This document shows, piece after piece, positions 1 through 64,000 of a stretch of DNA of 64,000 bases. Made by a program: the position numbers and the translations under genes. The notes beneath the pieces are model-generated. The model worked only from the letters and a program-made list of their open reading frames with translations. It did not search any database and was not told the origin of the DNA. This stretch comes from Methanomicrobiales archaeon HGW-Methanomicrobiales-3. GTDB lineage: Archaea > Halobacteriota > Methanomicrobia > Methanomicrobiales > Methanospirillaceae. How positions within the stretch are numbered: position 1 is the first letter of the stretch; each line of letters begins with the position of its first letter. The stretch lies in assembly GCA_002839605.1 (NCBI GenBank), contig PGYK01000001.1:124001-188000 (forward strand), read 5' to 3'.

Positions 1-384
1 GCCGATGATTACCATGAACGGTACCAGCAGGACGATGACCATGACCTGTGATGGCAGGACGATGATATCGTGACTGAGCACTTTTGCGAAGATGGTGAAG
101 AGAAGTGCCCCGGTGACGAAAAAGATCCATATCCCGTGAACCAGTGCGGATGAATGCCCCCGGCCACTCCCGTCATATGAAGTGATTCTCTGGTATTTCG
201 TGCCAAAGAGAATCCCGGCCATCATCGAACACCCGATGAGAGGCACAGCCATGGTCAGCGCGCTCCATTTGAGGAGCCAGACCGGGATTATGAAAACAAT
301 GGTGAGAATGAAAAATTCCATAATGATAAGGGCGAGGATCAGCTTGAACCGGGCAGTTACTTTATCGTCAGTATCCTCAAACAT
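1..384 (-). CDS. multi-pass membrane protein, cut off by the window edge
   Basis: An open frame of 128 codons reads from ATG at 384 to base 1 without a stop, so the C-terminus lies outside the window. The product starts with a short acidic segment (MFEDTDDK) and then has about four hydrophobic segments (roughly residues 13-35, 40-62, 82-104 and 108-128) joined by short polar loops, one with GTKYQRITSYDGSGRGHSS. I recognise no family. A T-rich TATA-like element on the minus strand at about 426-439 could be its promoter, about 45 bases upstream of the start. The following 215 bases up to the next gene hold nothing else I can support. Confidence 0.7.
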   Translation of the reverse strand, partial: MFEDTDDKVTARFKLILALIIMEFFILTIVFIIPVWLLKWSALTMAVPLIGCSMMAGILFGTKYQRITSYDGSGRGHSSALVHGIWIFFVTGALLFTIFAKVLSHDIIVLPSQVMVIVLLVPFMVIIG

Positions 385-599
385 TGTCTGTTGCCTATAC
401 GCTGGTTATGAGATGTATGCCTGTTTTCAATAAAAAAGATCGTAATACCAGTCCGGTGAAATTACTGGATGCTCCATTTTTACATTTTTTCGGTCTGGTT
501 GTGCGGAAACCAAACGGTATGCGGATGCACCTGACACATGAATCCGGACACGAGGCCGTTGAAAGAATGGTCTTTTTCATTGGTTGAAAAAAGGTTGGT

Positions 600-1094
600 T
601 TAGTCCTTCCGGACCGCTGCAAGGACGCATGCTGCGCCGAGTGCGCCGATAACGAGAAACGCCGGCAGGGGCGATTTGGTGGTCGGGATCGCGGTTGCCT
701 CATTGGTCATTTCAGCGGTTGCTGCTGCGGTACAGGGCTCCTCCCATTCGCGGAGGCACGTCTGTTTTGGTTCGCACCAGGTGTAACCCGCAGAGCCGAT
801 ACAGCCGTGCTCATCCTTGTCGGAGCCGGGCATCATTTCAGTCGTGGTTGCCGCCGCTGCCCCACCGCAGGGCTCTTCCCATTCGCGCAGGCACGTCTGT
901 TTGGGCTCGCACCAGGTGTAGCCGGCCGAGCCGATGCAGCCGTGCTCGTCCTTGTCGCCACCGACAAGCGGGGTTTCTGCGGCCGTGACGTTGACACCCT
1001 GTCCGGAGATGTCAATCGCGGCAACGGGCAGTACGAGGATCGCAGCCGCAAGAAGGGCGACGATCATGAGTCTGAGAACGCGTAATTGTTCCAT
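600..1094 (-). CDS. secreted, membrane-anchored protein with two identical four-cysteine motifs
   Basis: A 164-residue protein. Residues 1-25 form a signal peptide (basic start, hydrophobic core, AAI end). The mature part carries two copies of a 30-residue unit starting DKDEHGCIGSAGYTW and ending LREWEEPC, each with cysteines spaced C-x8-C-x5-C-x7-C. The copies are separated by an Ala/Thr-rich linker. The C-terminus is a Thr/Ser/Pro stretch, a hydrophobic helix and a basic end (AAVRKD), so the motifs should face outward on a membrane anchor. The tail resembles, but does not clearly match, archaeal sorting tails. The ATG at 1094 was chosen because the signal peptide begins there; a longer frame to 1226 adds only low-complexity sequence. 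The function is unknown; the motif suggests a small disulfide or metal-binding domain. Confidence 0.75.
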   Translation of the reverse strand: MEQLRVLRLMIVALLAAAILVLPVAAIDISGQGVNVTAAETPLVGGDKDEHGCIGSAGYTWCEPKQTCLREWEEPCGGAAAATTTEMMPGSDKDEHGCIGSAGYTWCEPKQTCLREWEEPCTAAATAEMTNEATAIPTTKSPLPAFLVIGALGAACVLAAVRKD

Positions 1095-1334
1095 AGCAGT
1101 ACTGGTAGGCGGGATGGGAATATCTGTGTAATGATTGGTTGCGGGGATCGTGAGGGGTGCCGGGCTGCTCGCCTGCGTGATTGTCCCCGGCCTCCCCGGG
1201 GTCTGGGACCGGGCCCTCGACCACATCGGGGGCGGGAAGTAAGTATCGAGTGATGAACAACGGCCGGGGATACCTGTCCCCGGCTGCCTTTTTTTTCAGA
1301 TATTTTTATTACCCGATGGGTCAGCAGATCCATA

Positions 1335-2114
1335 ATGGATGATAGTCGCAGACAGCAGTTGGTGAGGCTTCTTAACGATCCCCTGATACAACTCGACATA
1401 ACCGATATCGGTCTGCTTCTTCACGTTGATCAGGCACTCACCCACCGTTCCTATGCAAAAGAGCAGCGGGACAAGGGCCTTCCCTGCGAAGACTACGAGA
1501 GAATGGAATTTTCCGGCGATTGTATCCTTGATTTTGTCATTGGTCATGAATTGTACACCTCATTCCCGAAACTGTCAAAAGAAGTGATTCAGCGTTTTCC
1601 AAAATACGAGGGAAAAGAAGAGGAGCTTCTCACGGACTTGCTCCACGGCATGACCAATGACAATTCCCTCTCCATGATCGCATCGAAAATTCCCTCATTT
1701 GATGAATGTATCTTACGGGGCGGGGGAGTGAATCTTGAAGATTCTGTCAGGGCAGGGGCGTTTGAGGCATTTATCGCAGCCATCTATGAGATCGGGGGGA
1801 TTGGTGCAACAACCACCGTGGTAAAACGGTTGTTCAGGGACAGATTTGGTCAGGCTGAACCGATCGTGAGTTATAAAAATGAATTACAGGAATGCGTGCA
1901 GAGGCGGGAGAGGACCGGCAATATCAATGGTATCATCGGGTACCAGACCCGGCCCGATCCTGATACACCGGAGAACAACAAATGGCATATCTCAGAAGTC
2001 TTTGTAAAACTCTCAGAAAAAGACCTGGAATTATGGGGTCGCGGTCGGGGAAAGAAGGCAAAAGATGCTGAAGCTGCCGCAGCGGAAGATGCGTTTCTGA
2101 GACATTGCACCTGA
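1335..2114 (+). CDS. rnc: ribonuclease III
   Basis: A 259-residue protein with the bacterial RNase III layout: an endonuclease domain (about 25-170), then a double-stranded RNA-binding domain (about 178-258, starting SYKNELQE and ending with the KKAKDAEAAAAEDAFL helix). The domain cleaves double-stranded RNA in rRNA and mRNA processing. The signature motif is ERMEFSGD (55-62), which keeps E55, E58 and D62. In the second metal motif, RAGAFEAFIAAIY, glycine 141 stands where the family has aspartate (E. coli D114), while E144 (E. coli E117) is kept. RNase III is uncommon in archaea, so transfer from bacteria is likely. Upstream lies a T-rich tract (1281-1310) that may carry the promoter. Confidence 0.85.
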   Translation: MDDSRRQQLVRLLNDPLIQLDITDIGLLLHVDQALTHRSYAKEQRDKGLPCEDYERMEFSGDCILDFVIGHELYTSFPKLSKEVIQRFPKYEGKEEELLTDLLHGMTNDNSLSMIASKIPSFDECILRGGGVNLEDSVRAGAFEAFIAAIYEIGGIGATTTVVKRLFRDRFGQAEPIVSYKNELQECVQRRERTGNINGIIGYQTRPDPDTPENNKWHISEVFVKLSEKDLELWGRGRGKKAKDAEAAAAEDAFLRHCT

Positions 2115-2206
2115 CAGGGAACACCTGCCACTGCCCGTTCGCGTATCTTAAAGAATACCATCCGTCACCTATCCTTAATTACCCCCCGCCACCCACCTTT
2201 ACCCTA

Positions 2207-4042
2207 ATGTGCGGCATCGCAGGCCAGTACTGTCTTGATAAGAAGGCACCGGACAAAGATCTGCTCGCGGAGATGTCCGGCCGGCTCGCCCACCGGGGCC
2301 CGGACGGGAGCGGCACCCATATCCGCGGGAACGCGGGGCTTGTCCACCGCAGGCTTGCCATCATCGATCTCTCAGAAGAGGCCATCCAGCCGATGACAAA
2401 CGAGGACGGCACGCTCTGGATCGTGTATAACGGCGAGATCTACAATTACGTTGAGCTCCGCGAAGAGCTTGCAGCAAAGGGCCACCAGTTCCACTCGCAC
2501 TCCGACACCGAGGTCATCCTGCACGCGTACGAGGAGTGGGGACGTGATTGCCTCTCGCGGTTCAACGGCATGTGGGCATTTGCGATCCTTGACGAGAGGA
2601 AGAACGAGCTCTTCTGCGCCCGGGACCGGTTCGGCATCAAGCCGTTCTATTACACGGTTGTTGACGGCTCGTTCCTCTTCGCCTCGGAGATCAAGGCACT
2701 TCTCGCCCACCCCCACGCAGGGTCCCGGCCGGACGATGCAATGCTTGGTACGTACCTTGCGTGGGGCGTGCAGGACCATTCCAACCGGACCATGTTTGAC
2801 GGGATCCTCCAGCTCGCTCCCGCCCATGCGATGCTGGTCACTCCCGGGGGCCTAACGCTGCCTGTCCGCTACTGGGATGTGACGGTGAACCCGCACATCC
2901 GGTCCGACACTTCGGACGAGACAGTCGCACAAGAGCTGCTCGGAACGCTCACCGACGCCACCCGCATCCATCTCCGGAGCGATGTTGCAGTCGGCACCTG
3001 CCTTTCGGGTGGGATCGACTCCTCAACGCTCACGGCCCTCATCAACACCCTTATCCGGAGCGAGGCACCATCGGGTGTGGGCGCACGCCAGAAGACCTTC
3101 TCGGTTGTCTTCTCCGACAAACGGTTTGACGAGAGCCGGTATGTCGATGAGATTGTTGCCGCAACCGGCGTCGATGCCCACCGTACCGAGCCGTCGCCGG
3201 AACACCTCTGGGACGATATCAGCCGGCTCGTGTACATGCAGGACGAGCCGTTCGGCTCCCTCTCCATCTATGCCCAGTACTGCGTCATGCGCCTTGCCCG
3301 CGAACAGGTCAAGGTCGTGCTGGATGGGCAGGGTGCCGACGAGCTCCTCGGGGGGTACATCGCGTACCAGGGAAGTTACCTGCGGGGGCTGCTTGGATCG
3401 TTCCACTGGCTCACCGCGGCCCGGGAGGTTCTTGGAAGTCTCGGGCACCACGGAGGGTTCTTCGGTTCCGCAGTCGGGCAGATCCTTGCCCGGCGCAAAC
3501 GCCGTAAACTCCTTACCGTGAGCGTCCCGCCCGTTGACCGGTATGGCGGCGGGCTTGCGGCCATCCTGTACCGGGAGCTGGTCTCCACCAACCTCCCGGC
3601 CCTTCTCCACTACGAGGACCGGAACGCCATGGCCTTCTCGATCGAGTCACGGGTGCCCTACCTCGATTACCGGTTCGTGGAGTACGTTTCTGCACTCCCG
3701 CTGAACCAGAAGATACGCAGTGGCGTGACCAAACTCGCCCTCCGGAACGCAATCCGGGGGATCGTGCCGGAATCCATCCGGTGCCGGATGGACAAGATGG
3801 GGTTTGTCACTCCGGAAGAGGTCTGGATGAAAGAAGATCTCCGGCCGTTCGTTCTCGAAATCCTCTCCTCCCCGGCATTTTCCGGCCGGAAGTACTGGAA
3901 CGCTGATGCGGTCATTACCAGTTATCTCGCGTTTCTCGAAGGCAGATTGCGCTACTCCCCCGAGATCTGGCGGATCGTCTGCACCGAGATCTGGCTCCGG
4001 ACATTCTTCGAGGACAAAACACCGGTCGGGACCCCATCATAA
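2207..4042 (+). CDS. asnB: glutamine-hydrolysing asparagine synthetase
   Basis: A 611-residue enzyme that makes asparagine from aspartate, ATP and glutamine, in the size range of the AsnB family. The start is fixed at 2207 because the second residue must be the catalytic cysteine of the class II glutamine amidotransferase domain (MCGIAG). That domain continues with AHRGPDG and NGEIYN. The synthetase domain holds the pyrophosphate loop LSGGIDSS near residue 268 and the LDGQGADELLGGY segment. An in-frame extension to 2105 overlaps the rnc stop and has no family similarity. No strong ribosome site precedes 2207. It lies next to a GDP-mannose gene, so it could also amidate a sugar precursor as some paralogues do, but nothing in the sequence demands this. 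Confidence 0.92.
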   Translation: MCGIAGQYCLDKKAPDKDLLAEMSGRLAHRGPDGSGTHIRGNAGLVHRRLAIIDLSEEAIQPMTNEDGTLWIVYNGEIYNYVELREELAAKGHQFHSHSDTEVILHAYEEWGRDCLSRFNGMWAFAILDERKNELFCARDRFGIKPFYYTVVDGSFLFASEIKALLAHPHAGSRPDDAMLGTYLAWGVQDHSNRTMFDGILQLAPAHAMLVTPGGLTLPVRYWDVTVNPHIRSDTSDETVAQELLGTLTDATRIHLRSDVAVGTCLSGGIDSSTLTALINTLIRSEAPSGVGARQKTFSVVFSDKRFDESRYVDEIVAATGVDAHRTEPSPEHLWDDISRLVYMQDEPFGSLSIYAQYCVMRLAREQVKVVLDGQGADELLGGYIAYQGSYLRGLLGSFHWLTAAREVLGSLGHHGGFFGSAVGQILARRKRRKLLTVSVPPVDRYGGGLAAILYRELVSTNLPALLHYEDRNAMAFSIESRVPYLDYRFVEYVSALPLNQKIRSGVTKLALRNAIRGIVPESIRCRMDKMGFVTPEEVWMKEDLRPFVLEILSSPAFSGRKYWNADAVITSYLAFLEGRLRYSPEIWRIVCTEIWLRTFFEDKTPVGTPS

Positions 4043-4134
4043 GCGTGTGGTGGCCGGGGATCGAATTCTATAAATGAGGACACCGAACAGAGAATAGTAT
4101 ACGTTATCCTGATCGTTCCAGGACAGGTAGTGTT

Positions 4135-5484
4135 ATGAAATCCATCATCCTTGCCGGCGGTGTCGGGACACGGCTCTGGCCGCTCTCCCGCGAATATTAT
4201 CCCAAGCAGTTCATCCAGTTCGACGGCCCTTCCCTCTTCCAGAAGACCTGCGAGCGGGCGATCCTCCTCTCCGGCCCGAACGGAATCTATGTGGTGACAA
4301 ACGAGATCCACCGCTACCTGGTAACAAACCAGATCGAGGAACTCGGGTATACCCTGCCTGACGATCACCTGCTCATCGAGCCGGCAGGAAAGAATACCCT
4401 GCCGGCGATCGCGTGGGCCCTGCAGCGGATCCGCGGCATCGCGGGATCGGAGACCGCCGTCGTGTTCCCGAGCGATCACATCCTCGGCCCCGAAGCGCTA
4501 AACCAGATCCGGGCCGCAGAATCCCTGGCACGGGACCATCTCGTGACCTTCGGGATTCGCCCCGCCTCGCCCCACACGGGATACGGGTACATCCGTCCCG
4601 GAAAACCCCTTCCGGGCGGCAACCTGGCAGAGGAGTTTAAGGAGAAGCCGGACGAGAAGACCGCGGCGGACTACGTGGAAAAGGGGTATCTCTGGAACAG
4701 CGGGATCTTCCTCCTCTCAACCGGCTGCTTCTTTGCCGAACTGGAACGCTACCAGCCGGAACTGGCCGCTGCGTTTGCCCCGGGCAGGGAACCGGATTAC
4801 CCCTCCCTTACGGCAATCTCCATCGATTACGGTCTGCTGGAACACTCACAGAAGGTCGCCGTTGTCCCGCTCGCTGCCGAATGGAGCGATCTCGGGACCT
4901 TCAGGGCGCTCTACGATCACGAGCAGCACGACGAGGGGGGAAATGTCGGCAGTGCAGAGTTCATTGAAGCGGGGGGTAACTACGTCTATGCCCCGGGCAA
5001 ACACGTAGGGCTCATCGGGGTAAGCGACCTCGTGGTCGTGGACACCGCAGACGCTCTCCTCATCTGCGATAACCAGAAGACCGAGCAGGTGAAGGCGCTG
5101 GTCGGGCGGTACAATGCTGTCGGCGATCCGGTGACGCGGTTCCACCGCCAGGTGCACCGCCCGTGGGGATCGTACACCGTACTTGAGGAGGGAGGTCCGT
5201 ATAAGATCAAGCGGGTGACCGTCAAGGCCGGCGAGAGGCTCTCCCTCCAGCTCCACCACCACCGCAGCGAGCACTGGATCGTGGTCCGGGGAACGGCAGA
5301 AGTGGAACTGAACCGCGAGACCCGGCTGCTCCGGAAAGGCGAGAGTACCTTTGTCCCTGCGGGGATGCTCCACCGGCTCAAAAACCCCGGCGTCATCCCG
5401 CTGGATGTCATCGAGGTGCAGCTGGGCGAGTACCTCGAGGAGGACGATATCGTCCGCTTCGATGACCAGTACGGCCGGGCCTGA
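4135..5484 (+). CDS. manC: bifunctional mannose-1-phosphate guanylyltransferase / mannose-6-phosphate isomerase
   Basis: A 449-residue protein of the ManC/AlgA/CpsB type. The N-terminal nucleotidyltransferase has LAGGVGTRLWPLSRE (6-20) with YPKQF and makes GDP-mannose from GTP and mannose-1-phosphate. The C-terminal cupin (from about 345, RPWGSYTVLEEG, LQLHHHRSEHWIVVRG) is the type II phosphomannose isomerase. GDP-mannose feeds glycan assembly, which fits the glycosyltransferase cluster from 11.9 kb, although eight genes lie between. AGGT at about 4124 serves as ribosome site for the ATG at 4135. Whether the isomerase half is active cannot be decided from the sequence, though its histidine motif is present. 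Confidence 0.93.
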   Translation: MKSIILAGGVGTRLWPLSREYYPKQFIQFDGPSLFQKTCERAILLSGPNGIYVVTNEIHRYLVTNQIEELGYTLPDDHLLIEPAGKNTLPAIAWALQRIRGIAGSETAVVFPSDHILGPEALNQIRAAESLARDHLVTFGIRPASPHTGYGYIRPGKPLPGGNLAEEFKEKPDEKTAADYVEKGYLWNSGIFLLSTGCFFAELERYQPELAAAFAPGREPDYPSLTAISIDYGLLEHSQKVAVVPLAAEWSDLGTFRALYDHEQHDEGGNVGSAEFIEAGGNYVYAPGKHVGLIGVSDLVVVDTADALLICDNQKTEQVKALVGRYNAVGDPVTRFHRQVHRPWGSYTVLEEGGPYKIKRVTVKAGERLSLQLHHHRSEHWIVVRGTAEVELNRETRLLRKGESTFVPAGMLHRLKNPGVIPLDVIEVQLGEYLEEDDIVRFDDQYGRA

Positions 5485-5498
5485 TTTTTCCCTTTTTT
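5485..5498 (+). terminator. oligo-T terminator after manC
   Basis: Two T runs (TTTTT then TTTTTT) begin right after the manC stop. This fits archaeal intrinsic termination on U tracts without a hairpin. The next gene runs toward it from the other strand. Confidence 0.5.
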
Positions 5499-5611
5499 GT
5501 ACCTTAACTCATTGTGGAATTTCGGATCAACGGATAATGCCCATGATTGGGAGCGGCAGGGTTTCCTGACGGCTTCTGGATATTTCTAAAAAAGGTATTC
5601 GGGATTTTTCA

Positions 5612-7453
5612 TTACCGTTTGGCCCGGCTGGTCCATTTGGCAAACTGCCGGGGGGTCTCGGTTCTTCCCGCAGGTCCGGAGCGCCCGCCACCCTGGCTGG
5701 CTGCCGGGATTTTCCCCGCGATGCGATAGCCTTCCGCCACCAGTTCACGGTTCTTCGGGTCGCGGTACTGCATCAGCGCACGCTGGATCCGCTTCTCGTG
5801 ATCGCGGGGGACATGAACCGGCCGGAGAGTGAACGGGTCAAGACCCGTGTAATACATGCAGGTCGAGACGCTCATCGGCGTTGGGGTGAAGTCCTGCACC
5901 TGTTCAGTATAGAGCTGGTTGGTCCTGATATACTCCGCAAGCTCCACCATATCAGGAACCGTGCAGCCCGGGTGGCCGGACATGAAATACGGCAGAAGGT
6001 ACTGCTTTTTTTCCTTTCCCTCCTGCAGGGCAGCAAACTTCTTCCGGAACAGGTCGAAGGTCTCCTTTCCCGGCTTGTTCATGATCTTCGTCACATTCCG
6101 GGAGATATGCTCAGGGGCTACCTTGAGATGGCCGGAGACATGGTGTTCGCAGATCCGTGCAAGGTAGTCGGTGTCGTCTGCCATCACGAGATCGAAGCGG
6201 ATGCCTGATCCGATAAAGACCTTCTTCACGCCAGGGATCGCCCGCAGGGCTTCCAGCAGCTCGCACTGCTGCCGGTGGCTGGTATCCAGCGTCGGGCAGG
6301 CCGGGCTGCAATGCTTGTCCTGACAGGTGCCGGCCGTCTCCCAGCGGGAGCAGACCATCCCGTACATGTTCGCCGTCGGTCCCCCCACGTCCTGTACAAT
6401 GCCCCGGAAGCTCTTCATCCTCGTCATCCGGGTCACCTCGCGGACGATAGAGGGGATACTCCGGCTTTGGATGATCCGGCCCTGGTGATGGGTCAGGGCG
6501 CAGAATGAGCAGGAGCCAAAGCAGCCCCGGTGGCTGGTGACCGAGAACTGGACCGGTTCAAGGGCGGGGACCGGTTCGTGGTACGAGGGATGTGCGAGAC
6601 GGCTGAACGGGAGCTCATAGATATGATCCAGCTCCTCCGTTGTCAGCGGGCGGGCCGGGGGGTTCTGGATGACAACCGTCTTGGGATGCGGCTGGGCAAC
6701 CGGCCTTCCGGAGATCGGGTCCTGCTCATGGTAATGCAGGGCGAATGCCCGGGCATACGCGGTCTTGTTTGCCGAGACCTCGGCAAACCCCGGGAGCTCG
6801 ACTAACCCCTCCTTCTCCCGGCTCCGCCATTCGGCGAGATCGATACGGTATGCCGTGCCGGGGATATCCCGGATCGTGTTGACGGGTTCTCCCGCAGAAA
6901 GCCGCTTTGCGATCTCCACCATCTGGAGTTCTGCCATGCCAAAGGCCAGCAGGTCAGCGGGTGCATCGGCAAGGATAGCCTGCCGGACCTTGTCCTGCCA
7001 GTAATCGTAGTGGGCGAACCGGCGGAGGCTGGCCTCGATGCCGCCGATGACCACGGGCACGCCCGGAAAGAGTTCGTGGACCTTGTTCGCGTACACGATC
7101 GTTGCCCGATCAGGACGCCTGGGGATCCTTCCGGGAGAGTAGACATCATCGCTGCGCCGCTTCAGGTTCGGGGTGAAGTTGTTCACCATCGAATCGACAT
7201 TCCCCGAGGATATGCCAAAGAAGAGGCGCGGGGCGCCCAGCGCCATAAAATCGGCCCGGGATTTCCAGTCCGGCTGGGCAATGATCCCTACCGTAAAACC
7301 GGCATCCCAGAGAACCCTGCCGATGAGGGCGGTGCCAAACGAGGGATGGTCAACATACGCATCACCGCTCACGAGAATGATGTCGAACTGGTCGATACCC
7401 AGGTTATTCCCTTCCTTTGCAGACAGCGGGAGAAATCGTGGCTGGGGGATCAT
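5612..7453 (-). CDS. YgiQ-family radical SAM protein (UPF0313)
   Basis: A 613-residue protein matching the YgiQ family in length and layout. The N-terminal part has [17 protein letters not shown] and the [16 protein letters not shown] motif. The radical SAM core carries the [4Fe-4S] cysteines in CFGSCSFC (C311, C315, C318), followed by GRIIQSRS. Late conserved segments include SGHPGC and DFTPTPMS. The family is widespread in anaerobes but its substrate is unknown. The C-terminal 25 residues are a basic, Gly/Arg-rich tail likely to be unstructured. The ATG at 7453 starts [11 protein letters not shown] as in relatives. It stands alone, converging on manC. Confidence 0.9.
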
Positions 7454-7499
7454 AAGAAAAACGCTGACTGGGGGAATAGGTAATCCGGAGCGGAACGGG

Positions 7500-8087
7500 T
7501 CATGTCGGGGGCCGGCGGGTCAGGTCCCGTATGATGTCGGCAAGCCCGCCCGGGAGCTCGCTTCCGGGCACCTCGTCCTCCTCTTTTTCCTGAAGGGTAT
7601 CCTGCTTTGAGTCGGTCACTTCAAGGGTCTTCTGGGCACCCGCATCCTTCCCGCCCAGCACCGGGAGGTGGAGCTGCATCCGGGCATCGAATTCCCGCCG
7701 GGCTGAAAGGCCGACATACTCGTGAATGACTGCCTCGACAATCAGGTAGGTGGTCGCGTTCTCCCGGAGGCAGCCGGTCAGGGCATGGCCGGAACGGCCG
7801 ACCGAGGCATGGTAATGGATGTGGGGGCCGCCCTCGCCCGCGTAGATGGTGCCGATGCCAAAGACCTCCCAGCCACCTTCGAACATCACAAAATGCGGGA
7901 CCGGGGGAATGACCGGTTCTTCGGGCCCGGTGACCATCCGGCCACTCATCAGGGCACCAAGGAACTGGATTGAACCGGCCTCAATCTCCTTCTCGGCAAC
8001 GAAGGTGCGGAGGGTCGAGAGCATGTCCTCGCCGTTATCGATCCTCACGACAAAGACCCTGCCCAGCTGCCCTTCCGTATATTGCAT
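7500..8087 (-). CDS. PPC (DUF296) domain protein
   Basis: A 195-residue protein. Residues 1-135 form a PPC/DUF296 domain: [19 protein letters not shown], the FLGAL segment, and the histidine cluster [11 protein letters not shown] that binds metal in solved family members. In plants the domain is part of AT-hook DNA-binding proteins, but here no AT hook is seen. The last 50 residues are charged and low in complexity, probably disordered. The prokaryotic role is unknown. The ATG at 8087 is preceded by no clear ribosome site. Confidence 0.8.
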
Positions 8088-8160
8088 ATGATCAGATTCC
8101 CTTTTTGGTATTCATATGGTTTGTGCGGGTTTATATTGTAAACGGCATAGGGAGGGGGGA

Positions 8161-9984
8161 TTACCGCCCGCCCGCGCCGCCGCCGCCAAATCCCCCCCCG
8201 CCGCCAAAGCCGCCGCCGCCGAATCCCCCGCTGCCGGAACTGCCGTGGCTCGGGGGGGTGAAGTGCATGAGCGGGAGGAAGGCATAGTTCATACCGACAA
8301 CGCCCATCGGGACCCCGGCTTCAGGGATCTTTACATTGAGCGCCTTCATGGCTGCTTCAACCTTGTCCCCGACACCCAGTGCCGTGCCGTACACCAGCCA
8401 CTCGCCCCACATCGAGAGATCGGCGGGAGCGTACTTCTGGATCATGGCCATATCCGAAAGGAAGCGGGTGAACGCGTCCCACTCGAGTTTCTCCCGGTAG
8501 CGGTCGTCCTTCCAGTGCCCGAACAGGGTCGAGGGGGCAGCAAAGGCCATGGATAACTGGATAAAGACGATTATCCACAGGCCAAGAGCCGGGAGGACGA
8601 TATAGGATTGCATGGGTGCGACGATGGCAAGGATGATGGTTATTCCCAGCATGACGATGGCTGGCAGCACGAGCGTCATGAGATGGCTGCGTCCATCGAC
8701 AATATACAGGGTTGAGAGCGTGGAATCCACCCGGCTTGTGACATCAGTCAGCGAGCGCTGGTACCGGAGCGCCGTCTCCTCTGCGCTGCTGATGGTCTCG
8801 GCCTTCTTAGTCAGCGCCTCGATCTGGCCGGTATCCAGCACCCCGTCCTTGGAGAGCATCGTGATGAACGCGATCACCCGCTGCTCGTAGGCATCGGTGT
8901 TGTCCGTTGAGAGCACGCGGATGAGGAGCCCCTTGCCCTCGCCCTTCTCTTTGATGATGATATTTTTCCGCCGGTGGAGATCGAGAAGGGTTGCATAGTA
9001 CCCGTCCTCGTCAAAGTCCATGGCGTCCCCCTTGAAGAGGAGGTTCACCTGCCACGGTTTGAGGGCCGTTCCCGGGAGGGTGCTCAGGTGGGAGGGAACA
9101 GTAAACTCCTTCTCAACCCCATACCGCCGGTAGATGAGGATAAGGAACAGGGGCACGAGGATGACCGCAATCTTTCCAAGGAGATTTGCCAGGTTTGCGG
9201 CATGGTAGGGGAGGTTGTACCAGAATGCCCCCGAGGAGGTCTGGCCCCGGATGTCATCTTTCTGGCTCGTGAACCCGTCAATGCTGCCAAACGCATCGGG
9301 TGATCCGAGCATCTCGACCGCAAGGATCTCGTCAGCGGCAATGCTTCCCGTGATGACATACACGTTCCCGCTCCGCCCAGTGACAAGCGACGGGGGATAC
9401 GCGTACACCGTGTCGATGCCGGTGGCAGGGACCGTGACTTTCACGGAACGGTACGGGATGTGGGTGTCCCCGGCAAGCTTAAGGTTGAGATGGGTGGTGG
9501 TGCCGTCGGTTTCGAGCGGGGGATGGACAACATACCGGTATGTCGCGGCGTACTCCCCCCGCTCAAAGTAGGACGGGTAATACAGGCCCACTTCATTGCG
9601 GTACGCAAGATTTTCCACCGCGTCCCGGTCGCTTTCGGCCGACAGGGAGTTATAGACCGTTACAGTACCATCGTTCTCCCGCACGTACCCGATCGTGCCG
9701 GGTGCCGGATCCATGGAGACGAATCTGATGTAGGGCTCTTGGAGGGAGTCGAAGGTGACCGGCGCTTCCCAGATGCGGTAGAGCATCCGGTAATCATAGC
9801 TGCTCGCCACATCGTAGGTGTAATGCTCGACAAGCGTACCGTCAGCCCCAAACTCCGCCTCGTAGGAGCTGACCGTAAGATCCCCCGCAAAGATCGGGCC
9901 AAGTGCGACGATTCCGATAAGGGCAAGGATGCCGAGCACGAGCCCGGCTCCAACCACCCATGCCAGCTGGGTCTTCTCGCTCAC
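8161..9984 (-). CDS. DUF2207-family membrane protein with glycine-rich tail
   Basis: A 607-residue protein starting with GTG at 9984. A first membrane helix (about 8-32) is followed by a large extracellular beta-rich domain (about 35-235) typical of DUF2207, another helix near 275, a cytoplasmic part, two helices near 435-480, and a C-terminal region. The end is a Gly/Ser-rich stretch (about 580-607, repeated GGGG and GFGG), as is common in this family. It lies 12 bases downstream of a LemA gene on the same strand; the DUF2207-LemA pairing recurs in many bacteria and archaea, and the two products are likely to act together at the membrane. The biochemical role is unknown. Confidence 0.85.
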   Translation of the reverse strand: MSEKTQLAWVVGAGLVLGILALIGIVALGPIFAGDLTVSSYEAEFGADGTLVEHYTYDVASSYDYRMLYRIWEAPVTFDSLQEPYIRFVSMDPAPGTIGYVRENDGTVTVYNSLSAESDRDAVENLAYRNEVGLYYPSYFERGEYAATYRYVVHPPLETDGTTTHLNLKLAGDTHIPYRSVKVTVPATGIDTVYAYPPSLVTGRSGNVYVITGSIAADEILAVEMLGSPDAFGSIDGFTSQKDDIRGQTSSGAFWYNLPYHAANLANLLGKIAVILVPLFLILIYRRYGVEKEFTVPSHLSTLPGTALKPWQVNLLFKGDAMDFDEDGYYATLLDLHRRKNIIIKEKGEGKGLLIRVLSTDNTDAYEQRVIAFITMLSKDGVLDTGQIEALTKKAETISSAEETALRYQRSLTDVTSRVDSTLSTLYIVDGRSHLMTLVLPAIVMLGITIILAIVAPMQSYIVLPALGLWIIVFIQLSMAFAAPSTLFGHWKDDRYREKLEWDAFTRFLSDMAMIQKYAPADLSMWGEWLVYGTALGVGDKVEAAMKALNVKIPEAGVPMGVVGMNYAFLPLMHFTPPSHGSSGSGGFGGGGFGGGGGFGGGGAGGR

Positions 9985-9996
9985 GGGATCGACCCT

Positions 9997-10554
9997 TTAG
10001 AACTCGATCTTCGGGGAGGTCTTAATCGCTTCCTCGAACTGGAGGTACTCGAGCTTGATGAGGCCCATCAGTCTGGCAACGAAATTCGAGGGGATGGTGT
10101 CCACCATCGTGTTGAATTCCTGCGAGATGTTGTTGTAAGTGTACCGCTGACGGGCGATCTCATCCTCGAGGCCCTTGATGGAGTCCATCATGTTCGTGAC
10201 CGTCCCGGCAGTCTTGAGATCGGGATAGTTCTCCATTACGGCAAGGAGTCGGCCGAAGATCGACCGGGACTCGGCTTCTACCTTGTTGAGGTCGCCGGGG
10301 CCTGCGGTTGCAACGCTCGCCCGCATGGCGGTGACCCGTTCAAGGGTCTCCTTCTCGAACTTTGCATAGCTCTTGACCGAGCCGAGGAGCTGGTCAATCA
10401 TGTCAAGACGCTTCTTCATAGCTACCCGGATCTGGCCAAGTGATGCCTCCGATGCGTTCTTCAGGCTGACAAAGCGATTGTAGACGCTGACTGCCCAGAG
10501 GATCAGCACGACAAGGACAAGGGCGATGACGCCAAGGATAATCCACGTTATCAT
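9997..10554 (-). CDS. lemA: LemA family protein
   Basis: A 185-residue protein with one N-terminal membrane helix (MITWIILGVIALVLVVLI) followed by the conserved LemA helical domain: VSVYNRFVSLKNASEASLGQI, then MKKRLDMIDQLLGSVK, and a C-terminal FVARLMGLIKLEYLQFEEA. This gives a short outside N-terminus and a cytoplasmic coiled bundle. I chose the ATG at 10554 because the helix follows at once, as in relatives; a start at 10605 would add 17 hydrophobic residues. It is the first gene of a two-gene unit with the DUF2207 protein. The role of LemA is not established. Confidence 0.87.
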   Translation of the reverse strand: MITWIILGVIALVLVVLILWAVSVYNRFVSLKNASEASLGQIRVAMKKRLDMIDQLLGSVKSYAKFEKETLERVTAMRASVATAGPGDLNKVEAESRSIFGRLLAVMENYPDLKTAGTVTNMMDSIKGLEDEIARQRYTYNNISQEFNTMVDTIPSNFVARLMGLIKLEYLQFEEAIKTSPKIEF

Positions 10555-10701
10555 GGTATTCAATATACTGAAGATCGTTTGAAAAGATAAGGTAATTGGC
10601 GGCATTCCCGAATGATGCGGGCAGGGTGCGATGGGTGCTGGTTACCTTTTACTTTATGGTGACGGGCCTTTCCAGGCATATCATGAAGTATAATGTTCAA
10701 C

Positions 10702-10717
10702 CGCGATCATGATCGCG
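10702..10717. promoter_or_regulatory. 16-base perfect palindrome, possible operator
   Basis: CGCGATCATGATCGCG is its own reverse complement. It is followed by GATCG and, ten bases on, a further ACGCGAT half-site. It lies in the 241-base gap between the EF-Tu-like gene (stop at 10796) and the lemA start at 10554, about 150 bases upstream of lemA. The position suits a regulator-binding site for lemA/DUF2207, but no regulator gene is adjacent. Confidence 0.35.
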
Positions 10718-10795
10718 ATCGAAAACGCGATTTGTACCTGTCGGGCGTTTATTGATACGATCCGACCGGACCAAAAAAGGGGATATTGCCCCGAC

Positions 10796-11767
10796 TCACT
10801 CTATTATCATTGACCCGACAACCCGGAGCTTCCCGCCTTCAAGATAATGGAGGACAATGCGGGCATTGGGGGGATAGATCAGATCCTTCTCCATCGAGAG
10901 GGTGATGGTGGGCATCCGCCAGTCGCCTTCCGCTACAACCTTCTCAAGCCTCGTCGGGAGGAACTGCATCCAGTGGCCGGCGTAAAGGACCATGCCCTCT
11001 TTCAAGGGCGCGGGCCAGTACTTCACCAGCTCCGCTTTGCCGGTGATGGTTGTGGAGTGCCGGATGGCGGGATCGTTGGTCAGGACAAAGCCGCGGTCAA
11101 GATCTTCCGATTCGATATTTTTGAGGGCGAGGCCGACCCGGTCACCGGGGATTGCGGTATCGGCATCATCGTCGTGCTTCTGGATGGAACGGATCTGGGC
11201 AGTCTTCCCAATCGGGAGAACTTTGAGGGCATCGTGTTTTTTTATCATTCCCTGTGCTACGGAACCGAGAACAACAACCCCGACACCTTTGACATTGAAG
11301 TGGGCGTCTACCGGGACAACGCCTTTTCCGGCAGCCTCGTGGACCTTCTGGTGAGCGGTCTGCTTTTCTGAGATGCCGAGCATCTTCTCGCGGAGCCCGA
11401 CCATGTCTTCTTCGATGACTTCGTACTGTTCGAGGACCGTGTCCCTGATGAGCGGGGCAATCTGTTCGGGAGTGATGTAGTTCTTGAGGATCAGGTATCC
11501 CTTTGCCTTGCCTGCGCACTGGAGCATCAGCACGCATTCGCCAAACGCGGCATTGATCTCGTTCACGACAAGGACCACGCAGTCTGATAAGGAGACCGTA
11601 TAGAAGAGGCTGGAGAGCTTCTCGGGATACCGGGTCGGCTCGATAAAGGTGACAGTGGCATCGCCTTTCTTCAGGTTGTAGAAGGTGATATCGCTTGCTG
11701 TGCCCTTCTTCCCCAGATCTTTCGAGTAATCCGGCGGGGCGAGGACGGCGACGGTGAGGTTGGACAT
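10796..11767 (-). CDS. EF-Tu/SelB-like protein without a GTP-binding P-loop
   Basis: A 323-residue protein. The first about 125 residues have the order of strands and helices of a translational GTPase G domain, but the P-loop GxxxxGK and the NKxD motif are absent (LAPPDYSKDLGKKG stands where the P-loop should be). Residues about 150-240 look like the beta-barrel domain 2 of EF-Tu/SelB (GVGVVVLGSVAQGMIKKHDALKVLP, then VGLALKNIESEDLDRGFVL), and about 240-323 like domain 3. It is probably a relative of archaeal elongation factors that has lost GTP binding, with an RNA- or ribosome-linked role. Minus-strand T6 at 10774-10779 could end its transcript. Confidence 0.7.
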   Translation of the reverse strand: MSNLTVAVLAPPDYSKDLGKKGTASDITFYNLKKGDATVTFIEPTRYPEKLSSLFYTVSLSDCVVLVVNEINAAFGECVLMLQCAGKAKGYLILKNYITPEQIAPLIRDTVLEQYEVIEEDMVGLREKMLGISEKQTAHQKVHEAAGKGVVPVDAHFNVKGVGVVVLGSVAQGMIKKHDALKVLPIGKTAQIRSIQKHDDDADTAIPGDRVGLALKNIESEDLDRGFVLTNDPAIRHSTTITGKAELVKYWPAPLKEGMVLYAGHWMQFLPTRLEKVVAEGDWRMPTITLSMEKDLIYPPNARIVLHYLEGGKLRVVGSMIIE

Positions 11768-11940
11768 ATACTCTATGAATACGCTTTGGAGAGATATGAG
11801 GGTTTATCCTAGCCGGTCAACCTGCCCAGCCTTTTGCTGCCCTGCTTCCTCTCGCGAGCCCACCCCCCTACCGATCCAGATATAATGGCAGGCAGCCAAT
11901 ACTAGGATAGTTTTTCACCGGTAGCGGGGGGTCAGTAGGA

Positions 11941-12882
11941 TTGGCAGACAACAGGCAGCAGCTCATCAAGATCGCACTCTTCCTTGCCGGGCTCCTCATC
12001 CTCGGCTATGTCCTCTATCGGTCCGGCATCATCGAGAACTACCAGGTCCTCTTCACGGTCAGCGTCCCGCTCCTCGTCCTCGCCTTCCTCCTCTCCTTAA
12101 GCACCATCGGCTTTCGCATCCTGCGATGGAAGGTCTTAAGCAGCAAGTACGATACTCCCGTCACTTGGAAGGACGCCTCGATCGTCAGCATCGCAAGCCT
12201 CTTCTATGCCAACATCACCCCCGGCAAGGTCGGCGACCTGTACAAGGCCTATTACATGCAGAAGCGGTACGCCATGAGCTTCTTCGACGGCATCTCCATG
12301 ATCTTCTACGAACGGTTCTTCGAACTGATGCTCCTCTTCCTTGCCGCCTGCGCCATCGTCTTTGTCGAGCTGCGGGGAATCACGGTCATCGTCCTCGAGG
12401 TGACGGCAGTCATCCTCATACTCCTCTTCACCTTCTACTACAAGGCGGACTACTTCCTCGCCCTCATGGAGAGGAACTCCCAGAGGATCCCCTTCCTCAA
12501 GAAAATCCCGGCGGACTTCAAGATCCGCAAGCTCGCGTTCCGCGACATCGTGCCGGTCGTCCTTATCACCATCCTCTCGCTCGGCTCCGAGTTCGTCCGG
12601 CTCTGGGTGGTTGCCCTGGCGTTCGGGTACACCCTCAACCCCATCCTCCTGACCATCTTCTTCTGCCTCTCCATCATCGCCGGGCTCGCCTCCCAGATCC
12701 CGCTCGGCGTGGGCGTCATGGAGGCATCCTTAGGGTATTTCCTCGTCCTGCTCGGGGTAGCATCAGCGGATGCAATGGCGATCGTCCTCACCGACCGCTT
12801 GCTCTCGATGTATTTCGTGCTCATCCTCGGCTTTATCTTTGCCCGGTATGCCGCAGACCAGTATAACGGAGTCCCCGAATGA
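11941..12882 (+). CDS. flippase-like integral membrane protein (UPF0104 / LPG-synthase membrane domain)
   Basis: A 313-residue protein with about eight membrane helices and the family's GFRILRWKVLSSKY, SIASLFYANITPGKVGDLYKAYYM and QIPLGVGVMEASLG segments. The start is TTG at 11941, with a G-rich ribosome site (GGGGGGT) about ten bases upstream. In archaea such proteins neighbour glycosyltransferases and are proposed to help move or use lipid-linked sugars, as in haloarchaeal AglD-like proteins. It overlaps the next glycosyltransferase by four bases (ATGA), so the two are co-translated. Confidence 0.85.
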   Translation: MADNRQQLIKIALFLAGLLILGYVLYRSGIIENYQVLFTVSVPLLVLAFLLSLSTIGFRILRWKVLSSKYDTPVTWKDASIVSIASLFYANITPGKVGDLYKAYYMQKRYAMSFFDGISMIFYERFFELMLLFLAACAIVFVELRGITVIVLEVTAVILILLFTFYYKADYFLALMERNSQRIPFLKKIPADFKIRKLAFRDIVPVVLITILSLGSEFVRLWVVALAFGYTLNPILLTIFFCLSIIAGLASQIPLGVGVMEASLGYFLVLLGVASADAMAIVLTDRLLSMYFVLILGFIFARYAADQYNGVPE

Positions 12883-13613
12883 TATCCATCATCGTCCCCC
12901 TGTTCAATGAAGAAGAGAATGCCAGTCGCTACCCGCAGACCCTCTTTCCTGTCGTTGAGCCGATCCTGAAAGAGTTCGGCGAGACTGCCGAGTACGTCCT
13001 CGTTGACGATGGGAGCCGGGACACCACGCTTGTTGTCCTCAACACCCTGAAGGAGAAGTACCCGGGCGTTGTCGTTGTGCCGCACGGCGTCAACAAGGGG
13101 CTCGGGGTCGCCGTCCGGACCGGTATCGCGAACTCCCGCGGGGACCTTGTGGTGATGCTGGACGCGGACCTCACGTACCGGCCGGAGGATATCCGGAAAC
13201 TGCTCGCAGCATACCGGGAAACGGGGGCCGACTGCATCTCCGGCTCGCCCTACATGGAGAAGGAGCTGACGAGCGAGGTCTCCTCACCCTTCCGGATCTT
13301 CATCAGCAAGTCCTCGAGCTTCCTGTACCGGAAGCTCCTGCGGGACGACCTCACCTGCGTAAGCGGGATATTCCGGCTCTATAAGAAAGAGGCCCTCGAC
13401 AGCCTCACGCTGGAGAGCAACAACTACGAGGTCTTTGCCGAGATCATCGCCAAGCTCATCCTCGGGGGAAAGGATGTCCGCGAGATCGGGGTGAAGCTCC
13501 ATACCCGCCAGTTCGGCGAGTCCAAGCTGAACGTCAAAAAGGAGGTCCTCAACAACCTCCGGGTTCTCTACAAGATCTTCCGGTCGCGCTACCTCGGCCG
13601 CACCTGGAACTAA
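12879..13613 (+). CDS. family 2 glycosyltransferase
   Basis: A 244-residue GT-A enzyme with no membrane segment. Hallmarks are SIIVPLFNEEENA (3-15), VDDGSRD (about 43-49) and LDADLTYRPED (about 92), the last giving the metal-binding DxD. It resembles dolichyl-phosphate mannose/glucose synthases without a membrane anchor, so it probably transfers a sugar from a nucleotide to a polyprenyl phosphate. It is translationally coupled to the preceding flippase-like gene through an ATGA overlap, which suggests they work on the same lipid-linked sugar. Confidence 0.87.
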   Translation: MISIIVPLFNEEENASRYPQTLFPVVEPILKEFGETAEYVLVDDGSRDTTLVVLNTLKEKYPGVVVVPHGVNKGLGVAVRTGIANSRGDLVVMLDADLTYRPEDIRKLLAAYRETGADCISGSPYMEKELTSEVSSPFRIFISKSSSFLYRKLLRDDLTCVSGIFRLYKKEALDSLTLESNNYEVFAEIIAKLILGGKDVREIGVKLHTRQFGESKLNVKKEVLNNLRVLYKIFRSRYLGRTWN

Positions 13614-13679
13614 ATGGCGGATGAGCTGCACGGAAGCAGGCTGATCCGGTGACAAGGATTTTTCCTCCCATGAACAATA

Positions 13680-13687
13680 TTTATATT
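13680..13687 (+). promoter_or_regulatory. TATA box for the sugar epimerase gene
   Basis: TTTATATT in an AT-rich stretch (13673-13690), about 55 bases upstream of the ATG at 13740. Transcription would begin near 13708 and give a leader of about 30 bases. Confidence 0.5.
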
Positions 13688-13739
13688 GCAATCTTTCCCT
13701 CAGTACGAATAAACTGTTACCATACCACAGGACACTATT

Positions 13740-14744
13740 ATGCACAAAGAAACGGTATTAATCACGGGCGGGGCAGGGTTTATCGGCAGCAACCTGACCA
13801 GTTTCCTCTTAAAAAACGGCCACAAGGTTATTGTCCTCGATGACCTGTCCCGGAGCTCCACGGACAACATCCGGGCCTGCTACAATTACTCCCCGAACTT
13901 CTACTTTGTCAACGGCTCGGTCATGGACTTCGACCTGGTTGACCGGCTGGTCAACAACGTCGACATGGTCTTCCACCTCGCCGCCCAGGTCCACTGGGAG
14001 GAGTCGATCGACAACCCGGTCCCGAGTTTCGAGGTCCACACCCGCGGCACCCAGAACGTGCTCGAGGCAGTCCGCCGGGCCATGGCAAAGAAGGACCCCT
14101 TAAAACTGATGCTCTACGCCTCCTCTTCAGAGGTGTACGGGACCGGCCAGTACATGCCAATGGACGAGGCGCACCCGTTCAACCCCCAGTCACCGTATGC
14201 AGCCGGCAAGGCTGCCGCTGACCGGCTCTGCTCCTCCTACCACCACGTGTACAACCTCCCCATCATCATCCTGCGCCAGTTCAACACGTACGGGCCCAAC
14301 CAGCGGATGAAGGGGTACTCCGCGGTCATCCCCAAGTTCGTTTCGCAGGTGTACGGCAACAGCCCGCCCACCGTGTACGGGAACGGCGTCCAGACCAAGG
14401 ACTTCCACTATGTCGACGACCTCATCGCCGCCTACTCCCTCATCATCGAGAAGTGGCAGGAGCTCGACATGTTCGGCACCGCCATCAACTTCGGGACCGG
14501 CAAGGAGACGAGTGTCAACGACCTTGCGAGGATCATCATCGACACGGTGGCAAAGGAGACCGGCCGCGACCTCTCGGGGATGGAGCCCATCCACCTGCCC
14601 AAGCGCCCCGGTGAAGTGATGCGGTTTGCTGCCGATATCTCGCTTGCCAAGAAGATGCTCGGGTTCACGCCCAGGACCGATATCAAAAAGGGTATCCAGA
14701 AGTACGTCCGCTGGTATATCAAAGAGGGTTCAGGCTCGGCCTGA
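13740..14744 (+). CDS. NAD-dependent nucleotide-sugar epimerase/dehydratase
   Basis: A 334-residue extended short-chain dehydrogenase. It has the NAD-binding GGAGFIGSN (10-18), FHLAAQVHWEESI, the serine cluster YASSSEVYG and the catalytic tyrosine/lysine in SPYAAGK, then the substrate-side RQFNTYGPNQR. This is the pattern of UDP-glucose 4-epimerases and dTDP-glucose or GDP-mannose 4,6-dehydratases; the sequence alone does not fix the sugar. It has its own TATA box and ends in a T/A-rich terminator shared with the convergent UDP-GlcNAc 2-epimerase gene. It belongs to the glycan cluster. Confidence 0.9.
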   Translation: MHKETVLITGGAGFIGSNLTSFLLKNGHKVIVLDDLSRSSTDNIRACYNYSPNFYFVNGSVMDFDLVDRLVNNVDMVFHLAAQVHWEESIDNPVPSFEVHTRGTQNVLEAVRRAMAKKDPLKLMLYASSSEVYGTGQYMPMDEAHPFNPQSPYAAGKAAADRLCSSYHHVYNLPIIILRQFNTYGPNQRMKGYSAVIPKFVSQVYGNSPPTVYGNGVQTKDFHYVDDLIAAYSLIIEKWQELDMFGTAINFGTGKETSVNDLARIIIDTVAKETGRDLSGMEPIHLPKRPGEVMRFAADISLAKKMLGFTPRTDIKKGIQKYVRWYIKEGSGSA

Positions 14745-14765
14745 TAATCCGTATTCTTCCCAATT

Positions 14766-14778
14766 CTTTTTAAAAAAA
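14766..14778. terminator. bidirectional T/A terminator
   Basis: CTTTTTAAAAAAAT lies between two convergent genes, so each strand offers a T run right after its gene (T5 on plus, T7 on minus). Confidence 0.5.
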
Positions 14779-15846
14779 TTACCGGATCGCCGCCACCGAC
14801 AGATCGACGATCCGCCGGGTGGCCTCGCCGCTGCCAAAGAGCGAGAGGTCCGGCGTCCGGGGGGCCCGGAAGTTCCGGACCGCGTCCGTGATCTTCTGCC
14901 GGTCGTCGTCCACGAGGACGTTCCAGCCGTCTTCGATCGTCTCTACCCACTCGGTGTTCGGGCGCAGCGTGACGCAGGGACGTGAAAGGAAGAACGCCTG
15001 CTTCTGCGCCCCCCCAGAGTCGGTCAGGAGCTTCTCCGCGTGCCGGATCAGGCGGAGGAACTCGAAGTAGCCCTGTGGCGGGATGGTGCGGATGTTCCTG
15101 CTGAGGGTGATGCCGAAGCTCGCTATCCGCTGCTTTGTCCGGGGGTGGATGGGGAAGACCACCGGCATATCGACCGATTCGACCGCCTCGAGGATGCTGC
15201 CAAGCCGGTTCTTGTCGTCCGTGTTGGCTTCCCGGTGGAGGGTGAGGAGGAGGTAGGGGGTGCCGGTCAGCGACAGCTCCGCGAGGGTCTTTGAGGGCCC
15301 CTCGATCAGGTGCCGGTAGTGGTCGATGGAGTCGAGCATCACGTCGCCGACCTGGTGGACCTGCTCCGTGATCCCGTTGTTCCTGAGGTTGGTCACCCCA
15401 CGCTTTGTGGGGGAGAAGAGGATGTCGGAGATGTTGTCGATGATGATCCGGTTGATCTCCTCGGGCATGGTCCGGTCGAAGCTGCGCATGCCGGCCTCGA
15501 AGTGCCCGATCGGGATCTTCGTCTTGTTGGCCGCAAGACCGACGCCGAGGGCCGTGTTGGTGTCGCCGGTGACCAGCAGCAAATCGGGCTTCTCGCTCCG
15601 GAAGATCCCCTCGGACTTGGCGATCATCACCCCGATCTGCTCTCCGGGCAGCTTGGACCCGACGCCAAGGTAGTGGGTAGGGTCCGGCATGTGCATCTCC
15701 TCAAAGAAGATCCGGTCCATGTCATAATCATAGTGCTGGCCCGAGTGGATGAAGAGAGTCTCGATCCCGCGTCCTTTCAGCTCGCGGATGACCGGCTCCA
15801 CCTGGATGAACTCCGGCCGTGTCCCTGCAGCAACGGCGATTTTCAT
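14779..15846 (-). CDS. wecB: UDP-N-acetylglucosamine 2-epimerase (non-hydrolysing)
   Basis: A 355-residue enzyme that interconverts UDP-GlcNAc and UDP-ManNAc. Family features are GTRPEFIQVEPV near the start, HSGQHYDYDMD, VTGDTNTALGVGLAA, GHFEAGMRSFD, MPEEINR and a C-terminal SGGAQKQAFFLSRPCVTLRPNTEW. It is slightly short but has all main motifs. A strong ribosome site (GGAGG) lies five to six bases before the ATG at 15846. It is the last of four minus-strand glycan genes. UDP-ManNAc or its oxidised form would be a building block for the surface glycan or N-glycan. Confidence 0.92.
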   Translation of the reverse strand: MKIAVAAGTRPEFIQVEPVIRELKGRGIETLFIHSGQHYDYDMDRIFFEEMHMPDPTHYLGVGSKLPGEQIGVMIAKSEGIFRSEKPDLLLVTGDTNTALGVGLAANKTKIPIGHFEAGMRSFDRTMPEEINRIIIDNISDILFSPTKRGVTNLRNNGITEQVHQVGDVMLDSIDHYRHLIEGPSKTLAELSLTGTPYLLLTLHREANTDDKNRLGSILEAVESVDMPVVFPIHPRTKQRIASFGITLSRNIRTIPPQGYFEFLRLIRHAEKLLTDSGGAQKQAFFLSRPCVTLRPNTEWVETIEDGWNVLVDDDRQKITDAVRNFRAPRTPDLSLFGSGEATRRIVDLSVAAIR

Positions 15847-15885
15847 GATATCCTCCGGTTGTGCGAATACCCCGTCATGCTGTGG

Positions 15886-17229
15886 TCACGCCTCCTCCGT
15901 CTTCTTCGGAAGAATCCCTTTCAGCCGTTCGACAAATCCGGCCTTCGGGCAGACCGTGAACCAGAGCAGCGCGATGAGGACGATATTCACGATGGTGAAG
16001 AAGAAGAGCGTCAGGTACCAGCCCGATGACCCTGCGGGGTTCACGTAGGCAAGGTTCGTGTACCAGCCCCCGAACATCAGAGGGAACTCGATATAGGCGA
16101 GCAGCTGGCTTACGTAAAAGAGCCCGATCTTTAAAAAGTCGTCTGCCACGAGGATCGCAAGGAGTGGGGTGAACCAGACGATATACTGGGGGCTGTGGAA
16201 CTTGGTGAAGAAGACTAGGCAGGAGAGGGCGCACAGGATATACTTGAGGAGCGTCTTCTCCCGCATCTCCTTGTCCGTGTACGCGAGGGCGAAGAGGAGC
16301 AGGATAGCAAGCCCCATCAGGACGTACATGACCGTCGAGACCGCTCCCGCACTCACGCCAAGCGGGAGCACGTCATGGAGGTACAAGTACAGGGTGTAGG
16401 TTGCGGTGTTGACGTATACGCCCACCGATCCCCCGGTCACGAATAGGTAGGTCTGGATCGTGCCCGGGCTGATGATCGCCAGCGGGACGAGGAGGACGAT
16501 ACAGAACGCAAAAAAGACCTTGAGCCCCTCAATGAGCGCTGTCTTAAACGAGGTCTTCTTGGCATTATAGAAGACCATGAATGGGAGGGCTACTGCGGGG
16601 AAGATCTTGGCAAAGAACCCCGCCGAGGCGCCGGCATACCCGCGGATCTTCATGCCGTACACGGTGAAGAGGATCCCGAGCATCAGGAGGGCGGTCGGGA
16701 ATGCATCGGACTTGGTGATGACAAAGTACGCAGTCGAGAACGCGGTGGCGTAGATGAGCCCGGCATAAAATGCGGTCGTCTCCCGGTACAGCTTCAGCCC
16801 GATGAGGTACACGCAGAGGACGATTGCGATGTCGCAGAGGATCATCAGGAACTGGAAGGCGAGGAAGAAGATCACGCCGCTCTTCAGGATGACTGCTGGG
16901 ATGAAGGCGAGGAGGATGGGGATGAACATCAGGACCGGGTACTCGTACTGGTAACTGATGTACGGGATCTGCCCCTCCAGGAGGGGCGTGGCGCTGTTTA
17001 AGTAGGTCCCGATGTCGAAGGAGTCCACGAAGGACTGGAATACGACCGTCGTGACGAACACGACCAGGAACTTCATGACAATGCTGGCTGCGATCAGCAT
17101 CCCGATGTGGCTTCTTACGGTCTCCGCGTCAACGGAGTCGAACTGTGTGCCCAGAAACGAGAATGCGGCTTTCCCGTGCTTTCCCCTGCGGGTGACCGGC
17201 TCGTCCTCTCCCCTGCTCTTCTTTGCCAT
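15886..17229 (-). CDS. polytopic GT-C type glycosyltransferase (GT87/PIG-M-like)
   Basis: A 447-residue membrane protein with a basic cytoplasmic N-terminus (about 1-35) and roughly ten to eleven helices. The first outside loop has DIGTYLNSATPLLEGQIPYISY followed by EYPVLMFIP, the arrangement seen in DUF2029/GT87 and PIG-M-like mannosyltransferases, where an acidic residue in this loop is catalytic. It probably uses a polyprenyl-phosphate sugar made by a neighbouring Dpm1-like enzyme. GGAGAGAGGAG just before the ATG at 17229 is the ribosome site. It sits between the UDP-GlcNAc 2-epimerase gene and the Dpm1-GtrA gene on the same strand. The sugar and acceptor are unknown. Confidence 0.75.
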   Translation of the reverse strand: MAKKSRGEDEPVTRRGKHGKAAFSFLGTQFDSVDAETVRSHIGMLIAASIVMKFLVVFVTTVVFQSFVDSFDIGTYLNSATPLLEGQIPYISYQYEYPVLMFIPILLAFIPAVILKSGVIFFLAFQFLMILCDIAIVLCVYLIGLKLYRETTAFYAGLIYATAFSTAYFVITKSDAFPTALLMLGILFTVYGMKIRGYAGASAGFFAKIFPAVALPFMVFYNAKKTSFKTALIEGLKVFFAFCIVLLVPLAIISPGTIQTYLFVTGGSVGVYVNTATYTLYLYLHDVLPLGVSAGAVSTVMYVLMGLAILLLFALAYTDKEMREKTLLKYILCALSCLVFFTKFHSPQYIVWFTPLLAILVADDFLKIGLFYVSQLLAYIEFPLMFGGWYTNLAYVNPAGSSGWYLTLFFFTIVNIVLIALLWFTVCPKAGFVERLKGILPKKTEEA

Positions 17230-17311
17230 CTCCTCTCTCCTTTTTCAGCTGATTATTGCCCGTAATAACGTATAAGGGTAAAGGGAACAACCCGCATGCC
17301 CGGATCCGAAA

Positions 17312-18418
17312 TCATTTCCGCGTCCAGGTCACCCGGCGGTTCACGAGGAAGTTCCAGACGAACGCGACCAAGATGCCGATGAGCTGGGCGAGCAGGTAGT
17401 AGACCGAGAACCCGGCCGTGAGGAGGAGGAAGAGTCCCCAGTTGATGACGCTCCCACCTATGGATACCAGGTTGAAGGCGATGAGGCGCTGCCACCGGCT
17501 CGTGATGCGTACGTCCTCTTTTGCCCGGAAGGTCCAGAGATCGTTCCAGACAAAGTTGTGCAGGATCGAGATCTCGATCGCGATGAGGCTCGCGATGTTC
17601 TTGTCAAGCAGGGCATACTCGACTAGGAGCCAGAGGATCCCGAGGTTGACAATGATCCCGGAGAGCCCGACGATCCCGAACTTGAAGACCCGTTTCCATT
17701 CCCGCCAGGCTGCGCTCTCGTGATGGGTGAACGAGTAGAGACTGATATCAACGACCTGTTCTGCATACTCAATGATCGTCTTCAGCCTGAGCTTGCTTGC
17801 ACCCGCCTCGCGGTCAATGAACTCGAACGGGATCTCCTTATCCTTCTCCCATGAGCCTTTTCCCAGCACTTCAAGCAGGATCTTGTAACCGCGGGGCTTC
17901 AGAGGAGCGTCCTCAACAACGCTCTTTTTGACCGCAAAGAACCCGCTGACCGGGTCCGTAACATCAGGAAAGAGGAGGCGGCCAAGGAAGGTTGCTCCGG
18001 TTGAGATGATCCGGCGTTTGAGCGGCCAGTCCTTTATCCCGCCACCTTCCATGTACCGGCTGCCGATAACAACATCGCAGCCTTTTTTTATCTCCTCGTA
18101 CATGCGGGGGATCAGGACCGGGGGATGGGAGAAGTCGGCGTCGATGACGACAAATACATTCGACGCTGCATGGCGGAATCCGTCCGCAACCGATTGGGAG
18201 AGACCGTGATCCTCCGTCCGTACAAGGATGTCAACATTCGGATGAGTCCGCTTCAGATCTGTTACCGCAGGGATGGTGCCGTCAGAAGAGTTGTCGTCAA
18301 CGACAAGGACCTGCCCGTTAAGAGAGTTCTCGCGGAAGACTGCGTCTACGGCAAGGACGATGTTGCGGATATTTGCTTCCTCGTTGAAGGTCGGGATGAT
18401 GACGGTCAGGTCGTACAT
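17312..18418 (-). CDS. dolichyl-phosphate mannose synthase fused to GtrA-like membrane domain
   Basis: A 368-residue fusion. Residues 1-230 are a GT2 Dpm1-type domain: TVIIPTFNEEANI, VDDNSSDG, IDADFSHPP and SRYMEGGGIKDWP. Residues about 235-368 form a four-helix GtrA-like domain (FGIVGLSGIIVNLGILWLL, then NFLVNRRVTW). It should transfer mannose or glucose from a nucleotide to a polyprenyl phosphate; GtrA domains are thought to help such lipids cross the membrane. The gene follows the GT39-like gene by 16 bases and so is co-transcribed. The manC product could supply GDP-mannose. Confidence 0.9.
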   Translation of the reverse strand: MYDLTVIIPTFNEEANIRNIVLAVDAVFRENSLNGQVLVVDDNSSDGTIPAVTDLKRTHPNVDILVRTEDHGLSQSVADGFRHAASNVFVVIDADFSHPPVLIPRMYEEIKKGCDVVIGSRYMEGGGIKDWPLKRRIISTGATFLGRLLFPDVTDPVSGFFAVKKSVVEDAPLKPRGYKILLEVLGKGSWEKDKEIPFEFIDREAGASKLRLKTIIEYAEQVVDISLYSFTHHESAAWREWKRVFKFGIVGLSGIIVNLGILWLLVEYALLDKNIASLIAIEISILHNFVWNDLWTFRAKEDVRITSRWQRLIAFNLVSIGGSVINWGLFLLLTAGFSVYYLLAQLIGILVAFVWNFLVNRRVTWTRK

Positions 18419-18434
18419 GGCATTCGTTCCGTAC

Positions 18435-19964
18435 CTAACTCACCTTGAAGAGATATATACCGGTATTCTGACTGATGAGCTGGGTATGTTGGTTGATCCA
18501 CGCCACGGCGTCTCCCCCAGGATTTGCCGAAGATATGTCAGATGTCATAATAACGAACATCGAGTTATTCCCTTTCTGCAACCGTAACGATTCCAAGGTC
18601 TCACCATTATCGGCACGGAATTCATACGTGCCATCAGTAGAGTTTGAGTAATAGTAATCAAATGGTTGGTAGATGTATCCCGGTGCAACAACAACCAGAT
18701 CCCCACGGGTGGTGATCTGGGAAACCTGTTTTGAAAAATTCCGCCAGTCTTCCTTGGAGTAGGTTGAATAATAACTCATAAAGAATGGTGTAGTGACACT
18801 GAGCAACACCAACATGGCCATAAACCCATAGACGACCCAACGGCTCCTCGCAAGATTATAGATCGGTTTGTAGGCCATGGCGATCCCGATGAAAAAAAAC
18901 GGGGCGAGGATGATGAGGTATCGGGGCATCATCGGTATCCGGTAGGACAGGAACCAGCTTATGGCAAAGGGCAGGAATGTGAGGGCAACCAGAAAGATGC
19001 CTTTGTTCCTCTCAGTGAGGAAGGCTTGGACGATTCCGATGACGAACAGGAGAAGGAACAGGTACATCACGATTTCGGAGAATCCTGAGAGCTGCCGGAA
19101 GGTCTCTATGATGATCCCCGCGCCCTCTATCCCAAAGGTTGGTGCCGATGCTGTCCTTTTTGCGAAGAGCTCGACTGTGACCACGATGAGCGGCAGGCTG
19201 AGGAGGATGAACGTGGCTCCTGCCAGAACCAGGGGCTTGCATGACACGATATCCTTCTTGAATTCAGAAATTTTCACGGTAAAGGCATACAGCACGAGGG
19301 AACCGGTGATGACCAGCGTATAGAAATGGCTCCAGAACGCAAGGGCGGATAGTGAACCGAATAGGATCCAGTGAGAAATCCGGTTGGTTTTGAGAGCTTT
19401 TAAGAAAAAGACCAGAGAGGCCACGATGAGGAAGAGCCCCATGGAGTACGCCCGGGCCTCCTGCGAGTAGAAGATCAGGAAGGGTGAGAAAGTGACCGCA
19501 GCGGCAGCGATGATCCCGACATTCCGGTCATAGAACTCCTTTCCGATAACATAGACGAGCGGGATAGTGAGGACTCCGAGGAGGGCCGGGACGAACCTGA
19601 GAATAACCTCGCTGTTTCCGAAGAGCAGCATGATGTGCTCGGTCCAGTAGAAGAGGGGAGGATTGAACTCCCCCCCGGTGGTTGCCTCCCAGATGCCGGG
19701 GAGTGACATCGAAGCAAAGGTGAGGGTGGATGCTTCATCCAGCCAGAGCGAGTTATACCCGAGATTAAAGAACCGGAGGATGAGTCCAATGACGGTGAGG
19801 GAGAGGAGAAGCTGGACATACCTGCTTGAGAGGAGGGTATTTTTGAGCGTTTCTGCAGAAATGTCCTGAAATGATTTTATCGGAGAGGTGTATCCTCCGT
19901 CAAGATTACAACCGCTGCCGGCCGGTGAATGGCCTTTGGCGCGCTCCTCTCGTTTCTTTCCCAT
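18435..19964 (-). CDS. family 39-like (PMT/ArnT type) membrane glycosyltransferase
   Basis: A 509-residue membrane protein with about eleven to twelve helices. The first large outside loop has NSLWLDEASTLTF with the family's catalytic Asp-Glu pair, then FNPPLFYW, followed by VTFSPFLIFYSQEARAYSMGL, all typical of ArnT/PMT-like enzymes that take a sugar from a polyprenyl phosphate. The C-terminal about 110 residues are an outside soluble domain. It heads the minus-strand series with the Dpm1-GtrA gene, the GT-C gene and wecB. A TATA box lies about 36 bases upstream. The acceptor is unknown. Confidence 0.85.
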   Translation of the reverse strand: MGKKREERAKGHSPAGSGCNLDGGYTSPIKSFQDISAETLKNTLLSSRYVQLLLSLTVIGLILRFFNLGYNSLWLDEASTLTFASMSLPGIWEATTGGEFNPPLFYWTEHIMLLFGNSEVILRFVPALLGVLTIPLVYVIGKEFYDRNVGIIAAAAVTFSPFLIFYSQEARAYSMGLFLIVASLVFFLKALKTNRISHWILFGSLSALAFWSHFYTLVITGSLVLYAFTVKISEFKKDIVSCKPLVLAGATFILLSLPLIVVTVELFAKRTASAPTFGIEGAGIIIETFRQLSGFSEIVMYLFLLLFVIGIVQAFLTERNKGIFLVALTFLPFAISWFLSYRIPMMPRYLIILAPFFFIGIAMAYKPIYNLARSRWVVYGFMAMLVLLSVTTPFFMSYYSTYSKEDWRNFSKQVSQITTRGDLVVVAPGYIYQPFDYYYSNSTDGTYEFRADNGETLESLRLQKGNNSMFVIMTSDISSANPGGDAVAWINQHTQLISQNTGIYLFKVS

Positions 19965-19993
19965 AACGTATCAGGTACTATTTCGTAAACGGC

Positions 19994-20006
19994 GAGATAT
20001 AGGTTA
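19994..20006 (-). promoter_or_regulatory. TATA box for the minus-strand glycan operon
   Basis: On the minus strand this reads AACCTATATCTCG, centred about 36 bases upstream of the ATG at 19964. The transcript would have a very short leader. Confidence 0.45.
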
Positions 20007-20084
20007 TTGCATTTTTTGGTTTTTCGACAAATCTGGAGGATTTTCAACCATTGGGTCCTGCCTCTTCCGAGTGATCCCCACTAC

Positions 20085-20942
20085 TTATGAATCCGGGCCG
20101 GAGAGGCGGGGTGCCCTGAGCGCTGCAAGGAGAGCATCGGTTGAGAGTGTGATGGTTGCCGACTGTTCAAGCATCAGGTTGACCTGCTCATGGTGGCCAA
20201 CCCTCCTGAAATCCGTCCGCAGGGCAATGACTGGTTTCCCCTGTGCATATGCATACCCCATCTCCCACGCGGTGCCGGAATCCGCATCTGCCCCTTCGAT
20301 AACCGCTACGATCAGGTCTGATTCGTCAATGGCCTGGAGGTTTTTCCTGAACAGGCGGTGTTGTTCCGAATCGTCCCTCGTATCCGAATCATCGCCTGAT
20401 TCCTGCGGAAGGTACACCTCGAACAGATTCTGATGTAACAGTGCCGCAAGCATCGCATTGTAGGTGCGTTCTGCTTCAGAGAAGAGCGGGGCGGCAAGAT
20501 AGATACGGAAGCGGGCAAATGCGGCAACATCAAAGGCACGGATGTCGGGAAACCGCGAGAGAAAGACGCCCCTGCCGGCGCGTTTTGGAGGCTCGTCTCC
20601 TTCACTTCCATAATAGGTTGTGGTCACCCCGCAGGTTGGGGAGGAGTTTACACCGATGATGCAGAGCGGGGGACCGCGATCATCAATGATGGTCCTGACC
20701 TTTCCTTCAAGATCGTCAAGAACTGCTTCAAACTTCGGGCTGTTTAAGCGTTCCAGGAATGTTCCCGGTTTTCGACCGGAACCAAGATAGAGGGTTTCCG
20801 GACAGGGAAGCGGGACCATCTCCACGGAGAATTTCCTGCACCGTTCCTGCACCCGGTTGAAAAGAACAATATCTGAGGGCTTTGTTATCCCGTCAGCTCG
20901 TAACCGCGGATCAAGGATACAGGGGCTGCACAGCACGTACAT
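20085..20942 (-). CDS. TudS/DUF523-like domain fused to nucleoside 2-deoxyribosyltransferase
   Basis: A 285-residue two-domain protein. Residues 1-140 resemble the TudS-related (DUF523-like) group: MYVLCSPCILDPRLRADG at the start, MVPLPCPETLY in the middle and VNSSPTCGVTTTY near 115, with cysteines placed as in thiouracil-desulfidase relatives. Residues about 150-285 are a nucleoside 2-deoxyribosyltransferase-like domain (IYLAAPLFSEAERTYN, ESDLIVAVIEGADADSGTAWEMGYAYAQGKPVI). A plausible role is salvage or clean-up of modified bases or nucleosides, which is inference. The ATG at 20942 was preferred over 20975 because the cysteine motif follows at once. It diverges from tsr3 with only 32 bases between. 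Confidence 0.78.
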   Translation of the reverse strand: MYVLCSPCILDPRLRADGITKPSDIVLFNRVQERCRKFSVEMVPLPCPETLYLGSGRKPGTFLERLNSPKFEAVLDDLEGKVRTIIDDRGPPLCIIGVNSSPTCGVTTTYYGSEGDEPPKRAGRGVFLSRFPDIRAFDVAAFARFRIYLAAPLFSEAERTYNAMLAALLHQNLFEVYLPQESGDDSDTRDDSEQHRLFRKNLQAIDESDLIVAVIEGADADSGTAWEMGYAYAQGKPVIALRTDFRRVGHHEQVNLMLEQSATITLSTDALLAALRAPRLSGPDS

Positions 20943-20974
20943 TATTAGTAGTGTGTGCACGCACAAGATGATCA

Positions 20975-21466
20975 ATGATACCCCTGTTTGCTTACCGGGA
21001 CAACAGCTGCGACCCCCGGAAGTGCACGGTCAAAAAACTGGAAAAAGCAGGATTTTTAAAGATCTTCACAAGAATTTCCCAGATACCGAGAAATACCCTG
21101 CTTCTCGACCCGACTGCCGAACAGGCCCTTTCCCCGGCCGACCGGGTTGTCAGGTCCATCACCGTCCTGGACTGCTCCTGGGTTGTCCTGGATACCGGGC
21201 AGGTCAGTTCGTGGCGGGTACGCCGGGCTCTCCCGTTTCTTGTTGCGGCAAACCCGGTCAACTTCGGGAAGCCCTGCAAGCTCTCTTCCGTTGAGGCGCT
21301 TGCCGCTGCCCTCTATATCATGGGCGAGAAGGAGCGGGCAGCGGAGATTCTGGGAAAAGTGAGCTGGGGGATCCGGTTTCTGGAGGTTAACCGGGAACCG
21401 CTGGATCTGTATGCTGCGGCAAAAGACAGCACGGAAGTTGTGAAAGCCCAGAGCCTGTTCATATAA
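20975..21466 (+). CDS. tsr3: Tsr3: 16S rRNA aminocarboxypropyltransferase (DUF367)
   Basis: A 163-residue protein of the Tsr3 family. It transfers the 3-amino-3-carboxypropyl group of S-adenosylmethionine to a hypermodified position near the decoding site of small-subunit rRNA. Visible features are the N-terminal DPRKCTVKKLEKAG, PTAEQALSPAD, TVLDCSW, RALPFLVAANPVNFGKP and LSSVEALAAALYIMGE. In eukaryotes Tsr3 acts late in small-subunit maturation, as do RIO1 and Dim2, whose genes lie 3-5 kb downstream. The spacing to the divergent gene (32 bases) is too small for two separate promoters, so its promoter must lie inside the neighbour's coding region. Confidence 0.9.
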   Translation: MIPLFAYRDNSCDPRKCTVKKLEKAGFLKIFTRISQIPRNTLLLDPTAEQALSPADRVVRSITVLDCSWVVLDTGQVSSWRVRRALPFLVAANPVNFGKPCKLSSVEALAAALYIMGEKERAAEILGKVSWGIRFLEVNREPLDLYAAAKDSTEVVKAQSLFI

Positions 21467-21543
21467 AACGATGTCCGGGTTCATCAGGAATCCCTGCTCT
21501 TTTAAAACCATCTCATCCACTACATCTGGCGGGAGTGGGGGTG

Positions 21544-22134
21544 TTACAGGAGGACGGGCAGGGATGCGGTTTCAGAATCCTGAACCGGGGCATTTTTCAT
21601 CGAGACTCCGGCCGCAACGCAGAGTGCCCCGATAACCCAGGCATAGATCCCCCATATCTTGACAAGCGCGATATCCGAGAGGGCCGGGAAGAGGGCTATC
21701 AGGATACTTAAAAAAAGGGTGAGCATCCCGAAGAGCACGATGACAAGCCTTGTCTTCCATTCATCGGGAAGTGAACACCCGACAAGGATGAGCAGGATGC
21801 TGTTGATGATGGCAAGGATGGCAAGGACGATAATCATGGACGGCTGGATCAGACCTGGCACCATGATGGCGAGAGCTGCAACCACAAGCGAGATGATACC
21901 GGCAAAAAAGATGGGGAACCGGTAGATGATATCCTCCCGGAAGCAGAGGGAGAATGCGATCATGATGATACCGACAACAAGAGCAAGGAGGCCAAAGAGC
22001 GGGATCAGGAGACCAAGGAACATCGTTGTGAAGAAGAATGCATCAGTGCCGGCTAAAAAGATGCAGATCCCGATTATGGAGATCTGCCACCATCGTATTG
22101 GAGTGTCGGAACATCCAAGAAATGATACATTCAT
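21544..22134 (-). CDS. HdeD/DUF308-like membrane protein
   Basis: A 196-residue protein with six closely packed membrane helices and short polar ends, the layout of the HdeD/DUF308 family. The N-terminal half and C-terminal half show the family's internal repeat (paired helices with GLIQPSMIIVLAILAIINSILLI in the middle). Function in archaea is unknown; bacterial HdeD is linked to acid stress. The start at 22134 is supported by a TATA box centred 32 bases upstream, which implies an almost leaderless transcript. Confidence 0.75.
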   Translation of the reverse strand: MNVSFLGCSDTPIRWWQISIIGICIFLAGTDAFFFTTMFLGLLIPLFGLLALVVGIIMIAFSLCFREDIIYRFPIFFAGIISLVVAALAIMVPGLIQPSMIIVLAILAIINSILLILVGCSLPDEWKTRLVIVLFGMLTLFLSILIALFPALSDIALVKIWGIYAWVIGALCVAAGVSMKNAPVQDSETASLPVLL

Positions 22135-22160
22135 TGTTATTCTGGTATTATTGTGGAGTG

Positions 22161-22172
22161 TTTAAATATATG
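22161..22172 (-). promoter_or_regulatory. TATA box for the HdeD-like gene
   Basis: The minus strand reads CATATATTTAAA, centred about 32 bases before the ATG at 22134. The rest of the gap up to 22296 is AT-rich with several T runs and should also hold the promoter of gap. Confidence 0.5.
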
Positions 22173-22296
22173 TTGCTGAAATCCTCCGCTGACTGGGGTT
22201 TTTTTAAATAATTTTTCCCGGTATGGTGGTTTTTTGGTTTTATTCTGCCGGAATATTTCGGATAGTTTTTTCCATTATGGCGCAATGTAACATTGT

Positions 22297-23328
22297 ATGA
22301 TCAAGGTTGCCATTAACGGGTATGGTACCATCGGCAAACGCGTGGCCGACGCAGTAGCTGCCCAGAAGGACATGGAGGTCATCGGAGTATCCAAGACCCG
22401 CCCGAATGCAGAAGCATATGTCGCAAGACAGCGCGGGTTCCCGCTCTATATTGCCGATATCAGTAAAAAGGAGGCATTCGAGAAAGCAGGCCTGAAAGTT
22501 GCCGGAAGTGTTGAAGACATGTGCCGGGCAGCTGACGTTATCGTGGATGCCACACCGGGAAAAGTCGGGGCCACGAACAAGGCGCTGTATGAAAAGCTGG
22601 GCAAGAAAGCCCTCTGGCAGGGCGGGGAAGAGCACGCCCTTGCCGGGTTCTCCTTCAACTCGTCCTGCAACTACAAAGATGCCATCGGCCGGCAGTTTGT
22701 TCGGGTTGTATCGTGCAACACCACAGGGTTGTGCCGGATCATCAACGAGATTGACAAGGAATATGGCGTCACGCATGTCCACGCCATCATGGTACGGCGC
22801 GGATCCGACCCGGGTGAGATCAAGAAGGGACCGATCGATGCCATCGTTCTCGATCCCGTCAGTGTCCCAAGCCACCACGGTCCGGATGTCCTCTCAGTTT
22901 TACCGCACATCTCCATCACGACCATGGCGATGATCGTCCCGACCACGATGATGCATATGCATGCCATCCAGATGACCACTAAAAAGCCGGTGACAAAAGA
23001 ACGGGTCCTCGCGCTTATCAACGCCCACCCCCGCCTCGGGCTCATCAAGAAGACCGCAGGTCTCAAGAGCTCTGCCGAACTCAAGGAGTTTGCCATGGAC
23101 CTCGGCCGGCCAAGGTCAGACCTGTGGGAGAACTGCATTTTTGAAGAATCAATCTATGCAAACAATAATGAGCTCTGCTTCTTCCAGGCAATTCACCAGG
23201 AGGCGGATGTTGTTGTCGAGAATGTCGATGCCATCCGCGCTATGATGGGCGGGGAGGCGGAGGCGGCCAAATCCGTTGCTGCAACAAATGCGGCCCTCAA
23301 CTTCACTACTATCCAGAATAACCATTAA
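22297..23328 (+). CDS. gap: type II glyceraldehyde-3-phosphate dehydrogenase
   Basis: A 343-residue archaeal GAPDH, standard length. The Rossmann motif is KVAINGYGTIGKRVADAV (3-20) and the catalytic cysteine is C140 in VSCNTTGLCR. The enzyme interconverts glyceraldehyde-3-phosphate and 1,3-bisphosphoglycerate with NAD(P) in glycolysis or gluconeogenesis. In a methanogen the gluconeogenic direction is expected. It is followed after 25 bases by tyrS on the same strand. Confidence 0.96.
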   Translation: MIKVAINGYGTIGKRVADAVAAQKDMEVIGVSKTRPNAEAYVARQRGFPLYIADISKKEAFEKAGLKVAGSVEDMCRAADVIVDATPGKVGATNKALYEKLGKKALWQGGEEHALAGFSFNSSCNYKDAIGRQFVRVVSCNTTGLCRIINEIDKEYGVTHVHAIMVRRGSDPGEIKKGPIDAIVLDPVSVPSHHGPDVLSVLPHISITTMAMIVPTTMMHMHAIQMTTKKPVTKERVLALINAHPRLGLIKKTAGLKSSAELKEFAMDLGRPRSDLWENCIFEESIYANNNELCFFQAIHQEADVVVENVDAIRAMMGGEAEAAKSVAATNAALNFTTIQNNH

Positions 23329-23353
23329 CTCCCTTCATCACCCATTCTTTTTA

Positions 23354-24295
23354 ATGGACGCATACGAACGTGTTACCCGAAACACCGTCGAAGTCGTCAC
23401 GGACGATGACCTCCGGGCACTTATTTCACAACCCAAAAAACGAGTGTATGCCGGGTATGAACCCAGCGGCGAGATCCACCTCGGCCACCTTGTCACGATC
23501 AACAAACTGGTGGACATGCAGGCTGCCGGTTTCGAAGTCACCGTACTGCTTGCCGATCTGCATGCTTTCCTGAACCGGAAAGGGACCATGGAAAAGGTCC
23601 AGGAACTTGCCGAGTACAACAAGCGCTGCTTCGAGGGGCTTGGCTTAAAGAATGTGACCTATGTTCTGGGATCGGACGTCCAGCTCAACCGTGACTATGA
23701 GCTGCTGGTGCTCCGGCTCTCGCAGGAGATCACCCTCAATCGTGCTACCCGCAGTATGGACGAAGTCGGGAGGCAGATGGACCACCCGACCGTATCCCAG
23801 ATGATCTACCCCATCATGCAGATGGCCGACATTGCCCTGCTCGGCGCTGACGCTGCTGTTGGGGGCATTGACCAGCGGAAGATCCACATGCTTGCGCGGG
23901 AGCACCTCGTCAACTTCGGATACAAGGCGCCGGTTTGCATCCACACCCCGATCCTCAACGGGCTGGACGGGAAGAAGATGTCCTCATCGCAGGGAAACTA
24001 CATCTCGGTAGCTGACAGCGAGGATGAGATCAAAAAGAAGTGCCAGAAGGCATTCTGCCCACTGGAGATTCCGGATAACCCTATCCTCCAGATCTTCCAG
24101 TACCACATCTTCCCCCGCCTGAACGAGATCACCATTAAGCGGCCGGAAAAGTTCGGGGGCGACCGGAGCTTTGCTTCCTATGCCGATCTTGAAGCGGCAT
24201 ATGGCAAGGCCGAGATCCACCCCATGGATCTCAAGAAGGCCTGCGGTGATTCGCTCATCGAAATCCTTGCCCCGGTACGGGAATATATCCAGTGA
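23354..24295 (+). CDS. tyrS: tyrosyl-tRNA synthetase
   Basis: A 313-residue class I synthetase of the short archaeal/eukaryotic type. The HIGH motif appears as HLGH (42-45, within PSGEIHLGH) and the KMSKS motif as KMSSS near 207, within LDGKKMSSSQGNYI. It charges tRNA-Tyr. The ATG at 23354 gives the usual MDAYERV start; the frame stays open upstream into gap but without similarity. No ribosome site is seen. The rio1 gene begins 28 bases after the stop. Confidence 0.96.
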   Translation: MDAYERVTRNTVEVVTDDDLRALISQPKKRVYAGYEPSGEIHLGHLVTINKLVDMQAAGFEVTVLLADLHAFLNRKGTMEKVQELAEYNKRCFEGLGLKNVTYVLGSDVQLNRDYELLVLRLSQEITLNRATRSMDEVGRQMDHPTVSQMIYPIMQMADIALLGADAAVGGIDQRKIHMLAREHLVNFGYKAPVCIHTPILNGLDGKKMSSSQGNYISVADSEDEIKKKCQKAFCPLEIPDNPILQIFQYHIFPRLNEITIKRPEKFGGDRSFASYADLEAAYGKAEIHPMDLKKACGDSLIEILAPVREYIQ

Positions 24296-24323
24296 ACGCC
24301 CTGCTGCATACGGTGACCTGCCT

Positions 24324-25112
24324 GTGAGTTCAGAGAAAAATCTCGATAAAAAACTGGACCGGTTCGACCAGCGCCTAGAGGAGATGGGCGTCCGGATCAA
24401 AGATACCAATGATCTCAAGGTGCGGGAGGATGTCTTCGATGACGTTACCCTGCTCGCCCTCTACAAACTGGTACATAAGAAATGGTTCTCGGTTCTTGGG
24501 GGATCCATTAGCACCGGAAAAGAGGCCAATGTCTTTTATGCCGAACGCGACGGGGTTGGTGTGGCAATCAAGATCTACCGGATACGGACGGCCAATTTCA
24601 CCACGATGAGCTCGTATATCGCCGGTGACCGGCGCTTCTCCCATGTCAAGAAAGCAAAAAAGGAGCTCATCTTTGCCTGGACTAAAAAGGAGTTCTCAAA
24701 CCTTGTGAGGGCAAGGGATGCCGGGATTGCCGTTCCCGAGCCCCTTGTATGGGACCGGAACATCCTGATTATGTCCTTCCTTGGCGACGGTGAGATTCCG
24801 TATCCCCAGCTCCGGAATGTTGAACTCGAAGATCCAGCCGGGACCTATGCACAGATACTGGGAACCATCGATACTCTCTACAAGAAGGCCGAGCTGGTGC
24901 ATGCAGATTTAAGCGAGTTCAATATATTATACAGCGACAAACCATATCTCATAGACATGGGCCAGTCCGTCACCCGTGATCACCCCCGGGCCCTCCCGTT
25001 CCTGATGCGGGATATCAGGAACGTTAACCGGTTCTTTAAAAACCGCTGCGATATCAGGAATGATGTGGAAATTTTCAATGCGGTGACCGGGCTTGATACT
25101 GCAGAACCATGA
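24324..25112 (+). CDS. rio1: RIO1-type serine/threonine protein kinase
   Basis: A 262-residue atypical kinase/ATPase. Features include the RIO1 glycine-loop equivalent GGSISTGKEANVFYAE, IKIYRIRTANF with the ATP lysine, the flexible-loop segment, catalytic VHADLSEFNILY and metal-binding YLIDMGQSV. In eukaryotes and archaea it acts in the final maturation of the small ribosomal subunit. The start is taken as GTG at 24324, with GGTGA (24312-24316) eight bases upstream; a longer reading frame overlaps tyrS and has no family similarity. A Dim2-like KH gene follows, a pairing common in archaea. Confidence 0.94.
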   Translation: MSSEKNLDKKLDRFDQRLEEMGVRIKDTNDLKVREDVFDDVTLLALYKLVHKKWFSVLGGSISTGKEANVFYAERDGVGVAIKIYRIRTANFTTMSSYIAGDRRFSHVKKAKKELIFAWTKKEFSNLVRARDAGIAVPEPLVWDRNILIMSFLGDGEIPYPQLRNVELEDPAGTYAQILGTIDTLYKKAELVHADLSEFNILYSDKPYLIDMGQSVTRDHPRALPFLMRDIRNVNRFFKNRCDIRNDVEIFNAVTGLDTAEP

Positions 25113-25175
25113 ATCCCGTCTTCATGGTATGAACAACAGAAGAATACAACAGAAAAAATCCAGGTGAATACAAAC

Positions 25176-25721
25176 ATGATGCAGGAAGTGAAAATTGCGG
25201 GAAGCAGGGTCGGTGTGCTCATCGGGAAAGGTGGCGCAACCAAAAAAGAGCTTGAAACCAAGACGCACACCACAATAACGGTTGATTCCAAGGAAGGCCT
25301 GGTGAAGATCGAGGGAACCGAGGAGAACACGATACCCCTCTTACGAGCCGTTGAGATTGTCAATGCCATCAACCGGGGGTTCTCTCCCGAACGGGCATTC
25401 GAGATGATCGAAGACGAAGATCTTCTCCTTGATGTGATCGATCTCAACACCATGGCTGACGGTCCCCGGCAGCTGGACCGTCTCAGGGGACGGATCATTG
25501 GAAAAGATGGTCGTGCCCGGGAGCAGATCGAAGATATGACCGATGTGGAGATCTCGGTCTTTGGCAAGACCGTTGCCCTGATCGGGTATCCCGAGCAGCT
25601 CAAGACGGCACGGGCGGCAGTCGATATGCTCATCGAGGGCGTGCCTCACGAGAACGTCTTTGCCTTCCTTGACCGGAAGAAGAAAGAGGCCAAGCAGGAT
25701 ATGATCAGTTATTATTACTGA
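25176..25721 (+). CDS. KH-domain RNA-binding protein (Dim2/Pno1-like)
   Basis: A 181-residue protein with two KH domains: the first has VGVLIGKGGATKKELE (about 9-24), the second GRIIGKDGRAREQIEDMTD (about 104). This is the archaeal relative of Dim2/Pno1/Krr1, which binds the 3' end region of small-subunit rRNA and partners RIO1. The ATG at 25176 is preferred over the in-frame GTG at 25164, because AGGTGA (25162-25167), the ribosome site for 25176, overlaps that GTG. It ends the gap-tyrS-rio1-KH run. Confidence 0.92.
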   Translation: MMQEVKIAGSRVGVLIGKGGATKKELETKTHTTITVDSKEGLVKIEGTEENTIPLLRAVEIVNAINRGFSPERAFEMIEDEDLLLDVIDLNTMADGPRQLDRLRGRIIGKDGRAREQIEDMTDVEISVFGKTVALIGYPEQLKTARAAVDMLIEGVPHENVFAFLDRKKKEAKQDMISYYY

Positions 25722-25774
25722 TGAGTGGAAAAATCAGCAAAAACTCAAATTCATATTTATGTATTTTCCTTCAT

Positions 25775-25795
25775 TTCCAGTGGAGAATAATTCGG
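25775..25795 (+). repeat. ORB-like half element in the hel308 upstream region
   Basis: TTCCAGTGGAGAATAATTCG matches the 5' half of the origin recognition box (TTCCAnTGGA) but lacks the GGGG end. It lies 64 bases upstream of a better copy and in the same orientation. It is weak evidence alone. Confidence 0.35.
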
Positions 25796-25838
25796 TTTTA
25801 AGGTTAGTATTGTCCAAAAGGACTGCAATGAGAGCGAA

Positions 25839-25858
25839 TTTGAGTGGAATTAAAGGGG
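25839..25858 (+). repeat. origin recognition box-like element at the hel308 promoter
   Basis: TTTGAGTGGAATTAAAGGGG, followed by TTCCCGGG, agrees at 15 of 20 positions with the strongest ORB beside orc1 (29780-29799), including the TGGAA core and the AAAGGGG end. It ends 19 bases before the hel308 start codon, where Orc1/Cdc6 binding could block or set transcription. Confidence 0.6.
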
Positions 25859-25877
25859 TTCCCGGGCGGGATGTGTC

Positions 25878-28076
25878 ATGTTAACTGAGACACTCCCAAT
25901 CCCTCAAAATCTCAGGGAACAGTATCTCGCAACCGGCATTGCCGAACTTTACCCTCCGCAGGCAGAGTGTGTACAGCGGGGGATGCTTGAGGGAAAGAAC
26001 CTGCTCGTTGCTATCCCCACCGCGAGCGGCAAGACCCTCATTGCCGAGATGGCGATGCACACAAAGATTGCCGGGGGTGGCAAGTGTCTGTACATCGTCC
26101 CGCTCAAGGCACTCGCAAGCGAGAAGTTCGATGAGTTCAGCGATAAAGGAGTCCGTGTTGGGATCGCAACCGGCGACTTCGACCGCCGCGACGATACGCT
26201 GGGCAGAAACGATATCATTGTTGCAACGAGCGAGAAGGTCGACTCACTCCTCCGGAACAACACCCGCTGGATCAGCGAGATAACGCTCCTTGTCATTGAT
26301 GAGATCCATCTCATCGATTCTGAGCACCGGGGACCCACGCTCGAGATGGTGATCGCCAAGCTGCGGTGCCGGAACCCGGCCATGCAGGTCATCGGCCTTT
26401 CGGCAACCATCGGCAACTCCGGGCTGCTTGCCGGCTGGCTGGATGCAGAACTGGTCACCAGCACCTGGCGGCCGGTCGACCTCAGGCAGGGGGTCTTCTG
26501 GAATGATCGCATCCATTTCCGCGAAGGGGAACGGGCGGTAAAACAGGTATCCAAAAATTACGAGGATCTCAACCTCTGTCTTGATACTATAGCCGAAGGC
26601 GGGCAGTGCCTGGTTTTCGTCTCCTCCCGCCGGAATGCCGAGGCGTTTGCCAAACGGGCTGCAGGAGCAATCAAGAGCGAGGATCCGTTACTGAAAGCCC
26701 TCGCTGATAAGCTCATGGCCTCCGCAGAGACCGAGATGGACAAGAGCCTTGCCCTCTGTGTTGAGAAAGGATCCGCGTTCCACCATGCCGGTTTAAGCCG
26801 GGATGAGCGAAAGATCGTTGAGGAGGGGTTCCGGAAAGGGCTGATCAAATCCATCTCCTCAACCCCCACGCTTGCAGCGGGATTGAACCTCCCCGCCCGC
26901 AGGGTTATTATCCGCGACTATCTCCGGTTCACTGCCGGGGAGGGGATGCAGCCGATCCCGGCGAGCGAGTACCACCAGATGGCAGGACGGGCCGGGCGTC
27001 CCCGGCTCGACCCGTATGGCGAAGCGGTACTCATCGCCAAGGACCAGGGGCAGGTCGAGGAGCTCTTCGATTATTATATCGATGCTCCATCCGAGGACGT
27101 CCACTCCAAAATCGCAGAACCAACGGCCCTGTACACGCATGTCCTCTCGCTTATCGCCTCGGGATTTGCCGGCACCCATGGCGAGCTTGCGGAGTTCATG
27201 AACCGGAGTTTCTATGTCCATGAGCACCGCCAGGGCCGGCTCATGCAGCGGGCAGTGGACTCCGCCTTACAGTTCCTCGTCACGGCAGAGATGGTGATGG
27301 AGGTTGGCGAGCATATCGGGGCAACCGCGTTTGGTTCGCTCGTTTCCCGGCTCTATATTGATCCCCGGAGTGCGGCGATGATAGTCTCCATGGTGAAGGA
27401 GAGAGAAGAGTATGCCGATATCGGACTTCTCCAGCTAATCTGCAGCACGCCTGATATGCCAAGGCTCTTTGTCCGAAATACTGATAGGCCCCAGCTCGAC
27501 CGGATGATTGATGAGCATGAAGAAGAGCTCTGGTTAGCCATGCCGCTGGAGGAGGATCTTGGGGAGGAATATTACCGGGCAATAAAAACAGCGATGCTCC
27601 TCTCTGACTGGACCGATGAGATGCCCGATGCAAAGATCTGCGAGCGCTATTCGGTTGGCCCCGGTGACGTCTTCGGCATGGTCGAGAGTGTCAACTGGCT
27701 GCTCCACGCAACCGCGGAGCTCTCGCGGATGTTTGCGCCCGCCTTCCACCAGCAGATCCATGATTACGAGACCTGCATGAAGAACGGGATCCGTCGCGAA
27801 CTCCTGCCGCTCGTGAAACTCCGGGGAATCGGACGTGTCCGTGCACGACGCCTCTTCAACAATTCCATAACCTCGCCTGAAGCGGTGCGTGCAGCGGGTA
27901 TCGAGTCCGTGACACGGATCATCGGCCGCGGGATCGCCGAGCAGATCTTTTCCCAGCTTGACGGGAAAAGAAAGATAAATCCGGAAAATACCGGACATGC
28001 AGCAAAGAAGGCTGAACCGGTGAGCAGGGATAAACCTGACAGGGCCGGACAGTCAACGCTCTCGCACTTCAGGTGA
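25878..28076 (+). CDS. hel308: Hel308-type DNA helicase
   Basis: A 732-residue superfamily 2 (Ski2-like) helicase that unwinds lagging strands at stalled forks. Motifs in order are YPPQ (Q motif, 25-28), PTASGKT (47-53), PLKALA, TGDFD, DEIH (141-144), [20 protein letters not shown] and [15 protein letters not shown]. The C-terminus has the ratchet and helix-hairpin-helix region ([13 protein letters not shown]) and ends in a short SHFR tail of the type seen in Hel308 that contacts RPA. Length is normal. The gene sits about 2 kb from the presumed origin and its promoter carries ORB-like sequence. Cgi121 follows closely. Confidence 0.95.
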
Positions 28077-28080
28077 TACC

Positions 28081-28605
28081 ATGTCGTCCACTCCCGCCAA
28101 AACCGATATCCGGGCTGCGTCCTGCACGATCACCCATCGGGCTGCATTCCTCCAGCAACTTCTCAACATCGCGTCAGATAATGATACGCATATCATCTGC
28201 TTCAATGCCGACATTCTTGCGGGAAGGGTACATGCAGCAACAGCGGTGAGGCTTGCATCACGGGCATTTGATGAGGGAACAAACATCTCCAAAACCCTCG
28301 AGATGGAGGCGCTCCTGTTTGCTGCCGGATCGCGCCAGTGTAATGTTGCCGCATCATTTGGTATCCATGAAGGTGAGAACCGTTTGTGGATATGCTGCAT
28401 GCCAGCTACGGGTAGTTGCTGGTCAGCACTCAATCAATTAGTTCAGTTTGACGATCTGGATCTGGATTTGATCGATAAGGAAAAACAGACGCGGCTGATG
28501 GAGATCTTTTCTATCTCCGCAGAAGAGCTGGAAGCAGCCGGTGGCCCCTCACGTATCATTGATCTGGTGCTGGAGCGCGTTGCCCTCCTCCAGGTTCTGC
28601 GATAG
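28081..28605 (+). CDS. cgi121: KEOPS complex subunit Cgi121
   Basis: A 174-residue protein. The family motif FNADILAGRVHAATAVRLASRAF is complete and is followed by EGTNISKTLEMEALLFAAGSRQ. Cgi121 binds the kinase Bud32 and tRNA in the KEOPS complex, which makes the universal t6A modification next to the tRNA anticodon. Its ribosome site, AGGTGAT, overlaps the end of hel308, so the two are likely translated from one message. The C-terminal 60 residues after LVQFDDLDL are a longer tail than in short homologues. Confidence 0.9.
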   Translation: MSSTPAKTDIRAASCTITHRAAFLQQLLNIASDNDTHIICFNADILAGRVHAATAVRLASRAFDEGTNISKTLEMEALLFAAGSRQCNVAASFGIHEGENRLWICCMPATGSCWSALNQLVQFDDLDLDLIDKEKQTRLMEIFSISAEELEAAGGPSRIIDLVLERVALLQVLR

Positions 28606-28700
28606 GATCCCCATCACCTCAAAGTCATGGGGGTGTAAGAAAAGATGAATTATACCGGGCTCAATTGACGAAAAAAGAGGTCCATCGTATACCCGTCAGT

Positions 28701-29189
28701 TCACCGGTTTGCATGACTCAGAACGTGGGCAATCTCCGGCAGGATGAGTTCAGTGGTTGCCAGGGTTACTGCGGGTGTTGATCCCGGAATACAGAATACT
28801 GCCTTACCACCAATAATACCGGCAACTGCACGGGAGAGCATCGATGCCGTGCCAATCTGTCCGATGCTCTTCATCCGGAAGAACTCCCCGAATCCCTCGA
28901 TTCTCTTCTCAAGGAGTGGAGAGACGGCCTCGATCGTGCAGTCATCGTGGGTGAGACCGGTTCCCCCGTTAATGATGATGCAGTTTGCCACCTTCAGGGC
29001 ACTGAACAGTTCGTTCCGGATGGCATCGATACGATCCGGTACGATGGCATAATGGGCGATGGTAATCGATTTTTCTTTGAGGAGACCGGCAACGGCCTTT
29101 CCGCTTGTATCGGTATCAGGGGTCCGGGTGGTTGAAACAGTAATTATTGCCCCCGTTATTACCTGTTGTCTGACGTGATCGTGACTCAT
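28701..29189 (-). CDS. moaB: molybdopterin adenylyltransferase-like protein (MoaB/Mog)
   Basis: A 162-residue MoaB/MogA-fold protein. It has VSTTRTPDTDTSGKAVAGLL, the IINGGTGLTHDDCTIEAV active-site segment and IPGSTPAV near the end. The enzyme adenylylates molybdopterin before molybdenum or tungsten insertion; methanogens need this for formylmethanofuran dehydrogenase and, if present, formate dehydrogenase. It reads away from the origin region. About 95 bases separate its end from the convergent cgi121 gene. Confidence 0.9.
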   Translation of the reverse strand: MSHDHVRQQVITGAIITVSTTRTPDTDTSGKAVAGLLKEKSITIAHYAIVPDRIDAIRNELFSALKVANCIIINGGTGLTHDDCTIEAVSPLLEKRIEGFGEFFRMKSIGQIGTASMLSRAVAGIIGGKAVFCIPGSTPAVTLATTELILPEIAHVLSHANR

Positions 29190-29573
29190 AACAGATGAGC
29201 TATTGCGTGTTATTCGTATTGAGAATTTGGTGAGGGCCGGGTTGCTGGTTTTTTTGAGGATTCCTGAATCCCGGAAACAATTTGGAACCAGACACTATTA
29301 TTTTGGAGTTCAAAAATTCACCAACAAAAGTGCAGGGCCCGGGGAGGTTTTATGGATTTTTGTATTCGGGATACCAAATTCAGGTAATGAGAAATAATGG
29401 GGCTAAAGATCGCTATCCAATACCTGTTCCATGACAGGCAAGTGAATTTTAAAATAACTGTGAATGTCACCATACGAAACCCTTCCTGGCAAGAAAAATC
29501 TCTATCCTTGAAAATTTTGGCAGTCAGACTTTCCCAGAGCCAGCTGTATGGGTGATCATCCTGCACGGACACC

Positions 29574-29593
29574 CCCCATCATTTCCTATGGAA
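29574..29593 (-). repeat. origin recognition box (minus strand)
   Basis: On the minus strand this reads TTCCATAGGAAATGATGGGG, then GGTGTCC. It agrees with the copy at 29780 at 15 of 20 positions and shares the trailing GTGTCC. It is oriented toward the opposite boxes. Confidence 0.75.
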
Positions 29594-29698
29594 TTCTTAT
29601 TTTCGTGCCTCCTTTGTTCGTTTTAGCGTTATTACAATAGTTCTTGGATAATTCCACTCAACAAACCTTTTTCATTTTGTCAAAATCATTTCGACTGG

Positions 29699-29731
29699 TT
29701 TATATAATATTAACAATAAACTCTAAAATGG
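29699..29731. other. AT-rich tract, candidate DNA unwinding element
   Basis: A 33-base segment with only about four G/C bases (TTTATATAATATTAACAAT at its heart), set between opposed origin recognition boxes. AT-rich tracts in this position are where archaeal origins are expected to melt. Confidence 0.55.
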
Positions 29732-29779
29732 CTTCTTTCACAAAAATTATTTGGGAGTGAGTTACACTTCCCAAAACAC

Positions 29780-29799
29780 CTCCACTGGAAATAAAGGGG
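29780..29799 (+). repeat. origin recognition box (best copy)
   Basis: CTCCACTGGAAATAAAGGGG, continuing TGTCCCCC. It has the full layout of archaeal ORBs: TCCAnTGGAAA core, AA spacer and G-stretch. The copy at 29966 agrees at 17 of 20 positions. Confidence 0.8.
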
Positions 29800-29965
29800 T
29801 GTCCCCCTCACGGAAAAAAGATGTTATCGTCCGAAGGAAACGGGCGATCAGGCATTAAAAAACCGGATAAATCACCGGATTCCTGCTGGAATCAAAAAAA
29901 GAATAATAAATCGGGTATATCCCAATACATGAATATTTTCAAAATCAAAGCATAATTCGAGTGAT

Positions 29966-29985
29966 CTCCACAAGAAGTAAAGGGG
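29966..29985 (+). repeat. origin recognition box upstream of orc1/cdc6
   Basis: CTCCACAAGAAGTAAAGGGG, followed by TTAATC. Same strand as the copy at 29780. It ends 68 bases before the orc1 start, so the protein could also control its own gene from here. Confidence 0.75.
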
Positions 29986-30053
29986 TTAATCAACCGTGCA
30001 AACCGATCGTTTTTTAGTCTCATCACACTAATTCTCAGCTCCACTGTGTGATC

Positions 30054-31346
30054 ATGCCCGATACCGAAGACCCCTCAACCGGACTATTCAAAAAATATCT
30101 GACCAACAACCGGATCTTCAAGGACCGGGAAGTGCTCAGGCACTCGTACCGTCCGCAGATCCTGCCCCACCGGAAGCCCCAGATAGATGAAGTTGCCTCG
30201 ATCCTCGCCCCGTCTCTTCGAAATGAAACTCCTTCAAACATCCTTATCTACGGCAAGACCGGCACCGGCAAGACCGCGTGTGTCCGGTATGTGGGCTGGG
30301 AGCTTGAGAAAGCAAGCTCCAAGATGGGAACTCTCTGCCGTATTGTGCACCTGAACTGCGAGGTGATCGATACCCAGTACCGGGTCCTGGCCCAGATCGC
30401 CAAATGCCTTGACGTACCGGATGATCTGGCAAGTGACAAGACCCGCACCCATATCCCGATGACCGGGTGGCCGACAGATCAGGTGTATTCCGAGCTCAAG
30501 AACCAGCTGGAAGCCGGAGGCGGGGTCCTTGTCATCGTGCTTGATGAAATTGACAAACTGGTGAAAAAGAGCGGGGATGACACCCTCTATAACCTGACAC
30601 GGATCAATTCAGATCTCAAGAATTCCAAGGTCAGCATCATCGGGATCTCCAATGATCTGAGTTTCAAGGACTTCCTTGATCCCCGGGTTCTCTCCTCGCT
30701 CTCTGAGGAAGAGATTGTCTTCCCCCCCTACAACGCCCCGCAGCTCGTGGACATCCTTGCCCAGCGTGCTGATGGTGCTTTCATGCCCGGGGCCATTGCC
30801 GACGGTGTTATCCCGCTCTGTTCTGCGCTTGCCGCGCAGGAACATGGAGATGCACGGCGGGCGCTCGATCTCTTCAGGATCTCCGGAGAACTTGCCGATC
30901 GGGACGAGTCAGCTCAGGTGACCGAGGCGCACGTCAAGCTGGCACAGGCTAAGATCGAGACCGACAGCATGATCGAATGCATTTCCACGCTCCCCACGCA
31001 GAGCAAACTGATCCTCTTCTCGATGCTGATCCTGGAACAGCTGGGCCAGAATATCTTTACGAGCGGGGAAGTATCACGTATCTATCAGGATATTGCTCCA
31101 ACCATCGAACTTGATGTCCTCACCCACCGCAGGATCACCGATCTCATCTCCGAGCTGAACATGCTTGGCGTGATCAACACCCGGGTTGTCAGCCGCGGGC
31201 GGTATGGCAGGACCAAGGAGATGTGGTTTGACTCCAATACGGGCAAGATCCGTGAGGTGGTACTCAAGGACGCGCGCCTGAACGGGCTCAAGGACCTTGA
31301 CGTATCGCAGATGGAAGCCAAGTGGCTCAAGACCTGGTTCAGGTGA
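30054..31346 (+). CDS. orc1: Orc1/Cdc6 replication initiator
   Basis: A 430-residue AAA+ initiator that binds ORBs and loads the MCM helicase. Features are the N-terminal FKDREVLRHSYRPQILPHR, Walker A GKTGTGKT (67-74), Walker B VIVLDEIDKL (about 160), sensor 1 IIGISND, and sensor 2 within HGDARRALDLFR. A C-terminal winged helix begins around residue 300. An in-frame GTG six bases upstream is an alternative start; I chose the ATG at 30054. The neighbouring gene-free region with ORBs fits its role. Confidence 0.96.
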   Translation: MPDTEDPSTGLFKKYLTNNRIFKDREVLRHSYRPQILPHRKPQIDEVASILAPSLRNETPSNILIYGKTGTGKTACVRYVGWELEKASSKMGTLCRIVHLNCEVIDTQYRVLAQIAKCLDVPDDLASDKTRTHIPMTGWPTDQVYSELKNQLEAGGGVLVIVLDEIDKLVKKSGDDTLYNLTRINSDLKNSKVSIIGISNDLSFKDFLDPRVLSSLSEEEIVFPPYNAPQLVDILAQRADGAFMPGAIADGVIPLCSALAAQEHGDARRALDLFRISGELADRDESAQVTEAHVKLAQAKIETDSMIECISTLPTQSKLILFSMLILEQLGQNIFTSGEVSRIYQDIAPTIELDVLTHRRITDLISELNMLGVINTRVVSRGRYGRTKEMWFDSNTGKIREVVLKDARLNGLKDLDVSQMEAKWLKTWFR

Positions 31347-31353
31347 TTGAAAA

Positions 31354-31845
31354 ATGGATGAAAAAGATCTCGAACTCCTCAGAATCCTTGAGGAGAACAG
31401 CCGGCTCTCACAAGAAGATATCGCGACCATGACCAACCTTACCACAGGTGAGGTTGCAGCCCGGGTACAGGCACTTGAAGCAGCCCGGATCATCCAGGGC
31501 TATTCCACGGTCATTAACTGGGAGAAGGCTGGAAACGACGAGGTCGCAGCCATCATCGAACTCAAGGTCAGCCCCGAGCGCGATTTCGGGTATGATCGTA
31601 TTGCCGAGCGACTCTGTCGTTTCCGGCAGGTCAAGACCCTACGCCTCATCACCGGCACCTACGATCTCCAGATCATCGTGACCGGAAAGAACATGCAGGA
31701 CGTTTCACGGTTCGTCTCTGAGCACGTTGCACCGATGGACAGGATACGGGAGACGGCAACGCACATTGTCATGAAGACCTACAAGGAGAATGGCAATGCG
31801 TTCTTTGAACAACCCGAGATGGAACGTCTGCCCTATTCCCCGTGA
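31354..31845 (+). CDS. Lrp/AsnC family transcription regulator
   Basis: A 163-residue regulator with an N-terminal helix-turn-helix (LELLRILEENSRLSQEDIATMTNL) and a C-terminal RAM ligand domain (AIIELKVSPER, then LITGTYDLQIIVTGKNM). Such proteins sense amino acids and form dimers to octamers. It lies seven bases after orc1 and nine before an aminotransferase, so it probably controls amino-acid metabolism including that enzyme. The effector is unknown. Confidence 0.88.
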   Translation: MDEKDLELLRILEENSRLSQEDIATMTNLTTGEVAARVQALEAARIIQGYSTVINWEKAGNDEVAAIIELKVSPERDFGYDRIAERLCRFRQVKTLRLITGTYDLQIIVTGKNMQDVSRFVSEHVAPMDRIRETATHIVMKTYKENGNAFFEQPEMERLPYSP

Positions 31846-31854
31846 GGTGAGACC

Positions 31855-33018
31855 ATGCGCAACTTTATTTCAGGACGTGCAACCGAGATTCCGCCATCAG
31901 GAATCCGGAAATTCTTCGATCTCGTGCTTACGATGGAGGATGTTATCTCTCTTGGTGTGGGCGAACCGGACTTCCGGACCCCGTGGAACATCTGCGAGTC
32001 CAGCATCTATTCCATCGAGCAGGGCACCACCTCCTATACCTCCAACCGGGGCCTTCAGACCCTCCGTGACGGACTTTCCCGGCACCTGGAACACTCCTAT
32101 AATCTGAGGTATGACAGCAACAACGAGATCATCATCACCACCGGGGTATCGGAAGGGCTGGATATCGCTGTCCGCGCCATCACTGACCCGGGCGATGAGA
32201 TTCTCATCGGGCAACCGTGCTATGTCTCCTATGGTCCCTGCGTCACCCTGGCGGGTGGCATGCCGGTACCGGTCCCCTGTGTTGAGAAGGATCACTTCAA
32301 GTTGAACCCGGACACGCTTGCTGAAAAGATAACGAAAAAGTCAAAAGCGCTCATCATCAGTTTCCCCAACAACCCGACCGGTGCGGTGATGACGGAAAGC
32401 GACCTGAAAGCGATCGCGGATCTGGTCATTGATCACGATCTCCTGCTCATCAGCGATGAGGTGTATTCAGAACTCTCGTACGAGAAGCGCCACTGTTCAG
32501 CAGCGACGGTGAGCGACCTTCGGGAGCGGACCATCACCCTCAACGGGTTCTCCAAAGCATATGCGATGACCGGCTGGCGTATCGGGTATCTCTGTGCCCC
32601 AAAACAGATCTGCGATGCAGCGCTCAAGATTCACCAGTATGTCATGCTCTGTGCCCCGACCATGGGGCAGGTGGGTGCGGTTGAGGCACTCCGCTCGGCA
32701 GAAGAGGACAAGAACAGCATGGTCAACGAGTACCGTCTCCGGCGCAACCTGTTCGTTGCCGGCCTCAACCGGATCGGTCTCCCCTGCCATGTCCCCGAAG
32801 GGGCATTTTATGCCTTCCCCTCCGTTGAGAAGACAGGACTTTCCGATGTGGAGTTCGCCGAACAACTGCTCAAAGAGCAGCGGGTGGCGGTTGTCCCGGG
32901 AAGTGTCTTTGGCGAAGGCGGGGCGGGACACATCCGGTGTGCCTACGCCGTCTCCCGCGAGAAGCTGAACGAGGCGCTCCGGAGAATGGAGATCTTTATT
33001 GGCGGACTCAAACTCTGA
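31855..33018 (+). CDS. class I/II pyridoxal-phosphate aminotransferase
   Basis: A 387-residue fold-type I aminotransferase of the AspC/AlaT/MJ0001-like group. The pyridoxal-phosphate lysine is K234 in GFSKAYAMTGWRIGY; PNNPTG (171-176) and ISDEVYSEL (about 199) are in place. The substrate could be aspartate, alanine or an aromatic acid; the sequence does not decide. A GAGGTGAG ribosome site lies just upstream of the ATG. The Lrp-family gene directly before it is the obvious regulator candidate. Confidence 0.9.
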   Translation: MRNFISGRATEIPPSGIRKFFDLVLTMEDVISLGVGEPDFRTPWNICESSIYSIEQGTTSYTSNRGLQTLRDGLSRHLEHSYNLRYDSNNEIIITTGVSEGLDIAVRAITDPGDEILIGQPCYVSYGPCVTLAGGMPVPVPCVEKDHFKLNPDTLAEKITKKSKALIISFPNNPTGAVMTESDLKAIADLVIDHDLLLISDEVYSELSYEKRHCSAATVSDLRERTITLNGFSKAYAMTGWRIGYLCAPKQICDAALKIHQYVMLCAPTMGQVGAVEALRSAEEDKNSMVNEYRLRRNLFVAGLNRIGLPCHVPEGAFYAFPSVEKTGLSDVEFAEQLLKEQRVAVVPGSVFGEGGAGHIRCAYAVSREKLNEALRRMEIFIGGLKL

Positions 33019-33033
33019 AGATCACCCAATCAC

Positions 33034-33041
33034 CTTTTTTT
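33034..33041 (+). terminator. oligo-T terminator after the aminotransferase
   Basis: A run of seven T, 15 bases past the stop codon, suited to archaeal U-tract termination. Confidence 0.45.
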
Positions 33042-33139
33042 CTTCAATCCACCCCTCTTTAAAACCGGATCTTACCAGACCAAAAAATCCGGTGAGGGAT
33101 AGTTTATTTTGGGACCCCTCCAATACTACATGAAATACA

Positions 33140-34153
33140 ATGAGCTGTACAATCATCGTAGGTGGATTTTTTGGAGATGAAGGCAAGGGCAAGGTTGTTG
33201 CCCATATCGCCCATAAGGACAAGCCGGTAATCATCTCCCGGGGTGGGGTTGGCCCCAATGCCGGCCACACTGTTCAGGTCGGGACCAAAGAATATGGAGT
33301 CAGGATGGTCCCGTCCGGTTTTATCTATAAGGAAGCAAAGCTCTGCATTGGCAGCGGCGTCCTTGTTGATCCCCGCGTGCTGAAGCACGAAGTGGATATG
33401 CTGGACGTCAAAGGCCGGATCTTCGTTGACAAGCGGTGCGGTATCATCACCGAAGATCATATCGCCCGGGACAAGGGCGACTCCCACCTGTCAAAAACTA
33501 TCGGAAGTACAGGGTCCGGCTGTGGCCCTGCCAATTCCGATCGTGTCATGCGGACCTCTCCGCAGGCAAAAGATGTGCCGGAACTGGCAGAATACCTGCT
33601 CGACGTCCCAAAAGCAATCGATGACGAGATCAGGAAGGGCAACAATGTCCTGCTGGAGGGAACACAGGGCTTTGGGATCTCCCTTTATTACGGGACGTAC
33701 CCGTTCGTCACGAGCAAAGACACGTCCGCTTCGCAGATCGCTGCGGACAATGGTGTCGGCCCGACAAAGATCGATGATGTCGTCGTTGTCTTCAAGGCAT
33801 ACCCGACACGGGTCGGTGAAGGCCCGTTCAGCACCGAAATGACTGCTGACACCTCCGATGCCATGGGCATCCAGGAGTTCGGCACGGTCACGCACCGGAA
33901 ACGCCGCATCGGTGGCTGGGACGGGGAAATGGCCCGGTATTCGGCAATGATCAACGGCTGTACCATTGCCGCCATCACCGGTATTGACCGGGTTGATAAG
34001 GACTGTTTCGGGGCAACGGAATACCGCCAGCTCAGCAGGAAAGCGCTCGATTTCATCAAACAGGCAGAGGAAGATATCGGCTGCCCCGTGGGGCTCATCT
34101 CCACCGGTCCCGAGATGACCCAGATCATCGATATCCGGGATGAACTGAAATGA
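33140..34153 (+). CDS. purA: adenylosuccinate synthetase
   Basis: A 337-residue enzyme joining IMP and aspartate with GTP to give adenylosuccinate in AMP synthesis. The GTP loop is GGFFGDEGKGK (8-18), followed by SRGGVGPNAGHT, LLEGTQGFGISL, YPTRVGEGPF and GGWDGEMARYS. It is about 90 residues shorter than the bacterial form, as is usual for the archaeal short type. The stop overlaps the start of the next small gene (ATGA). Confidence 0.95.
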   Translation: MSCTIIVGGFFGDEGKGKVVAHIAHKDKPVIISRGGVGPNAGHTVQVGTKEYGVRMVPSGFIYKEAKLCIGSGVLVDPRVLKHEVDMLDVKGRIFVDKRCGIITEDHIARDKGDSHLSKTIGSTGSGCGPANSDRVMRTSPQAKDVPELAEYLLDVPKAIDDEIRKGNNVLLEGTQGFGISLYYGTYPFVTSKDTSASQIAADNGVGPTKIDDVVVVFKAYPTRVGEGPFSTEMTADTSDAMGIQEFGTVTHRKRRIGGWDGEMARYSAMINGCTIAAITGIDRVDKDCFGATEYRQLSRKALDFIKQAEEDIGCPVGLISTGPEMTQIIDIRDELK

Positions 34154-34329
34154 AACGCTCGCTCATGGATATTCTCTGCTGCCCGGTCTGCAAAGGGGAT
34201 CTTGCCCTGCAGGTTGAGAAGGAAGATGAAAAAGAGGTGCTCGAAGGCAAACTCCACTGCGCAGCCTGCAACGTGGACTATCCCATTCACGAGGGCATCC
34301 CCGATCTGCTCCCCAGGACCGCCCAGTAA
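34150..34329 (+). CDS. Trm112-like small zinc-ribbon protein
   Basis: A 59-residue protein starting MKRSLMDILCCPVCKGDL and ending GIPDLLPRTAQ. Two pairs of cysteines (CPVC at 11-14 and CAAC at 37-40) form a probable zinc ribbon, and the IHEGIPDLLP end is the family hallmark of Trm112/UPF0434. Trm112 is an activating subunit of several SAM-dependent methyltransferases acting on tRNA, rRNA and release factor. It overlaps the purA stop by four bases, so it is co-translated with it, and the next gene has its own ribosome site 12 bases later. Confidence 0.85.
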   Translation: MKRSLMDILCCPVCKGDLALQVEKEDEKEVLEGKLHCAACNVDYPIHEGIPDLLPRTAQ

Positions 34330-34341
34330 AAAGGAATCCGC

Positions 34342-34911
34342 ATGACCCTCCCGCTGCCCGTTTTCATGGTCATGTCTGCCGGCGCGGGAGCTTCCGAACC
34401 CGGGTACGAGATATTCCTCAACCGCAGCGGGATCAATTCCATCGATCTCCCCCGCGAGGATGTCAATGCCGAGATCGGCACTACCGTTTCTTTGCATTTC
34501 CTGAACCGGGGTGCTCCGATCCATATCACTGCCAGCTCGTCCAATGCCAGCATGTACACGGACTTCTTCCACGAGAATATGTATGTCGTGGACGAGTCTG
34601 TGCTGGCAATCCCTATCCGGAAAGACAGCCGGGAGGGGTTTTTTGATCTCGATATTATTGCCGGCTACGGTGCAGTGAAAACCAGGCTCCGGGTCCACAT
34701 CATTCCCGTCCAGCGCCTGCGTCCCGTTGTAAAAGAAGAGTTTCCTCTCCAGCCGGTTGCCCAGGGGCGGCCGCACATGCTCATGGTACTGATGGGAATA
34801 TCCCTCATCCTGTACAGCACCTGGCTGTATACCGCTGTTGATTTTCTGAATATCGCGGCGTTCTTTCTTCTCATTCTCGGGGCACTCTATACATGGTACC
34901 GGCAGGATTAG
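34342..34911 (+). CDS. archaeal membrane-anchored protein of unknown function
   Basis: A 189-residue protein. The first about 18 residues are hydrophobic and may be a signal. Residues 20-130 look like an outside beta-sandwich (alternating strands, EIGTTVSLHFLNRGAPIHIT). Two helices follow at about 145-165 and 168-185. A ribosome site (AAGGAA) lies eight bases upstream. It overlaps cbiB by 19 bases. I do not recognise a characterised family; the position between purA/Trm112 and cbiB does not reveal its role. Confidence 0.7.
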   Translation: MTLPLPVFMVMSAGAGASEPGYEIFLNRSGINSIDLPREDVNAEIGTTVSLHFLNRGAPIHITASSSNASMYTDFFHENMYVVDESVLAIPIRKDSREGFFDLDIIAGYGAVKTRLRVHIIPVQRLRPVVKEEFPLQPVAQGRPHMLMVLMGISLILYSTWLYTAVDFLNIAAFFLLILGALYTWYRQD

Positions 34912-35834
34912 TCTCAGCCGCAATCGTTCTTTTTGCTGCGCTGGTGGTGGACCGGCTTATTGGTGATCCCCACTCCCGGTACCATCCGGTTGCCCTGCTT
35001 GGCGCGTTCATCGGCTGGTGGGGAAAACCGGCATACTATCCCGACCGGCTTCAACGGATAACTGGCACAGTACTTTGGGTTGTCACCGTAGCCCTGTTCG
35101 CGCTCCCGTTCTTCCTGTTCTCCGCACTGGCCCCGTGGTATGCCTGCCTGCTGCTGGGGCCGTTCTTCCTGAAGTGCTGCTTTGCGTGGCGGAGCCTCGA
35201 GGAGCACACCCTTGCCGTCGTTACAGCACTCAACGATGGCATTGACAACGGGCGGGAGAAGGTTATGATGCTGGTCTCCCGCGATACCGCCGCGCTCGAC
35301 CGCGATCATATCCTCTCCGCGGGCTACGAGTCCATGACCGAGAACCTGACCGACAGCATCATCTCCCCGCTCACCTTCTTTTGCGTCTTTGGTCTTCCCG
35401 GCGCTGCCGTGTTCCGGGCAGTCAACACTATGGACGCGATGCTCGGGTATCGCGATGAACGCGAGTGGCTTGGCTGGTGCGCAGCACGGATGGATGATGT
35501 CTGCAACTATATTCCCGCACGGATTACCGTTCTGTTGCTCCTTGCCTGGTTCATCCTGAAAGGAACCGCCGGTGATGCGGTCCGGGTGATACGGCGTGAT
35601 GGAAAAAAGCGCCCCGGATTCAATGGGGGGATTGTCATGGCAGCCATGGCGGGGGGGACAGGGATTCAGTTCGAAAAACCGGGTGTTTACATTATCGGAG
35701 ACGGCAAAAGATCCTTTGATGAGGCAGGTTCCGACATCCTTGCCGCAACCCGTGCCGCAACCCTCATCTTTGCGGTAGTTGCCGGTAGTGCGTTGTTTTT
35801 ATTGGGTACGATGATCAATAGTACCGGCATATGA
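34893..35834 (+). CDS. cbiB: adenosylcobinamide-phosphate synthase (CbiB/CobD)
   Basis: A 313-residue membrane protein of cobalamin synthesis that attaches aminopropanol phosphate to cobyric acid. Motifs are [18 protein letters not shown] near the N-terminus, [26 protein letters not shown], and [16 protein letters not shown]. About five membrane segments are visible. Methanogens need corrinoids for methyl transfer. It overlaps the preceding gene by 19 bases and pdxS by four. Confidence 0.93.
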
Positions 35835-36727
35835 AACTGGAAGAACTGAGATTTGGCACTGAGCTTCTCAAGCGCGGCTTTGCATCCATGCAGAAAGGGG
35901 GCGTAATCATGGATGTTGTCAATGCCGACCAGGCGAGGATTGCCGAAGAGGCCGGGGCCGTCGCAGTCATGTCCCTTGAGCGGGTCCCATCCGATATCCG
36001 GAAGATGGGCGGTGTCGCCCGCATGGCAGACCCCGAGAAGGTTGCCGAGATCATCGAAGCTGTCTCGATCCCCGTCATGGGCAAGGTGCGGATCGGGCAC
36101 TTTGTCGAAGCCCAGGTACTGGAAGTGCTTGGTGTAGATATGATCGACGAGAGCGAGGTCCTGACACCAGCGGACGAGCAATACCATATCGATAAGAAGC
36201 AGTTCAAGGTCCCCTTCGTCTGCGGCGCCCGCAACCTTGGCGAAGCCCTTCGCAGGATCAACGAGGGAGCCGCTATGATCCGGACCAAGGGAGAGGCCGG
36301 CACCGGTAACGTTGTCGAAGCCGTCCGCCACATGCGCACGATCATGGGCGAGATCCGGATGCTCCGGGGTCTCGACCAGCAGGAGATGGCCGATTACGCC
36401 CGCGAGATCGAGGCCCCGGCGGAACTGGTCGTCGAGTGCGCAGAACGCGGAAGGTTGCCGGTCGTGAACTTCTCGGCCGGCGGCATCGCCACGCCCTCCG
36501 ATGCTGCCATGATGATGCAGCTCGGCGCTGACGGGGTCTTTGTCGGGTCAGGGATCTTCAAGTCCTCGAGCCCCGAGCGGATGGCGAAGGCTATCGTTGA
36601 AGCGGTCAACCATTTCGATGATCCCAGGGTCATCGCGAACGTCAGCACCGGCCTTGGTGACGCCATGCCGGGCCTTGATGTCCACACGCTCCGGGACGAC
36701 GAGGTGCTCCAGACCCGTGGACGCTAA
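35831..36727 (+). CDS. pdxS: pyridoxal 5'-phosphate synthase, synthase subunit
   Basis: A 298-residue TIM-barrel enzyme of the DXP-independent vitamin B6 route, making pyridoxal phosphate from ribose-5-phosphate, glyceraldehyde-3-phosphate and ammonia. Catalytic lysine K85 lies in [10 protein letters not shown] and the second lysine in [10 protein letters not shown]; the conserved Asp is in MDVVNADQ. It overlaps cbiB (ATGA) and pdxT by 11 bases. The pyridoxal phosphate it makes would serve the aminotransferase upstream, although that link is only by general need. Confidence 0.97.
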
Positions 36728-37307
36728 GATAGGGGTCCTTGCCTTACAGGGGAACGTGAGCGAGCACATCGACGCGTTCCTCCTCGCTCTTGAACGGACG
36801 GGGCACGATGCCACGTCCGAGGTTTTTGAAGTACGGAGTCCTGCTGATCTTGCCGATTGCACGGCGCTCTCCATTCCCGGTGGGGAGTCCACTACCATCT
36901 CCCGGCTCATCGACAAGAACGATCTGCATGAACCGATACGGCAGTTCAATGGCGGGATCTTTGCAACCTGTGCCGGCATGGTCCTGATGGCAACGGAAGT
37001 TGCCGATCCCCGTATCCACCCTCTCGGGCTCATAGACATGACCGTGGACCGGAACGCTTTTGGCCGGCAGTGCGAATCATTCGAGATCGACCTTCCCCTC
37101 AATGGGCTTGACGGGGGTCCGTTCCATGCGGTCTTCATCCGGGCACCGGTAATTTCCCGGGCAGGCCCGTCACTCACCGTCATGGCACGCCTCCAGAAAG
37201 GGATCGTTGCCGTTGAGCATGGGAAGCATATGGCCCTCTCGTTCCATCCCGAACTTGGGAACGACACGAGGCTGCACGAGCGGTTCCTCAGGGCCAATAG
37301 CCTCTGA
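36717..37307 (+). CDS. pdxT: pyridoxal 5'-phosphate synthase, glutaminase subunit
   Basis: A 196-residue class I glutamine amidotransferase that supplies ammonia to PdxS. It has the [12 protein letters not shown] start, PGGEST, nucleophile C85 in FATCAGM, and the H177/E179 pair in SFHPEL. The start is GTG at 36717, inside the end of pdxS: the GVLALQGN start of the family begins five codons later. Longer in-frame extensions run through pdxS and have no similarity. Confidence 0.96.
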
Positions 37308-37366
37308 CCGGTCCGCACGATCTCTTTTAAAAAATCCTTTATCTGCCCGGACTGCTATCCTTTTTC

Positions 37367-38047
37367 ATGAATACGACTCCGCCCGGCCTTGTCGTAACAG
37401 TCCTGACACGCTTCATTGGCGGGCTGCTCTTCATGAGCGCAGTCCTCTTCATACCGGCCGGCACCCTCGAGTACTGGCAGGGCTGGGTCTACATCACTGT
37501 GCTTTTCATCCCGATGTTTGCGGTCCTGGTGTACCTTGTCAGAAACGACCCCGCACTCCTCGCACGGCGGATGCAGACAAAAGAGAAAGTAACCGAACAG
37601 AAGATCATCATCACACTCTCAGGCATATTCTGTCTTGCCTGCATAATCCTTGCCGCTCTCGACTTCCGGTTCGGGTGGTCGCCGGTACCGTTCTGGCTTG
37701 TCATCACCGCTGATATTTTTGTGTTTCTGGGATACCTTGTTTTCTTCTGGACCATCAGGGAGAACAGCTACGCCTCACGTATTATTGAAGTCGCGGCGGA
37801 ACAACAGGTCATCGCATCCGGGCCCTATTCCTTTGTGCGGCACCCGATGTATGCCGGGGCGCTTTTGATGTTCCTCTTCACCCCCCTCGCTCTCGGATCG
37901 TTCATTGCATTGCTTCTGTTCCCGCCGATTCTCCTCACCATTATTCTGAGAATCAGAAACGAAGAGAAACTGCTGGCCAGGGAGCTGGACGGGTATGCTG
38001 AGTACTGCACAAAGACGCGGTACCGGCTGGTCCCGGGTATATGGTAA
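37367..38047 (+). CDS. isoprenylcysteine carboxyl methyltransferase-like membrane methyltransferase
   Basis: A 226-residue protein with about five to six membrane helices and the C-terminal SAM-binding hallmark of the ICMT/PEMT superfamily: SGPYSFVRHPMYAGALL, then RIRNEEKLLARELDGYAEYCTKTRYRLVPG. The substrate in archaea is unknown (a lipid or small hydrophobic thiol are options). It stands alone between pdxT and the serpin gene, with AT-rich sequence upstream (37320-37345) that may hold its promoter. Confidence 0.87.
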   Translation: MNTTPPGLVVTVLTRFIGGLLFMSAVLFIPAGTLEYWQGWVYITVLFIPMFAVLVYLVRNDPALLARRMQTKEKVTEQKIIITLSGIFCLACIILAALDFRFGWSPVPFWLVITADIFVFLGYLVFFWTIRENSYASRIIEVAAEQQVIASGPYSFVRHPMYAGALLMFLFTPLALGSFIALLLFPPILLTIILRIRNEEKLLARELDGYAEYCTKTRYRLVPGIW

Positions 38048-38110
38048 GGGGTATGGCGAACCCATGCCGGCCCGCGTAAAAAGCGTGGTGTGGCGGGTAG
38101 TGAAAAAAGG

Positions 38111-39436
38111 TCAGGCCGGGGAGGGATCGGCTATCCTTCCCATGAAGAGTATCGCGCCGGTCTCATCGTCCTGGATGAAGAAGAGGAACGGGTGGTCGGC
38201 CCGGAATACCGGTACGGGTTCCGGCTTTATTTGCGCTGATTGCAATCGTACAACAACTGCCGTTGCCGCCGCCGCCTCGGTTCCTTCCTCGTTGACGTCC
38301 ACATATGCCTGGTGGATGACATCGCTGATGAAAAGGTCATTTTCGCCGCCCATCCCTGAGAAGTCTGCACGGTCGGTGAAAGCTGTCGGCATACCCATCG
38401 CAGCGAGGATTAGGCCCAGCTGATCATACTTGGTCTCCAGCTTGAACTTCGGGAAGTACATCTCGACCTGCCGGGATGTTGCCGCCTGCTGGAGCGCCGG
38501 CAGGGTCTGGGCGTCCAGGGATGTCTCAACCGGTGCCAGGCGGTCCCCTTTCGGGAGCAGGACAACCATGGAGAGCTGCCTGCCGCCTGCATGCTCGTAG
38601 GGCATTACGAGGAGCTGGAGGTCATCGGTCTCGGCATACCGGTAGATCGCGTCCTCGTCGGTCCGCTGCATCATCGGGACCTTTACTGTTTTTCCAGCTG
38701 GGGTCAGGAAGTCCTCTTCAGTTGTGTTGTTGGTATCAAACTGCTTCACCCAGGTCCCCTTGAAGTAGATGGCATTGGTGATGACCAGACGGGTGAGCGG
38801 GTCGATGGTGCCTTCTGACAGGAGATCCTTAATCTTGTCATTGGTCTGCTCTTCGACCCACCGGTTGATGGTGAGCCGGGACGGTTCGGGCTGGTTGATA
38901 AAGTCAAGGTTGGTGGCCTTTGCCCCGTAATAGCGTTCCGCATTCTCTATGTATTCCGGAAGGAACGGATAGGTCTTCTCGGCCCAGAGGGCGTTTGCAG
39001 TCCGCAGCGAATACGCTGCATCCCCGCTGTTGATTGCGGTATTGAGCCCGGCAAAACCGTTGCGGAGATCCGCCGTATCGGAGGGGAAATGGAAGACCGA
39101 TTGTATCTCATCGGCAGTCTGCCCTCTGGCGCCTTCGTACGTAATCGCCAGGGCCGAGGAGATAGAGAACGGCGAGAAGAAGAGGTTGGTACTGGCAGTG
39201 TTCTCGTTTCCGAGTCGCGAGTACAGGTCGAAAGCGAACCGATTGTTGGCACTGGTGACCGCCTCCTGCGCGGTCATATCCGACGGCGTCGGGGAGATGG
39301 TGACCGGCACTCCTGGTGTGGTTGTAACCGGTGGAGTAGCAGGCTGGTCCGGAAGGGTTCCGGTACAACCGGCGATAGCGATACAGATGATGACGAATGC
39401 CAAAAGAAGGCATCCACCCATGGTTCTTGGATCCAT
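38111..39436 (-). CDS. serpin-family protease inhibitor, predicted lipoprotein
   Basis: A 441-residue protein. A hydrophobic N-terminal segment ends in AIAGC, a lipobox, and is followed by a Thr/Pro linker. The serpin fold starts near residue 60 (ANNRFAFDLYSRL, FFSPFSISSALAITYEGARGQTADEI). The reactive loop hinge EEGTEAAAATAVVV has the small residues required for inhibitory serpins, and the end PFLFFIQDDETGAILFMGRI is typical. Counting from the hinge, the scissile bond falls near Gln-Ser in RLQSAQ. It should inhibit an external serine or cysteine protease. Serpins are patchy in archaea, so transfer is likely. Confidence 0.93.
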   Translation of the reverse strand: MDPRTMGGCLLLAFVIICIAIAGCTGTLPDQPATPPVTTTPGVPVTISPTPSDMTAQEAVTSANNRFAFDLYSRLGNENTASTNLFFSPFSISSALAITYEGARGQTADEIQSVFHFPSDTADLRNGFAGLNTAINSGDAAYSLRTANALWAEKTYPFLPEYIENAERYYGAKATNLDFINQPEPSRLTINRWVEEQTNDKIKDLLSEGTIDPLTRLVITNAIYFKGTWVKQFDTNNTTEEDFLTPAGKTVKVPMMQRTDEDAIYRYAETDDLQLLVMPYEHAGGRQLSMVVLLPKGDRLAPVETSLDAQTLPALQQAATSRQVEMYFPKFKLETKYDQLGLILAAMGMPTAFTDRADFSGMGGENDLFISDVIHQAYVDVNEEGTEAAAATAVVVRLQSAQIKPEPVPVFRADHPFLFFIQDDETGAILFMGRIADPSPA

Positions 39437-39530
39437 GACCAGCTTTGCAATAATGGGGTATTATATCTGGCGATAGATGCGAGTTTTTTCGCAGTTACCG
39501 AAAGGAAACACAAGAGACCCGAAAATACGG

Positions 39531-40247
39531 TTATCTCCAGTCCCTCTTCATCGCCTCTGCCTTCAGATCAGCGCCCATCTTCTCGATTGCGTACCGCAGC
39601 GCTGTCCGGGGCATCTGCCGCTTGTTCTTCATGACGTACTGGAAGATCTCGTCCGTGTGCTTCCGGCTCGCTTCCTTGAGAAGCCACCCGTACCCTTTCT
39701 GTACCATATCATCCGTATCGGTCAGGAGCAGGCTCGCGATCTCCATGGATTCGTTGAGGAACTTTCCGTGTTTGGCCGGCACGATCAGCGACACTGCCGC
39801 TGCCCGGCGCATCCACCGGTTCTCCGACTGCGTCCAGCGTTTCAGCTCTTCGATAGTGTCGGGGAATTTATCGACAAAATCCCCCATCGTGTGGTTGCAG
39901 AACCCGTCACAGGATGCCCAGTTGGTGATGTACCGCTCGATCCAGTGTCGGAAAACGACAAGATCCTCCCGCTCGTACCGTGGTGCGAGAGCATGAGCCC
40001 ATTCCGAGACAATGAAGGATTCCTCCATGTACCCTGACTGGTAAAGCTCCTCGCAGAGGGTGAAGATCTCTGCCTTTGGCCGGTCCCTGATCTCTTTCCA
40101 GTACTTCTTTGCCATGGCGATGACCGGGGCGGTCTTGGTGCCGTAGCAGCGGATCTCCTCTTTGAAGTACCGCTTTGCACTCTCCTGGATCGCGGGGTCG
40201 GCGATGCTTTTGAGTTCTTCTCGTATCTGGGCGATGACCGGGTCCAT
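39531..40247 (-). CDS. AlkD-like DNA alkylation repair protein
   Basis: A 238-residue all-helical HEAT-like repeat protein. Family segments are ESAKRYFKEEIRCYGTKTAPV, SEWAHALAPRYE, WASCDGFCNHTMGDF and RWMRRAAAVSLIVPAKHG, plus the KGYGWLLKE motif. AlkD-type glycosylases remove positively charged alkylated bases without base flipping. The Trp/Asp pair in WASCD corresponds to the active-site region. It is a single gene on the minus strand. Confidence 0.9.
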   Translation of the reverse strand: MDPVIAQIREELKSIADPAIQESAKRYFKEEIRCYGTKTAPVIAMAKKYWKEIRDRPKAEIFTLCEELYQSGYMEESFIVSEWAHALAPRYEREDLVVFRHWIERYITNWASCDGFCNHTMGDFVDKFPDTIEELKRWTQSENRWMRRAAAVSLIVPAKHGKFLNESMEIASLLLTDTDDMVQKGYGWLLKEASRKHTDEIFQYVMKNKRQMPRTALRYAIEKMGADLKAEAMKRDWR

Positions 40248-40313
40248 GCCTCAGGGTGGGAAGCAGTGGGGGATAAAAATACGGTCTGCGGGGGGTGAAG
40301 ATGACGCGGGGGC

Positions 40314-40805
40314 TCAACACTTCTTCTGTTCGAGCACCGTCATCCGCGGATAAAACCCGAACTTCCGGTAAAAGGGAAACGCCGCTTCGTTCCCGTCCGC
40401 AACCGAGACCCGGACCCTTTGTGCTCCCTGCTTTTCGAACCATTGCAGCGCCCGGGCAATGAGGGCAGATCCTATCCCCTGCGAGCGAAAACCCGCCTCG
40501 ACAAAGACAGACTCGATCTCCCCATCGAGTAATGGTGAGAGCGAGCTTACGCAGTACCCGACATGACTGCCCGAAACCGGATCCGAGGCGAGGTCGATAC
40601 GGAACTGCCCGGATAATGCAAGTTTTGCAAAATGCGCCTTCCGGTCATCGAAGCCCCACGCTGAATAGACGTCCCGGAACGCCCGGGCATTTGCATAGTG
40701 GTGGTCGTTGAGCTGCTCCCAGAGCGACCGGATCTGGTCGATCTCCGCGAACCCGGTGACACTGTACTGGACATCGGGTTGTTCCATGATTGGGGCCGGG
40801 GGCAT
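40314..40805 (-). CDS. GNAT-family N-acetyltransferase
   Basis: A 163-residue GNAT with the acetyl-CoA motif GFRSQGIGSALIARAL (about 110-125), preceded by LDGEIESVFVEA and followed by GAQRVRVSVADGN and a KFGFYPRMTVL end. The acceptor is unknown. The ATG at 40805 is chosen; a start at 40841 would overlap the HxlR gene further, and 40787 has no ribosome site. It lies just downstream of the HxlR gene on the same strand (five bases), so both are probably on one message. Confidence 0.82.
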   Translation of the reverse strand: MPPAPIMEQPDVQYSVTGFAEIDQIRSLWEQLNDHHYANARAFRDVYSAWGFDDRKAHFAKLALSGQFRIDLASDPVSGSHVGYCVSSLSPLLDGEIESVFVEAGFRSQGIGSALIARALQWFEKQGAQRVRVSVADGNEAAFPFYRKFGFYPRMTVLEQKKC

Positions 40806-40810
40806 GGTTT

Positions 40811-41182
40811 TCACTTCTTTGCTTGCCGCTTCGTGGGGCACTCGTGGGCAGCCGCGTCATCAATCCCGAGATACTCGGCTCCCCAGGTGCAGAGTGCCTG
40901 GAGGATCGGGATGAGGGTCTTTCCGAAATCAGTAATCGTGTATTCCACCCGGGGTGGAACCTCAGCAAATACCCTCCTCTGGATAACCCCGTCCTCCTCC
41001 AGCTCCCGGAGCTGCTTGGTCAGCATCTTGGTGTTCACGCCCGGCAGTGCCCTCTGCAACTCGGAGAACCGCATCACGTTGTCGCCCAGCGCCCAGAGGA
41101 TGAGCGGCTTCCATTTCCCGCCAATGACATCCAGCGCCGCCTCGACCGGGCAGTGGTAGGATTTCCCGTTCCTCGTATACAT
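40811..41182 (-). CDS. HxlR-family transcription regulator
   Basis: A 123-residue winged-helix regulator with the family's CPVEAALDVIGGKWKPLILWAL start, FSELQRALPGVNTKMLTKQLRELEEDGVI recognition region and VEYTITDFGKTL wing. C11 is the conserved cysteine at the N-terminus that senses aldehydes or oxidants in several HxlR proteins. The ATG at 41182 has a GAGGT ribosome site seven bases upstream; a longer start at 41212 lacks one. It diverges from the flavin reductase-like gene and probably controls it; a matching inverted repeat lies between them. Confidence 0.9.
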   Translation of the reverse strand: MYTRNGKSYHCPVEAALDVIGGKWKPLILWALGDNVMRFSELQRALPGVNTKMLTKQLRELEEDGVIQRRVFAEVPPRVEYTITDFGKTLIPILQALCTWGAEYLGIDDAAAHECPTKRQAKK

Positions 41183-41210
41183 ACTACTTACCTCAATGAA
41201 ACTATGTTTC

Positions 41211-41252
41211 AAATTTACCCGTATTCCCTATATATTCAGTTAAGGTAAATTT
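41211..41252. promoter_or_regulatory. inverted repeat around a TATA box, candidate HxlR operator
   Basis: AAATTTACC (41211-41219) and GGTAAATTT (41244-41252) form a perfect 9-base inverted repeat separated by 24 bases that contain CTATATATT (41229-41237), a likely TATA box. It lies in the divergent gap between the HxlR gene and the flavin reductase-like gene. Confidence 0.5.
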
Positions 41253-41352
41253 TAGACTAATGGTTCAGATAACCCTTGCAGAAGAATAGTATGTATTCTG
41301 TCAGCATATGGCTTTCTGTCCATGGTAACAAAAGGGAGCAGGAAATCCCATT

Positions 41353-41913
41353 ATGGAAAAACAAGAGATCTCGAACAACTTCTTCATCCCGATGCCGGTC
41401 GTGCTTGTCGGGACGCAGGTACAGGGAAAGGACAACTTCATGGCTGTGGGCTGGTGCGCCCGCGTCAACGGGAACCCGCCCATGATCGCCTGCGGGATTG
41501 CAAACAACCATCATACCCCGCAGGGAATTGCTGCGACAGAGACCTTCTCGGTGAACATCCCCTCAGCCGATCTTCTGGAGAAGACCGATTACTGTGGCAT
41601 CGCCTCCGGTGCAAACACCGACAAGTCGAAGATCTTCGAGGTATTTTTCGGCTCTCTGAAGACCGCCCCCATGATCCGGGAATGCCCGGTGACAATGGAG
41701 TGCCGGCTCGTTAAGGATGTCCCCCTCCCGACACATCACCTCTTCATCGGGGAGATTGTCGGTGTATTTGCTGACCAAAAGGTGATCCAGGATGGAAAAC
41801 CAAACTTCCCTGCAATCGATCCGCTCTTCCTTACGATTCCTGACAACCGGTACTGGACGCTCGGGAAGCACGCCGGCGATGCGTGGAGTGCCGGAAAGAA
41901 CCCGAAGCGGTGA
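41353..41913 (+). CDS. flavin reductase-like (flavoredoxin) domain protein
   Basis: A 186-residue FMN-binding split-barrel protein: MPVVLVGTQVQGKDNFMAVGW, NPPMIACGIANNHHTPQGI, FSVNIPSADLLEKTDYCGI and KDVPLPTHHLFIGEIVGV match the flavin reductase/flavoredoxin group common in anaerobes. It probably passes electrons through FMN, perhaps for stress defence or reduction of small organic compounds. It diverges from the HxlR gene, and HxlR regulators often control such reductases. No own ribosome site stands out; AGGA at 41339-41342 is ten bases upstream. Confidence 0.88.
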   Translation: MEKQEISNNFFIPMPVVLVGTQVQGKDNFMAVGWCARVNGNPPMIACGIANNHHTPQGIAATETFSVNIPSADLLEKTDYCGIASGANTDKSKIFEVFFGSLKTAPMIRECPVTMECRLVKDVPLPTHHLFIGEIVGVFADQKVIQDGKPNFPAIDPLFLTIPDNRYWTLGKHAGDAWSAGKNPKR

Positions 41914-42130
41914 ACCTCTTGGTAACGGTAAATGTACCGGTCAGAGCGCCCAAAAACAGAGCGTGATGGTGGTATCGTAGATGCGAATTTAAAATTATAA
42001 AAACAAACGAATTATACGATCGAACTGCGAAGAATCTATTAATGAATGCCTGCCGGGCTGCATTCCACCAGAGGGTGGACCGGAGTGGCACAAATCCGTG
42101 ACTGAAAGACAAAAACCAGGAATGAAGACC

Positions 42131-42949
42131 ATGACCACACTACTTGTTGACCAGGATCTCTGCACCCGGTGCGGGATCTGCTCTGCTGTCTGCGCAATGG
42201 GGGTTATCGACCCCGCTGATGAGAACACCCTGCCAAAAGTCAGGGAGACCAAGGCCGGCATGTGCATCCTGTGCGGGCACTGCGAAGCCCACTGCCCGAC
42301 CCAGGCACTCATCGTCAATGATCGCCCGGACGAGAAGGTTCGCCTCCCGATTGGAGCGGGAACCATTCCGCTGGATGATATGGGGTATTACCTCAGGAAA
42401 CGCCGGTCGGTACGGCACTACACACAAGATCCCGTGCCGAAGGAGAAGATCCTTGATCTTCTTGACATAGCCCGCTATGCTGCGTCCGGGGGTAATGGCC
42501 AGCCGGTGGAGTGGATTGTTGTTCACGACAAAAAGAAGGTTCATCGGATTGCCGAACTGACCATCGAATGGATGAAGACTCTTGTCAACTCAGACCACCC
42601 GATGAGCGGATATGTCCCGGGCCTTATCGGGGCATGGGAAAGCGGTTACGATGTCATCTGTCGCTGCGCCCCCCACCTTCTTGTTGCCACGATTCCGGAA
42701 GGCAACCCGATCGCGGTCACCGACGGTATCATTGCCATGACCCATGTCGATATCGCAGCCCCGGCATACGGGATCGGCACCTGCTGGGCAGGGTTCATTG
42801 CCATGGCCACGTGGTCCTCTGAACCACTTCAGCAGGAACTGGGCATTCCCGCGGGACGGAAGATGTCCTACGCGATGATGTTTGGCCACCCGCAGTACAA
42901 AATCTACGGCCTCCCGCGCCGCAAACCCTTGCACGTGACGTGGAAGTAA
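42131..42949 (+). CDS. nitroreductase with N-terminal two-cluster ferredoxin domain
   Basis: A 272-residue fusion. Residues 1-60 are a ferredoxin with two cysteine sets (CTRCGICSAVC and CILCGHCEAHC). Residues 75-272 are an FMN nitroreductase domain (LRKRRSVRHYTQDPVPKEKILDLLDIARYAASGGNGQPV, WAGF near the end). Electrons probably go from the clusters to FMN. The start ATG at 42131 lies nine bases after AGGA; an ATG at 42122 directly abuts AGGA, and GTG at 42098 gives a longer form. A TATA-like tract lies at about 41985-42000. Confidence 0.9.
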   Translation: MTTLLVDQDLCTRCGICSAVCAMGVIDPADENTLPKVRETKAGMCILCGHCEAHCPTQALIVNDRPDEKVRLPIGAGTIPLDDMGYYLRKRRSVRHYTQDPVPKEKILDLLDIARYAASGGNGQPVEWIVVHDKKKVHRIAELTIEWMKTLVNSDHPMSGYVPGLIGAWESGYDVICRCAPHLLVATIPEGNPIAVTDGIIAMTHVDIAAPAYGIGTCWAGFIAMATWSSEPLQQELGIPAGRKMSYAMMFGHPQYKIYGLPRRKPLHVTWK

Positions 42950-42981
42950 TTTAAACCGGAACTACCGTTGAGGCGGAAAGA

Positions 42982-43572
42982 ATGGAAGTCCTTGAAGCAA
43001 TTCACAAGCGGCGGGCAGTCCGCCGGTACCGCCCGGAACCCGTGAGTAGGGAGGATATCCAAACAATCCTCGATGCCGCCAACCATGCCCCCTCTGCCAT
43101 GAACCGCCAGCAGTGGGAGTTCATTGTTGTGACGGGGAAGAAGATCGGTGAGATGGGGGAGAGTTTTGGGAGGATCATCGCGGAGTACACGCGGAACTGG
43201 GACGCTGCACGGATGCGGGGTTCACCGTTCACCCGCGAGGAGTTTGTCCGGTTCGCGGCAACCTACGGGGGTGCTCCGGTAGTCATTGTCGTCCTGACCG
43301 ATACAGCGGAGACCAGGGACTTCCAGCGGGCGAACCTCGAAAGCGCGAGTGCTGCAATGCAGAATCTCCTGCTTGCGGCAACGGCGCTTGGCCTGGGCAC
43401 CTGCTGGATGACCGGACCACTGCAGGATGAAAAAGCCCTGCGCAGGATCCTCCAAATTCCTGGCGACAAGGAGCCTGTTGCCGTGACGCCGCTCGGGTAC
43501 CCCGCGGAGATACCGGACGCCCCCCCGCGTCTCGACCCCTCCCTGGAACAGAAAGTCCGGTGGGTGGAATGA
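42982..43572 (+). CDS. nitroreductase family protein
   Basis: A 196-residue FMN-dependent nitroreductase: KRRAVRRYRPEPVSREDIQTILDAANHAPSAMNRQQW for flavin binding, and a late LGLGTCWMTGP segment. It forms dimers in relatives and reduces nitro or quinone-type compounds, or serves as an FMN oxidoreductase for unknown partners. It follows the ferredoxin-nitroreductase gene by 32 bases and is likely co-transcribed, so the two may exchange electrons. Confidence 0.9.
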   Translation: MEVLEAIHKRRAVRRYRPEPVSREDIQTILDAANHAPSAMNRQQWEFIVVTGKKIGEMGESFGRIIAEYTRNWDAARMRGSPFTREEFVRFAATYGGAPVVIVVLTDTAETRDFQRANLESASAAMQNLLLAATALGLGTCWMTGPLQDEKALRRILQIPGDKEPVAVTPLGYPAEIPDAPPRLDPSLEQKVRWVE

Positions 43573-43609
43573 TCCCCCTGCCGCAATCAAAAAAAAGGAG
43601 AACCAGATC

Positions 43610-44179
43610 ATGAAAAAAGCACTTATCCTTATCGGGAGCCCCCGGAAAAAGGGCAGCACAGCAACACTTGCAGCAGAAGCAGAAAGAGCGCTGAACGAGC
43701 AGGGAGTTGAGACTACCACGATATTTCTCAACAACCTGACGATCAAAGGCTGCCAGGCCTGTTACTGGTGCAAGAAGAACGATGTCGCGGAATGCGCTGT
43801 CAGGGACGACATGCAAAAGATCCATGCGCTCATGCAGGGATCTGACGGTATCATTGTTGCAGCCCCGATTTATTTCGCCGGTGTTACGGCCCAGACCAAG
43901 CTGTGGCTTGACCGGCTCTTCCCGTACATCAGCCTGACCCTTGCCCCGAAGATGCCGGAGGGAAAGAAGGTCTCGTTCATCTTCACGCAGAACCAGCCGG
44001 ATGCAACCCTGTTCGAAACACCCATCCGGACGTTCATGCATATGGTCGGGCTTACGGGCTTGTGCGTGAAGGACTCCATGCTCGGGTGCGATCTCGATGC
44101 CGGTAATAAACCGCCGGTTGAAGGCAGAACAGATCTTCTGGAGCAGGCGTACTCGATTGGGAAGAACCTGCTCCTGTAA
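43610..44179 (+). CDS. flavodoxin-like NAD(P)H/FMN oxidoreductase (iron-sulfur flavoprotein type)
   Basis: A 189-residue flavodoxin-fold protein: IGSPRKKGSTATLAAEAERA binds FMN phosphate, CQACYWCKKNDVAEC is the compact cysteine motif of iron-sulfur flavoproteins, and APIYFAGVTAQTKLWLDRL is the second flavin loop. The cysteine pattern C-x2-C-x2-C could bind a cluster, as in methanogen iron-sulfur flavoproteins that reduce oxygen or peroxide. It is the last gene of the three-gene redox run and is followed by a T8 terminator. Confidence 0.88.
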   Translation: MKKALILIGSPRKKGSTATLAAEAERALNEQGVETTTIFLNNLTIKGCQACYWCKKNDVAECAVRDDMQKIHALMQGSDGIIVAAPIYFAGVTAQTKLWLDRLFPYISLTLAPKMPEGKKVSFIFTQNQPDATLFETPIRTFMHMVGLTGLCVKDSMLGCDLDAGNKPPVEGRTDLLEQAYSIGKNLLL

Positions 44180-44224
44180 GCCGGTATCTGCAAATTCCGG
44201 CAACAGAGCTCCTGGTGCCCCGCA

Positions 44225-44232
44225 TTTTTTTT
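44225..44232 (+). terminator. oligo-T terminator after the redox gene run
   Basis: A run of eight T about 45 bases past the stop at 44179. It matches a typical archaeal U-tract terminator. Confidence 0.45.
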
Positions 44233-44328
44233 ATAAAGACCGCCCCGATCGTTTCAGGGCTGTGAACCGGGGCCAGGATCAACGGATGCCATTATTCCGG
44301 GGAACCGGGGGCTCTCTTCTGCCCCCGC

Positions 44329-44703
44329 TCACGCGCACGGCGTAGTGTCCTTCCCGTTCTTCCCCGGCAGGAGCGGGACAGTGCAGATCATCTTCAGCAT
44401 CCCGCTGCCGGTATTGGTGATCTGGTGCTTCTCGCACGGCATCAGCAGGAGGGCGTCGCCGGAACAGATCCGCTCTTCGCCGCTATCGGTTTTCAGCACC
44501 CCCTCCCCTTCGAGGAAGTACATCAGGTGCTCTTCCTGGTGGCCGTGGAACGAGGTGCACCCGCCCGGTGCAAACTCCATGAGCCGGAGAGCATACCGCG
44601 GGCACCCGTCATCGGCCGTGAGCAGGAAACGTGCCTGGAATCCCGAAAACCCCGGCCTGGTGATCGGTTCTGGTTGTACATCGGATGCGTGTTTGAGGAT
44701 CAT
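44329..44703 (-). CDS. cupin-domain protein
   Basis: A 124-residue single cupin. Motif 1 is GGCTSFHGHQEEHLMYFLEGEG, which gives the two His and Glu metal ligands, and motif 2 is GDALLLMPCEKHQITN. The metal-binding site is complete. The role is unknown (sugar isomerase-like or sensor). I chose the ATG at 44703 because the cupin domain starts soon after; the upstream frame is Pro-rich and unsupported. It lies between the redox run and the M3 peptidase gene. Confidence 0.8.
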   Translation of the reverse strand: MILKHASDVQPEPITRPGFSGFQARFLLTADDGCPRYALRLMEFAPGGCTSFHGHQEEHLMYFLEGEGVLKTDSGEERICSGDALLLMPCEKHQITNTGSGMLKMICTVPLLPGKNGKDTTPCA

Positions 44704-44836
44704 ACACAGGGAGGTTGGCGGTGAAGGGAATAATCCTGCCGCAGGATCCGGCACAAGGGCGGGGCATGCCAGGTAATGGGAAACATTCCGATCCGGAACT
44801 GTGACTGGATCATCAGGATTAATTTATCCTGCATCC

Positions 44837-46933
44837 ATGGTGTCTCAGAGAACCATCATGCCCCTCCAGACCTGTCCATCCTGCATCGTTGCCGCGGCCA
44901 TCCTCGTCATCCTGTTCGTATCCTTCACCGGGTGCCTGCAGGAAAGTGCAGCGCCCACGCCAGCCTCCGGCACGGCTGCTCCCCCGGCACTTATCCGGTC
45001 CGACTACCAGCCCGGCGAGATCACAAGGCTTACCGGTGAAGCCCGGGAGCAGGCCAACGCCTCGCTCACCGCGATCGCAACCATCCCGGCCGGCCAGCGC
45101 ACCTTCAAAAACACCGTGCTGGCTTTCGATACCGTGATGACCGATTACTCTGATGCCACCACCCCGCTCACCTTCATGGGGTATGTCCATCTTAACAAGG
45201 AGATCGCCCGTGAGGCGATGGCAGCCGAAGAAGCCTCCGCGATCTTCGGAAACGACATCTTCACCCGCCGGGACCTGTATAATGCCCTCAAAGACGGTAC
45301 CCCGTCAAATTCGGAGGAGTCGCGGCTCTACGATATCACGATACGCGAATTTACGAAGAACGGGATGAACCTCCCCGATGACCGGCTTGCAAAGGTCCGG
45401 CAGATGAACGATGAACTGAGCGCCCTTGAGTCCCGGTTCTCAGCAAACCTCAACAATGAGGACTCCTTCCTCATCTTCACGGAAACGGAGCTTGCCGGTG
45501 TCCCGGCAGAGACCATTGCGGCGTTTGCGAAGAATCCTGACGGGAAGTACCGGGTGACCACCAAGTATCCCGATTATGTTGCCGTGATACAGTACGCCGA
45601 CAACAGCACGACCCGGCAGGCGATGTTCATGGCATACAACAACCGGCAGGCGGAGACGAACACCCCGCTCCTCGAACAGGCGCTCATCCTCCGGCAGTCG
45701 ATTGCCCGCGAACTCGGGTACCCGACATGGGCAGACTACAAGACCGACGGGAGGATGGCAAAGAACAGCGAAAACGTGAGGGTCTTCATCGACACCCTTA
45801 AAGCACCCCTCCATGAGAAGGTCCTGGCCGAGAACGCGGTCATGCTCCGGATGAAGCAGGAACAGGACTCCTCCGCCACTGCACTCGACGCGTGGGACGT
45901 CTCCTACCTGCAGGAGAAGCTTGTAAGGGAGCAGTACTCCTACGATCCGAATGTGGTGAAGGAATACTTCCCCGTGGATACGACCATCCATGGCATCTTC
46001 GGGGTGTACGGGGAGCTCTTCGGGATCGAATTTGAGGAAGTGAAGGGTGCGCCGGCCTGGTCACCCGATGTCCAGCTCTTCCGAGTGACGAACACCTCTG
46101 ACGGAGTAACGGTCGGCTACCTGTACCTTGACCTCTACCCCCGCGAGGGGAAGTACGGGCACTTTGCCGCCTTCCCGCTCATCACCTCGCGGATGAAGGA
46201 CGGTGCACGCTCGGTCCCGGTCATGGCGATTGTCGGGAACTTCCCGGCACCCGCGGAGGGCAAACCCGGTCTTCTGACGATGTGGGATATCGAGACGGTC
46301 TTCCATGAGGGCGGGCATGCCATGCACTTCCTCCTGACCACGGCTCCGTACGGCTCGCTCGGGGGGTTCAATACCGAACTCGACTTTGTCGAGACCCCCT
46401 CGCAGTCCCTTGAGGAGTGGGCCTGGGACCCGGCGGTCCTCTCCTCCCTGTCGGGCCATTACGCCAACTCTTCGCAGAAGATCCCGCCCGAACTCCTTGA
46501 CCGGATCATCGCGGCCCGGGATGTCGGCGCCGGTCATTACTACGCCCGGCAGGTGGCAAATACCATCGAGGACACGACGTTCCATACGGCCGATGGGCCG
46601 GTCGATGTCACCAACGAGTCCCGCAGGATTTACGCGGAGATGACCGGCATCCCGCAGCCCGAGGGCATCCACCACCCGGCGTCGTTCAGCCACCTCATGG
46701 GCGGCTATGATGCAGGGTACTACGGGTATCTCTGGTCGAAGGTGTACGCGATGGAGATCACGGGCGAGTTCAAACGGGACGGGATGACCAACCAGACCAC
46801 CGGCATGCGGTACCGGCAGGAGATCTTAAGCAAGGGGAACATGCAGGATGGCGGCGTGCTCCTGTTCAATTTCCTTGGCCGTGAACCGGGGCCCGGGGCG
46901 TTTTATGAACGCCTCGGAATCCGGCAGGAATGA
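44837..46933 (+). CDS. secreted lipoprotein, M3-family metallopeptidase
   Basis: A 698-residue protein. The N-terminal segment has a hydrophobic helix ending FTGC, a lipobox, so the enzyme is likely anchored outside the cell. The zinc motif is HEGGH (490-494, VFHEGGHAMHFL), followed by the family's DFVETPSQSLEEWAWDP. This is the M3 oligopeptidase/oligoendopeptidase F type that cuts short peptides. The start could also be ATG at 44858; the one at 44837 keeps a polar head. A TATA-like element is at about 44819-44827. External peptide hydrolysis in a methanogen is unusual but seen in Methanomicrobiales. Confidence 0.87.
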   Translation: MVSQRTIMPLQTCPSCIVAAAILVILFVSFTGCLQESAAPTPASGTAAPPALIRSDYQPGEITRLTGEAREQANASLTAIATIPAGQRTFKNTVLAFDTVMTDYSDATTPLTFMGYVHLNKEIAREAMAAEEASAIFGNDIFTRRDLYNALKDGTPSNSEESRLYDITIREFTKNGMNLPDDRLAKVRQMNDELSALESRFSANLNNEDSFLIFTETELAGVPAETIAAFAKNPDGKYRVTTKYPDYVAVIQYADNSTTRQAMFMAYNNRQAETNTPLLEQALILRQSIARELGYPTWADYKTDGRMAKNSENVRVFIDTLKAPLHEKVLAENAVMLRMKQEQDSSATALDAWDVSYLQEKLVREQYSYDPNVVKEYFPVDTTIHGIFGVYGELFGIEFEEVKGAPAWSPDVQLFRVTNTSDGVTVGYLYLDLYPREGKYGHFAAFPLITSRMKDGARSVPVMAIVGNFPAPAEGKPGLLTMWDIETVFHEGGHAMHFLLTTAPYGSLGGFNTELDFVETPSQSLEEWAWDPAVLSSLSGHYANSSQKIPPELLDRIIAARDVGAGHYYARQVANTIEDTTFHTADGPVDVTNESRRIYAEMTGIPQPEGIHHPASFSHLMGGYDAGYYGYLWSKVYAMEITGEFKRDGMTNQTTGMRYRQEILSKGNMQDGGVLLFNFLGREPGPGAFYERLGIRQE

Positions 46934-47080
46934 GGGGGAAGCCCGGCAAACGGGTACGATGGGGCAAAAGAGATCTCTTCCCGCTGCCGGCCCCTGCGAT
47001 GGCATCCGGTTTACCGTAAGGGCAGCCGGGTCCGCATCCCCGAACGGCGGCACCCGGTGGCCCCTCTCCATGGCGGGGAT

Positions 47081-47090
47081 TGTTTTATGT
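47081..47090 (+). promoter_or_regulatory. TATA box for the CPBP protease gene
   Basis: TGTTTTATGT, centred 29 bases before the ATG at 47114, which suggests a leaderless transcript. The preceding gap (46934-47080) is GC-rich and shows no gene. Confidence 0.4.
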
Positions 47091-47113
47091 CCTCAAATGC
47101 CGGCAGGTAGTAT

Positions 47114-47971
47114 ATGGACAAAACGCAGGCCACCTCCCCCAACCCTGATCCGAAGAAGACCGTTGTCACGTTTCTCATCCTGACGGTATTCTTCTCGGGG
47201 ATATTCTGGTACCTGACTGCAACGACCCCGCTCGTGAAAGAGAATGCCGGCATCCTGACCCTGTATGCGGTCGGTGCCATGTGGGGACCCACGGCTGCCG
47301 CGATTGCGACCCGGCTCATCTGGCAGAGGAACCTTGCCGGGTTTGGGCTTCGATTGGGCGATCCGAAATGGCTTGCGGTCGGGATCCTTCTCCCCATAGG
47401 GGCCGGCCTCATCATGTTCGGCTCGGCATGGATAACAGGGATCGCCCCGTTCAGCACGGAGGGGGCAGCAGGGGTGTTTGCCCTCGCGTTCCTCCCCGCG
47501 TTCCTTTCTGCCATTGCGTTCAATCTCTTTGCTGCCGCGGGCGAGGAGTTCGGCTGGCGGGGCTTTCTTGTCCCGGAGCTTGCCCGGTTCATGGGGTTTA
47601 CGGAGCTTGCACTCATCTCGGCGGCCATCTGGACCGCCTGGCACTTCCCGGTGATGTTCGCTGGTACCTATCACGGGGCCGGGTCCATCTGGTACTCGCT
47701 TGCGGTCTTCGTCCCCTCGGTTATGGGCGCGGGCGTAATCCTTGCATGGCTCCGGCTTGCTTCGGGGAGCGTCTGGGTTGCCGTCCTCTTCCACGGGTTC
47801 TGGAACTACTTCATCCAGCAGTTCTACCCGCTGCTGACCACGACGACCGAATCGGGGCAGGCGATGCTGGGTGAGTTCGGGTGGTTCTGCGCAGTCTTCT
47901 ACGTGGCCCTTGCGCTGGTCTTCTGGCACTTCCGCGACCGGCTCCCGAAGCTGCCGGCCGATGGGGTCTGA
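47114..47971 (+). CDS. CPBP-family intramembrane metalloprotease
   Basis: A 285-residue membrane protein with about eight helices. The CPBP hallmarks are EEFGWRGFLVPEL (glutamates 144-145) and the histidine in TAWHFPVMFAGTYHG, with a final GSVWVAVLFHGFWN. These form the active site of Rce1-like/CAAX-protease relatives. Targets in archaea are unknown. The start is supported by a TATA box 29 bases upstream. A T6 run right after the stop (47979) may be its terminator. Confidence 0.9.
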   Translation: MDKTQATSPNPDPKKTVVTFLILTVFFSGIFWYLTATTPLVKENAGILTLYAVGAMWGPTAAAIATRLIWQRNLAGFGLRLGDPKWLAVGILLPIGAGLIMFGSAWITGIAPFSTEGAAGVFALAFLPAFLSAIAFNLFAAAGEEFGWRGFLVPELARFMGFTELALISAAIWTAWHFPVMFAGTYHGAGSIWYSLAVFVPSVMGAGVILAWLRLASGSVWVAVLFHGFWNYFIQQFYPLLTTTTESGQAMLGEFGWFCAVFYVALALVFWHFRDRLPKLPADGV

Positions 47972-48111
47972 ACCCATTTTTTGCAGGGTCGGTTGAATCG
48001 CTGCACGGATCAAAACGAATTTTTTGTCCGGCCTGAGGGCACGTCCGGCACCCCCCGGCCTCCCGCTCCGTCGTGACCATGCCCGGATTTTTGTCACATC
48101 GTGATGCAACT

Positions 48112-48129
48112 GTAGCATGTACATGCTAC
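48112..48129. promoter_or_regulatory. 18-base perfect palindrome beside a CARF-like regulator gene
   Basis: GTAGCATGTACATGCTAC is its own reverse complement and stands ten bases past the end of the minus-strand regulator gene (stop at 48140). It has no adjoining T run on either strand, so it is unlikely to be a terminator. A second short dyad (TCACATCGTGATG) lies just before it. Confidence 0.4.
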
Positions 48130-48139
48130 TCGCGCATGA

Positions 48140-48847
48140 TTATGTTACACGCGGTTGTCCCGATTGAATCTGTGCAAGCCGCAACGCGAGGCTGCCCGCT
48201 GCGGTGATGCGGTACTGCATCCGCTTCCGGTCCGTTCCCCTGCTGTGGCATTCCTCGATCAGCCCCCCGGCTGTCATGGTCCTGAGGATGTTTGAGAACG
48301 TGCCCTGCGTCAGCTCGTACTGCACGGCCGTCCTGGGTTCGGAACTCCCCGCAGTGCCCGGCTGCGCTGCCCCCCGCTTCACCCCTCGCGTCCTCTTCGG
48401 GACATAGTACGCCGCAACCTGGTTGTAGAGGTACGAGCGGGACAGGCTGGTGACCGGATCCTCCATTGCCTTCTCCGGCCGGCGTGCAAGCGATTCGAGG
48501 ACCAGCAGGTAGTTCCTGTTTGCCACAACAGCTGCAACCGGAATCCCCGGCACCCCGAACTCCGCCTGCTCCTCCATCCCTCCCGGGCCGGGCAGCGTGT
48601 ATCGGGTCTTTGCCCCCACCCAGAGCGAGAGGTGAAAGAAGGCCATGCAGAGATCCTTTGGCCCGCCCGAGAGGTCGAACGTGAGCCGTGCACCCGGGTG
48701 CTCTTCAAGAATCCGGAAGAGGGCATCCCGGGCAGTCTCCAGGACGGGTGGCGTGATGAACCCAAACGAGACCGGGATCTTCAGTGCCGCGGCATGGGCC
48801 CGGACCTTCGCAACGGCAAGGGGGTGACAACTCCCATGGGTGCGCAA
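48140..48847 (-). CDS. CARF-like winged-helix regulator, N-terminally shortened
   Basis: A 235-residue protein related to the gene at 51713-52525. Residues about 15-95 match the second half of a Csa3-type CARF (Rossmann) domain, including FDLSGGPKDLCMAFFHLSLWVGAKTRY; the end is a winged helix (LTQGTFSNILRTMTAGGLIEECH). Compared with its paralogue it lacks about 55 N-terminal residues holding the first strand and loop. The first start in frame is TTG at 48847 with an in-frame stop immediately upstream, so the copy may be a remnant or use a later start. CARF domains usually sense cyclic oligonucleotides from CRISPR type III systems; no CRISPR array is in the window. Confidence 0.6.
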   Translation of the reverse strand: MRTHGSCHPLAVAKVRAHAAALKIPVSFGFITPPVLETARDALFRILEEHPGARLTFDLSGGPKDLCMAFFHLSLWVGAKTRYTLPGPGGMEEQAEFGVPGIPVAAVVANRNYLLVLESLARRPEKAMEDPVTSLSRSYLYNQVAAYYVPKRTRGVKRGAAQPGTAGSSEPRTAVQYELTQGTFSNILRTMTAGGLIEECHSRGTDRKRMQYRITAAGSLALRLAQIQSGQPRVT

Positions 48848-49020
48848 TCATGAAATGGAGATTTTTGCCTGCGGGCAACGGGTCGTACGATGCTGTTGAG
48901 ATACCCGGTTGCCCATCCACCCGTACTACCGCCCTGCCGGGAAAAAAGAAGATCCGGCAATCATATTATCAGGTTCCCAAAAGCCCGCGGATAAAAATCA
49001 CCGATGAACCAAAAATCCTC

Positions 49021-49194
49021 TTACCTGCCGAACCCGAGCAGTTTTTTGATCTTTTTCCAGAGCGAACGCTTTGGCCGCTCGCAGAACGGCAACCCCCCCT
49101 TCTGCACATGGACTGCCCGGCACTCGTCGCAGAGCGTATAGCGCCGGCAGGTTTTTTTCGGGCAGGGGCAGTCCAGCCGGATCTCGGGAGGCAT
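49021..49194 (-). CDS. small cysteine-rich protein
   Basis: A 57-residue protein with CPCPKKTCRRYTLCDEC (seven-residue start, then five cysteines), HVQKGGLPFCER and a basic tail (KIKKLLGFGR). The pattern C-x-C-x4-C-x5-C-x2-C then C resembles a recurring family of small archaeal and bacterial zinc- or iron-binding proteins. The ATG at 49194 has AGGT eight bases upstream; a longer frame to 49275 has no support. Function is unknown. It lies just after a flavodoxin gene on the same strand, so a redox or metal role is possible. Confidence 0.72.
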   Translation of the reverse strand: MPPEIRLDCPCPKKTCRRYTLCDECRAVHVQKGGLPFCERPKRSLWKKIKKLLGFGR

Positions 49195-49220
49195 TGTGAC
49201 ATACCTTGCGCCTGCGGTGC

Positions 49221-49742
49221 TTAATTCTTTGGGCTCGCTGCAAACCCCATCTTTTGAGGGAGCTCGCGTGTCCATGCAGCGATGGCGTCCCAGTCGCGGA
49301 AATCTCCGGTCGGGACTTTCAAAAGCGAGGTGAGGCCCCGTTCGATAAAGGAGAGCAGTTTTACGTCAAGCGCCCCGGAGAACATCGTTACCGCAACCAG
49401 CGTTTTGGGCTCCAGTGCCGCACCAAGCTGATCAGTGAAGGTCTTCACCTCTCCGGTCTTCGGGTACACCGGAGCGATCCCTGCCGTGAACGCAGCCACC
49501 GGCAACCGTGCCAGCGCGTCCTTGTGGCGTGAGACGAATGTGGACAGATCGCTCATCACGCTGCCGGTATAGACCGGCGCACCGATGACGAGCGCATCAT
49601 ACCCTTCAAGCGAAGAAACATCCTTCATTTCAATAACGATTGCCACATGGCCCATGGCCTGCAGTTCCTTTGCGATCGCTCTTGCGATCCCTGCAGTCGA
49701 TCCTTTCTTTGATGCATAAGCAACAAGAACCCGTGCCGGCAT
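49221..49742 (-). CDS. flavodoxin-domain protein
   Basis: A 173-residue flavodoxin. VAYASKKGSTAGIARAIAKEL is the FMN phosphate loop, IGAPVYTGSV the second loop, followed by the HKDALARLPVAAFTAG segment of HemG-like proteins (protoporphyrinogen oxidase group). It is likely an FMN electron carrier or a heme/siroheme-related dehydrogenase; the sequence does not decide. The 12-base palindrome CTCACCGGTGAG (49751-49762) covers its ribosome site. Confidence 0.85.
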   Translation of the reverse strand: MPARVLVAYASKKGSTAGIARAIAKELQAMGHVAIVIEMKDVSSLEGYDALVIGAPVYTGSVMSDLSTFVSRHKDALARLPVAAFTAGIAPVYPKTGEVKTFTDQLGAALEPKTLVAVTMFSGALDVKLLSFIERGLTSLLKVPTGDFRDWDAIAAWTRELPQKMGFAASPKN

Positions 49743-49889
49743 ACCAGTCCCTCACCGGTGAGTATGGAGCGGCCGGGTTATAGATATTGCCGGTGCCTGA
49801 GGCCCGTATCCGGCTCGTGTACCCGCCCGACCACAAAAGAACTAACCGTGTGCATCCCACGGATCCTGACACGAGGTGATGATCTCCCG

Positions 49890-50390
49890 ATGACGCTGAA
49901 TTCAAAACCCCCCCCGTATATCCTCCGAGAGGCAACCGCTGCCGATATCCCCACCCTCGCCCGCCACCACCGCCGCATGTTTGAAGAGATCCGGCATGCC
50001 GGGCATGAACCGGTTGATCCCGCCCGGATGGCCGCTGTTGAAAAGGCATATGCTGACAAACTGGATCGTGAACTGAAGACCGGCACCTGTTCTGCCTGGG
50101 TTGTGGAGCGTGAAGGGATCATCGCAGCAAGCGGGGGCATGAGCCGGTTGCAGAACGTGCCGGTGCCGGAGGATTTGGGGTGTACTGTTGCACTCCTGCA
50201 CAGCGTCTATACAGAACCCGGACACCGGCGCCGGGGATGTGCCGGCATAATTGTCAGGGCTGTACTCCTGCATTGTCAGCACGAGGAAATTCACCGCGTA
50301 CAGCTGGTGGCAAGCGATGCGGGACTGCCCCTCTATGCGGCAAACGGCTTTTCCCTCATTCCGAATATGATGAGGCGGTTCCTTCCCTGA
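49890..50390 (+). CDS. GNAT-family acetyltransferase
   Basis: A 166-residue GNAT. The acetyl-CoA loop is PGHRRRGCAGIIVRAV (about 110-125), and it starts YILREATAADIPTLARHH. The ATG at 49890 is supported by GAGGTGAT nine bases upstream; the frame stays open further upstream without similarity. Substrate unknown. It diverges from the flavodoxin gene. Confidence 0.82.
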   Translation: MTLNSKPPPYILREATAADIPTLARHHRRMFEEIRHAGHEPVDPARMAAVEKAYADKLDRELKTGTCSAWVVEREGIIAASGGMSRLQNVPVPEDLGCTVALLHSVYTEPGHRRRGCAGIIVRAVLLHCQHEEIHRVQLVASDAGLPLYAANGFSLIPNMMRRFLP

Positions 50391-50497
50391 TTTCCTTTCC
50401 TGGAAATGCCCGATTAAAAAAAACGGCTCTGACCGTATATCGGAGAGATTATCTGGAATCCCGCCAGAACCTTTGCATACGAATATGAGGTCTTTTT

Positions 50498-50680
50498 ATG
50501 GCAACTGATCCTGTCTGTCTGGCAATCGTTGATGAGGATGATGCACAGTATACCGCCACGTACAGGGACCAGAACTATTACTTCTGCTGCAACTGGTGCA
50601 AACAACAGTTCGAGGAGAACCCGAAGCGGTACTCCCGGCTTGCGACTGATGTCAGCGTTGACCTGATGCAGGCGAAGTGA
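50498..50680 (+). CDS. YHS-domain small metal-binding protein
   Basis: A 60-residue protein that is essentially one YHS domain: MATDPVCLAIVDEDDAQY, YYFCCNWCKQQFEENPKRY. The cysteines C7, C30, C31 and C34 are those expected to bind a metal (Cu, Zn or Hg), with TDPVC the family start. GAGG (50487-50490) precedes it. YHS proteins are linked to metal handling in other microbes. It stands alone between a GNAT gene and a coiled-coil protein. Confidence 0.85.
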   Translation: MATDPVCLAIVDEDDAQYTATYRDQNYYFCCNWCKQQFEENPKRYSRLATDVSVDLMQAK

Positions 50681-50821
50681 ACACTACCGGGCGGGTAATA
50701 CGGCCTGTCCGGCCTTATTTTCGCGTCCGTGGATCCCGCAAAACGAGCGGATAGCATTTTATTCCCCGGCGGGCAGATACAAACACAACAATCCCGAAAT
50801 GCCGGCACCCTGGAATATGCT

Positions 50822-51622
50822 ATGAATCCCAAAGACGATCCGTATCTTTCAAAAGCCCATGCCAATGCAGAGATCCTTGACCGGAAGATCAAAAAACTGG
50901 GCGTACTGGCCGGTCCCATCCGGGAAAATCTCCCGGTCATGACCCGGTACCAGGACTTCTGGAATGGGGCAAAAGAGATCACGGCACTCTTCAAAGAGCT
51001 CAAACCGCTCAAAAAGAGCGACCGCGATCTTCTCTGGAACCGGTTCAATGATCTCTGCCTTGAAGTAAAGGAGCACCAGAAGACCGGGTACGGGGCAATG
51101 GAACCCCTCTCGAAAGGGCACCGGGATGAGATCCTGCAGCTTGCCGAACAGGCACAACTCCCCAAAGACATGCAAAATGCGGATATCAATGATCTCGTAG
51201 AGCGTGGGAAGGTGCTGAAAAATGCCGGCGACATGCTCGGGAAGTTCAAAGTTGAGATGATTGCACAACACAAGAAAGCCTGTTTTGACGCCATCCAGCG
51301 TATCCGCAAGACCCACGATGCAGCGTGGGGAGGGGTGGGTGCGGGAAAGCCAAAACCGCGATCGGAGACGCTCATCCGGGCCCGGATGAATCTTGAAGCC
51401 AATTACGAGCGTCTCAGAAAAGCCCGGGGCGCTCTTGAGAATTTCCAGATCGGCAGGGATCATATCCGAACCTTTCTGTCCACCGCCCGGGATCCGGTGA
51501 AGACGGCCTCGGCACAAACGCAGCTTGCAGAGACCGAGGCCCGGATTACGGATATTTCAGCAGGCATCCGGAAGCTGGAGCGGTGGATTGCTGAAGATGA
51601 GCAGATCCTCAAAGGGCAGTAA
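50822..51622 (+). CDS. coiled-coil protein (DUF349-like), function unknown
   Basis: A 266-residue, highly charged, almost all-helical protein with no membrane segment. The middle has LKKSDRDLLWNRFNDLCLEVKEHQ, which resembles the short helical repeat of DUF349 proteins (an LWxRF motif), and later segments (about 165-260) look like long coiled coils. DUF349 proteins are linked to RNA or ribosome functions, so a nucleic-acid role is possible. The ATG at 50822 is preferred over the in-frame GTG at 50729; a TATA-like element at 50753-50763 lies between the two. Confidence 0.7.
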   Translation: MNPKDDPYLSKAHANAEILDRKIKKLGVLAGPIRENLPVMTRYQDFWNGAKEITALFKELKPLKKSDRDLLWNRFNDLCLEVKEHQKTGYGAMEPLSKGHRDEILQLAEQAQLPKDMQNADINDLVERGKVLKNAGDMLGKFKVEMIAQHKKACFDAIQRIRKTHDAAWGGVGAGKPKPRSETLIRARMNLEANYERLRKARGALENFQIGRDHIRTFLSTARDPVKTASAQTQLAETEARITDISAGIRKLERWIAEDEQILKGQ

Positions 51623-51712
51623 CCAGCGCGGCAGGCCGGCGTAGTGGCAGGGTGCCTGCCGGCAGTATTTCCCCTGCCCGGTTTTCATTCTTCTTTGAGG
51701 ACTCCAGAAAAA

Positions 51713-52525
51713 TCACGTAAGCCCGGGTGCCGGGGTGACCCCCCGCTTCTTTATGCGGGCTGAATAAACGATGAGTGCCAGCTCGCCATCCGGGGTGATG
51801 CTGTACAGTTTTCCCCCTTCATGTGCCGGATCGCTCTCATGCCGGACAAGATTCCCGCTGATGAGATGTGCAAGGATGGATGAGAAATTCTCAAACGAAA
51901 GCTCGTGGCCGGCGGGATCCCCGTCAGGACTCTGAACCGGGATCTGCCATGCCCGGGTCTCCGAGAAGAGCGTCTCTTCGGGGATGAGCAGCGTATTCTT
52001 CCGGCCGTGCACCTGCCCGCGGAAGAGGATGGCCAGGATGACGAGGTTGTGCGGGTTGGCTGGCAGGAATTTCATGGGCAGGGTCGGGACCGGTACCCGC
52101 CGGGGCGGGGAGTTCCCAAACGCGTAGTAACAGTCGCCTTCAACCCAGAGCGCCATCGAGAAGAGTCCCAGCGAGAGCCGTTTTGGCCCGGCTGAGATGT
52201 CAAACGAGTACCTGGCCTCTGGATGATCGCTGAAGATCCCAAGAACCGGGTCGCGGATAGCGTCGAAAGCTGCCCCGTCGATCGTGACCAGCGAACAGGA
52301 TATATTGCGGGATACCGCGATGGCATTGACCTCATCGACTGCATTGCGGATATCGCACTTCCACATTCGTTTCCGTGCATCGTCGCGGGCCGAATTGGTG
52401 TACACCTCTTTTTCTGCAAAGACGATGGTGTGCGTGACGGAGCAGAGCTCAAGAAGGAGCGCAGGATAGGTTTTGTGGATGCTGTCCCCTGCGCTGATGA
52501 TGAGAAAATGCTCCCCGGGATCCAT
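51713..52525 (-). CDS. CARF-like domain winged-helix transcription regulator
   Basis: A 270-residue protein. Residues 1-140 form a Csa3-like CARF (Rossmann) fold: FLIISAGDSIHKTYPALLLEL at the start, and EARYSFDISAGPKRLSLGLFSMALW near 105. The C-terminal part is a winged helix (LSFENFSSILAHLISGNLVRHESD, ending LIVYSARIKK). CARF proteins sense cyclic oligoadenylates or related ligands. It looks complete, unlike its relative at 48140. No cas gene or repeat array is near. It precedes the pyrophosphatase gene on the same strand but with separate context. Confidence 0.75.
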   Translation of the reverse strand: MDPGEHFLIISAGDSIHKTYPALLLELCSVTHTIVFAEKEVYTNSARDDARKRMWKCDIRNAVDEVNAIAVSRNISCSLVTIDGAAFDAIRDPVLGIFSDHPEARYSFDISAGPKRLSLGLFSMALWVEGDCYYAFGNSPPRRVPVPTLPMKFLPANPHNLVILAILFRGQVHGRKNTLLIPEETLFSETRAWQIPVQSPDGDPAGHELSFENFSSILAHLISGNLVRHESDPAHEGGKLYSITPDGELALIVYSARIKKRGVTPAPGLT

Positions 52526-52585
52526 GGATAGTATCGGGCGTAAGACGATAAAAGCGCTGTCCGGTATCCCGGAAAAAAAGGTGGA

Positions 52586-54649
52586 TTAGATGAAGATCGG
52601 CGCAAGCACGAGCGTCAGCGTAGCGAGAAGCTTGATGAGCACGTGGAGCGACGGGCCGGCGGTGTCCTTGAAGGGGTCGCCGAGCGTGTCACCGATGACG
52701 GCTGCCTTATGGGCTTCGCTGCCCTTGCCGCCATGGGCACCGGTCTCGATGAATTTCTTGGCATTGTCCCATGCACCACCGCTGTTGTTGAGGATGAGTG
52801 CAAGGAGGATACCGGTGATGGTTGCGACCATGAGGAAGCCGGCAAGGGCTTCGTACTTCATGGTGATACCGATGACGACCGGGAACGCGATCACAAGGAG
52901 GCCCGGAACAACCATGTTCCTGAGAGCGCCCTGGGTTGTGATGTCGATGACCGCTGCATAGTCCGGCTTCTGGGTTCCTGCCATGATGGCGGGGTTCTTG
53001 AACTGGATGCGGACGGCATCGATCACGGACTGTGCGGTCTTGGAGACTGCCCGGATGGCGAGACTTGCAAAGAGGAAGACGAGCATTGCGCCGAGGAGTG
53101 CCCCGACAAAGACGTCCACGCTTGCCAGGTTGACGACATCGAATGCCTTGCCGGTGAGCTTGGCAATGTCAGCCATGTAGGCGTTGAAGAGCAGGAATAC
53201 CGCGAGGGATGCACTGCCGATAGCGTATCCCTTGGTGAGTGCCTTCGTTGTGTTGCCGGCTGCATCGAGCTTGTCCATGCGGTTCCTGACTTCGTCAGGT
53301 GCCTGGCTCATCTCGACAATACCGCCTGCATTGTCTGCGATGGGGCCGAAGGTGTCCATGGTGAGGACATAGGCACAGACCATCAGCATACCGATGGTTG
53401 CAACGGCAGTACCGTAGAGGCCGCCGTTCGGGATACCGGTCATGGTCCCGCACCAGTACGAGAGCAGGAGCGAGATGCCGATGAGGACTGCGGGAATTGC
53501 GGTGGTTTCGAGACCAACGGAGAACCCGGTGATGATGTTGGTTGCGGCTCCGGTCTCTGATGCGTCAGCAATCTCCATTACCGGGCGGTAGTGGTGGTCG
53601 GTATAGTAGAGGGTGACCCTGAGGAAGGCAACGGAGAGTGCGATACCAACGAAACCTGCAAGGACGAAGTAGATCCAGTTGGCGGTTCCTGGTGCGAGGA
53701 GCCAATAGACTCCGCCAGCAAGGAAGACCGCCGAGATGATGGCGGTGATGTAGTATCCGCGGTTCATGGCGTCCATCGGGTCGGCACCGTCTTTGCCCTT
53801 GACAGAGAGGATACCGATCATGCTCGCGAGGAGACCGAGCGAACACATGACGATGGGGAAGAGGATACCGTTGACCCCGAAGATGGGGAAGAGCGCGACA
53901 CCGAGGATCATTGCACCGATGTTCTCGGCTGCTGTTGACTCGAAGAGGTCAGCGCCACGGCCGGCACAGTCCCCGACATTGTCGCCGACAAGATCTGCGA
54001 TGGTGGCCGGGTTCCGGACATCGTCTTCAGGGATACCGGCTTCGACCTTGCCGACAAGGTCTGCACCGACATCAGCGGCTTTCGTGTAGATACCGCCACC
54101 GAGCTGGGCAAAGAGTGCCACGAACGAGGCACCGAAGGCGAACCCGATGACAACGAACGGGGTGTGCATCGGATCTGCACCGAGCGCGATGTACGTCAGC
54201 GAGACACCGAGGAGCGACATCGAGGTGATGATCAGCCCGGAGATGGCCCCGCCGCGGAACGAGAAGTCAAGTGCCTTCCCGTCGCTGGTCTGGGCTGCGG
54301 CTGCCGTGCGGATGTTGGTCCGCACCGCAATCCACATGGCAACGACACCGGCGATGGCACTGCATGCAGCACCGACGATGAACGCCGCTGCTGTTGCAAG
54401 GGCAAGGTCACCCTGTCCGGTGAAGTAATACACCGCAAAGATCACCACAGCAAATACGATGGTGAGCACGGCGATAGTCGAGTACTGACGCTTGATGAAT
54501 GCTTCCGCACCCACCCGGATCGCATCGGAGACCTCGCGCATCTTGGGCGTTCCCTCGTCCTGTGAGAGGAGATTACGCGTAAGGATTGCAGCAAGACCCA
54601 GAGCGATGATGCATATTGCAATAACGATGAGTAATACTTGATCGATCAT
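52586..54649 (-). CDS. hppA: membrane-bound proton-translocating pyrophosphatase (K+-independent type)
   Basis: A 687-residue protein with about sixteen helices that couples pyrophosphate hydrolysis to ion pumping. The pyrophosphate site is DVGADLVGKVEAGIPEDDVRN with DNVGDCAGRGADLFES. In the segment AAGNTTKALTKGYAIGSA the lysine after GNTT marks the K+-independent subfamily, whose known members pump H+; K+-dependent enzymes have alanine there. The start is fixed at 54649 by a perfect GGAGGT ribosome site six bases upstream. The gene diverges from the ech operon and could conserve energy from pyrophosphate. An open extension upstream to 54847 is not supported. Confidence 0.95.
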   Translation of the reverse strand: MIDQVLLIVIAICIIALGLAAILTRNLLSQDEGTPKMREVSDAIRVGAEAFIKRQYSTIAVLTIVFAVVIFAVYYFTGQGDLALATAAAFIVGAACSAIAGVVAMWIAVRTNIRTAAAAQTSDGKALDFSFRGGAISGLIITSMSLLGVSLTYIALGADPMHTPFVVIGFAFGASFVALFAQLGGGIYTKAADVGADLVGKVEAGIPEDDVRNPATIADLVGDNVGDCAGRGADLFESTAAENIGAMILGVALFPIFGVNGILFPIVMCSLGLLASMIGILSVKGKDGADPMDAMNRGYYITAIISAVFLAGGVYWLLAPGTANWIYFVLAGFVGIALSVAFLRVTLYYTDHHYRPVMEIADASETGAATNIITGFSVGLETTAIPAVLIGISLLLSYWCGTMTGIPNGGLYGTAVATIGMLMVCAYVLTMDTFGPIADNAGGIVEMSQAPDEVRNRMDKLDAAGNTTKALTKGYAIGSASLAVFLLFNAYMADIAKLTGKAFDVVNLASVDVFVGALLGAMLVFLFASLAIRAVSKTAQSVIDAVRIQFKNPAIMAGTQKPDYAAVIDITTQGALRNMVVPGLLVIAFPVVIGITMKYEALAGFLMVATITGILLALILNNSGGAWDNAKKFIETGAHGGKGSEAHKAAVIGDTLGDPFKDTAGPSLHVLIKLLATLTLVLAPIFI

Positions 54650-55068
54650 TCCATGACCTCCCCGTTGTGCCATAAGGGGTACTGCAGACCGGTGGTACGA
54701 AACGTATTGACCGCACGAGACGGTACCGCCGGAAGAGGACCCGGATAACACCCCAGGTATGATATACTGGTATCGGCAGACACCTGCCAGACCGGAACCA
54801 AAGGAGGGTGCAACGGCTCCCGGGAATTTCCCTGAATACTCCCACAACCCATCCTATGAGATCATTAGTGCTTTTTTCGAACATTAAACTTTTATCTTGA
54901 CATTCCCGTTTTGCACCGCATTCTGGTGCAGTCTGGTGCATTTTCGGGAAAAATGGTGGGTTTTTGCCCGATTTTGCATATGCGGGGACATCTCCTGCGG
55001 ATCGATCGCGCACAATTCAATATGATTAATAATGAAAAATTCCAATAATCATCCCGGGAGGGTATCTG
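54650..55068. promoter_or_regulatory. divergent promoter region between hppA and echA
   Basis: No gene is supported in these 419 bases. A minus-strand TATA-like element (GTATATCATACC, about 54756-54769) and an AT-rich stretch at 54882-54899 could start hppA, implying a leader of about 90-210 bases. On the plus side, AATATGATTAATAATG (55018-55033) is a candidate ech promoter, and GGGAGGG at 55056-55062 is the echA ribosome site. TGCACC (54912) and GGTGCA (54925) form an inverted repeat, and TCTGGTGCA occurs twice ten bases apart (54922, 54932), a possible operator. Confidence 0.55.
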
Positions 55069-56985
55069 GTGCAAATCGCGCAGCTGTTAATATTTCTCAT
55101 CCTGTTTCCACTCATCGCCGCGTTCTTTTTGCTGATTGCAAAAAAAGACACAGAACGTGAATGGATCGTCAAACTGTCAGCACTGGCCATCGGGATTGTC
55201 AGTGTGTACCTGCTCATCACAACGTATGATAAGGGGACGTTGCTGATATCAGCCATTCCGGCAGAGCCGACCGGCCTTGTCATGTTCATCCTCGAGATGA
55301 TCATTGCCGTCTATATCCTGTATCTGGGTATCACGTACAGGCGGTGGCTCGTTGTCGGGCTCATCCTTGTCCAGTCCGTGATGATGCTGTACTTTGAACT
55401 GGTCTATTCCCATTCAGTTCATATCCAGGCGAACCTGTTCAGCGATGAATTATCGGTTATCATGGCCCTGATCATCGGGATCATCGGCAGCCTGATCTGC
55501 GTCTATTCGCTCGGGTACATGAAGTTCTTCCACGAACACCACCCCGAGATGCCGGACAAGCGCCCCTGGTTCTTTGGAATATTGTTCCTCTTCCTGTCTG
55601 CAATGTTCGGGCTGGTCTTCTCCAACAATATCATCTGGGTTTACTTCTTCTGGGAGGTAACCACGCTCTGTTCCTTCCTCCTGATCGGGTACACGAAGAC
55701 CGATGAGGCAACCAACAACGCCTTCCTAGCCCTCTGGATGAACCTGCTCGGCGGCATCGCGTTTGCCGGGGCTATCATCTGGCTTGCGATGTTCGGTAAC
55801 GGCATGATGGGACTTGATGCACTCACAACCAGCGGAAAAGTCATTGCGCTCGTCCCCGCGGCTCTCATCGGCTTTGCCGGGCTCACCAAGGCAGCCCAGC
55901 TCCCGTTCTCCGCATGGCTGGTCGGGGCAATGGTTGCACCAACCCCGGTATCGGCACTCCTGCATTCGAGCACCATGGTCAAGGCCGGTGTCTATATCCT
56001 TGTCCGGTTTGCCCCGGTCTTTGATGCCACGGTCACCGGGTACCTGATAGCCATGGTGGGGGCGCTCACGTTCCTCATCGCCTCAGGGATAGCGATATCC
56101 CAGTCGAATGCAAAGCGGGTGCTTGCATATTCCACCATTGCAAACCTCGGCCTCATCGTTGCCTGTGCCGGCATCGGAACCTACGAGGCGATCTGGGCAG
56201 CGATCCTCTTGATTGTCTTCCATGCGATCGCAAAGTCGCTCCTCTTCCTTGCAACCGGAACCGTCGAGCACCGGATCAAGAGCCGGGAGATCGACGACAT
56301 GAACGGGCTTATCGTCCGGATGCCAAAGATCGCCGCAATGATGGTCATCGGCATTGCAGGAATGTTCCTGCTGCCATTCGGGATGCTCATCTCCAAGTGG
56401 GCAGCAATCCGGGCATTCATCGATGCGCCGTATGGCTTCCTGTTCATCATCATCCTCGCGTTCGGGAGTGCCATGACGCTCTTCTTCTGGGCCAAGTGGA
56501 TGGGCAAGATCATCACCGTCACCACCGACAGCCAGAATATCGAAGGTGAGGTTGACAAAAGCGAATGGGCAGCCCTTCTCTGTCTTGCCGGGCTCTCGTT
56601 TATCACCACGCTCCTCTTCCCGATGCTCTCGATCCATCTCCTCGAGCCGTTCCTCATGGCAAACTACGGCAATGTGGCCCGGCTCTCGCAGGACAATATC
56701 ATCATCATGATCCTGATGCTCTTCCTCCTGATGCTGATGCCCCTGAGTATCCTGCTGCCAAAGCACAAACACCGGCATCTCGCCCCGTACATGGGCGGCA
56801 GGACAACCACGAGTGACATGCGGTTCTCCGGCTCGCTTGGCGTCCAGAAAAAGACCGTGCTCTCCAACTACTACCTCCAGGACTGGTTCGGTGAGAAGAG
56901 ACTGAAGAGCTGGGGAATCTGGCTCTGTTCGGCCATCATCTGTATCATGGTCCTGTCGGCCGTCCTCAAAGGGGTGATCCTGTGA
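55069..56985 (+). CDS. echA: Ech hydrogenase subunit A (antiporter-like membrane subunit)
   Basis: A 638-residue membrane protein of the NuoL/MrpA family with about sixteen helices. It has the conserved SVIMALIIGIIGSLICVYSLGYMKFF, TKAAQLPFSAWLVGAMVAPTPVSALLHSSTMVKAGVYIL with the key lysine and histidines, and LFLATGTVEHRI. As EchA it should translocate H+ or Na+ coupled to ferredoxin-H2 chemistry. The start is GTG at 55069, with GGGAGGG six bases upstream. It is the first of six overlapping ech genes. Confidence 0.94.
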   Translation: MQIAQLLIFLILFPLIAAFFLLIAKKDTEREWIVKLSALAIGIVSVYLLITTYDKGTLLISAIPAEPTGLVMFILEMIIAVYILYLGITYRRWLVVGLILVQSVMMLYFELVYSHSVHIQANLFSDELSVIMALIIGIIGSLICVYSLGYMKFFHEHHPEMPDKRPWFFGILFLFLSAMFGLVFSNNIIWVYFFWEVTTLCSFLLIGYTKTDEATNNAFLALWMNLLGGIAFAGAIIWLAMFGNGMMGLDALTTSGKVIALVPAALIGFAGLTKAAQLPFSAWLVGAMVAPTPVSALLHSSTMVKAGVYILVRFAPVFDATVTGYLIAMVGALTFLIASGIAISQSNAKRVLAYSTIANLGLIVACAGIGTYEAIWAAILLIVFHAIAKSLLFLATGTVEHRIKSREIDDMNGLIVRMPKIAAMMVIGIAGMFLLPFGMLISKWAAIRAFIDAPYGFLFIIILAFGSAMTLFFWAKWMGKIITVTTDSQNIEGEVDKSEWAALLCLAGLSFITTLLFPMLSIHLLEPFLMANYGNVARLSQDNIIIMILMLFLLMLMPLSILLPKHKHRHLAPYMGGRTTTSDMRFSGSLGVQKKTVLSNYYLQDWFGEKRLKSWGIWLCSAIICIMVLSAVLKGVIL

Positions 56986-57845
56986 TCGACATCCTCATGG
57001 CCATCGTCTTTATCCTGGTGGCACCCGTCATCGGCGGCCTTGTTGCCGGTATCGACCGGAAGATCACCGCCCACATGCAGGGCCGGGTCGGCCCCTCGAT
57101 CTTCCAGCCGTTCTACGATGTCGGCAAGCTCTTCGAGAAGGAGAACGCCGTCGTGAACGAGACCCAGATCTTTTACGCGGTCTGTTACATCATCTTCATG
57201 GCCTTCACCGGAGCGCTCTTCTTTGCCGGCGGCGACCTGCTGCTCGTCATCTTTGCGCTCACGCTTGCCCAGGTATTTCTGGTCCTCGGTGCCTTTGCCG
57301 CAAACTCCCCCTACAGCTACATCGGGGCAGAGCGCGAACTGCTCCAGATCATGGCCTACGAGCCGATGGTTATCTTAACCGCAGTCGGCATGTTCGTTGC
57401 CACCCGGAGTTTCAATGTCTCCGAGATCGCAACCACAACAATACCCGTCGTGCTGCTCATCCCGGGCATCTTCCTTGGTTTCCTCTATACGCTGACCATC
57501 AAGCTCCGCAAGTCCCCGTTCGATATCTCCACCTCGCATCACGCCCACCAGGAGATCGTCAAGGGTGTTACCACGGAGTTCTCCGGCCCGTCGCTGGGCC
57601 TCATCGAGATCACGCACTGGTACGAGACCGTCCTGTTGCTCGGGCTCCTGTACCTCTTCTTTGGCTGGAACCCGCTCCTCGCGGTTGTGGCCATTGTCGT
57701 CCTCTATCTCATCGAGATCCTCATCGACAACACGAACGCCCGTGTGCGGTGGCAGTTTGCCGTGAAGAGCGCGTGGCTCGTTGCCCTCATCGTGGGAGTA
57801 ATCAACCTTGCCATCCTGTACTTCCTCTCAGGAGGTGTACCATGA
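56982..57845 (+). CDS. echB: Ech hydrogenase subunit B (NuoH-like)
   Basis: A 287-residue membrane protein with about eight helices of the NuoH/HyfC family. It has the conserved GIDRKITAHMQGRVGPSIFQPFYDVGKLF and ELLQIMAYEPMVILTAVG segments, then KSPFDISTSHHAHQEIVKG. It anchors the hydrogenase arm and takes part in ion transfer. The start GTG at 56982 overlaps the echA stop. GGGGTGAT upstream is the ribosome site. Confidence 0.94.
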   Translation: MIDILMAIVFILVAPVIGGLVAGIDRKITAHMQGRVGPSIFQPFYDVGKLFEKENAVVNETQIFYAVCYIIFMAFTGALFFAGGDLLLVIFALTLAQVFLVLGAFAANSPYSYIGAERELLQIMAYEPMVILTAVGMFVATRSFNVSEIATTTIPVVLLIPGIFLGFLYTLTIKLRKSPFDISTSHHAHQEIVKGVTTEFSGPSLGLIEITHWYETVLLLGLLYLFFGWNPLLAVVAIVVLYLIEILIDNTNARVRWQFAVKSAWLVALIVGVINLAILYFLSGGVP

Positions 57846-58336
57846 CTTACCTTGCAAAGTCCCCCTGGATCATCCACTACGATGCATCGAGCTGCAATGG
57901 CTGCGATATCGAGATCCTTGCCTGCTTAACCCCCATGTATGATGTCGAGCGGTTCGGGATCATCAACACCGGCAACCCCAAGCATGCCGACATCTTCGTG
58001 GTCACCGGCTCCATCAACGAGGCCAACCGCGAGGTCATCCAGAACATCTACAACCAGATGCCGGACCCCAAAGTCGTGGTAGCGGTCGGTATCTGCGCCT
58101 GCTCGGGCGGGGTCTTCCGGGAATGCTATAATGTGGCCGGCGGGATTGACAAGCTCATTCCCGTGGACGTGTACGTGCCCGGCTGCGCAGCCCGCCCCGA
58201 GTCGATCATCGACGGGATCGTGACGGCGCTGGGCATCCTTGAGGAGAAACGGACAAAAAATGTCCATTCCCCGCAGGTTACTGACAACGGACGTGCAGAA
58301 CATCCCAAAAGGCACGCAAAAGGAGGTGCAGAATGA
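57842..58336 (+). CDS. echC: Ech hydrogenase small subunit (NuoB-like)
   Basis: A 164-residue subunit holding a [4Fe-4S] cluster near the NiFe site. The cysteines are C18 and C21 in CNGCDIE, C85 in ICACSGG and C115 in VPGCAARPE. It resembles EchC and NuoB. The start ATG overlaps echB by four bases, with AGGAGGTG upstream. The last about 30 residues are a charged tail, longer than the core needs. Confidence 0.95.
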   Translation: MTYLAKSPWIIHYDASSCNGCDIEILACLTPMYDVERFGIINTGNPKHADIFVVTGSINEANREVIQNIYNQMPDPKVVVAVGICACSGGVFRECYNVAGGIDKLIPVDVYVPGCAARPESIIDGIVTALGILEEKRTKNVHSPQVTDNGRAEHPKRHAKGGAE

Positions 58337-58698
58337 TGGAACCCCAGACGATCGTCCCGATCACTGTCGGAGAGGTTGTACAAAAAGCTGAACAGGCAAA
58401 GAAGGACGGGTGCCGTCTCGTCCTGATCAGCTGCACGAAGATCGATGAAACGTTTGAGATCATCTACACGTACGAAAAGGATCTCAAACTGACAAACTAT
58501 CGCATCACCGTAAAACAGGATGATGAGATCCCAAGCATCTCCGGAATCTACTGGGGCTCGTTTGTGTACGAGAACGAGATCCACGACCTGTACGGGATCC
58601 ACGTGAAGGGCATCAACATCGACTTCAAGGGCACGTTCTACAAGACTGCGATCAAACACCCGTTCAGTGTCACCATAACAAAGGAGGGCGACGCATGA
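58333..58698 (+). CDS. echD: Ech hydrogenase subunit D (NuoC-like)
   Basis: A 121-residue soluble subunit of the NuoC/30-kDa type, the EchD position. YWGSFVYENEIHDLYGIHVKG is the typical C-terminal motif. It lies between the small subunit and large subunit as in known ech operons. It starts with ATGATG after AAAGGAGGTG and overlaps both neighbours. The N-terminal half is more variable. Confidence 0.93.
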   Translation: MMEPQTIVPITVGEVVQKAEQAKKDGCRLVLISCTKIDETFEIIYTYEKDLKLTNYRITVKQDDEIPSISGIYWGSFVYENEIHDLYGIHVKGINIDFKGTFYKTAIKHPFSVTITKEGDA

Positions 58699-59774
58699 CA
58701 AAACAGATAACCGTCCCGTTCGGCCCGCAGCACCCGGTACTTCCGGAACCTCTCCACCTCGATCTCGTGCTTGAAGACGAGAAGGTCGTGGATGTCATCC
58801 CAACCATCGGGTATGTCCACCGCGGTCTTGAGAAACTCGTGGAGAAGCGGGAGTACACCGAGTATGTCTTCATCGCCGAGCGCATCTGCGGGATCTGCTC
58901 CTTCATCCACAGCCAGACCTACGTGCAGGGCATCGAGCAGATCATGGGCCTCGAAATCCCTGAACGGGCGGAGTACCTCCGCACCATCTGGGGCGAGTAC
59001 TCCCGTCTCCACTCGCACCTCCTCTGGCTGGGGCTCTTTGCCGACTCCATGGGATTTGAGAGCGTCTTCATGAATGCCTGGCGTCTCCGGGAGCATATCC
59101 TTGACGACCTCGAATCCACCACGGGCGGCCGGGTCATCCAGGGCGTCTGCAAGGTAGGCGGGGTCCGCAAGGATGTCGCCCCCGAGAAGCTCGACGAGAT
59201 GCTCAAAGGGCTCAAAAATCTTGAGCACGAGCTCAACGAACTCAACAATGTCTTCCTGTTCGACCAGTCCATGAAACACCGGCTTAAGGGTATCGGCAAG
59301 CTCAGCAGCGAGGATGCGTATCAGCTCGGGGCGGTTGGCCCAACCGCCCGGGGAAGCGGCCTTGCCATTGATATCCGTGAGACCGGGTACGGGGCTTTTG
59401 GGAAGATCAACTTCAGACCGGTGGTCGAGCACGGCGGGGACAGTTATGCCCGCTGCGCTGTCCGGGCAAAGGAGATGTTCACCTCGATCGATATCATCGA
59501 GCAGTGCATTAAGAAGATCCCCGACGGCCCGGTGGACATGAAGGTGACCGGCGCACCGGACGGCGAATACTTCAGCCGGACCGAGCAGCCCCGGGGCGAG
59601 GTCATCCACTATATCAAGGGCAACGGGAAGAAGAACCTTGTCCGGCACCGGGTGAGGACGCCGACGTTCACCAACATCCCGCCGCTCGTCACGCTCCTCA
59701 AAGGCTGCGAGCTTGCGGATGTGCCGGTGATTGTTTTGTCAATCGATCCCTGTATCGGTTGCGCGGAGAGGTGA
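58695..59774 (+). CDS. echE: Ech hydrogenase large (NiFe) subunit
   Basis: A 359-residue catalytic subunit. The NiFe ligands are C65 and C68 in RICGICSF and C353 and C356 in DPCIGCAER, so the site is complete and this is a true hydrogenase rather than a complex I subunit. The protein ends four residues after the last Ni cysteine motif begins, with no long C-terminal extension for maturation endopeptidase to remove, as known for Ech-type enzymes. It couples ferredoxin and H2 with ion movement. Confidence 0.96.
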   Translation: MTKQITVPFGPQHPVLPEPLHLDLVLEDEKVVDVIPTIGYVHRGLEKLVEKREYTEYVFIAERICGICSFIHSQTYVQGIEQIMGLEIPERAEYLRTIWGEYSRLHSHLLWLGLFADSMGFESVFMNAWRLREHILDDLESTTGGRVIQGVCKVGGVRKDVAPEKLDEMLKGLKNLEHELNELNNVFLFDQSMKHRLKGIGKLSSEDAYQLGAVGPTARGSGLAIDIRETGYGAFGKINFRPVVEHGGDSYARCAVRAKEMFTSIDIIEQCIKKIPDGPVDMKVTGAPDGEYFSRTEQPRGEVIHYIKGNGKKNLVRHRVRTPTFTNIPPLVTLLKGCELADVPVIVLSIDPCIGCAER

Positions 59775-59780
59775 GATGCG

Positions 59781-60188
59781 ATGTCCGTATTCCAGATGAC
59801 AAAGACGGTACTAAAAAGCCTCTTCTCCCGCCCGGCAACCCTGATGTACCCGGCAAAACCGGCCAAGAAGACCGCCAATACCCGCGGTCACGTGGAGATC
59901 GACCCGGCAAAATGTATCACCTGCAAGATGTGCCAGCGCAAGTGCCCGACGCAGGCAATTGAGGTTGATAACAAGATAAGGACCTGGCAGATTGACAATA
60001 TGCGCTGCGTGGTCTGTGCAATCTGTGTGGATACCTGTCCGACAAAGTGCCTCACCATGGACACCCAGTACCGCCCGGCCATGACCGCCCGGGGCGGACT
60101 TGAGAAGTTCACCGTGGCCGGGCCAAAGAAGAAGGAACCGGCAGCAGCACCTGCGGAAGGCACAAAACCGGCAGAGAAGAAAGAATAA
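59781..60188 (+). CDS. echF: Ech hydrogenase ferredoxin subunit (NuoI-like)
   Basis: A 135-residue protein with two [4Fe-4S] sites: C45-x2-C48-x2-C51-x3-C55 (CITCKMCQRKC) and C76-x2-C79-x2-C82-x3-C86 (CVVCAICVDTC). It passes electrons from ferredoxin to the small subunit. Residues about 110-135 are a Lys/Glu/Pro/Ala tail, which probably is unstructured. It is the last ech gene. Confidence 0.95.
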   Translation: MSVFQMTKTVLKSLFSRPATLMYPAKPAKKTANTRGHVEIDPAKCITCKMCQRKCPTQAIEVDNKIRTWQIDNMRCVVCAICVDTCPTKCLTMDTQYRPAMTARGGLEKFTVAGPKKKEPAAAPAEGTKPAEKKE

Positions 60189-60191
60189 TCT

Positions 60192-60203
60192 CCTTTTATT
60201 TTT
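60192..60203 (+). terminator. T-rich terminator after echF
   Basis: CCTTTTATTTTTA follows the echF stop by four bases and runs into the end of the convergent polymerase gene. Confidence 0.45.
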
Positions 60204-61599
60204 AGGCAAACGAGAACGTCTCGGGAACGAGCGTCTGCAAATCGACCACAACCGCGAGCGCCGGCGTCGGGTTCACGTTCATCTGCTTCTGGAACTTGGT
60301 CTGGGACTGCCAGGTTCCGGCATTGATCCCGAGCACGCCCCGGTAGGTGGTGATCCCCTTGATGTGGACATGGCCGGTGTGCAGGATCTCGGGGAGCGGG
60401 TCGATGATGAGCCGGTCGGTCTTCCCTGCGGCAATCGGCGTCCTGCGCCCGTACGCCGGGGCAAGGTGGCGCCGGATGAGCATCTCCTCCATCATCTGGC
60501 CGCTCTTATCGTAGGACGCCCCGGGGATGAGGCCGATCATGTCATCGATGGATCTCCCGTGATACATCAGTACCCGGACGCCCTGGATGCGCACGAGGGC
60601 CGGGTTCTCGACAAGGACGCAGTTGTCGGGGAATTTTTTCGTAAACTGCGGGGGGAGGACCGGCTGGGGCTCGGCGCCCCGGACAACATCGTGGTTGCCC
60701 GGCGAGACGATGATCTTCATGCGGGACGGCAGGTCGCGCATCATCGAAGCAAACGCATCGTACTGTTCGTAGATGTTCCTGATGGTGAGTTCCTGTTCCT
60801 GCCCCGGGTAGATACCGATCCCGTCCACGAGATCGCCGGCAATCAGAAGATACCCGAAGTCATTGTCCGAGAGCCAGTCGGCGAACCGTTTCCAGCTCTC
60901 CTCTAAGAAGGTGTCGCTTCCCACGTGGACATCGGAGATGAAGACCGCCTTTCCCGGCTTCTCGCTCTTGTAGGGCGCATTATCGATCCGGATGTCGGGC
61001 CGGTACAGGATCTCGGCAAAGAAGAGCTTTCCATCGCTTGAGAGCTTGCCCTTGACCCCAATCACCTCATCGTGGATGATCTTCTCGGCATCGGCAAAGG
61101 CCGGCCGGTCTTTACGGAAGAGCACGGAGATAGAAGATGAGGTATCCTCGATCTCGGCGATACGGTGCCCGTTCTTTGTTGTACTGACGTCAACGACCAT
61201 CCCGATGACCGTGCACTCTTCCTGCCGGTACCGGGTGCTCTTGGTGAGTGCCTCGATGGGCATGGCGCCGGCCCGTGCCCGGATCATGCCCCCGAGCCGG
61301 CTGTACCGGTCGCGGAAGTAGTGAAGGTAATCGCTCGTCCCGTTCACCGCGCCCGAAGTACCGGCGATGCCGGATACCACTTCAACCTCGGGTTCGATGT
61401 CGAACCGCGTGCCGTCCCGCGTGGGGCGGACCCCGGGGATGTGCTTTGCGGAGACGACAATGGCATCTTTTGGGACATTGGCGATGATGCGTTCGATCAG
61501 GTCCTCCTCGTCCTGTTCCAGGATATAGCGCACCACTTCCGGGTGCACCTGGAGCTTGGTATCGAGGAACCGGTGCGTGATCGCCTTCGCATCGAGCAT
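60202..61599 (-). CDS. polB: DNA polymerase D small subunit (DP1)
   Basis: A 465-residue archaeal DP1. After an N-terminal helical region come an OB-fold (TVIGMVVDVSTTKNGHRI) and a calcineurin-like phosphoesterase domain whose metal motifs are all kept: FISDVHVGSDT, IAGDLVDGIG, VSPGNHDVVRG, MYHGRS and HTGHVHIKG. This predicts active 3'-5' proofreading. It pairs with the large subunit DP2, which is not in this window, in the replicative polymerase. The ATG at 61599 is chosen because a TATA box lies 27 bases upstream (leaderless); an open frame continues upstream to 61875 without support. Confidence 0.95.
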   Translation of the reverse strand: MLDAKAITHRFLDTKLQVHPEVVRYILEQDEEDLIERIIANVPKDAIVVSAKHIPGVRPTRDGTRFDIEPEVEVVSGIAGTSGAVNGTSDYLHYFRDRYSRLGGMIRARAGAMPIEALTKSTRYRQEECTVIGMVVDVSTTKNGHRIAEIEDTSSSISVLFRKDRPAFADAEKIIHDEVIGVKGKLSSDGKLFFAEILYRPDIRIDNAPYKSEKPGKAVFISDVHVGSDTFLEESWKRFADWLSDNDFGYLLIAGDLVDGIGIYPGQEQELTIRNIYEQYDAFASMMRDLPSRMKIIVSPGNHDVVRGAEPQPVLPPQFTKKFPDNCVLVENPALVRIQGVRVLMYHGRSIDDMIGLIPGASYDKSGQMMEEMLIRRHLAPAYGRRTPIAAGKTDRLIIDPLPEILHTGHVHIKGITTYRGVLGINAGTWQSQTKFQKQMNVNPTPALAVVVDLQTLVPETFSFA

Positions 61600-61620
61600 A
61601 CCCGGAATATCGGCGGCAGA

Positions 61621-61631
61621 GAAAATATAGG
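61621..61631 (-). promoter_or_regulatory. TATA box for polB (DP1)
   Basis: The minus strand reads CCTATATTTTC, centred 27 bases before the ATG at 61599, the spacing expected when transcription starts at the first codon. Confidence 0.55.
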
Positions 61632-61720
61632 CTGTTGTTCGCGCACGGGAAAGATAACCCGGGGCTATGGAAATCGGGGACGGTCGTAGCCGGTACCCGT
61701 GCCGTGCTCTGCTGCTGACA

Positions 61721-61949
61721 AAGTACACCGCCCGACCCCCTGCATGCCATCGCCCGAAAAGATCCGGCAATCTCCGGTGTGAAATCGGCCGGTTTTCCTG
61801 CCGGTGTTCCACTGGCCCTGAGGGGGGTCGGGCGGTGTACTTATGCAGATGAACCTTCCAGCACTGGTGCAACACGGGCGTTTTTTACGATGGTATCCTG
61901 CCGGCAGATCTAAAGCCAGCGAAACTCAATGTACACCGCCCGACCCCCC
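61721..61949. repeat. three-copy 18-20 base repeat, two direct and one inverted
   Basis: GTACACCGCCCGACCCCC occurs at 61723-61740 and 61931-61948 on the plus strand, and as its exact reverse complement at 61823-61840. The first and second copies extend to a perfect 20-base inverted repeat (arms 61721-61740 and 61823-61842, 82 bases between). The second and third share 19 bases. No target-site duplication or transposase is seen. It could be a small mobile remnant, a structured RNA or a repeated protein-binding site. Confidence 0.8.
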
Positions 61950-62022
61950 AATGCAGCGGCCGGCCGGCAGGCTTCATTACCCGACCACGACATATCTTCT
62001 CTCCGCAAACGGAGCCATCCCA

Positions 62023-62646
62023 TTGCTCACTGAAATCCTCTCAACGCTGGCGCTCGGCTTTCTCATCGGCCTGACCGGAGCCCTCGCTCCCGGCCCGACG
62101 CTGGTTGCCACCATCAACGCCTCCCTTGCCGGGAACTGGACGGCCGGTCTCAAGGTCTCGCTTGGGCATATCATCATCGAGACAGGGATCTTCTTTTTGA
62201 TCATCCTCGGTCTTGCCAGCATTGCCGCACCCTATACCACGGCGATTGCCGTCATCGGGGGGATCGCGCTCATCCTCTTCGGGGTCATGACCATCAAAGG
62301 CAGCCGGGCTGCAACCCTCTCCGCTGCCCCGGCGCAGGTGGCTGCCAGCCCGTACCTGGCCGGGTTTCTTACAAGCGCTGCCAACCCCTACTTCTGGATC
62401 TGGTGGCTCTCGGTGGGAAGCGCCCTCCTCATCTCGTCCCTTGAAGGCGGGCTCATCCTCGCCGTGGCCTTCATGGCCGGCCACTGGGGTGCAGATACCG
62501 CGTGGTTCACCTTCGTCTCCACCAGTGTTGCGAGGGGCAAAACGATCCTGTCGGATGCAACCTACCATCACATCATGGCAGCCTGCGGGGTTTTCCTCAT
62601 CATCTTTGGCCTGTACTATCTCGCTGGCCCCCTCCTCTCCCGCTGA
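62023..62646 (+). CDS. LysE-family transporter
   Basis: A 207-residue membrane protein with about six helices. It starts LTEILSTLALGFLIGLTGALAPGPTL, which is the LysE/RhtB N-terminal hallmark (GxxxAxxPGP), and continues with GFLTSAANPYFWIWWLSVG. Such proteins export amino acids or related small compounds. The start is taken as TTG at 62023, with GGAG eight bases upstream and the hallmark right after; a longer frame to 61843 runs through the repeats and is rejected. The substrate is unknown. Confidence 0.82.
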   Translation: MLTEILSTLALGFLIGLTGALAPGPTLVATINASLAGNWTAGLKVSLGHIIIETGIFFLIILGLASIAAPYTTAIAVIGGIALILFGVMTIKGSRAATLSAAPAQVAASPYLAGFLTSAANPYFWIWWLSVGSALLISSLEGGLILAVAFMAGHWGADTAWFTFVSTSVARGKTILSDATYHHIMAACGVFLIIFGLYYLAGPLLSR

Positions 62647-62711
62647 AGCGAATCCCGCATGGTTAATGTGGAGGGGATCCAACACTATACCAGAACTATC
62701 AGGACGATCTC

Positions 62712-63662
62712 ATGGCCGATCCCGCACCACCCCGCGAACCACCCACTCTCATCTCGCAGTTCCGCTCAAGCGACCACTGGGCAGTCTCGCTTGCCCGCGA
62801 TCTTCTCTGGGTTGTTGCGGTGGTTGGCAGCATCGCCCTTCTCCTCTGGCTTGCATGCGGCACCTGGCCCGCCGTTGTCACCATCGAGTCCGGCAGCATG
62901 ATCCCCAACATGAACATCGGGGACCTTGTGGTGGTGGTCGAGAAGGACCGGTTCGGGGAACTCCAGACCTGGGATGACGGCAAAGCGTCCGGGTACCAGA
63001 AGTTCGGGGACTACGGGGACGTGATCATCTACCGGCCGAACGGGGTCACGGACATGTGGGCGTCGGTGGGGCTCCTCCCGCTCTCAAAGCAGCACCCGAT
63101 CATCCACCGGGCCATAACGTGGGTTGATGCGGGCGAGCCCGTGCCCTCCTACATCAACATTTACCGGGGGGCGATCACCCCCGCGGGATACCTCCCTGTC
63201 ACGGTCAGCGGCGAGACTGCGGATGGGTTTAGTATTCTTACCGTCACCGGGAATACGGGGATCCTTCCCAACGAGACCCGGACAACCCGCGATGTGACCT
63301 GGCAGACGCCGCTTGGAACGTATGTCCTGCCCGCAGACAGCCTGGTGAAAGATTACGGGTATGTCCGCGACACGGAGACCATCGCAACCCATGGCGGGTA
63401 CATCACGAAGGGCGACAACAACAACTTCAGCGACCAGGGCTACCTGACCATTGACGGTATCGGGAGCGTTGAACCGGTCGAGAAGGACTGGGTCATCGGA
63501 AAAGCCCTCTTCACGGTCCCGTATGTCGGGCTCCTTCCGCTCCACATCGGGCCGGTCATCGTCATCGTGATCATCATCATGATGCTCCACGAGCTCTACC
63601 TTCGCAGGAAAGAGGAAGCAGCGATGGCAAAGCCGCAGAAGAAAGGGAAAAAACAGCGGTGA
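62712..63662 (+). CDS. archaeal type I signal peptidase (S26B)
   Basis: A 316-residue membrane protease with one helix near residues 28-50 and a C-terminal helix at about 280-300. The catalytic pair is Ser62 in ESGSMIPNM and His132 in HPIIHRAI, a Ser-His layout typical of archaeal and ER signal peptidases instead of Ser-Lys. KGDNNNFSDQGY is the next family motif. It is longer than many archaeal forms because of an insert after His132. It should remove signal peptides of the secreted proteins seen in this window. Confidence 0.92.
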   Translation: MADPAPPREPPTLISQFRSSDHWAVSLARDLLWVVAVVGSIALLLWLACGTWPAVVTIESGSMIPNMNIGDLVVVVEKDRFGELQTWDDGKASGYQKFGDYGDVIIYRPNGVTDMWASVGLLPLSKQHPIIHRAITWVDAGEPVPSYINIYRGAITPAGYLPVTVSGETADGFSILTVTGNTGILPNETRTTRDVTWQTPLGTYVLPADSLVKDYGYVRDTETIATHGGYITKGDNNNFSDQGYLTIDGIGSVEPVEKDWVIGKALFTVPYVGLLPLHIGPVIVIVIIIMMLHELYLRRKEEAAMAKPQKKGKKQR

Positions 63663-63673
63663 GGAAGATGACG

Positions 63674-64000
63674 ATGGCAGACGTATCAATACTGGTATCC
63701 GACGTGCTGGAAGGCCACCGGTTAGACGAGCGGGAAGCAACCCGTCTCCTGAAGGCAAAAGGGCGCGACACCCTCCGGATCGTTGCGGCAGCCGACGAGA
63801 TGCGGGAGCGCCGGGTCGGCGACGTGGTCACGTATGTGCGCAACCAGAACCTGCACGTGACCAACATCTGCAAGAACCTCTGCGGGTTCTGCGGGTTTGG
63901 CCGGAAGGCAACCGACGAGGGGGCGTACTGCCACGAGAAGGCAGGGATCCAGGAGCAGGCCCGGCTCGCGTACGAGCGCAACGTGACCGAGATCTGCCTG
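63674..64000 (+). CDS. radical SAM protein of the CofH type, cut off by the window edge
   Basis: 109 codons are present with no stop. The radical SAM cysteines are in NICKNLCGFCGF (C-x3-C-x2-C), preceded by VVTYVRNQNLHVTN, and followed by EAGIQEQA-like sequence. This is the N-terminal third of the CofH/CofG/MqnC group, closest by eye to CofH, which makes the F420 precursor FO from tyrosine and a ribityl-uracil. The ATG at 63674 is preferred over 63668 because the GAGGA ribosome site (63661-63665) would be too close to the latter. Which subunit it is needs the missing part. Confidence 0.75.
   Translation, partial: MADVSILVSDVLEGHRLDEREATRLLKAKGRDTLRIVAAADEMRERRVGDVVTYVRNQNLHVTNICKNLCGFCGFGRKATDEGAYCHEKAGIQEQARLAYERNVTEICL

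What the first reader, a model, noticed from the sequence alone, without database searches (positions are those of the whole stretch)
25775..25858. Origin-box-like sequence in the hel308 promoter
A good box (25839-25858, 15 of 20 positions) ends 19 bases before the hel308 ATG, with a half-box at 25775 in the same direction. If Orc1/Cdc6 binds here, the initiator may directly control a fork-repair helicase, or the origin may extend over 4 kb with genes in it.
Basis: partly seen in the sequence, partly recalled or inferred. Interest (0 to 1): 0.65.

Follow-up and report, generated by a model that had tools for sequence, protein, structure and literature searches.

The report
Initiator-box operator before hel308
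In a whole order of methane-making archaea, the gene for a fork-repair helicase carries, just before its start, a pair of DNA boxes of the kind the chromosome's replication initiator recognises at the origin, so the initiator probably controls that repair gene directly.

Summary
An origin-box matrix built only from DNA upstream of orc1 ranks the two hel308 sites 4th and 5th of the 64-kb window, behind the three origin boxes. The same element lies before hel308 in 90 of 115 Methanomicrobiales genomes, 22 of 28 genera, against 58 of 5750 shuffles. It has two parts: a symmetric core and, 63-66 bp downstream, a directional half-box with G-string, usually centred 20 nt before the ATG. The two-part pattern occurs 24 times in 135 genomes, 23 of them before hel308.

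The extended-origin reading fails: where hel308 lies 19-43 kb from orc1 the pair is still at hel308 (7 of 7 genomes), and it is lost in lineages where hel308 stayed beside orc1. Outside the order 0 of 23 hel308 upstream regions have it.

Best explanation: an operator through which Orc1/Cdc6 (or its paralogue Orc2) regulates hel308, more likely by repression. Binding and sign of control are inferred, not shown. New variant of a known kind: initiators as transcription factors.

The parts
25774..25787 (.). Left box: symmetric core TTTCCAGTGGAGAA, no good G-string; orientation ambiguous
   Evidence: Matrix 13.0 at 25763-25788 on minus; core scored 18.8, centre 64 bp before the right-box centre
25836..25861 (+). 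Right box: GAATTTGAGTGGAATTAAAGGGGTTC, half-site TGGAA plus G-string GGGGT; first half-site degenerate
   Evidence: Matrix 12.6; right-half score 19.4, centre 34 nt before the ATG
25752..25766 (+). TATA-like ATATTTATGTATTTT, about 17-28 bp before the left-box centre, typical of this genus; predicted promoter element
   Evidence: Upstream TATA-like match at -92 to -81 of the right-box centre in 25 of 26 box-bearing genomes of the genus (matrix typed from recall)
25796..25819 (+). Weak second TATA-like stretch between the boxes (TTTTAAGG / TTGTCCAAAA)
   Evidence: stronger in many other genera, where it lies 25-32 bp before the right-box centre
25878..28076 (+). hel308, the gene presumed to be controlled (732 aa)
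28081..28605 (+). cgi121 (KEOPS subunit), 4 bp downstream, probably co-transcribed with hel308
   Evidence: co-transcription inferred from spacing
29571..29596 (-). Origin box 1 of oriC
   Evidence: Matrix 19.2
29777..29802 (+). Origin box 2 of oriC
   Evidence: Matrix 33.4
29963..29988 (+). Origin box 3, starts 91 nt before the orc1 ATG
   Evidence: Matrix 26.7
30054..31346 (+). orc1/cdc6, candidate trans-acting factor
   Evidence: NF001625, 593.2 bits over a cut-off of 501

Best explanation
The 156-bp spacer before hel308 is a promoter with a two-part Orc1/Cdc6 operator. The left box (symmetric core) and the right box (half-site plus G-string, ORB polarity towards the gene) lie 64 bp apart centre to centre, about six helical turns, so bound proteins would sit on one face of the DNA. 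TATA-like signals lie about 17-32 bp upstream of a box, which puts the expected transcription start at or beside a box. I propose that Orc1 (or the second Orc of the genome) occupies both boxes, covers the start site and closes the promoter, and that hel308, probably with cgi121, is freed when Orc1 is drawn away or changes nucleotide state after origin firing or at fork stress. Shown here: the boxes, their likeness to the origin boxes, their conservation, fixed geometry, near uniqueness to hel308 and independence from distance to oriC. Inferred: that an Orc protein binds, that it acts on transcription, that it represses, and what relieves it.
For: Independent matrix from orc1-upstream DNA of 57 genomes, 159 sites, finds the hel308 boxes. 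Right-half score of at least 8 in 90 of 115 hel308 promoters, 22 of 28 genera, against 58 of 5750 shuffles. Centre spacing 63-66 bp in 66 of 72 promoters with both boxes. Two-part pattern allowed to vary by 25 bp: 24 matches in 135 genomes, 23 before hel308, all 23 with span 85-87; reversed control 0. Pair stays with hel308 in 7 of 7 genomes with 19-43 kb between the genes on one contig, and the right box in 4 of 5 examined with the genes on different contigs. In the consensus of 22 genera the promoter is near flat outside the boxes and a TATA-like stretch. Eighty named GenBank loci give 63 of 80 (largely the same species, so not independent).
Against: No binding or expression data. The window's own right box lacks the first TTCC half-site and scores only 12.6 of about 39 bits. 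Missing or below threshold in 25 of 115 promoters, including 12 of 38 in the window's genus and 3 of 4 in family f3, so it is dispensable. The left box is not found in f5, f6 and g7. 0 of 23 hel308 upstream regions outside the order have it. TATA assignment is weak: mid TATA at -32 to -25 in only 41 of 90.
Confidence: 0.7

Rival explanations
1. Extended origin: the boxes are outlying ORBs of oriC, for loading or titrating Orc1, and lie before hel308 only because hel308 sits next to orc1.
For: In most genomes of the order hel308 is within about 11 kb of orc1, most strong ORB-like sites cluster in that block, and a third cluster lies on the other side of orc1 in f2-f6. Outside the order, where hel308 is generally not beside orc1, there is no box. 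An ORB-rich region downstream of an orc/cdc6 gene that seems to titrate the initiator is known in Haloarcula hispanica (PMC3936714, abstract and passages).
Against: Pair kept at hel308 19-43 kb away in 7 of 7 genomes and lost in lineages where hel308 stays beside orc1. Fixed distance to the ATG in most genera and fixed box spacing are promoter traits.
Confidence: 0.1
2. Small second origin: the inverted pair around a spacer is itself a start site that travels with hel308.
For: Inverted ORBs around an AT-rich element are the usual archaeal layout (PMC7776575, passage).
Against: The spacer is not consistently AT-rich: mean AT 0.41-0.53 in g5, g74, g77, g11, g16, g14. Left box absent in f5 and f6. 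Whether another orc gene lies beside the displaced copies was not looked for.
Confidence: 0.05
3. Same operator, other reader: the paralogue Orc2 (G000 C7:193288-194409), not Orc1, binds the degenerate boxes, like Sulfolobus Orc1-2, a damage-response regulator. (This overlaps the best explanation, which leaves the Orc open.)
For: Own genome has a second Orc/Cdc6 (257.4 bits), found in 132 of 135 order genomes. The right box deviates consistently from origin boxes in the first half-site.
Against: orc2's own upstream region has no box; presence of orc2 cannot track presence of the box, being nearly universal. Sulfolobus Orc1-2 uses ANTTTC, not an ORB (PMC9738581, passages).
Confidence: 0.2
4. 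Translation signal: the conserved AAGGGGT is a ribosome-binding site and the rest is incidental.
For: At the common position the G-string ends 4-5 nt before the ATG (g4, g5, g14).
Against: In the window's genus, g13, g66 and g76 the box is 12 or more nt further up (centre -32 to -72), and 10 of 26 genus genomes have a separate SD-like word after it. It does not explain TGGAA, the left core or the spacing. A double role where they coincide is not excluded.
Confidence: 0.05

Closest known systems
Archaeal origin recognition box (ORB) bound by Orc1/Cdc6
   Same: Same core TTCCASTGGAA, same G-string GGGGT, same spacing between them; the matrix from this order also finds 24-36-bit sites upstream of orc1 in 6 of 9 other genomes of the phylum tested
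   Different: Lies in a promoter, not at an origin; right box has one degenerate half-site, left box no G-string; follows hel308, not orc1
Sulfolobus islandicus Orc1-2, damage-response regulator
   Same: An Orc1/Cdc6 family protein acting on promoters of damage-response genes (PMC9738581, abstract opening and passages)
   Different: Non-initiator paralogue, asymmetric ANTTTC hexamer, several genes; here ORB-type boxes and, by the two-part pattern, one gene
DnaA as transcription factor (dnaA autoregulation, polA, uvrB, recN)
   Same: Initiator boxes reused as operators, including for DNA repair genes (PMC8203912, abstract and sections 10 and 14)
   Different: Bacterial; analogy of logic only, no homology of the element claimed
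[quoted passage not shown]
   Same: ORBs in a replication gene near cdc6 (PMC2643942, passage)
   Different: Inside the gene, other gene, no promoter geometry described in the passage seen
Initiator-titrating ORB region of Haloarcula hispanica oriC2
   Same: ORBs outside the origin near a cdc6 gene (PMC3936714, abstract passage)
   Different: Origin control; resembles the third cluster seen here in f2-f6 more than the hel308 boxes

Membership tests
ORB (Orc1/Cdc6 site) | Symmetric core TTCCASTGGAA | tested here: inconclusive
   Left box meets it but for one end base; right box of the window keeps only the second half-site. In f6 and g76 right boxes the whole core is present
ORB (Orc1/Cdc6 site) | G-string at fixed distance after the core | tested here: met
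   AAGGGGT in register in right boxes of 22 genera; left box lacks it
ORB (Orc1/Cdc6 site) | Bound by Orc1/Cdc6 | not testable with these tools
   Needs EMSA or ChIP
Replication origin | ORBs adjacent to an orc1/cdc6 gene | tested here: not met
   Pair kept with hel308 19-43 kb from orc1 in 7 of 7 genomes
Replication origin | AT-rich unwinding element between ORBs | tested here: not met
   Spacer AT mean 0.41 to 0.85 by genus, not consistently AT-rich
Sulfolobus Orc1-2 damage regulon | ANTTTC element in several damage-response promoters | not tested
   Motif is too short to test by counting; the two-part pattern is found before hel308 only, apart from one oriC hit
Initiator used as transcription factor | Initiator sites conserved in a promoter at fixed geometry, apart from the origin | tested here: met
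Initiator used as transcription factor | Transcription changes with initiator level | not testable with these tools
   Needs experiment

The most novel reading that the evidence does not exclude
The canonical replication initiator of Methanomicrobiales is a dedicated transcription switch for one gene: through an asymmetric two-box operator that splits the ORB into core (left) and half-site plus G-string (right), Orc1 reports its own free level or nucleotide state and pulses the fork-repair helicase Hel308 with each round of replication.
Probability: 0.4. Interest if true: 0.8.

Novelty: new variant of a known kind. Interest (0 to 1): 0.68.

Why it matters
How archaea tie repair to replication is little known outside Sulfolobus, where a non-initiator Orc paralogue does it through another motif. 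Here origin-type boxes sit in one repair promoter across an order, with natural experiments (displaced hel308, lineages that lost the boxes) that make the idea testable by EMSA, ChIP and reporter assays. Eight library searches listed no paper whose title or opening abstract reports ORBs in a hel308 promoter; subscription papers are mostly outside that library and most listed papers were not read.

Tried and rejected
Extended origin: rejected on displaced hel308. Chance match: rejected by shuffles. Ribosome-binding site alone: rejected because the box is kept where it is too far from the ATG. Wider regulon: the 20-base ORB pattern with up to 3 mismatches gives only 4-11 sites per genome in 30 genomes, in the listed rows mostly around orc1 (the list was cut), and the two-part pattern gives only hel308 plus one oriC site. 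Several solitary sites in the genus turned out to belong to dispersed repeats, not to repair promoters. Tracking presence of orc2 against presence of the box was uninformative because orc2 is in 132 of 135 genomes. No structure was predicted: it would not decide which Orc binds.

Cautions: the two-part pattern was written after seeing hel308 promoters, so hits at hel308 were expected; what informs is the near absence elsewhere and the narrow span. hel308 starts were extrapolated from alignments, so distances may be off where the true start differs (for example g6, G209). One search missed hel308 in G057 and one search missed orc1 in G007; those genomes were not replaced.

Full report
What is there. 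The spacer between a KH-domain gene (ends 25721) and hel308 (ATG 25878) holds TTTCCAGTGGAGAA at 25774 and TTTGAGTGGAATTAAAGGGGTT at 25839. hel308 is followed by cgi121, a moaB-like gene on the other strand, a spacer of about 860 bp and orc1/cdc6. The window lies in a genome of 2.59 Mb. Genomes given as 'same genus' match records titled Methanoregula (G017 contig of 233332 bases = UBA154), so the genus is Methanoregula in the database's sense. Family and genus labels f1, g1 and so on are those of the search tool.

Are they origin boxes? I built a 26-column matrix by iteration from up to 1000 bp upstream of orc1 in 57 of 60 related genomes (159 sites; consensus TTTCCACTGGAAACAAAGGGGTT). The seed was a recalled ORB; hel308 DNA was not used. 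The matrix ranks the window's sites: 29777 (33.4), 29963 (26.7), 29571 minus (19.2), then 25763 minus (13.0) and 25836 plus (12.6); the next is 9.2. It also finds 24-36-bit sites upstream of orc1 in 6 of 9 genomes outside the order; the other three gave 14.7, 2.5 and -1.8.

Conservation. hel308 promoters were read in 59 genomes including the own one and in 56 more of the order, ten of them chosen because hel308 is displaced or on another contig than orc1. The uniform count covers these 115 genomes of 28 genera. A right half-box (STGGAANNNAAGGGGT) scoring at least 8 bits is present in 90 of 115 and in 22 of 28 genera, against 58 of 5750 shuffled promoters. It is absent or below 8 in 25: 12 of 38 in the window's genus, 4 of 5 in g15, all 3 of g71, the one of g68, both of g72 (degenerate copies in place) and 3 of 4 in family f3. 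With one vote per genus, the promoter is near flat in information outside the boxes and a T-rich/A-rich TATA-like stretch.

Geometry. The right-box centre is 20-21 nt before the ATG in most genera and 32-41 in the window's genus, up to 72 in g66. The left core lies 63-66 bp upstream, centre to centre, in 66 of 72 promoters with both boxes, though a range of about 20-105 bp was searched. The right box has lost the C at -3 and accepts C or G at -2, while TGGAA and GGGGT are almost invariant; origin boxes keep both C's. According to a review, one Orc monomer binds one ORB with defined polarity, its AAA+ part touching the G-string (PMC7776575, passage); a half-site plus G-string is then a plausible one-monomer site (inference). 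The left box keeps the core without a good G-string and is missing in f5, f6 and g7.

Specific to hel308. The two-part pattern, with its gap free over 25 bp, has 24 matches in 135 genomes: 23 just before hel308 with spans of 85-87 only, one in an oriC (G122); the reversed control has none. It is an exact-match pattern, so it misses most degenerate copies (23 of 135 genomes hit).

Origin or promoter? In seven genomes hel308 and orc1 are 19-43 kb apart on one contig, in opposed orientation (G197, G203, G204, G205, G206, G224, G225). All seven keep the pair at hel308, spacing 64-66. Of five more examined with the genes on different contigs, four keep the right box (G173, G188, G199, G201), one does not (G218). 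Conversely the pair is lost in g71 and in part of the window's genus with hel308 still about 2-3 kb from orc1. Outside the order 0 of 23 upstream regions of about 0.6-1 kb reach 12 bits (best 2.1). So the element belongs to hel308, in this order.

How it may work. In the window's genus 25 of 26 box-bearing promoters have their best upstream TATA-like match 17-28 bp before the left-box centre; in other genera the match between the boxes is most often 25-32 bp before the right-box centre (30 of 64). With the usual 25-27 bp from TATA to start (recalled), a box lies at or beside the expected start, a place where binding usually represses. A spacing of about six turns would set two proteins on one face. 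Repression is therefore my first choice, activation from the left box second. Which Orc binds is open: the genome has two; orc2 is in 132 of 135 genomes and has no box of its own.

Compared with what is known. Initiators as transcription factors are known: DnaA, including repair genes (PMC8203912, abstract, sections 10 and 14), and Sulfolobus Orc1-2 through ANTTTC (PMC9738581, passages). ORBs within DP1 genes near cdc6 are reported for Thermococcales (PMC2643942, passage). I saw no report of ORBs as a conserved operator of hel308 in the searches named. Hence: new variant of a known kind. What is not shown is binding and effect.

Noticed in passing
L115-L131 (families f2-f6), for example L119:3080-3105 minus: A third ORB cluster lies between the aminotransferase gene downstream of orc1 and purA, mostly pointing back to orc1, in the other families; the window has no such site. 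It resembles the initiator-titrating region described for Haloarcula hispanica.
   Followed up: partly
G000 C5:97368 (L095:1965), C7:112098 (L096:1997); L099, L100, L104, L105, L106 (two copies): Methanoregula genomes carry a dispersed repeat of about 50 bp that begins with an ORB-like TCCASTGGAANNAAAGGGGTATA followed by a largely shared tail (L099 shares only the first part); none in the window besides the oriC box.
   Followed up: partly
L097 about 1960-2106, L098 about 1979-2118, L102 about 2010-2162: A second dispersed element of about 130-145 bp with inverted ends (CTGCCCCTGCCCGACCCCCC) encloses ORB-like sites, an inverted pair in L098 and L102; it may be a small mobile element or another Orc landing site.
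   Followed up: partly
G000 C7:193288-194409 (L246:1468-2589): Second Orc/Cdc6 paralogue, present in 132 of 135 genomes of the order, with further copies in many genomes of families f2, f4, f5 and f6.
   Followed up: partly
29963-29988: An origin box starts 91 nt before the orc1 ATG; in the genus this distance is 88-94 nt, which suggests that orc1 may regulate itself.
   Followed up: no

Follow-up and report, generated by a model that had tools for sequence, protein, structure and literature searches.

The origin recognition box (ORB) of the Methanomicrobia is given as the motif TCCA[GC]T[GT]GAAA[CT][AG]A[AT]GGGGT in the DoriC / Ori-Finder 2 work (PMC4164010). In Haloarcula hispanica oriC1, an inverted repeat inside the ORBs acts as a replication enhancer (PMC3936714), and in Sulfolobus oriC1 a motif named ucm, located between ORB2 and ORB3, is required for activity and is bound by UBP, the gene for which is restricted to the Sulfolobales and Desulfurococcales (PMC12141716). 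For the predicted origin of Methanocella paludicola, a repeat cluster with a mini-ORB-like sequence has been reported, with no description of an opposed pair or an inter-box element (PMC3146512). The locus analysed here shares features with each of these. It has the motif with its G-string, the intergenic position beside orc1 and the AT-rich region of the Methanomicrobia oriC; like H. hispanica oriC1, it has opposed ORBs next to cdc6 that enclose AT-rich DNA, together with an internal inverted repeat; like Sulfolobus oriC1, it has two opposed ORBs and a short motif conserved within the probable unwinding region that they flank; and, as in M. paludicola, it has a methanogen cdc6 gene accompanied by a cluster of ORB-like repeats. 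What distinguishes it from the first of these, for which the available part of the source covers motif and location, is a conserved AT element, an inverted repeat of fixed position and an ORB-like pair at hel308.

The window, by which we mean the whole stretch of 64,000 nucleotides that was analysed (C16:124001-188000), belongs to a genome of 2.59 Mb in 18 contigs, and the relatives of its orc1 are those of Methanoregula and other Methanomicrobiales, which are methane-producing archaea. A sequence-only reading had proposed that an 864-base, gene-free and AT-rich interval before orc1 is the chromosome's origin, or one of its origins. We could confirm the interval itself, which is bounded on the left by the start of a moaB-like gene and on the right by the orc1 ATG at 30054: GC content is 0.41 in the kilobase around it versus ~0.57 elsewhere, and its sole open reading frame of at least 80 aa, an 84-aa minus-strand frame at 29318-29572, is without support. 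A search of the window for RNA families (Rfam) gave no match, and bacterial-type promoters and terminators were found in the interval at chance level only. The one minus-strand and two plus-strand boxes that had been reported also proved to lie where they were placed. The features of the locus are as follows.

28701-29189, minus strand: moaB-like gene, left border of the putative origin (PF00994; TIGR00177 above cut-off)
29190-30053, no strand: intergenic region, very probable replication origin, between the moaB-like gene and orc1, without a supported gene
29574-29593, minus strand: ORB 1, left side of the opposed pair, TTCCATAGGAAATGATGGGG (pattern with 2 mismatches; 24.8 bits)
29699-29737, plus strand: AT-rich element TTTATATAATATTAACAATAAACTCTAAAATGGCTTCTT, conserved, promoter-like in character and probably the site of unwinding
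29750-29775, no strand: inverted repeat TTTGGGAGTG-AGTTA-CACTTCCCAAA, ending 4 nt before ORB 2
29780-29799, plus strand: ORB 2, right side of the opposed pair, CTCCACTGGAAATAAAGGGG (33.9 bits)
29966-29985, plus strand: ORB 3, orc1-proximal, CTCCACAAGAAGTAAAGGGG (24.8 bits), 88 nt before the orc1 ATG
30001-30020, plus strand: conserved block AACCGATCGTTTTTTAGTCT of the orc1 promoter/leader, the best conserved 20-mer of the interval in a genus alignment
30054-31346, plus strand: orc1/cdc6 initiator gene of the Orc1-1 type, 430 aa (NF001625 and TIGR02928 above cut-off)

Allowing up to 3 mismatches, a generic ORB pattern matched the window 7 times compared with 0.63 expected, and the published Methanomicrobia motif (PMC4164010), whose derivation did not involve this window, occurred at exactly 5 sites compared with 0.10 expected. 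Those five are the three boxes of the interval and the pair before hel308. When ORB 2 is shifted by one base (29781-29800) it matches the published motif perfectly. With an ORB matrix built from relatives, the three boxes ranked first to third in 400 kb of the contig, ORB 2 being the best ORB in the stretch searched and ORB 1 and ORB 3 joint second and third. The agreement of 15 to 17 of 20 positions previously given for the boxes holds against the middle box and fails for the remaining pair (15, 17 and 14 of 20 in pairwise comparison by eye). The locus has an opposed pair among several ORBs, as do archaeal origins adjoining orc1/cdc6, and the G-strings of its minus and plus boxes face away from the AT-rich region that these boxes enclose.

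The adjoining gene is itself of the initiator type, as expected of an archaeal origin. Its product has AAA+, lid and winged-helix domains, and the closest solved chains are Sulfolobus solfataricus Orc1-1 (2qby_A) and Aeropyrum pernix Orc1 (2v1u). In the winged helix, which in initiators carries arginines that contact the ORB, an RGRYG(R/K)TKE wing and an RR(I/V) helix can be aligned in sequence with both chains. By its sequence, we class the product as an Orc1-1-type initiator.

The arrangement of boxes recurs throughout the order. In a survey of 80 named orc1 loci, the minus box lies ~400–1000 bases before orc1, the first plus box in most cases between about -220 and -290, and the orc1-proximal plus box near -88 to -100; over the relatives as a whole, this last position is held at about -85 to -114. 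Among the 58 loci for which 1.2 kb or more of DNA upstream of orc1 was available, 52 have the minus-then-plus order, 31 of them as exactly minus-plus-plus, and six are without a minus-plus pair at 2 mismatches. In an alignment of the genus, mean identity of the interval to the window was 47%, the three boxes standing out as islands at 76–81%, and further strong blocks were found in the orc1 promoter/leader (30001-30049). No ORB match with up to 3 mismatches was found upstream of orc1 in Candidatus Methanofilum and a similar MAG (L124 and L125), in which the origin boxes may have changed. A few near-perfect ORBs are also present elsewhere in these genomes, and therefore an ORB alone does not make an origin.

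These hallmarks, their order-wide occurrence and a switch of AT skew in a complete relative (see below) support the earlier reading, and we consider the interval very probably to be a bidirectional chromosomal replication origin of a Methanoregula. By analogy with other archaeal origins (PMC3936714, PMC12141716), Orc1 made next door would bind the minus box and the plus boxes, the opposed Orc1 complexes would bend, distort and open the AT element at 29699-29737, and MCM helicases would then be loaded at the opened element. The inverted repeat beside ORB 2 probably aids opening or positioning, and Orc1 at ORB 3, on the orc1 promoter, would be likely to limit its own synthesis.

The AT tract described earlier between the opposed boxes, the position at which archaeal origins have their AT-rich unwinding region, is real: the 50-mer starting at 29699 has the highest AT content (82%) of all those in the window. 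Comparison with relatives indicates that the tract is a conserved, oriented element of 39 bp, usually 77–86 nt before the first plus box, with the form TTTATATARTATTAA-n10-TAAAATGGCTTCTT in the stretch that separates the minus box from the first plus box. Nine relatives, the window not among them, were used to train a matrix, which gave 34 bits in the window, whereas its best score in ~4.7 Mb of background strand was 13; scores were 21–32 in Methanocalculus, 20–23 in Methanogenium and 26 bits at one Methanomicrobiaceae locus. Matches above the null fall within the span of the opposed boxes, in plus-strand orientation. The element starts 79–82 nt before ORB 2 in Methanoregula, and the distance is longer (90–432 nt) in Methanocalculus and Methanogenium. 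In Methanoculleus and other genera the best match, of the form TTTATAT...ACACATGACTATC, is weaker and not above the null score, and the evidence there is its constant position, mostly 77–86 nt before ORB 2. The AT elements of some relatives (L101, L104, L102) contain TACAAA-like letters which, by eye only, recall the core of the Sulfolobus ucm.

The inverted repeat between this element and ORB 2 can form a stem of ten pairs with one bulge in the window (DNA fold z -4.2). Its sequence is usually different in relatives, examples of the two halves being AATATCAA/TTGATATT, AATAATATGAT/ATCATATTATT, ACGATACAC/GTGTATCGT and TGATGAGAAGA/TCTTCTCATCA, and despite this change the stems usually end 3–11 nt from the first plus box. 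Stems with at least 7 Watson-Crick pairs ending within 14 nt of the box were present in 30 of 75 loci compared with 2.3 expected in shuffles (maximum 7 in 200 runs), and in a per-locus test 27 of 58 loci passed p 0.05 versus 2 of 58 for the segment directly after the box. As the repeat was spotted by eye before testing and the loci are related, these figures describe a pattern and are not an independent trial. Paired changes in the stem, such as T-A to C-G, are seen in the Methanoculleus alignment.

Possibly, the AT element and the inverted repeat are not a DNA unwinding element at all, being instead a promoter with a short structured RNA, either an origin transcript or an orc1 leader. We think this rather unlikely, although the element is promoter-like in having TATA followed ~25 nt on, in fixed orientation, by an initiator-like ATGGCT (more generally ATGRCT), with the inverted repeat 20–50 nt further on. 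The stems are of Watson-Crick pairs with almost no G-T, so that pairing on both DNA strands suits them at least equally; RNA is not favoured over DNA pairing because in-stem mismatches are few (five, one of them G-T). In addition, the downstream sequence encodes no conserved peptide and has no Rfam match, and ORB 3 has an adjoining TATA-like site of its own. The idea that the AT element precedes a leaderless gene was rejected, as downstream frames are not conserved.

A different question, on the reading of the interval as an origin, is whether it is one of two or more. The genome has two orc1/cdc6 genes, the second at C7:193321-194370 (L002 1468-2592), and multiple origins are known in haloarchaea and Sulfolobus (PMC4164010, PMC3936714), so another origin could lie near the second gene or at another ORB site. 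This is improbable. The second gene is of another subfamily (NF001624/NF001626), its winged helix is without the RGRYG wing of Orc1-1, and a search of its 4-kb locus for ORBs found none, for which reason an origin at that gene was rejected; its product is possibly a regulator.

The skew of a complete close relative, G068, also argues against several origins. The genome of this relative is 2.82 Mb, its ORBs lie at 881.75-882.15 kb and its orc1 is 95% identical. It was sampled as 80 stretches of 20 kb at a 35-kb sampling step, and several skew statistics were tried. Third-position AT skew, averaged over both gene strands, divides this chromosome into two domains only, with arm means of -0.047 and +0.039 and breaks at 867.5 kb and 2197.5 kb (permutation p below 0.0005). 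The first break, the extreme of the disparity curve expected at an archaeal origin, is at most one 35-kb sampling step from the ORB cluster, and the second is 47% of the chromosome from the first, near the opposite point. This localisation is approximate because other AT measures place the first break at 972–1077 kb, up to ~195 kb away. A second genome (G035) has the same sign change of AT skew across orc1 (p 0.03, from 20 of 60 stretches, a third of the genome), and the window's own contig, which is too short, has a change of the right sign that is not significant (p 0.21). GC skew, third-position GC skew and gene-strand bias revealed no domain structure in G068, and a turn in GC skew, which had been proposed as a check, can neither confirm nor refute the origin as this skew is flat everywhere there. 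The records of some complete relatives start just before orc1, which also favours an origin there. Since the second orc1/cdc6 gene has no ORBs nearby and the skew has only two domains, a single origin is favoured, and the interval is most likely the only origin of this chromosome.

It is very improbable that the boxes serve mainly as an operator array for control by Orc1 of its own gene, and perhaps also of the divergent moaB-like one, while replication starts elsewhere. In support of such an array, 54 of 68 relatives have a TATA-like sequence no more than 8 nt after ORB 3 (in the window a weaker TTAATC), and units of box plus promoter do exist without being origins, at distant hel308 promoters and at TATA-like sites across the genus. 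Against it, the operator of a single gene needs no opposed distal box 200–1000 bases off, flanking the most AT-rich stretch, and it does not predict a chromosome-scale skew switch in a relative; moreover, known archaeal origins share this architecture (PMC3936714). ORB 3 of the origin may nevertheless double as an orc1 operator, and autoregulation of orc1 is likely because Orc1 bound there would compete with basal factors. That the boxes arose by chance in an AT-rich gap is refuted by the five sites found versus 0.10 expected and by conservation across an order.

Two ORB-like boxes lie outside the origin core, beside hel308 (25878-28076), which is 4.2 kb from orc1.

25766-25785, minus strand: ORB-like box, upstream half of the hel308 pair (18.7 bits)
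25839-25858, plus strand: ORB-like box shortly before the hel308 start, downstream half of the pair (15.1 bits)

In each of the 29 loci in which both boxes could be located, the dyads of this pair are 63–66 nt apart, a spacing constant across families; some lineages are without the pair. The plus box is retained by hel308 at 10.7, 24 and 29–44 kb from orc1, and because it stays with the gene so far away, we assign the pair to hel308 rather than to the origin; as a simplest reading, an outer part of the origin was rejected on the same evidence of retention at 10–44 kb. The pair brackets the hel308 promoter, a candidate Orc1-regulated promoter.

The origin itself is thus an ordinary and well-supported case of a known archaeal type, and what would surprise a specialist is the inter-box module and the hel308 pair. 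For these two in methanogens no description was found in the open-access literature, subscription papers being mostly outside the search. We suggest, tentatively and at somewhat less than even odds, that Methanomicrobiales origins hold an internal module of AT element and repeat and that Orc1 controls hel308 through the ORB pair. The module would consist of an oriented AT/TATA element at a near-fixed distance from the plus ORB and a repeat that drifts in sequence while its pairing is kept. Its parts resemble the Haloarcula repeat and the Sulfolobus ucm in place, not in sequence. Unlike the repeat of H. hispanica oriC1, which is G-rich with a half beside each ORB, the methanogen repeat hugs only the plus box, with both halves beside that one ORB, and its stem is free in sequence and, in most relatives, not rich in G; its action may resemble that of the haloarchaeal enhancer, though it is not a member of that class. 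Similarly, the AT element is longer than the 11-bp ucm bound by UBP.

If the module is real, its function would correspond to that of the crenarchaeal ucm and the haloarchaeal inverted repeat, and it would set the place and order of strand opening or transcribe a short origin RNA. The AT element and repeat bear on a question left by the 2025 work on Sulfolobus (PMC12141716), namely whether lineage-specific origin factors exist in other archaea, and they give exact bases to mutate. Control of hel308 by Orc1, through opposed ORBs about six helical turns apart, would tie fork repair to the level of the initiator, and the pair is a testable case of the Orc1 initiator as a transcription regulator away from the origin. 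More generally, the analysis fixes oriC for Methanoregula, at the strength given above, and defines more sharply how ORBs are arranged in a whole order of methanogens.

Other ORBs in these genomes were also seen beside promoter-like sequences. Throughout the genus, single ORBs directly abut a TATA box and have the tail GGGGTATAAAAGGATGATCAATTTGCCGGATT in common, beside varied genes, at L004 1501-1550 (C5:97367), L005 ~1470-1520 (C7:112099) and in L129, L134, L135, L138, L140, L144 and L146; these units are possibly Orc1-controlled promoters of short RNAs. A second recurrent unit of ORB plus TATA, with a downstream tail like CTCTATAGATCGC...CATGCATTGCA, occupies a convergent intergenic region ~20–45 nt after a gene encoding a 'LLKPALNSPDPYPSTTHPL...' protein (L136, L139, L143, L145). 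Methanoculleus and relatives (L078-L093, L098, L117 and others) have an extra opposed ORB pair ~3 kb downstream of the orc1 start, at +3.06 kb and ~+3.3 kb, where the window has none; candidate roles for it are a titration site, a second promoter unit or an extra origin element.
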